Shown: positions 1 to 20,035 of the stretch, piece by piece
How positions within the stretch are numbered: the first letter of the stretch is position 1
Layout: every line of letters begins with the position of its first letter
Virus record (IMG/VR): IMGVR_UViG_3300043256_000250
Span: 1 to 20,035 of that record
DNA: 20,035 nt
Direction: 5' to 3' (one strand)
Origin: a virus
Program-made: the position numbers and the translations under genes
Notes under the pieces: generated by a model
What the model was told of the DNA's origin: nothing
Seen by the model: only the letters and a program-made list of their open reading frames with translations
Database searches by the model: none

Positions 1-1836
1 TCCCGGGCCATAAAGTGTATTGACTTTAAAGTCCACAACTTCATTTCCGCTCGGATTAATGATTGTTTTTAATGCCCCGGTAACTGATATTTTAGCAGTT
101 AAATAATCATTCGTTGTATCGGCAGCCGAAGCTCTCACTTTATCATCAGTTGTCAAGGGCGCACCACCAGCTCCACCACCAGCTCCCGGGGTTTTGCTTC
201 TTAAACTGGTAATACTAAACATTGTAACAGTGGTACCCCCTCCTCCTGTTCTGCCTATGACTATATCATAAATAGGGTAAACTATATCCTCTATGTTGGT
301 ATCCGATAGTAAGGTCGTAAGTTTTAAGGCATCAGATTCGGCCAACTCTCCTGAAGAGTAATGCCCCTTTGGCCTTGTAACTACAACATCATTGCCTATG
401 CCATTACTATTTAGCTTGTAATAAAATCTGAATGTATAATAAAACCCGTTCCCGAGCAAAGTATTTCCGTTAGCATCGAGTTCAATGTCTATTAAATTTA
501 TAAGCTCCCCATAAGTTGTTGCGTTTGTTTCATCATTATAAATTTGATACAATGAGCCATCAAAAGAGGGCAGACTGGAATAATGTAATTGCTTACCAAC
601 CCCGGCCGATAAAGCGAGTTGTATTGTTAAATCGTCAATATCGGGAGTAGGGTCTTGTCCTTCGTCCCAAGCACTACCCCTGCTCCTTGCATCATCAGCC
701 ACGACCCGGGTAAAACCATAAGTGCCGACTGTGCCTTCCGCTTTACTGTCGGAGGCGTTGTTTTCTCTTCTATAACCATGGACATTTCCCCGGGCTAAAG
801 TTGTAGCAGCATCGAAAGCGGTTACTGTACCTACAATTGCATGCGGAACGGAAGGCTTTGAGGTGCTTACGGCAATATCAGGATTGCCCCCGTTCAAAAA
901 TACGTAAATCCATGATTTTTGGCCACCATCTCCAACAGAAGGGGCGTTTCCCGGGGGTATAATGACTCTTGCCGAGCCCCCTGGGCCTGTATTTGTGGTG
1001 GTGTTTAAAAAATGCCTATTAAAATTTAATATAAAAGGTAAGTTCTTAGTCGGAAAAGCCTCGTTTGTTACGTCTGCATGTATAATGCCCCCATTTACTG
1101 AAAAAGCAACGTCCGGGGTCTGTGTTACCATACCATTTAACGTCCCTTCCAAATTAACGGAGGTGTCCGAACCATCAAAACCGCCAAACCTTACCCCCAC
1201 TACCCCGTTTACAGCGTCCACCACGGCCACAAAGCCGACAGGTAGAGCATAATCAGGGGCACTGGGTCGCACATTTACAAACTTTCCGGCATTATCGGGA
1301 CTTTCATAAATCAAATCGTTTATGGTCATTCCAGAAGTGTCCACGCCCACAAGAGAATCAAACACAGCTAACAGACCATCTCCCCCACTAGCCGGAATGT
1401 CTTTCATTGCCATTCCTATGCTGGTTTGAACGTCTTTTAAAGTATTGGCTTGTGCGGGTTCAACAACGGGGAGTATGCCATCAAGGTCTACTATCTTACA
1501 AATGTCCCCTTTTGGTATTATTGATATGGTATTGTTTATAACTCTGGATCGCAGCGTCCTGCCGAACCTATACGGAGGCACACCTGTTATGTGTGTCCAT
1601 CCCGAAAATGCCTTGGTTGTGTCATCATAAAACATAACACCCTCTGCCTCGGTAGGTGCTGGGTTTTGAGGTATAAAAGCGATAAAATTCAAAGCCCCTT
1701 GTATCAGTTGTTTGAAGTATGCCCAGGCAACGTTAAAACCACCAGCTACCCCAGGTTTACCGAATGTAATCTGTAAATCATCTGCCGGTAAGTCCGGGGA
1801 TACTATCAAGGGTTGATTAAATAGTTCTTTACCCAT
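1..1836 (-). CDS. Fibre-like virion protein, 3' end beyond the window
   Basis: I translated this frame by hand: it is open from ATG at 1836 to the window edge, 612 codons without a stop, so the C-terminus is missing. The start overlaps the stop of the upstream adaptor gene as TAATG. Near the N-terminus (about residues 60-80) a stretch reading PTEAEGVMFYDDTTKAFSGW looks like the short strand modules of phage fibres. Residues about 533-560 hold a glycine-rich linker (GGAGGGAGGAP). After it comes VRASAADTTNDYLTAKIS, which resembles the VKVSAnDttpgYLnxKl module common in phage tail and virion fibres. Composition is rich in G, T, N, D and V, and I saw no enzymatic motif. Role as a fibre, baseplate or capsid appendage is inferred from this motif and from the position after the portal and adaptor. 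Confidence 0.7.
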   Translation of the reverse strand, partial: MGKELFNQPLIVSPDLPADDLQITFGKPGVAGGFNVAWAYFKQLIQGALNFIAFIPQNPAPTEAEGVMFYDDTTKAFSGWTHITGVPPYRFGRTLRSRVINNTISIIPKGDICKIVDLDGILPVVEPAQANTLKDVQTSIGMAMKDIPASGGDGLLAVFDSLVGVDTSGMTINDLIYESPDNAGKFVNVRPSAPDYALPVGFVAVVDAVNGVVGVRFGGFDGSDTSVNLEGTLNGMVTQTPDVAFSVNGGIIHADVTNEAFPTKNLPFILNFNRHFLNTTTNTGPGGSARVIIPPGNAPSVGDGGQKSWIYVFLNGGNPDIAVSTSKPSVPHAIVGTVTAFDAATTLARGNVHGYRRENNASDSKAEGTVGTYGFTRVVADDARSRGSAWDEGQDPTPDIDDLTIQLALSAGVGKQLHYSSLPSFDGSLYQIYNDETNATTYGELINLIDIELDANGNTLLGNGFYYTFRFYYKLNSNGIGNDVVVTRPKGHYSSGELAESDALKLTTLLSDTNIEDIVYPIYDIVIGRTGGGGTTVTMFSITSLRSKTPGAGGGAGGAPLTTDDKVRASAADTTNDYLTAKISVTGALKTIINPSGNEVVDFKVNTLYGPG

Positions 1837-2381
1837 TAGTTAAATGTTTTTCTTATTGTCATTAATTTAGGCGTGTATATTTTTTTGGTCCGGCCGTTTT
1901 TCCAAAGCGGGTAAATGTCGGTATTGTCGTTTAGATACAATTTCATTATTTCGAAATCCTGCAAAGCGATACCCCTTGCGTCGTGCTGTTCGCCTTTTAT
2001 GCCCCCTTCGCTTATTGGTGCGGTCTCTGGTCTGTTTTGCCTTTGTAAGCCCGTGAAAGTGTGGGCAATTGGTGAAATCCTGACATACTTGGAATAATTC
2101 ATGTAAGCTAGTTGGAATTCAATACCCTCGAATTCGATATCGTTGTCGTCGCAGTCTTCAAAAGTTGTACCTTCTAAAAGGATTACGTTTGCGGGGGTGG
2201 CGGGGTTGGTTTGTATATCAAGCAAAAAAGCCGGGCCTAGCAATTTTTTAAATTCTTTGTTTTCAACCTCTTTTTGAAGCTGGACAAAGTTAGACACCCC
2301 ACCAGTAATTAAAACTTTATTCGCCCAATTCGGGCTAATGGGTTTTATGCTATTTTGTTGAGTTATTGTCAGTAGTGCCAT
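1836..2381 (-). CDS. Head-tail adaptor-like protein (DUF6712-like)
   Basis: A 181-residue protein directly after the portal. The start overlaps the portal 3' end by 32 nt; the next methionine is near residue 93, so this start is the only sensible one. The pattern fits a family often found after the portal in Bacteroidetes phages: an early segment VQLQKEVENKEFKKLLGPAF (about 33-52), then a loop, then EFEGIEFQLAYMNYSKYVRI (about 84-103) with an aromatic 'A-Y-x-x-Y-x-K/R-Y' run, and a later segment with ISEGGIKGEQHDAR. That family, which I recall as DUF6712, is expected to form the connector ring under the portal. Assignment rests on remembered family patterns and synteny. It could be another connector component. 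Confidence 0.55.
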   Translation of the reverse strand: MALLTITQQNSIKPISPNWANKVLITGGVSNFVQLQKEVENKEFKKLLGPAFLLDIQTNPATPANVILLEGTTFEDCDDNDIEFEGIEFQLAYMNYSKYVRISPIAHTFTGLQRQNRPETAPISEGGIKGEQHDARGIALQDFEIMKLYLNDNTDIYPLWKNGRTKKIYTPKLMTIRKTFN

Positions 2382-3570
2382 CCTTTTGTTGTTCTATTAA
2401 GTTTAAAGGTTTTATCTTCCAGTTAGTATTTGAAGCTAAAACTTCATTATCGAAGTTTTTGAATATTTCTTCGAAAGCTTCTTCTACTTCGACCCGGTCG
2501 TCCAGCGTAATAGCGTTGTAAAAGTTGGTAGCCTGTATTATGGCCTCCCCAGAAGTTCCGCTCAGTTTATTATCTTCGTAATCTATAAGTATAGCAGGCA
2601 CGCCTTTTGCAGCTTTGCGAATATTGTTTGCAAGTTCTTTGGGCCACTCCTTGAAACGGTCGTCTTCCAAATCACTGTCTAATTGTTCGAATTTAAAACC
2701 TGTGCTGTCTGAAAACCCCCCGTCCTCTCCTACTTCGTCCTCAATTATCCAAAGCCCGTCCCCATCAACTCCTAAAGAGGCTCTGGCACTCTCTGCGAGA
2801 CCCGCTTTGCGTTCTTTGGTCAAAGATTCTTGTATCCTTAAGATGGTTTTTTTGAAAAAACCATTTCGGCACTGCCTGTTTTTAAACAAAGCCATTTGTG
2901 ATTCGGTGTCACAGTCCAGATAAACCTCGTCGTAGTTGCTGAGGGGGTAAAAATATTCGTTGTCAGTGAATAAAAAGAATATTTGACCTTTATAATTGTC
3001 TATGCCTTTGGCTTCATCTATTTCTGCAATAAAAGCCTTTTCGTTGACATTGAAAACATTGAAATTTTTAACGTCTTTGGACTTATATTTTTTATCTTTG
3101 TCTTTCTCCCAGTTGTCGTGCATTACTACTTTTGCATTATACCCGGTGTCGTCGGGTATCGCAAAACGGCAATTTTTGAAGGGTTTTAAATGCACGTTTA
3201 CGATTTTAATATCTAAATTAAAATTGCAATGTATGTAAGAGCCTTGGTTGCGGGACAAGGACTTTGTAAAATCCCGTAAAAGGCTCTGCACTGTTATTTT
3301 TTTGCCCCTTGCGTCTGTACCAACTTCTATTTTATTTATTTTTTCATTCTCGAAGCCGGCCCCAGCCAAAAATTTAGCATAAACATTGGCCGAAGTTTTA
3401 GCGGTAACCGAGCCGTTAATGAGTTTCTCCATTAACTGGGGGTAATCGTTGTTTTCGCCAAAAAACATAAGGCCGTTAACGCCTTCATCTGTTTTCTTGA
3501 TAGTCTTGTTCGGTCTAATGACTATCCGTTTATCAACTTCACTGTTTACCAATCTCTGACCTCTCGACAT
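2350..3570 (-). CDS. Portal protein
   Basis: A 406-residue protein. The portal is the dodecameric ring at one capsid vertex through which the terminase packages DNA and to which the tail attaches. Residues 38-44 read GENNDYP, followed by LMEKLINGSVTAKTSANVYA and FLAGAGF (to 73), the N-terminal signature of Bacteroidetes phage portals. Residues 337-354 read SGTSGEAIIQATNFYNAI, the usual C-terminal stem-region pattern, followed by an acidic helix ending in a Q- and N-rich tail. Length is at the short end for portals. A 70-nt gap holding a perfect 26-bp palindrome (3594-3619) separates it from the upstream gene, one of the few loose junctions here. The portal normally precedes the protease and capsid genes; here it follows them. 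Confidence 0.8.
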   Translation of the reverse strand: MSRGQRLVNSEVDKRIVIRPNKTIKKTDEGVNGLMFFGENNDYPQLMEKLINGSVTAKTSANVYAKFLAGAGFENEKINKIEVGTDARGKKITVQSLLRDFTKSLSRNQGSYIHCNFNLDIKIVNVHLKPFKNCRFAIPDDTGYNAKVVMHDNWEKDKDKKYKSKDVKNFNVFNVNEKAFIAEIDEAKGIDNYKGQIFFLFTDNEYFYPLSNYDEVYLDCDTESQMALFKNRQCRNGFFKKTILRIQESLTKERKAGLAESARASLGVDGDGLWIIEDEVGEDGGFSDSTGFKFEQLDSDLEDDRFKEWPKELANNIRKAAKGVPAILIDYEDNKLSGTSGEAIIQATNFYNAITLDDRVEVEEAFEEIFKNFDNEVLASNTNWKIKPLNLIEQQKDGTTDNNSTK

Positions 3571-3593
3571 AGAATCTTGTTTTTACCACGAAA

Positions 3594-3619
3594 ACCACGT
3601 TTCTAGCTAGAAACGTGGT
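3594..3619. promoter_or_regulatory. Perfect 26-bp palindrome upstream of portal
   Basis: Left arm ACCACGTTTCTAG is followed directly by its exact reverse complement, 13 + 13 bp with no spacer. The ACCACG element also occurs once more at 3585-3590, so the CGTGGT arm has two possible partners. On the minus strand only a short T run follows the hairpin, so it would be a weak terminator at best. It lies 24-49 nt before the portal start codon, in a 70-nt gap. It may be a DNA operator, an RNA hairpin that adjusts portal expression, or a leaky terminator. No promoter of the TTTG/TAnnTTTG type was found here. Confidence 0.6.
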
Positions 3620-3640
3620 AGTTTTATAAAATTGTTTTTT

Positions 3641-4183
3641 TTAAAGCTCTTCGTCGGAAAGGTAATCTTTCAAAGCTCCAAATACATTTTCTTTATTCGG
3701 GTTGCCTTTTACAAGGTCTAAGCTTTTAGCTATTTTTAAAGCCTCTTTAAAACCGTCGGCTTCAATAACATCTAAAATGTCTTTTTCGGTATATTCAACC
3801 TCTTCAACTTTTTCACCTGGGAGGCGGATAAAATCTTTTTCTTTTAAAGCGCGTTGTTTTAAAAGTTCTTTTGCTTTTTCATCCGTAAGGCTTGCGCCCA
3901 TGATGTGCAAGTGACCTGCAACCAATACGCCTTTTTTAAATACCCCAGGGATATACTTTCGCCCTTCCCAATTAGGGATACACGTCCGTTTTAATTTTTC
4001 TTTTGCCATTTTATAGTCTTTTTTAAGATTTGCATAATATTTGCGTTGCGAAGCGGCACAAGTCTTTGGCTGCCCCCCGTTCAAATACAATTTACTGTAA
4101 ATATTGATCAAAGTCAATGAATGTTCGGAGGAGATTATCTCCTCCACATCCATTTTCAAAAGTCTGTTTAATTGTTCTAACAT
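3641..4183 (-). CDS. Conserved phage protein, unknown function
   Basis: A 180-residue protein starting one base after the stop of the 190-residue gene. The N-terminal third contains SKLYLNGGQPKTCAASQRKY (about 30-49), a G-G-x-P-x-x-C-x-x-S-x-R-K-Y-Y pattern that I recall from small proteins of Bacteroidetes phage head modules, followed by a basic helix. The C-terminal half is charged and helical (K/E-rich) with a segment KVEEVEYTEKDILDVIEADGF that looks like a small helical adaptor domain. No signal peptide or membrane segment. Its position between a tail-tube-like gene and the portal suggests a head or connector role. Function is not known to me. Confidence 0.75.
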   Translation of the reverse strand: MLEQLNRLLKMDVEEIISSEHSLTLINIYSKLYLNGGQPKTCAASQRKYYANLKKDYKMAKEKLKRTCIPNWEGRKYIPGVFKKGVLVAGHLHIMGASLTDEKAKELLKQRALKEKDFIRLPGEKVEEVEYTEKDILDVIEADGFKEALKIAKSLDLVKGNPNKENVFGALKDYLSDEEL

Positions 4184-4184
4184 T

Positions 4185-4757
4185 TTAAACTTGTGCGATT
4201 TCCTGAGCTTCTAACATTGTTAAAGTAGTGGCGTAATCCGTAGCCAATACGGTCCACCAAGGATACTCCTCCTCCGCTCCTGCCTGGCTTGCCAATTCAA
4301 CAGCTATCGCGCCGTTGATGTCATTTGCCGTCCACTCTAAAGTGGTCTTATACATCCCGTTTTTGATACCGAATGCCCGGAAAGTTCCATCTCCTCCAGA
4401 AACTTTATCAATCATTTCAACAACTACAAATAAATCGCTCAGTGCGTCAATGTTTTCCACATCCTCGGCCGTAAATTCAAAGCCTTGGAAATTGAACTTA
4501 TTTGTATACCTGTCCGCCCTGTCCTCAGCAACTACCAAGGAGGTGCCTGGGTTAAAAAGTTTCTTGACTCCGGTAGCCACAAATAATTTTTTTGTAGAAA
4601 TCATTTGGATTGCCGTAATCTTCGAAAGGTTGGTCACATCAAAAGTAAAACCCGCCTCCAGTCTATTGCCTACCCACACCTTAACCTCTACTCCTGCAAC
4701 AGGCTGGTTTACGCATGTTGAGGCAATATCTTTCACTATACCATCTACACATCCCAT
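4185..4757 (-). CDS. Major virion protein, tail-tube-like
   Basis: A 190-residue protein starting 18 nt after the capsid gene. It begins MGCVDGIVKDIA and is predicted mostly beta-stranded, without signal peptide or membrane segment. The C-terminal half (about 130-175) reads FGIKNGMYKTTLEWTANDIN then GAIAVELASQAG, a pattern I associate with abundant virion proteins encoded after the capsid gene in Bacteroidetes phages and likely related to tail-tube subunits. No other gene in the window is an obvious major tail-tube protein, which favours this assignment, but the position inside the head module would also fit a decoration or head protein. Moderately sure it is structural; unsure of the exact role. 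Confidence 0.6.
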   Translation of the reverse strand: MGCVDGIVKDIASTCVNQPVAGVEVKVWVGNRLEAGFTFDVTNLSKITAIQMISTKKLFVATGVKKLFNPGTSLVVAEDRADRYTNKFNFQGFEFTAEDVENIDALSDLFVVVEMIDKVSGGDGTFRAFGIKNGMYKTTLEWTANDINGAIAVELASQAGAEEEYPWWTVLATDYATTLTMLEAQEIAQV

Positions 4758-4775
4758 ATTCTAAAATTTTTAAGA

Positions 4776-5864
4776 TTAATAGCCTACTACCATCATATAC
4801 TCCTCAAGTAATTTGGAGTCAAGTGAGAAACCGTAAGCGATATTGTTTTCACGTTCTTTCTTTTCGTACCATATTTCAAGTTCGTCGAAATCGCTTTCGT
4901 TTAAAGTAGCGATAGGTATATTCTCAGGGATTGTAAATACGATCCTATTAGGGTTGTCAAAAGCATTATTTGTGCTATTATCCTCAGCGTCTTCCCGGGT
5001 ATCCAAATCCCAAATGGTTTCCATATTTATAACAGGGTAACGATTCCACTTTAACTCCCTAAAACCCTCCTCAGTAAGTGTAATAGTGAAATTTTCACCA
5101 ATCGACTGCAAGGACTGTCTGTAATTTTCCCAAATTTCACCGGAAACGTAAATTTTTGCGTCCGGGTGGCTTTTCAATCTTGGGTCGGCTAAAGCTAAAA
5201 CACCTTCAAAATAAGTGTCTTTTGCCAAATCAGTCGTTAAAGCTAATTGTGCGGGTTTAGTAATCTCCGCATTTAGAGCTATAGTAAAACGGCTCAAAGT
5301 CGCACCTCCGACAGCGTCAAAAATCTGCTCCCAAAGTCCGTCAAAATAATCGTAAAATTTAACATCTCCTGCGGAAATAAGGCCCGCAGTTCCAGCTCCT
5401 GATACAGCAATATTTAAATCCGCATACCAAACAGCTCTCCATATAGTTGCAACAATCGACTCTTCGATTAATATAACAAAGAAAATTTCAAGGTCTGAAC
5501 CTTCGATTTCATAATTTTCCCGGTATTGGGTAATTTTCTTAAAGTAAGCTTTAAAAAGGGCGTTTAGTTCTTTATTGCAATGTACTAAAGTGTCCTCAAT
5601 TCCGGCAGGGACCCAATTCTTTTGGGTCGCAACACTTTGCGCTCCTGATGTTTTACGTGTGCAAGTCGCAGTCCCCGCAATACCAGTTTTCCCAAACTGA
5701 CTTGCAAAAACTATTTGTTCATTCATAGTGACACCTGTTTTAAAGGAGCCGTGCAGTGCTTGAAATTCAGGTCTTTCAAAGACCCTTTCAATGATAAAGT
5801 CCTTTATTTCCTCGGACTCAATAGGATTGAGCGTTAAGCCCGATAAATCTATTCCGTTTGCCAT
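4776..5864 (-). CDS. Major capsid protein
   Basis: A 362-residue protein whose start overlaps the protease-scaffold stop as TAATG, suggesting coupled translation. Protease/scaffold followed at once by the capsid gene is the standard arrangement for HK97-fold phages. Visible features fit that fold. The N-terminal arm (about 1-45) begins MANGIDLSGLTLNPIESEEI. A helix runs through EIFFVILIEESIVATIWRAV (about 125-145). A central segment contains HPDAKIYVSGEIWENYRQSL (about 235-255), and a late peripheral segment contains NPNRIVFTIPENIPIATL. No cleavage site could be identified by eye, though the adjacent protease suggests the arm or the scaffold is processed. Assignment rests on position, length and pattern. 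Confidence 0.75.
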   Translation of the reverse strand: MANGIDLSGLTLNPIESEEIKDFIIERVFERPEFQALHGSFKTGVTMNEQIVFASQFGKTGIAGTATCTRKTSGAQSVATQKNWVPAGIEDTLVHCNKELNALFKAYFKKITQYRENYEIEGSDLEIFFVILIEESIVATIWRAVWYADLNIAVSGAGTAGLISAGDVKFYDYFDGLWEQIFDAVGGATLSRFTIALNAEITKPAQLALTTDLAKDTYFEGVLALADPRLKSHPDAKIYVSGEIWENYRQSLQSIGENFTITLTEEGFRELKWNRYPVINMETIWDLDTREDAEDNSTNNAFDNPNRIVFTIPENIPIATLNESDFDELEIWYEKKERENNIAYGFSLDSKLLEEYMMVVGY

Positions 5865-7078
5865 TATTTTGTAGTTTTATATGAAAATTTAGTTTTTCCA
5901 CCCTCGCCTTCGCCTGAAGGCCCATTTGGTTTTGGTTTTTCACCTGAAAATTTATTCCTGAATTCATCAAATGAATTTTTAACCGCTGTTAGGTCTTCGC
6001 CCAATTTGCTGTGATCTTTTTGCAAATTAAGTACTTTAGTTTCTGAGGCTGTCAACTTGTTTTGAAGTTCTGTTTTTTCTTCTTTTAAGTCGTTAACTTC
6101 TTCTTGCAGTTCTGCAACCTCTGCGGCTGCCTCTTCTTCGGCTTCTTTAATTTCCGTAAGCGCCCCACCTTCGAACACATAAATAGTCCCGTCTGCAAGG
6201 GTGTGCTCCCCCTCGGCTGGAACGCCTGCGGCGGTTGCCGTGTCCCCTACTTTAATCTGTTCGACGGTTTCAACCTCGCTACCAAAATCAAGTTCCACCC
6301 CGTTAACGTCTTGAACGACGATATTTTTAGGGGAGAATTTGTTCAACAATTTGTTAATTGCTTTTTCGATAGAACCCAGTTGTTTTGTCTCTTTTTGATT
6401 CATCTCCGTTTCGTTATTAGTTTGTATTAATTGATTTTCTAGATTGTTCCATTTTGTAGATTTTACGAAGTTAAGCGCTAACATTTCGTTAGCGCTCAAA
6501 ATCCGCTCTTCTTTCATCAGTGCCAAAATTTCGTCAAGGGTTTTACCGGACACCTCCACATAAATATTAGCTACTTTTAATTTTTCATCTTCGAGGTTTT
6601 TTGCGGCTATTCTAAGAGCGTTGTCGTCCCCTGCTACCTCCAGCCAAGGATTATGTATAAGCCCCCTTGAGTTCGGGGACATCCAACGGTTTTCAGTGGA
6701 TAACAGTATTTGCATTCCTGCACTTGCGCAAGTCCCCAGCACCCCGATAGAAGGGTTTAGCCCCAAGGCCCTGATAGCATCATATATTTTTAGAGCCTCC
6801 CATGAATTACCGCCCGGGGTATCCAAGATTATGTCTTTTCCGGCATCTATGAAGGGCATTATTATGTCAAGATCGATGTCGAACCCGACTTCGCCTTTTA
6901 ACAAAATACCGTTTTCACCTATTTCTTTAGGGGGTATCGTCTCGAAGAAAAAGAAAAAGTTTTGTACCCCTTTATTTTTTAACCACTCCTCCGCTTTCGG
7001 CTGGTCGAACTTAGATTTATTAAAGAGAACGGATTTTTTTACCCCGTTCTCTTCGTACCTTGCTATGAATTTATCCAT
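5864..7078 (-). CDS. ClpP-type prohead protease fused to scaffold
   Basis: A 404-residue two-part protein. Residues about 60-205 are a ClpP/S49-like serine protease: oxyanion-side motif DTPGG (86-90), nucleophile Ser119 in GTCASAG, and His142 in RGLIHNP. A third catalytic residue is probably an acidic residue near 164-175 but is not certain. Residues 226-404 look like the scaffold. A K/Q-rich start is followed by a small beta-like module around PAEGEHTLADGTIYVFEGG (287-305), a strong coiled coil (about 311-375; E/K/L-rich), and a G/P/K-rich basic tail. Such fusions self-process during prohead maturation in many phages. An internal ATG at 6403 (Met226), directly preceded by GGAG, could produce scaffold alone. 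The gene lies 5 nt after the 92-residue gene and overlaps the capsid start. Confidence 0.85.
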   Translation of the reverse strand: MDKFIARYEENGVKKSVLFNKSKFDQPKAEEWLKNKGVQNFFFFFETIPPKEIGENGILLKGEVGFDIDLDIIMPFIDAGKDIILDTPGGNSWEALKIYDAIRALGLNPSIGVLGTCASAGMQILLSTENRWMSPNSRGLIHNPWLEVAGDDNALRIAAKNLEDEKLKVANIYVEVSGKTLDEILALMKEERILSANEMLALNFVKSTKWNNLENQLIQTNNETEMNQKETKQLGSIEKAINKLLNKFSPKNIVVQDVNGVELDFGSEVETVEQIKVGDTATAAGVPAEGEHTLADGTIYVFEGGALTEIKEAEEEAAAEVAELQEEVNDLKEEKTELQNKLTASETKVLNLQKDHSKLGEDLTAVKNSFDEFRNKFSGEKPKPNGPSGEGEGGKTKFSYKTTK

Positions 7079-7083
7079 TTATT

Positions 7084-7362
7084 TTATGTTAAAACCCCTT
7101 CAAAATGTCGGCCCAGATTAAATTTTAATTGTCCTTTGTTTGTTTCGAAAAATATTACCTGGTGTCTTGATTTTCCTTTTTTAACTTTTACAATTTCAGT
7201 TTTTAAAGGCAGTTTTTTTTCAGCGATTTTTTTGTACTCTTTATTTACAAAAGTTTTTAACTCCCCCTTCAATGGAAGTTTTACCGCTCTTTTAATAATG
7301 TACTCGTTGGCCAAATCAACATTTAACCAATTCTCAAATAGCCAAATAATAATTTTTTTCAT
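7084..7362 (-). CDS. Small basic protein, unknown
   Basis: A 92-residue, lysine-rich protein and the first gene after promoter 7385-7416. The N-terminal 25 residues (MKKIIIWLFENWLNVDLANE) are amphipathic and aromatic. The rest is basic, with KKLPLKTEIVKVKKGKSRHQ (about 49-68). There is no clear signal peptide or transmembrane helix. The next gene, the protease-scaffold, begins 5 nt downstream, so the two are probably co-translated. I do not recognise the family. Its position at the head of the capsid unit suggests a head-assembly or regulatory role, but nothing in the sequence proves that. Confidence 0.65.
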   Translation of the reverse strand: MKKIIIWLFENWLNVDLANEYIIKRAVKLPLKGELKTFVNKEYKKIAEKKLPLKTEIVKVKKGKSRHQVIFFETNKGQLKFNLGRHFEGVLT

Positions 7363-7384
7363 ATTGTGTGTTTATAGATTTCCA

Positions 7385-7416
7385 CAAAGTTATAAATTTT
7401 TTCTATAAAAAGCAAA
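7385..7416 (-). promoter_or_regulatory. Bacteroidetes-type promoter for the head unit
   Basis: On the minus strand, TTTG (7413-7416) is followed after 20 nt by TAACTTTG (7385-7392), matching TTTG-N19/20-TAnnTTTG at all ten fixed positions. It lies in the 70-nt gap after the tape-measure stop and 22 nt before the start of the 92-residue gene. It should drive the protease, capsid and portal genes separately from the tail unit. Confidence 0.75.
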
Positions 7417-7432
7417 CACTTATAATTTTTGG

Positions 7433-9568
7433 CTATACCAACGATGTTTCCTTGTTTGAGGTCTGCCCGTTTTGCGCAGCTGTGACCTCGTCCACCACTA
7501 ATATTTTTGCAGAGGTTTGAGGAGGTTGTATTTGCAAAAGTGCGTCCCTTGAAACTATGCCCTGGTTAATTGTTGGTGCTGTCAAATCCGCCCCCTGTGT
7601 CGACGCCGGAACCCCGCCCCCCGTCGGTATGCTTTGACCTCCCCCGGAGTCTCCGGGCAAACCGCTTTTTATAGATAATATTTTTTTCACGTTCGCAAGA
7701 CCCGCCACAACCGCAGCCGCTGCCGCTGCAATACCTAAAGCCGGGCCAACAACGGGCACGCCTGCCAAAGCCGCATAAGCGGCAGTAGCACCCCTGTAAG
7801 TGTTTACAGCCGTTTCCGCAACCGCCGCAGCTTTTCCGATAGCTGTTTGTTTTCCAAATATTGCCGCAATATTACCAACAAATCCAGAGGCCAAAGATAA
7901 TTTAGCGTCTGTCTCGGCTTCTGCAATAGCCTCCCGGGCGTTTGCAAACTTCTGATCTATTAAAGTCGTGTCCGCCCCTACTTTTTGGGCGAATTCGATT
8001 TCTATAAGCCTTTGTTCTTCGAGTTCCGCCCTTTTACTTTCAAGCCTTGCAAGTACATTTGTTTCTTGTAAGGCAAGTTCATTTTCCTCATTGATAATTC
8101 GCCTCTGTTTTTCAGCGTCAAGGTGGGTTTTTTCTTCTTCTAGTCTTTGTTTTAAAATTTCGACTTCCTGCTTTGCTTTTTCTTTTAATATTTTTGTTTC
8201 TTCGGCAGCGTTTTCTTTTAAAGTTGTCTGCCTTTCACGTTGTAAAGATTTTTCTTTTTCAAAATTTGCTTTTTGGACATTAAAAACGTTGGCCTCCAAT
8301 TGCGCCAAATCGTTTAAATCTTCTTTTGTACTTTTAGATAATTTATTTTGCTCTGCCCGGATAAAGGCTCTTGTTTTTGCTGTTTCTAAATTGTTCTCCA
8401 GTATTTCTTTTTCTTTTTTTATGACCTCGTCTAAAAAAGCTAATCTTTGTTTGCTGTCAAACTCGTCTTTTTTAGCAGCATCCGCCCTTAACTTGGATAC
8501 ATCCCTTTGCAGCTTTGCATTCTCGACTGTGTTTGCCCTCACTGTTTTATCTAAATTTGCCTGCAAATTTGCCAAGCGTATGGCTACTGCGATTTCCCTT
8601 TCTGTCTCATCTATGATGTCGGTTATTGCGTCTTTAGCTTTCCCGAAAGCGTCCACCGCCTTATCTGAAAAATCTTCGATGCCCAGGGTCACTTTAGCCA
8701 CTGCGTCCCCTGCCACTTTTCCAGCTTCCGCAAATTCACCTTTAAATAGTAAAGAAATAGCTTCGCCTAATTTTGGTATAAGTTCCAAAAGCCCTTCAAA
8801 CCTGTTTATCAGGTTTTCTTTGATTGCTTCAACAAAGCTGTCCAGGGCTTCCCGGGGGTTGGTAAAAGTGTCAAACAGTGCTTCCCCTACATCTGATAAT
8901 AAATCAGATAAATTTCCAAGTATGACCCCAAAAATAGCCATTATTTTATTTAATTTATTTTGTCCCTCTTCGCTAGATGTAAAGAATTCTTTTAAGGCGA
9001 AGCCCGCAGCAATCAATAAACCCAAAGGGCCCAGGGCCACTTTCATGGCAGTGCCAAAAAGTTGCATAGCTGATGAAGCTTTCCCTAAACCGGGGATTAA
9101 TTGGGATGTTGCACCGAAAGCACCTTGTATGCCTTCGGTATAGTTGCCGACATTCCGACGTGTGTCGCTCGTCGCTTTCTCTTCCTTTTTTAGTTCTTCG
9201 GTAAGTTTCTTTTTTTGCGCTACCAGGGCTTTGCCGCTGTCCGTATTGGTTCGCTCCTCCCGGCTAAGTTTCGCCCACTGGACTGTCGTTGTCGCAAGCT
9301 CGGCACGCAAGGCGTTTATACTGCCTTTGTTTTCTTTGTTGGTAAGTATTACGTTTTTGGTAAGTTTTTGGTTTTCCCTTAGTTGTTTTTGCTCCAATTG
9401 CAATTGGAGGGTAAGTTGTTCCACGGCTTCGCCCTGGTCGTCCTCCGCCTTTTCAAGGGCTTTGATTTCTTCCTTTAGGGATTTAATACTTTTACGTGAA
9501 TCTGCACTGTCTTTCAGGAGTGCATCCACATTTATATCTAATTGGAATAATACTTCTTTTTCAGCCAT
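7433..9568 (-). CDS. Tail tape-measure protein
   Basis: A 711-residue protein, the longest complete gene in the window. Tape-measure proteins fill the tail tube, set its length and leave during DNA injection. Residues about 25-135 and 340-560 are long K/E/Q/A-rich coiled-coil stretches with heptad-like leucines. Residues 145-230 are hydrophobic and glycine-rich (for example ALGPLGLLIAAGFALKEFF). Residues 561-632 form a second hydrophobic, alanine-rich block containing GVPVVGPALGIAAAAAAVVA, followed by a G/P/S/T-rich tail. This architecture is typical of siphovirus tape measures. At about 0.15 nm per residue the tail would be near 105 nm. It starts 11 nt after the baseplate-like gene and ends before a promoter, so it is the last gene of the tail unit. 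Start ATG at 9568 is the first in frame. Confidence 0.9.
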   Translation of the reverse strand: MAEKEVLFQLDINVDALLKDSADSRKSIKSLKEEIKALEKAEDDQGEAVEQLTLQLQLEQKQLRENQKLTKNVILTNKENKGSINALRAELATTTVQWAKLSREERTNTDSGKALVAQKKKLTEELKKEEKATSDTRRNVGNYTEGIQGAFGATSQLIPGLGKASSAMQLFGTAMKVALGPLGLLIAAGFALKEFFTSSEEGQNKLNKIMAIFGVILGNLSDLLSDVGEALFDTFTNPREALDSFVEAIKENLINRFEGLLELIPKLGEAISLLFKGEFAEAGKVAGDAVAKVTLGIEDFSDKAVDAFGKAKDAITDIIDETEREIAVAIRLANLQANLDKTVRANTVENAKLQRDVSKLRADAAKKDEFDSKQRLAFLDEVIKKEKEILENNLETAKTRAFIRAEQNKLSKSTKEDLNDLAQLEANVFNVQKANFEKEKSLQRERQTTLKENAAEETKILKEKAKQEVEILKQRLEEEKTHLDAEKQRRIINEENELALQETNVLARLESKRAELEEQRLIEIEFAQKVGADTTLIDQKFANAREAIAEAETDAKLSLASGFVGNIAAIFGKQTAIGKAAAVAETAVNTYRGATAAYAALAGVPVVGPALGIAAAAAAVVAGLANVKKILSIKSGLPGDSGGGQSIPTGGGVPASTQGADLTAPTINQGIVSRDALLQIQPPQTSAKILVVDEVTAAQNGQTSNKETSLV

Positions 9569-9579
9569 AACTTTCTATT

Positions 9580-11283
9580 TTAAAACCAGGGGTCCCCCTC
9601 TCCGTCTTCCCAGTCAATCCCTACCCCGTCAACCCAAACATTTAGATCCGGGGGAGTCAATGGTGTTTTGTCGCTTATCCTTATAAGTTCCAACCTTGTC
9701 GGCTCTTTAGATCGATCCGGATTAAACCTGCTTATTTTATTGATGAAAAAAGACCCGTTTAATTCCCTTATAAAATATTGTTTGAAAAACTCAAAATTCT
9801 TTATGTCCTTAAGGGTTAACCATTTTGCTGCTTCGTACCATTTCGGGTAAGTTATAATTTCATCTAAAAAATTGTATTCGCTGTCAAGCGAATAAAGTGC
9901 CGCTTTCGGTAATTTTAACGAAGCGGAGGCGTTAGCGATTACCCCTGTCTCAAAATATATTACAGTTATATCGGCATCGGTTAAACCGTCCGCTACCATA
10001 AAGGTAAAAGTTTTAAAAGCTTCTTTTGCGGACAAGTCCAAAAAGGTATCGCTCCCGACTATGTCGACAGGAGGCACATATGCATCAATCTCAAATAGTG
10101 TTTTTTCTAAATCCAGATTTCTATTATTGGAAATCAGGGTTTTTGAATTTAAAAGATTGTCCCCGTTTTCAAATACCGTGCCAAACTTGATTATGTTTTG
10201 CTGGGCGTAGCCCGGTATTGATGGTTTAAAAACAGGTTTCCCTGTCAGCCTATCCGAGAAGTCCACGACTTCGGCCAAGTTTTCCAGGTCGTCAAACCTT
10301 GCCAACCTTATCACAGGTAAGCCATTTACCTCCAGTTCATCTTTAAGGATGTTGAATTCTTGCATAAAAGAATTTACGAAGTCGTACAGCGTTTTATCTG
10401 CCTTGTCCCTTATATCTTTGTGCGGCAAAAACGGCAATTCTTGCCCACCATCCTGGAAATATATCGTAAAATTATCAAATGTACCTGAAACATTTATACT
10501 TATTTCTTTTGAATCTATAAACATGGTCGGGGCTATAGGGTCGTCCCAGATATTGCCGGGCAAAACCCCGCCGGATGTTAAGAAATTTACGCCGAAAGTA
10601 TCTTCAATATATTCGAAGATGGTTTTTGCGTATATGCAAAAATGACCTCCGTAAGATTCAGTTACTATTTGCACTTCTGGGGGTACAGGGGGGTCGCCCT
10701 CCTCAAATTTGGTATACAAAAATATCGTGTTTAATCTTTCAACATCTGCGTTCTGGGCATCTAATAGAGGCTGGGCAAACAAGTTGCCCCAGGTCATCGG
10801 TAAAAGCAGGCCCTCCGTGTTGCCTGCAAACTCAGCTATGAAATTTGGGAAAGTCCCGACAAAAGGACTGGAAAGGGAGTAGAGGCCTTTCTCTGTCTTT
10901 AGCCAACCTATAAAACTATTGACAAAGTCCGGCCACAATACCCCTTTTAATTCATCCCAAATGTCTGCTTTTTCAAATATAAATAAGCTTATGCGATCTC
11001 CATCTATTTGGTCGACCCTGCATTTGCCGTTAGTTATCAGTTGTTCATTGTCTACCCAGTAATTACAAATTGACGAGTCGTATATTTTTGTCGATAAGCT
11101 CTGCGGGTCTTGGGCGTTTCCAAAAACAGCTAAGTTATTAGATGTTTTCGGAATTGTGAAGGTGTTAGTCGTGTTTATTAAAGTTGTCCCCGGCTCCTCA
11201 ATATTATAGCTTTGCAAGTCCACACCTATAGCGGTCCGCTCGTCAATGTCAACATCGATGCCGTTAATCCTTAAAAGCCTCAT
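9580..11283 (-). CDS. Large tail/baseplate-like protein
   Basis: A 567-residue protein directly upstream of the tape measure, overlapping the preceding gene by 4 nt (ATGA). The first 50 residues hold LRINGIDVDIDE, then GVDLQSYNIEEPG and NTTNTFTIPKTSNN. This 'NG-x-x-VDID ... NTFTIPKT' beginning recurs in large tail proteins of Bacteroidetes phages. The middle has many aromatic and acidic segments, and a late segment has FNPDRSKEPTRLELIRISDK. No enzyme motif seen. By analogy it may be a distal-tail or hub-type protein at the tail tip. In most siphoviruses such genes follow the tape measure, but here it precedes it. The exact role is inferred. Confidence 0.75.
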   Translation of the reverse strand: MRLLRINGIDVDIDERTAIGVDLQSYNIEEPGTTLINTTNTFTIPKTSNNLAVFGNAQDPQSLSTKIYDSSICNYWVDNEQLITNGKCRVDQIDGDRISLFIFEKADIWDELKGVLWPDFVNSFIGWLKTEKGLYSLSSPFVGTFPNFIAEFAGNTEGLLLPMTWGNLFAQPLLDAQNADVERLNTIFLYTKFEEGDPPVPPEVQIVTESYGGHFCIYAKTIFEYIEDTFGVNFLTSGGVLPGNIWDDPIAPTMFIDSKEISINVSGTFDNFTIYFQDGGQELPFLPHKDIRDKADKTLYDFVNSFMQEFNILKDELEVNGLPVIRLARFDDLENLAEVVDFSDRLTGKPVFKPSIPGYAQQNIIKFGTVFENGDNLLNSKTLISNNRNLDLEKTLFEIDAYVPPVDIVGSDTFLDLSAKEAFKTFTFMVADGLTDADITVIYFETGVIANASASLKLPKAALYSLDSEYNFLDEIITYPKWYEAAKWLTLKDIKNFEFFKQYFIRELNGSFFINKISRFNPDRSKEPTRLELIRISDKTPLTPPDLNVWVDGVGIDWEDGEGDPWF

Positions 11284-11807
11284 ATCATTGAAATAGTGAA
11301 ATGTTCGGGCAAAGTTATTACTACATCTATTTTACCGAAAGTTCGTTTTCTTCTTTTGACCACAGGGTCGGGCACTTCCTGAACAACTTCCAGCCAATCT
11401 TTGGCGGCGTCGTCCGTTCCCGAACCGATATATAAATAAACCCTTGGGCTATCATAAATATCTGTCAATGCTTCCAGTTCAGAAGTGTTAACTTCTGCTG
11501 TTAAAGCTATTTTACGGCTGTTTTTAAAACCGATATTCTGTTCATTGCTTTGGTCGGTTAAAATACTCGTAATAAATTTATTTACATTGCCTATTTTTTC
11601 CAAGGTGTCCGTTGTCCGATAAAATTTATTAAACGGGAAAAACCTATATTGTCCCTTCTTATCAAGATATTTCAATATCAAATCGCCGGTACAGGATTGC
11701 ACCGGAACAATTTGCTTGCTTGCGACGTTCACAAAGTTAACCGTGAAGTTTATCGTTCTTATGGCAGTTGCTAAAGTTTTGTACCTATAATATCCGATTT
11801 GGCTCAT
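11280..11807 (-). CDS. Tail-tip-associated protein, unknown role
   Basis: A 175-residue protein. The start shares one base with the upstream stop (TAATG) and its own stop overlaps the next start (ATGA), so three genes are tightly coupled. It is predicted beta-rich. Landmarks are an N-terminal IGYYRYKTLATAIRTINFTV (4-23), a central KYLDKKGQYRFFPFNKFYRT (about 46-65) and a late SPRVYLYIGSG (about 120-130) with DWLEV. The C-terminus ends in VVITLPEHFTISMI. Similar small proteins sit before the 'NTFTIP' tail protein in other Bacteroidetes phages as far as I recall. Role at the tail tip is inferred from position; no domain recognised. Confidence 0.7.
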   Translation of the reverse strand: MSQIGYYRYKTLATAIRTINFTVNFVNVASKQIVPVQSCTGDLILKYLDKKGQYRFFPFNKFYRTTDTLEKIGNVNKFITSILTDQSNEQNIGFKNSRKIALTAEVNTSELEALTDIYDSPRVYLYIGSGTDDAAKDWLEVVQEVPDPVVKRRKRTFGKIDVVITLPEHFTISMI

Positions 11808-12262
11808 TAAGAAAAATCTTTATGTTGTACTAAAACGTAACCGGAGGCGTTATTGAAAGGCACTGCCTGGTCGAAGTCTCCTCCTGTTAATCTAGTCATA
11901 TTAAAATTGCCTCCGCTGTAGTCGAAAATAGCACCGTTGATGTTTCCGGTTGCAACGTTCAAACTGGACAGGTCCCAAGTCTGTGTACCCCCGGCGTGTA
12001 TCACTGCCTTCATTCCTACAATTTTATGCCCCGCTGGCAAAGCCCAAGCGACTGCAAAACCAGAATTGGCGTCCATATCCCACGCCGAAAAAGCAACCTC
12101 CTCAGTGATTATGTCCCCGCTTGCAAATACTAAATTGGCCTGTAGCCATGCCAATATTGTGGCCCAGGTACTATTTTTTGTTGTGTTGCCCGCTAAACCC
12201 TGGCCCACCCTGTGGGTTAATATCGGGTCTACGTCTGCTCCTTGTTCAAATAATCTAGGCAT
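11807..12262 (-). CDS. Virion-associated protein, unknown
   Basis: A 151-residue protein lying 6 nt after the 206-residue gene and coupled by TAATG to the next. The N-terminus (about 1-50) contains ILTHRVGQGLAGNTTKNSTW and ATILAWLQANL, followed by small beta-prone G/N/T/D-rich segments such as DMDANSGFAVAWALPAGHKI and GNINGAIFDYSGGNFNMTRL. The composition, high in G, N, A and T with few charges, is that of extracellular virion proteins such as fibres or baseplate accessories. No signal peptide or membrane helix. I do not recognise the family, and its virion role is inferred from composition and neighbours. Confidence 0.7.
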   Translation of the reverse strand: MPRLFEQGADVDPILTHRVGQGLAGNTTKNSTWATILAWLQANLVFASGDIITEEVAFSAWDMDANSGFAVAWALPAGHKIVGMKAVIHAGGTQTWDLSSLNVATGNINGAIFDYSGGNFNMTRLTGGDFDQAVPFNNASGYVLVQHKDFS

Positions 12263-12268
12263 AATATT

Positions 12269-12889
12269 TTATACTAAAGTGAATATTGTAAAATCGCTAT
12301 CGTCAAAGTCTGTAAATATTGCATCGTCAAAGTCCAGGGCGTTGCCCTCTGTTAACACCGGGCCATCAATTGCAACGTCGTTGGCCGGGTCATCGTTGTA
12401 AAAATAAACATAGACTATCCCGCCTATAGGTGCAAAATAAATTTGGCTTTCGTTATTGAATTGTTCGTCTAAATTTGGATTTTCCCCGAACTGGGCAGCA
12501 CCATGTACAAAATCAATTTCGACTTCTTCAAAAGTTGCTGCGTTGTCCGGGTCGACGAATCTTATTTTAAGTATTTTTGTTATGTTTTCGACAAATAAAA
12601 AAGTTTCCGTGAGTTGGAAGAAATCATCAAAACCCTCCATGATGCTTTTTACCGGGTCGTTGGCGATAAAAACAAAAAGCCGGGTTGTTATCGTCGGGTC
12701 TCTATAAGGTATCGCCTTATAAGTCTCCAAAAGCAAGTCTGCATCGTCCCTTATTTCTACGTGCAGCACGTCCGGTACCGACCCCGAATAAGTTACTTCG
12801 GCAATAAATACAAGTGTCGAGTGAATGGGTTCGAGATTCGAACCATTTACTTTATTATCTTGTGATATGGTTATATTGCTTATCGGCAT
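12269..12889 (-). CDS. Virion-associated protein, unknown
   Basis: A 206-residue acidic protein whose ATG shares one base with the preceding stop (TAATG at 12889). It is predicted all-beta. The first half (about 20-75) reads like an Ig or jelly-roll strand series with IHSTLVFIAEVTYSGSVPDV and LHVEIRDDADLLLETYKAIP. The C-terminus is very acidic and aromatic (ALDFDDAIFTDFDDSDFTIF, about 183-202). No enzyme motif, signal peptide or membrane segment seen. Its place in the tail unit, between two tiny ORFs and other small virion genes, suggests a tail or baseplate accessory. The family is unknown to me. Confidence 0.7.
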   Translation of the reverse strand: MPISNITISQDNKVNGSNLEPIHSTLVFIAEVTYSGSVPDVLHVEIRDDADLLLETYKAIPYRDPTITTRLFVFIANDPVKSIMEGFDDFFQLTETFLFVENITKILKIRFVDPDNAATFEEVEIDFVHGAAQFGENPNLDEQFNNESQIYFAPIGGIVYVYFYNDDPANDVAIDGPVLTEGNALDFDDAIFTDFDDSDFTIFTLV

Positions 12890-13053
12890 TATCCTTTACT
12901 CTTCTTGTCTGGTTTTTGATTTTTATATTCTTCCATGACTCTCTCTATTTCACCAAGAAGCGTCCCGTTTATATTTTTAGTTTTGGCAATGTGTTCTAAA
13001 TTACCCCCTGCTATAAATATTGATTTTATTAATTCTCTTTTTGTTTTTTCCAT
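12889..13053 (-). CDS. Small ORF, 54 residues, unknown
   Basis: A 54-residue ORF translated by hand from ATG at 13053. The stop TAA shares its last base with the ATG of the 206-residue gene (TAATG). It begins MEKTKRELIKSIFIAGGNLE and ends in a basic tail NQKPDKKSKG; a short amphipathic helix is likely. The exact fit between neighbours (13 nt after the previous stop, 1-nt overlap with the next start) is the best argument that it is real. Function unknown. Confidence 0.55.
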   Translation of the reverse strand: MEKTKRELIKSIFIAGGNLEHIAKTKNINGTLLGEIERVMEEYKNQKPDKKSKG

Positions 13054-13066
13054 AATTTTTTTTATT

Positions 13067-13240
13067 TTAAACCTTTGGTATTTCTGCCCAAAATTCAGGG
13101 GTCCCGTCAGTTACGTTACCCTTATGCCAATTCCCATTTTCGAAATGTGCAAAATCGTAGCAGCCTTCTTCTGTTTTTACTAAATAAGTATCAAATTTCT
13201 CAGGGAAATCGTTTACACTTTTATATTTTTCTTCGGCCAT
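13067..13240 (-). CDS. Small protein, 57 residues, DUF551-like pattern
   Basis: A 57-residue ORF translated by hand from ATG at 13240, 6 nt after the gp10-like gene and 13 nt before the next. It reads as a compact beta fold: YLVKTEEGCYDFAHFENGNW (19-38) and then TPEFWAEIPKV at the C-terminus. This 'yLv...G.....A.f.nG.W.......f W.ei' pattern resembles the small DUF551-type domains common in phage genomes. Cys27, Trp38 and Trp51 are noticeable. The family link is weak and the role unknown, but the fit between neighbours and the protein-like composition make it a credible gene. Confidence 0.6.
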   Translation of the reverse strand: MAEEKYKSVNDFPEKFDTYLVKTEEGCYDFAHFENGNWHKGNVTDGTPEFWAEIPKV

Positions 13241-13246
13241 ATCCGT

Positions 13247-13720
13247 TTATTTTAATTCTTTAATTATTGCACTTTTAAAATCCTGAACCAAAGAAAATAC
13301 CAAAGAACGGTTAAGCTCCCCCATTTTCTTTCGTGTTACCACGTCGGAGACAAGGCCCCCAGCATTATGTTTGTTCGGTACTTCCCAGCCTTCCCTGGCT
13401 TTTTTCCAAGCTACCGCAAAAGGGTTTAAGTTTACCTGTTTATCCTTAACCCATTGGTCCAGGAAAGTCGAACCTGCCCAACCTACCCAGGCTTTTAAAC
13501 CCTCTTCGGTCTGGTCTTTGTTTGGCCCCCTTCCATTTTCGATATAATCGGTATAGTTTTCGCCAAGTATGCCCAGCTTTATAGTTCCGCCCTCCCTTCT
13601 TTGGAAAGGTTCCAGGCTTTTAGCCCAGCGCCCGGAAGCCCTAAGACCTAAACGGTCATAATTTATTACGAGTTCGTCCTCTACTTCGCCAAGCCATTTA
13701 TTTATAATTTCTTCGACCAT
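13247..13720 (-). CDS. HK97 gp10-like tail-completion protein
   Basis: A 157-residue protein starting 2 nt after the Ig-like gene. Members of the gp10-like group act in head-tail joining or tail completion. Here the N-terminal helix (about 1-25) is followed by LRASGRWAKSLE (26-37), then a beta segment (IKLGILGENYTDYIENGRGP, about 47-66). The 'SGxW/LxxSL ... G....Y....E.GRGP' order is the common signature of the family. Later residues form helices with a conserved-looking NPFAVAWKKAREGW. It is normally encoded near the capsid and connectors; here it lies in the tail unit, far from the portal. The family assignment is moderately firm. Confidence 0.65.
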   Translation of the reverse strand: MVEEIINKWLGEVEDELVINYDRLGLRASGRWAKSLEPFQRREGGTIKLGILGENYTDYIENGRGPNKDQTEEGLKAWVGWAGSTFLDQWVKDKQVNLNPFAVAWKKAREGWEVPNKHNAGGLVSDVVTRKKMGELNRSLVFSLVQDFKSAIIKELK

Positions 13721-13722
13721 TG

Positions 13723-14016
13723 TTATTTACCTTCAATAAATACCTGAACCCTTTCCGGTTCGCCCGCAGCTTTCCTGCCATCGGCAAAAGTTATCTTCGC
13801 CCAAAATATCCAGACTCCTGCCTGGTCCAATTCGCTTGGTTCTGAAAATTCAAACTCAATATCCTGTGTACCCACTATTGTGGCGTCAAATTGACCTGCC
13901 GACCCATCAGGTTTAAAAAATTTCAACAGTGTTTCGGTTGCACCTGTAAGGGTTACCCCGGTCTCCGCCGTTATTTTTAAATTACTTTGGTCTAAATATA
14001 TTTTACCGTTTGCCAT
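13723..14016 (-). CDS. Small Ig-like virion protein (BppU_N-like)
   Basis: A 97-residue protein; its ATG overlaps the preceding stop as TAATG. It is predicted all-beta: GKIYLDQSNLKITAETGVTL (4-23), then LLKFFKPDGSAGQFDATIVG (about 30-49) and a strand series ending AGVWIFWAKITFADG (about 66-80). The 'tG.tltGa....kf.KPdG....f.A.v.g....ef' pattern fits small Ig-fold domains such as the N-terminal domain of baseplate upper proteins (BppU_N) and similar proteins in Bacteroidetes phages. It is a likely baseplate or fibre-attachment component. The family is recalled, not searched. Confidence 0.6.
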   Translation of the reverse strand: MANGKIYLDQSNLKITAETGVTLTGATETLLKFFKPDGSAGQFDATIVGTQDIEFEFSEPSELDQAGVWIFWAKITFADGRKAAGEPERVQVFIEGK

Positions 14017-14480
14017 TATTTATTATTTAGAAACTCGTTATCCAATGACCATCCTGGGACATCTTCTTTATTCTCGTATATTATCGTACCCTCTGGTAAT
14101 TTCTTATTTGGTAGAAAAATATAAAATGCCAAACTAATTGTTCCGCTTCCTGCGATGCCTCCCATAAATGTAGCTTTAACATCTTTTATGTTGTAGGTTC
14201 GTCCTTGTTTTCTATCTCGTTTATCTTTCAAGTGTCCAAGCAAAAGACTACTTCCAGAACCAACAAAGAAACTAATAGCTTTCGCTAACCAAGGCTTCAT
14301 TTCTGTATCTTCCAATATATTATATGCAGCACAATTAAATACAACACCTGTAAAATATCCAAATCCGCCATGTGCCTGTTTATCCTGTTCGTTAAAATCT
14401 ACGCCCCAAATTAGTCCGTTTTGAGCATTTGCCAAAATCGGAATAAGTAGCAATATTACAGTTAATTTTTTAATATTCAT
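14016..14480 (-). CDS. Exported small membrane/periplasmic protein, DUF2279-like
   Basis: I place the start at ATG 14480 rather than the more distant 14507, because this gives a clean signal peptide: two lysines, then LTVILLLIPILANA and a likely cut before QN. The product is 154 residues. After the signal comes DKQAHGGFGYFTGVVFN, resembling the D-K-x-x-H-x-x-x-G-Y start of DUF2279/YfiM-type proteins. Two more hydrophobic segments follow (ISFFVGSGSSLLLGHL and ATFMGGIAGSGTISLAFYIF). There is no lipobox cysteine. A hand count over 14041-14400 gives about 37% G+C, against about 47% in the gp10-like gene. An envelope protein inside the tail unit could act in lysis, entry or exclusion of other phages; none of these is shown. 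Confidence 0.7.
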   Translation of the reverse strand: MNIKKLTVILLLIPILANAQNGLIWGVDFNEQDKQAHGGFGYFTGVVFNCAAYNILEDTEMKPWLAKAISFFVGSGSSLLLGHLKDKRDRKQGRTYNIKDVKATFMGGIAGSGTISLAFYIFLPNKKLPEGTIIYENKEDVPGWSLDNEFLNNK

Positions 14481-15429
14481 TTCTTGAAAAATTGGTGTAA
14501 AAATCATTTAGTAGTGTTGAAATAGTTGCAGCTTCTGCGTCATCTGCAACACTATCAATAATTGCGTAACAATTTAATAAAGCGTTACTGTATGAGTTGG
14601 TTACAGCGTCTTGGTTTTGAGCCAAAATAGCGACAGTCGTGTCCGGCTTTTTAACAACATCGACCCCGGAAGTTCTCACCACCTTAACCGCCCCATCTTT
14701 ATAAACGGTCATGTCGGAAGCATTAAAGCGTGCACCAATGGATACGCCCCTCGCATCTGCTACCGAATCAGGGATGACACCTTGAAAAAACAAACCGGGG
14801 GCTAGTCCAGCCAAAGATAAAATCCTGAATTGACTTTGAGGAGCTATCTGCGAACTCCCGCCTATTAATGTGCCTGAAGGTGTTTCCGTCCTGCAATAAA
14901 CCAACAGTCCGGCGGTATTTAAGCCTAAAGCTGAAACACCCAGAGGACTAAATCCAGTATCCGCATACTTATTACTTCCGTTGCCTTGCAAACCTCCACT
15001 TACGCCGCTTTCAGAATAGTCCCCGCCTATAAAATTATTATTTGCATCATAAGTATTCCCTAAAAATACACTTAAACTTTCATCACCGTTTAAGAACAAC
15101 GGGGTTAAACCTGCGGCTAAATTATCTCCGACAAATAAATTAAGTCTTAAAAATCGGCTTCTTAAACCCGCTGCTTTTACGGCCAATACAAATGTATTTA
15201 CCCTATCTTTTGTTGTTGCTGAAATAGTTCCACCATTAGCAAGGACACGTGTTTCCCATGACGATACTTCTATATCAAATAAAGGAGGTGTGTCTTCTAT
15301 ACCAATAGGACTCTGTATAATCAAATTAGTAGTTATGCCTGAACTAATAACTTTTTCTTGAGTTATTGGGCTAGCCAAAATTTTCTCTTTAGTAATCGGG
15401 GATTGTATGGTTATATTGTCTTTACCCAT
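14470..15429 (-). CDS. LamG-like receptor-binding/tail protein
   Basis: A 319-residue protein coupled to the upstream gene by TAATG and overlapping the downstream gene by 11 nt. The N-terminus carries a short imperfect repeat, SPITKEKILA then SPITQEKVIS and later QSPIGIED, which looks like an attachment or linker region. From about residue 55 to the end, the order DIEVSSWETRVLANGGTISA, LRSRFLRLNLFVGDNLAAGL, SGGLQGNGSNKYADTGFSP and a C-terminal STLLNDFYTNFSRNEY matches concanavalin-like/LamG-type tail proteins that I recall from Bacteroidetes phages. It is a good candidate for binding cell-surface glycans. The fold is inferred by pattern, not by search. Confidence 0.65.
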   Translation of the reverse strand: MGKDNITIQSPITKEKILASPITQEKVISSGITTNLIIQSPIGIEDTPPLFDIEVSSWETRVLANGGTISATTKDRVNTFVLAVKAAGLRSRFLRLNLFVGDNLAAGLTPLFLNGDESLSVFLGNTYDANNNFIGGDYSESGVSGGLQGNGSNKYADTGFSPLGVSALGLNTAGLLVYCRTETPSGTLIGGSSQIAPQSQFRILSLAGLAPGLFFQGVIPDSVADARGVSIGARFNASDMTVYKDGAVKVVRTSGVDVVKKPDTTVAILAQNQDAVTNSYSNALLNCYAIIDSVADDAEAATISTLLNDFYTNFSRNEY

Positions 15430-15869
15430 TATTGTATGAATACCGTATTAGGTGAAGCCGCAAAGTCTATGTTTTCGGCATACATATTTATCTCGACGAC
15501 TATGTCCCCGCTGGTTATTTCCAGATCATTATCACAACCTACTTGGGCAATTGCTTGCGCGAGTAACTGCATCAGCTCTTTTAATCTTCGGTCATATTTT
15601 TGTTCGCTAGTTTCATCAAGGTCTGCGGCTTGGCCGTCTGTGTCAAATTTCCGGCCCAGCATGATTAAACAAGTGTAGGTTATTTCTGTTATCCGGCCAT
15701 TCATGTAAGTGGGTTGTGCCCGAAAGTCGGCGACCATCACCAATTTACCATTATCGTATTGTTGTGCCGTCTGGGCACTCTTATAGAATTCGTCGACACC
15801 GTAAACAAAAAGCCAATCTTTACTTAAAGCGTGGGCTTCCAAAGCCCCTATAATATCGAATTGGTCCAT
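15429..15869 (-). CDS. Tail-terminator-like minor protein
   Basis: A 146-residue protein, the first gene of the tail unit. The alternating pattern GALEAHALSKDWLFVYGVDE (9-28), QYDNGKLVMVADFRAQPTYM (37-56) and NGRITEITYTCLIMLGRKFD (57-76) suggests a small alpha-beta protein. A helix EQKYDRRLKELMQLLAQAIA follows (about 88-107), then a final strand pair. That shape fits tail-terminator or neck proteins, and I recall similar proteins in Bacteroidetes phages with 'DET.EQKYDRRLKELM'. The start codon lies only four bases after a TAATTTTG box, so the mRNA may be leaderless. The next gene overlaps by one base. Confidence 0.65.
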   Translation of the reverse strand: MDQFDIIGALEAHALSKDWLFVYGVDEFYKSAQTAQQYDNGKLVMVADFRAQPTYMNGRITEITYTCLIMLGRKFDTDGQAADLDETSEQKYDRRLKELMQLLAQAIAQVGCDNDLEITSGDIVVEINMYAENIDFAASPNTVFIQ

Positions 15870-15873
15870 TTAG

Positions 15874-15905
15874 CAAAATTATAAATAAAATTGATAAGAA
15901 ACAAA
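15874..15905 (-). promoter_or_regulatory. Bacteroidetes-type promoter for the tail unit
   Basis: On the minus strand, TTTG (15902-15905) is followed after 20 nt by TAATTTTG (15874-15881). The downstream ATG (15869) begins four bases after the box, about where transcription should start, so the transcript would be leaderless or nearly so. It lies just below the 58-bp repeats. Confidence 0.7.
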
Positions 15906-15933
15906 TTTCGTATAGATTGAATTTATATGGAAT

Positions 15934-16071
15934 TTGTTCAAAGAGATTTTCTCCCGACAAACGACAAAATCCCTTCAAAGAGATTTGAGATTTGTTCAAA
16001 GAGATTTTCTCCCGACAAACGACAAAATCCCTTCAAAGAGATTTGAGATTTGTTCAAAGAGATTTTCTCCC
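15934..16071. repeat. 58-bp tandem repeats, family A
   Basis: Two full 58-bp units and a partial third: TTGTTCA recurs at 15934, 15992 and 16050. Each unit holds AAAGAGATTTTCTCCCGACA, then AACGAC, then a hairpin (15967-15986 in the first unit: AAATCCCTT, loop CA, AAGAGATTT). The left-arm CCC faces GAG, which gives one C-A mismatch on the plus strand but a G-U wobble on the minus strand. The period is not a multiple of three, and no real gene crosses it. The array lies between the cassette terminator and the tail promoter. Confidence 0.9.
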
Positions 16072-16081
16072 TATCCGGCAC

Positions 16082-16115
16082 AAAAAAAGCAGAGCCCTAG
16101 CGGAGCCCTGCTTTT
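16082..16115 (-). terminator. Intrinsic terminator of the 16.1-17.3 kb cassette
   Basis: A run of seven A (16082-16088) precedes GCAG...CTGC arms (16089-16111, with an imperfect inner stem between AGCCC and GGAGCC), followed by TTTT. Read on the minus strand, this is a G/C-rich hairpin followed by a run of seven T, about 35 nt past the stop of the 101-residue gene. It could also work in the other direction. Confidence 0.75.
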
Positions 16116-16149
16116 ATATATTTAAAACCTGAATGAGGCCACAAACGTA

Positions 16150-16455
16150 CTAAACATTTTGGAACTTACCAAGTTCTTTAAGCATTAATTTTTTCATTTG
16201 CCTACCAAACCAATAATTTTCAAACCAATGTTCTTCGTCCAGCCAATCCGTGCAAGCCCAAAATCTCGAATCTTCGCTTAAAAGCCCCAGGTCTTTTTTT
16301 ACCCTGTGTATTTGGATTCGGTAGGTTACCGAATACCAAAGCCATTTGACCCAAACCTTATCTTTTAATAGTTCGTACATGTAAAGTATAAAATACAGCG
16401 ATATAAAATATATCATGAAAACTAGGGTAATTGTCGTATACCATTTCATAATCAT
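16150..16455 (-). CDS. Small membrane protein, unknown
   Basis: A 101-residue protein overlapping the upstream stop by ATGA. The N-terminal segment (about 5-28, TTITLVFMIYFISLYFILYM) is a strong transmembrane helix, followed by a basic, tryptophan-rich stretch (KVWVKWLWYSVTYRIQIHRV, about 33-52). The C-terminal half is soluble-looking but unusually rich in W and F (FWACTDWLDEEHWFENYWFG, about 65-84). It is the last gene of a cassette with its own promoter and terminator, and a terminator follows closely. I do not recognise the family. A membrane protein expressed separately from virion genes would fit a host-modifying role such as superinfection exclusion, but that is speculation. Confidence 0.75.
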   Translation of the reverse strand: MIMKWYTTITLVFMIYFISLYFILYMYELLKDKVWVKWLWYSVTYRIQIHRVKKDLGLLSEDSRFWACTDWLDEEHWFENYWFGRQMKKLMLKELGKFQNV

Positions 16456-17000
16456 GTTTTTTTGTTTTTGTAAATTGTATTTAATTTTTCATTAAATTCG
16501 TTTCGGTCGGCTTCGAGTTTCAACTTGGTAAAACAAAAGTCATACTCTAATTTCCCTACCTCCTCGAAGTTAAGCGAGTACCACACGGCCAATTTATCAA
16601 ATTGTATAAAAGACCCGTAATCATTGAATTTTTCTATACCTGCCTGTATTTCTTCGGCGCTTGGGGCATGCCCCAGGAAGTCCGACTCCATGTTGTTGAT
16701 AGCTGTTACCTGTTCGATAAAATAAAGCCTTGCCTTGTGCAATTCGAAAATAGATTTAAGCCCCAGGGCCTTAAAACTGATATCTTTTAATTCTGAAATA
16801 GATTTAAAAAATATTTCCCAAGTTAAACCCTGCTGGGCGTAATACTGAAAATCCTTTACGGTTCCAAACGAAAGCTCCAAAAAACTGCCCAGGGCGAAAA
16901 CGTCGAAAGGTTCGAAATTCCCGTACCTTAAATAAAGGTCGTATTGGCTCCGGTCTTTTAAAGACGCATAGTCTTTAAATGTTAGGTCTTTTACTTGCAT
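16452..17000 (-). CDS. Conserved phage protein, unknown
   Basis: A 182-residue, mostly helical, acidic and aromatic protein. The first ten bases overlap the 3' end of the RyR-like gene, and the stop overlaps the next start (ATGA). Residues 43-52 read LSFGTVKDFQ, and residues 101-137 hold INNMESDFLGHAPSAEEIQA then GIEKFNDYGSFIQFDKL. I recall a similar 'FGxVKDxQ ... E..aGi..f..YG.f.q.d.la' layout in other Bacteroidetes phages, next to the same kind of RyR-like gene, so the pair may be a conserved unit. No catalytic motif, signal peptide or membrane segment is visible. A chaperone or regulatory role is possible but unsupported. Confidence 0.7.
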   Translation of the reverse strand: MQVKDLTFKDYASLKDRSQYDLYLRYGNFEPFDVFALGSFLELSFGTVKDFQYYAQQGLTWEIFFKSISELKDISFKALGLKSIFELHKARLYFIEQVTAINNMESDFLGHAPSAEEIQAGIEKFNDYGSFIQFDKLAVWYSLNFEEVGKLEYDFCFTKLKLEADRNEFNEKLNTIYKNKKT

Positions 17001-17275
17001 TTTTTAGGGGCAGAAGGTATTTTATTATCTAAAATATCTAAAATATCTAAATATTTCTGGGCTTCCACTCTGTCGCTTATTTTTTCTTTTTTGGTCAAAT
17101 TTTCATAAGGGGTGTTTATTTGCCTTTTCCATCTATCTACCGCCCATTTAGGGATTACCAAAGACCCCTCTTCTGCTTGTATTGTTCCCGGTTTGTAAGG
17201 AATACTCTTTGAAAACATGTAACTCGTCCATCCCGCCCAACTTAGGTGAGCCTGTTTTGCTAATTTTTCCAACAT
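16991..17275 (-). CDS. RyR-domain-like small phage protein
   Basis: A 94-residue protein, first gene of the cassette behind promoter 17298-17328. Residues 2-16 read LEKLAKQAHLSWAGW, with His10, Trp13 and Trp16. A strand-like IPKWAVDRWKRQ follows (41-52), then TPYENLTKKEKISDRVEAQK (55-74). The order 'L..LA...H..W...GW ... PY..L...EK..DR..A...L' is that of the ryanodine-receptor repeat (RyR), also found as small stand-alone proteins in phages. The domain probably binds a ligand or protein partner. The start lies 22 nt past the promoter box, allowing a short leader. No enzyme residues are seen. The RyR link rests on pattern and is moderately sure; the role in the phage is unknown. Confidence 0.75.
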   Translation of the reverse strand: MLEKLAKQAHLSWAGWTSYMFSKSIPYKPGTIQAEEGSLVIPKWAVDRWKRQINTPYENLTKKEKISDRVEAQKYLDILDILDNKIPSAPKKCK

Positions 17276-17297
17276 AATATAGATTTTTAATGAACAA

Positions 17298-17328
17298 CAA
17301 AGATAAACATATTTATCATCACTACAAA
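17298..17328 (-). promoter_or_regulatory. Bacteroidetes-type promoter for the cassette
   Basis: On the minus strand, TTTG (17325-17328) is followed after 19 nt by TATCTTTG (17298-17305). The upstream box lies inside the last codons of the large terminase gene. The next gene starts 22 nt past the lower box. Confidence 0.75.
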
Positions 17329-18479
17329 GCTTTTTGCCCTTTTCTTACAAAAGGCTTTAATACTTGCATGGTTTTATATCTTGCCCCGTCTAGTAAGTGG
17401 CAAAATGCATCAATAGGGATTTCTCCTTTTTTATCCAGCCAGATCCATTTATTTAACTCCTGTTCTAAATTCGTGCTTTCGGGGGTTATTATAATCTCAT
17501 AACCTGTAATCTCTTTTATGTCCTCCACTATTTTATTTTTTGGAAAACCGTGGATATTAAATCCTTTTTTGGCAAGGTCTTTGATAGTCCGCTTTGCCGA
17601 ATTGTCAGCTGCAATTAACTTTTTGTCTGGTACCCTTGCTTTTAACCTGTCCCCCAGTTCATCAGTTGAGAGGTTGTTTTCGTAAAGTTCCTCATGCCAA
17701 TATATTTTCTTTGCTTTCTTATCGACTGCCACTTTAACAAGTGCATCCGGGTCTGTTACCCCGAAGTCAAGACCGTAACCAAACGGTAAAGTTTCATCAA
17801 ATTCACCAAAGCGCCAATTTGTAAAAATTGCACCCTCCAGCTGCCCAAGTTCACCAAGCCCATAGACCTTCCACCAATTTTCAAAGCCTGGTTTATCCTT
17901 TTTGGCTAAAAGGTTTTCTTTCTCCCTTTTGGGCAGGTAGGGGTTATCTAAGAAAGTAGATTTGATTAGCACATAATCGAAATTAGGCATGTGCTTTTCA
18001 TGCAACCAAAATTCTGCCGATGGGTTGAAATCTATAAAGGTTGCTATACTTGTCCGGGCGTTCATCAGCTCAAAAATCTTGTACGCTATCCTTCTATTTG
18101 CTTCATTGATATAAAGTATTTCACGCCGGGGGCCGGTTGCTTTCGCCTCGTTGCCTTCGATACCTACAAAAGTAAACTTGCATTTACCTATAAAATATTT
18201 GTTTTCTGATTTATTGCGGACACTTGCCGGGTCGATGCCCTCGTCTGTGAGAACATCCTCAAAATCCTGTATAGCCCCTTCTTTAAGGTGGGGTAAAGCA
18301 TAAGACGCAATAGTTATCCGCTTGCGGCTCTTGCTATATTTAGCGATGTTGTAAAGTAATTGTAATATTGATACATTTTTAGAACTGCCCTGCCCACCCT
18401 GGTTACAAATTAGTGTTTGCGTACCTTTGTATTTTAAATAAGCCGCAAGGTTCCAGCTAAATACTTCAGTCGTTTTCAT
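17322..18479 (-). CDS. terL: Terminase large subunit (TerL)
   Basis: A 385-residue packaging motor that cuts and pumps phage DNA into proheads. The ATPase part has a divergent Walker A, GGQGSSKN (28-35, Lys34), where most relatives have GGRGSGKS. Walker B is ILYINEAN (121-128) with Asn125 and catalytic Glu126, and FNPS (151-154) fits the coupling motif. The nuclease part shows the RNase H-like acids: Asp238 (GLDFG), Asp292 (ADNS) and Asp364 (LLDGARY). Only about 27 residues precede Walker A, so the enzyme is compact. The start overlaps the 44-residue ORF by 14 nt; downstream the gene overlaps a promoter. Confidence 0.92.
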   Translation of the reverse strand: MKTTEVFSWNLAAYLKYKGTQTLICNQGGQGSSKNVSILQLLYNIAKYSKSRKRITIASYALPHLKEGAIQDFEDVLTDEGIDPASVRNKSENKYFIGKCKFTFVGIEGNEAKATGPRREILYINEANRRIAYKIFELMNARTSIATFIDFNPSAEFWLHEKHMPNFDYVLIKSTFLDNPYLPKREKENLLAKKDKPGFENWWKVYGLGELGQLEGAIFTNWRFGEFDETLPFGYGLDFGVTDPDALVKVAVDKKAKKIYWHEELYENNLSTDELGDRLKARVPDKKLIAADNSAKRTIKDLAKKGFNIHGFPKNKIVEDIKEITGYEIIITPESTNLEQELNKWIWLDKKGEIPIDAFCHLLDGARYKTMQVLKPFVRKGQKAL

Positions 18480-18600
18480 TTGCTTCGGTTGGTTCGTTTT
18501 CTTCTATTGCGGAGGTCGGGGCATCTTCGAGCATAAGTCTTGCATTTTCAAAAATTTGATCCCAAAGCCTGTCGAAATGTTCAAAATCGTATAATCCCAT
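18466..18600 (-). CDS. Small acidic ORF between TerS and TerL, 44 residues
   Basis: A 44-residue ORF translated by hand, beginning MGLYDFEHFDRLWDQIFENA and ending in an acidic tail EENEPTEANEND. It overlaps the TerL start by 14 nt. Its upstream sequence, GGGGATTAAATATT before ATGGG, almost repeats the sequence before the 18780 start (GGAGATTAAATATT before ATGGG): in both cases a GAT codon and the previous TAA stop, then ATATT, then ATGGG. Function unknown; a terminase-assembly partner is a guess from position. Confidence 0.5.
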   Translation of the reverse strand: MGLYDFEHFDRLWDQIFENARLMLEDAPTSAIEENEPTEANEND

Positions 18601-18605
18601 AATAT

Positions 18606-18780
18606 TTAATCCCCCTTCATTATTTTATTATAAAAATTAGTTGCTTGTATTGTAGATTCCTTGGAAGTTTCCCCCAATTTATTATGTAATTTATCTTCCG
18701 GTCTTTTAACCATTGTGACACTCAAAACATCTTTAAAAAAAACCCTCAATAAACTCTTCGTAATTACTTTCACTGCCCAT
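18606..18780 (-). CDS. Small ORF split by an 8-T run (57 residues if joined)
   Basis: From ATG at 18780 the frame reads MGSESNYEEFIEGFF and stops inside a run of eight T on the coding strand (18735-18742, A on the plus strand). Skipping one T joins it to KDVLSV and the in-frame ORF starting MVKRPEDKLHNKLGETSKES (ATG 18713, 35 residues to 18606). The joined product is 57 residues, starting 5 nt after the TerS stop and ending 5 nt before the next ATG. The exact spacing at both ends supports one gene with a sequencing error, a broken gene, or a programmed shift on the T run. Otherwise only the 18606-18713 ORF is coding. Confidence 0.4.
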
Positions 18781-18785
18781 AATAT

Positions 18786-19274
18786 TTAATCTCCATCCAT
18801 TAGTTCGTTCAGGTTATCCTGTGTTATTTGGTCAACCACTATTATAGTAGTTTTTAATTTTTCACCCCCAGTGGTGTGGTCTACTTCGTGGCGGTCTGCC
18901 CACTTTTGGCCCTTCTCGGGATCGATCCTGCCCCTCCTGTTCTTTAGCCAAATGTTAATCGCCGCAACGTCCGGGACGACGTGTTTTGTAGTCGTGGTCG
19001 TTTCGTAATCGTCCAGGGATTCTTTAACCTTTATCTCGTCATAAGTATATCCGTTAGCTCTTTTAAACAGGCTCTTAGTTACTTGCATGTCCGCAGTTTC
19101 CTTGCCCCTTTTAATGGACTCAAAGAATTCTGGTTCTGCTATCTTCCAATTGTTGACAGTTGTTTCGGTTACGTTGAAAAAACGGGCGAATTCTTTATCC
19201 GTTGCTCCAAGTAAAGCAAGTTCGTAAACCTGTTCATTGTATTCTGTTTTATATTTCGTCGGCTGTCCTGCCAT
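18786..19274 (-). CDS. terS: Terminase small subunit (TerS)
   Basis: A 162-residue DNA-binding packaging protein that recognises the phage start site and directs the large subunit. Residues about 10-50 form the helix-turn-helix: EYNEQVYELALLGATDKEFA then FFNVTETTVNNWKIAEPEF, the normal terminase pattern. A central helix DMQVTKSLFKRANGYTYDEI (about 62-81) would form the oligomer. The C-terminal part holds VPDVAAINIWLKNRRGRIDP and a WADRHEVDH segment, also common in this family. It starts 3 nt after the 52-residue ORF. The upstream TTGTTTAC cluster is the obvious candidate target, by analogy with lambda, where the small terminase binds sites just upstream of its own gene. Confidence 0.85.
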   Translation of the reverse strand: MAGQPTKYKTEYNEQVYELALLGATDKEFARFFNVTETTVNNWKIAEPEFFESIKRGKETADMQVTKSLFKRANGYTYDEIKVKESLDDYETTTTTKHVVPDVAAINIWLKNRRGRIDPEKGQKWADRHEVDHTTGGEKLKTTIIVVDQITQDNLNELMDGD

Positions 19275-19277
19275 AAC

Positions 19278-19436
19278 TTAAAAATTTTTTATCCATTCGT
19301 CAACCCTCTCCTTAGTCGCTTTGAGTCTTTGGGACTCCATCGCTTTTACAACTGCCCCGCGAAGGTCCCTGTTAATCAATATCTTTTTATCTCCTATGAA
19401 AAAATACTTTTTTGTTTTGGGCGGTTTTAAAATCAT
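19278..19436 (-). CDS. Small basic ORF, 52 residues, unknown
   Basis: The ATG-initiated ORF of 52 residues begins MILKPPKTKKYFFIGDKKIL and ends KATKERVDEWIKNF, 3 nt before TerS. A TTG at 19478 would add 14 hydrophobic residues but lies upstream of the promoter, so I do not favour it. The TACCTTTG box ends three bases before this ATG, so a transcript from that promoter would be leaderless, or might miss this ORF and serve TerS only. The composition is basic and mildly helical. The family is not recognised. Confidence 0.5.
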   Translation of the reverse strand: MILKPPKTKKYFFIGDKKILINRDLRGAVVKAMESQRLKATKERVDEWIKNF

Positions 19437-19439
19437 ATG

Positions 19440-19471
19440 CAAAGGTATAAAATTAACAATAAACCACCAAA
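19440..19471 (-). promoter_or_regulatory. Bacteroidetes-type promoter for the terminase unit
   Basis: On the minus strand, TTTG (19468-19471) is followed after 20 nt by TACCTTTG (19440-19447). The spacer contains GGTTTATTGTT (19465-19455), 11 bases identical to 19791-19801 in the TTGTTTAC region, so a regulator of that region could also act on this promoter. Confidence 0.7.
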
Positions 19472-19511
19472 CCCGCAACCCATACCCTCCATTTTGCCCT
19501 GAAAAAACCCA

Positions 19512-19861
19512 TTGTTTACCACACCTGTCTACCTTGCAGCGTTTTTGTAAACAACAATTTAAAGCCCTTGTTTACCGCTCCGGCCTTTAAAATCAACCTT
19601 TCCTATATACTAACGGGGTTAAAAGCAACAATAAACAAGACCTCCTAGAATATATAATATACAATATACTAAAATTCTATATTATACATAATGCTATATT
19701 TACTATAATATATTACCCTATTTATTGTTTATCTTGTTTACATCTATCAAAACCCCCGGTTTTACTGGGCGGAGGCGTAAACAAGAATCGGGTTTATTGT
19801 TTACATCTTGTTTACCTGAAATGGAAAAGCCCTTAAAATCAAGGTCTTACAATGTAAACAA
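19512..19861. other. TTGTTTAC cluster around an A/T island (origin, cos/pac or operator candidate)
   Basis: This stretch holds no gene. TTGTTTAC occurs at 19512, 19568, 19734, 19797 and 19808 on the plus strand and at 19547, 19777 and 19854 on the minus strand; TTGTTTAT occurs at 19725 (+) and 19631 (-). Between them, 19649-19715 has only seven G/C in 67 bases and an inverted repeat (TATAATATA 19653-19661 with TATATTATA 19678-19686). The longer box TTTATTGTT is seen at 19627 (-), 19721 (+) and 19793 (+). A small hairpin, AAAACC-CCC-GGTTTT, lies at 19749-19763. Repeated boxes beside an easily melted island resemble an origin with iterons. The position upstream of TerS also fits a packaging site. 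Confidence 0.65.
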
Positions 19862-19864
19862 CAT

Positions 19865-20035
19865 TTTTCTCCCGACAAACGACAAAAACTCTTTGAAGAG
19901 TTTTGAGATTTGTTGAAAGAGATTTTCTCCCGACAAACGACAAAAACTCTTTGAAGAGTTTTGAGATTTGTTCAAAGAGATTTTCTCCCGGCAAACGACA
20001 AAAACTCTTTGAAGAGTTTTGAGATTTGTTCAAAG
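19865..20035. repeat. 58-bp tandem repeats, family B, running off the window
   Basis: Three units start at 19865, 19923 and 19981; the last is cut by the window edge. They match family A outside the hairpin. The hairpin (19885-19904) is AAAACTCTT, loop TG, AAGAGTTTT: nine perfect pairs. Unit 1 has TTGTTGAAAG instead of TTGTTCAAAG, and unit 3 has CCCGGCAAAC instead of CCCGACAAAC. Confidence 0.9.

What the first reader, a model, noticed from the sequence alone, without database searches (positions are those of the whole stretch)
19512..19861. Dense TTGTTTAC boxes flanking an A/T island upstream of terminase
Eight exact copies of an 8-base box (five plus, three minus) and two one-base variants lie within about 350 bp, on both sides of a 67-bp stretch with only seven G/C. 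Two pairs are 9 and 11 bp apart, about one helical turn. A longer box, TTTATTGTT, recurs on the two sides in opposite orientation and again inside the terminase promoter spacer. Iterons plus a melting region suggest a replication origin; the place just upstream of TerS suggests a cos/pac site like the gpNu1-binding R sites of lambda; the copy in the promoter suggests control. I do not know a described system with this box.
Basis: partly seen in the sequence, partly recalled or inferred. Interest (0 to 1): 0.68.

Follow-up and report, generated by a model that had tools for sequence, protein, structure and literature searches.

The report
Phage replication origin with TTGTTTAC iterons
The repeated 8-base boxes around an A/T-rich stretch are very probably the replication origin of a Bacteroidota phage, built like the origins of staphylococcal pathogenicity islands and probably read by the phage's own VapE-type helicase; the same layout recurs in tailed phages of several bacterial phyla, most lineages with their own box.

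Summary
In detail: eight exact TTGTTTAC boxes and two TTGTTTAT variants flank the most A/T-rich stretch of the genome. The window is part of a phage of about 37 kb whose contig, G001, ends inside the same 58-bp repeats at both ends. Eight of its ten TTGTTTAC sites are here; simulated genomes never put more than two in 350 bp. All 12 other viral contigs found only through the phage's VapE-type helicase carry a TTGTTTA[C/T] cluster. Ten of them have boxes pointing away from each other across an 85-114 bp, mostly A/T-rich gap. The cluster is tied to VapE, not to the terminase: it lies beside terS of at least two families, directly 3' of vapE in others, and some genomes hold two. Phages with more distant VapE have the same layout with other boxes (TGTCTCA, TGTTGACA, TGGATAC, CGTTTAC, CAACCGA). 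VapE matches the SaPI initiator PriRep1 (7PDS, E=4e-68) and ends in a predicted winged helix. Best reading: a SaPI/PICI-type origin that VapE binds and melts, moved away from vapE to the terminase side. The cos/pac reading is not supported. Nothing was measured at the bench; binding and origin firing are inferred.

The parts
19512..19519 (+). TTGTTTAC iteron 1
   Evidence: exact match
19547..19554 (-). TTGTTTAC iteron 2
   Evidence: exact match
19568..19575 (+). TTGTTTAC iteron 3
   Evidence: exact match
19631..19638 (-). TTGTTTAT variant, island-proximal left box
   Evidence: core architecture
19639..19724 (.). A/T-rich spacer between the inner boxes (86 bp, 81% A/T), probable melting region; its 67-bp core 19649-19715 is the most A/T-rich stretch of the genome
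19725..19732 (+). TTGTTTAT variant, island-proximal right box, 9 bp before the next box
19734..19741 (+). TTGTTTAC iteron 4, tandem partner of 19725
19777..19784 (-). TTGTTTAC iteron 5
19797..19804 (+). TTGTTTAC iteron 6
19808..19815 (+). TTGTTTAC iteron 7, 11 bp from iteron 6
19854..19861 (-). TTGTTTAC iteron 8
19440..19471 (-). Bacteroidota-type promoter match TTTG-N20-TACCTTTG for the small ORF/terS/terL operon; TTTATTGTT (19455-19463) lies in the spacer
19278..19478 (-). small ORF (52-66 aa, unknown function) between the origin and terS
   Evidence: no Pfam or PHROGs match
18786..19274 (-). terS, terminase small subunit (phrog_309)
17322..18479 (-). terL, terminase large subunit
19865..20035 (+). 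58-bp tandem repeat array bordering the origin; it continues at the other end of contig G001

Best explanation
Region 19512-19861 is a replication origin of the phage. The boxes are iterons. The C-terminal winged-helix domain of the phage's VapE-type primase-helicase (off the window, G001 26876-29221) binds the two groups of boxes that point away from each other across the island. Helicase rings assemble there, melt the A/T island, and replication starts with the phage PolA, SSB-like protein and the other early proteins. Shown by sequence: the boxes, the island, their layout, their restriction to this locus, their conservation with VapE in relatives, and VapE's homology to the SaPI initiator PriRep1. 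Inferred: that VapE binds this box, that the island melts, and that replication starts here.
For: Eight of the ten TTGTTTAC sites in the 36.9-kb genome are in this 350 bp. All 12 other contigs found through the VapE protein alone have a TTGTTTA[C/T] cluster; ten have boxes pointing away from each other across an 85-114 bp gap. L154 has all nine boxes of its cluster as TTGTTTAT, a concerted change expected if one cognate protein reads them. Relatives carry the cluster directly 3' of vapE (L031, L087, L070, L110, L099) or between the early genes and terS (L128, L126, L058, window). Named phages with more distant VapE have the same layout with other boxes in the vapE 3' gap: phiFL4A, LWP01, Bacuni_F1, AJG77, SamW, phiCDKH02, Dulem virus 37; in each, no shuffle of 500 reached the observed count. 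Elizabethkingia phage TCUEAP1 has two TGTCTCA origin-like arrays, before terS and before the early operon. Across 26 cores the gap is 103 +/- 7 bp. VapE matches 7PDS by sequence (E=3.8e-68) and by fold. The predicted C-terminal domain has winged-helix topology and is among the most divergent parts of VapE.
Against: No binding, read-depth or start-site data. GC skew does not help: it follows gene orientation, and the detrended minimum in G001 is at 35,094, near the divergent early promoters, about 2 kb away. In this genome the cluster is about 8 kb from vapE, not directly 3' of it. The left arm in the window has one variant box where most relatives have a tandem pair. VapE proteins with only 29-34% identical C-terminal domains share the same box, so the protein-box match is not simple. 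Six other VapE phages examined lack a clear iteron array in the vapE 3' gap: BD26P5, BT50, BK735P2, BT401P3, PM116P6 (seen only by eye) and the Oscillospirales phage, which has three partial boxes.
Confidence: 0.86

Rival explanations
1. cos/pac packaging site: TerS binds the boxes and TerL cuts nearby, as gpNu1 does at the lambda R sites.
For: In this phage, L128, L126, L058, L043, L147 and P2559Y the cluster lies just upstream of terS.
Against: The same box lies beside terS genes of phrog_309 and phrog_1482, and of genes with a weak phrog_51 match or none. In L031, L087, L070, L110, phiFL4A, LWP01 and Bacuni_F1 it lies beside vapE, kilobases from terS where terS is annotated. Second copies lie before the early operon. 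The set found through VapE always has the cluster.
Confidence: 0.06
2. Regulatory operator array: a phage repressor or activator binds the boxes to control the early/late switch at the terminase promoter.
For: The array sits between early and late genes, and TTTATTGTT lies in the promoter spacer at 19440-19471. Second clusters lie before the early operon.
Against: The small HTH genes of G001 have relatives in L146 and L128 but were not found in most other box-bearing loci. The constant 103 +/- 7 bp A/T-rich gap between boxes pointing away from each other suits strand opening better than repression. In L031 and L087 the cluster follows vapE.
Confidence: 0.06
3. Origin-linked iterons that act mainly in copy control or partition, with the true start elsewhere.
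For: Iteron arrays of plasmids can serve copy control (general knowledge). The adjacent 58-bp repeat arrays are unexplained.
Against: Only one cluster exists in this genome, and it holds the most A/T-rich stretch of the genome between its arms. The layout equals that of published PICI origins.
Confidence: 0.04

Closest known systems
SaPI/PICI replication origins with their Rep or Pri-Rep initiator (PMC6092414; structure 7PDS, PriRep1)
   Same: Two sets of iterons flank an A/T-rich region. The initiator is a homologous VapE-type helicase (E=3.8e-68) with the same C-terminal fold. Box sequence differs between lineages.
   Different: Found in a full tailed-phage genome with head and tail genes, not a satellite. 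Here it is about 8 kb from vapE and in front of the terminase operon. TTGTTTAC is a box not described in the papers searched. Several relatives carry two copies.
Phage P4 ori/crr with alpha protein type I iterons (from memory, not tested)
   Same: Primase-helicase initiator with a C-terminal winged helix; short iterons in both orientations; two cis regions.
   Different: Sequence relation of the iterons and alpha protein was not tested here; P4 is a satellite; P4 does not use a phage PolA/SSB module.
Lambda cosB R sites (gpNu1)
   Same: Repeated short sites upstream of terS.
   Different: Here the boxes follow the replication module rather than the terminase; no cosN or packaging end is shown.
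Streptococcus thermophilus phage Sfi21 ori (from memory, full text not available)
   Same: Noncoding origin downstream of a phage primase gene.
   Different: Not compared at sequence level here.

Membership tests
[quoted passage not shown]
   published definition
SaPI/PICI-type origin | cognate Rep/VapE initiator helicase in the same replicon | tested here: met
   VapE at G001 26876-29221; PF05272 E=1e-80; 7PDS E=3.8e-68
SaPI/PICI-type origin | origin immediately 3' of the rep gene | tested here: not met
   about 8 kb away in G001; met in relatives L031, L087, L070 and in phiFL4A, LWP01, AJG77
SaPI/PICI-type origin | carried by a satellite island without its own structural genes | tested here: not met
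   window encodes portal, protease, tape measure and terminase
SaPI/PICI-type origin | initiator binds the iterons and drives autonomous replication | not testable with these tools
   needs gel shift and plasmid maintenance
cos/pac site | position fixed next to terS | tested here: not met
   cluster lies away from terS in many relatives and is duplicated before the early operon
cos/pac site | box tracks one TerS family | tested here: not met
   phrog_309, phrog_1482 and weakly or not assigned TerS beside the same box
cos/pac site | packaged DNA ends map here | not testable with these tools
   no reads available
lambda-type origin (O iterons) | iterons inside the initiator gene | tested here: not met
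   boxes are intergenic; vapE is about 8 kb away

The most novel reading that the evidence does not exclude
The origin's place next to the terminase is functional: the same box array serves replication initiation and also hands replicated DNA to the terminase or times the late switch. Phages with two copies (before the early operon and before terS) would use one origin for early and one for late replication.
Probability: 0.12. Interest if true: 0.75.

Novelty: new variant of a known kind. Interest (0 to 1): 0.57.

Why it matters
[quoted passage not shown] Here the same organisation appears in tailed phages of Bacteroidota and of hosts in other phyla, with a different box in most lineages and a homologous initiator. 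That points to a widespread phage origin type, lets origins be found in metagenomic phages by gene context, and offers natural pairs of initiator and box for working out the recognition code of VapE winged helices. It also suggests a phage source for satellite origins, or the reverse.

Tried and rejected
GC skew as an origin test: uninformative, it follows gene strand. VapE scan of genome contigs: no relatives confirmed. 58-bp repeat in genome contigs and viral contigs: found only in this phage. Full-length VapE model: low confidence (pLDDT 71, pTM 0.39), used only for the fold match. Mapping box specificity onto VapE domains: the C-terminal domain is among the most divergent, but identity does not cleanly follow the box. 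A CGCG-rich tail in many islands is not universal and is absent in the window. Helical phasing of the gap: weak (p about 0.02, loci partly related).

Full report
What was checked. The island's 67-bp core is the only place in the genome with seven or fewer G/C in 67 bp. In simulated genomes of the same dinucleotide make-up no 350-bp stretch held more than two exact boxes.

The genome. The window is a fragment. Contig IMGVR_UViG_3300037247_000922 (G001, 36,926 bp) is identical over all 20,035 bases, and both of its ends lie in the same 58-bp tandem repeats. The map is therefore probably circular or terminally redundant, and G001 nearly complete. In G001 the late genes run one way from the box cluster. 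The replication genes run the other way: VapE-type helicase, PolA, DUF2815-like SSB, DUF2800, VRR-NUC, SNF2 helicase. A short early group (103 aa, DnaQ-like exonuclease, 71 aa) leads to the repeats and the cluster. The host is probably a member of the Bacteroidota: the promoter match TTTG-N20-TAnnTTTG and a relative, Croceibacter phage P2559Y, with 64% identical VapE, both point there.

Conservation, found by box. Many share the G001 replication module.

Conservation, found by protein. To avoid selecting for the box, relatives of VapE were fetched by protein alone. All 12 other contigs carry a TTGTTTA[C/T] cluster (L152's cluster was found outside the fetched part). In ten the core is the same: minus box(es), gap of 85-114 bp, plus box(es). 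L146 has a looser, wider arrangement, and L150, a 13-kb fragment, shows only a four-box group. L154 has nine TTGTTTAT boxes and no TTGTTTAC in its cluster.

Position. The cluster follows the replication module, not the terminase. It lies directly 3' of vapE in L031, L087, L070 and L110, between vapE and VRR-NUC in L099, and between the early genes and terS in L128, L126, L058 and the window. Neighbouring TerS proteins belong to phrog_309 or phrog_1482, match phrog_51 weakly, or match nothing. L147, L153, L155, L156 and P2559Y carry a second, similar cluster before the early operon. In P2559Y the two islands share a stretch of about 39 identical bases, so the origin seems to have been duplicated within the genome.

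Other boxes, same layout. Named phages with 40-51% identical VapE were then read. In Enterococcus phiFL4A, Listeria LWP01 and Bacteroides Bacuni_F1 the densest repeated 8-mer of the whole genome lies in the gap 3' of vapE (TGGATAC, TGTTGACA and CGTTTAC boxes). Paenibacillus AJG77, Corynebacterium SamW, Clostridioides phiCDKH02 and Dulem virus 37 show the same. In each case no shuffle of 500 reached the observed box count. Elizabethkingia TCUEAP1 has TGTCTCAaaTGTCTCA, about 103-110 bp, TGAGACAttTGAGACA both before terS and before the early operon. BD26P5, BT50, BK735P2 and BT401P3 showed no iterons in the tested gap, and none were seen by eye in PM116P6. The Oscillospirales phage has three partial boxes (not significant), and BF503P4 has a loose TGGCA-rich region. 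Across 26 measured cores the gap is 103 +/- 7 bp.

The initiator. VapE matches the solved protein annotated 'Similar to D. nodosus vapE' (7PDS) by sequence over residues 366-714 (E=3.8e-68) and by fold; Foldseek lists 7PDS as PriRep1 with dsDNA. The predicted C-terminal 150 residues (pLDDT 81) end in a strand-helix-helix-strand-strand winged helix. Its best hits are 7PDS, followed by weak hits to eukaryotic winged-helix DNA-binding domains. This domain is among the most divergent parts of VapE, as expected for a domain that reads different boxes, but C-terminal identity does not cleanly follow the box, so the assignment of recognition to it is inference.

Mechanism. Best reading: VapE binds the arms, forms helicase rings that face each other across the island, melts the A/T stretch and starts replication. 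That this works like a SaPI/PICI origin is well supported. It is not filed as a PICI origin, because two features fail: it is not directly 3' of rep in this genome, and the replicon is a full phage. [quoted passage not shown] the present data argue that it is common in VapE phages.

Limits. No experiment was run. GC skew is uninformative. The 58-bp repeats beside the origin are unexplained and were found in no other record of the two collections scanned.

Noticed in passing
19865-20035 and 15932-16071: Two arrays of a 58-bp tandem repeat (TTTTCTCCCGACAAACGACAAAA...); the first continues for at least 670 bp at the other end of contig G001. No match in other viral contigs or in bacterial genomes at the pattern used; function unknown.
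   Followed up: partly
18606-18773 (-): A 55-aa ORF between terL and terS resembles residues 330-358 of the phage's own portal protein (59% over 29 aa), perhaps a leftover of recombination.
   Followed up: partly
L159 (Elizabethkingia phage TCUEAP1) 239-373 and 24889-25114: Two near-symmetric origin-like arrays with TGTCTCA boxes, one before terS and one before the early operon, in a phage of an opportunistic pathogen.
   Followed up: partly
L154 3696-3985: Whole iteron array shifted to TTGTTTAT with none of TTGTTTAC: a natural variant for testing the recognition code.
   Followed up: partly
islands of L151, L155, L043, L058, L161, L163: Right part of many islands carries an alternating ACGCGCGCGTA/TACGCGTAT tract next to the A/T stretch; absent in the window and L153.
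   Followed up: no
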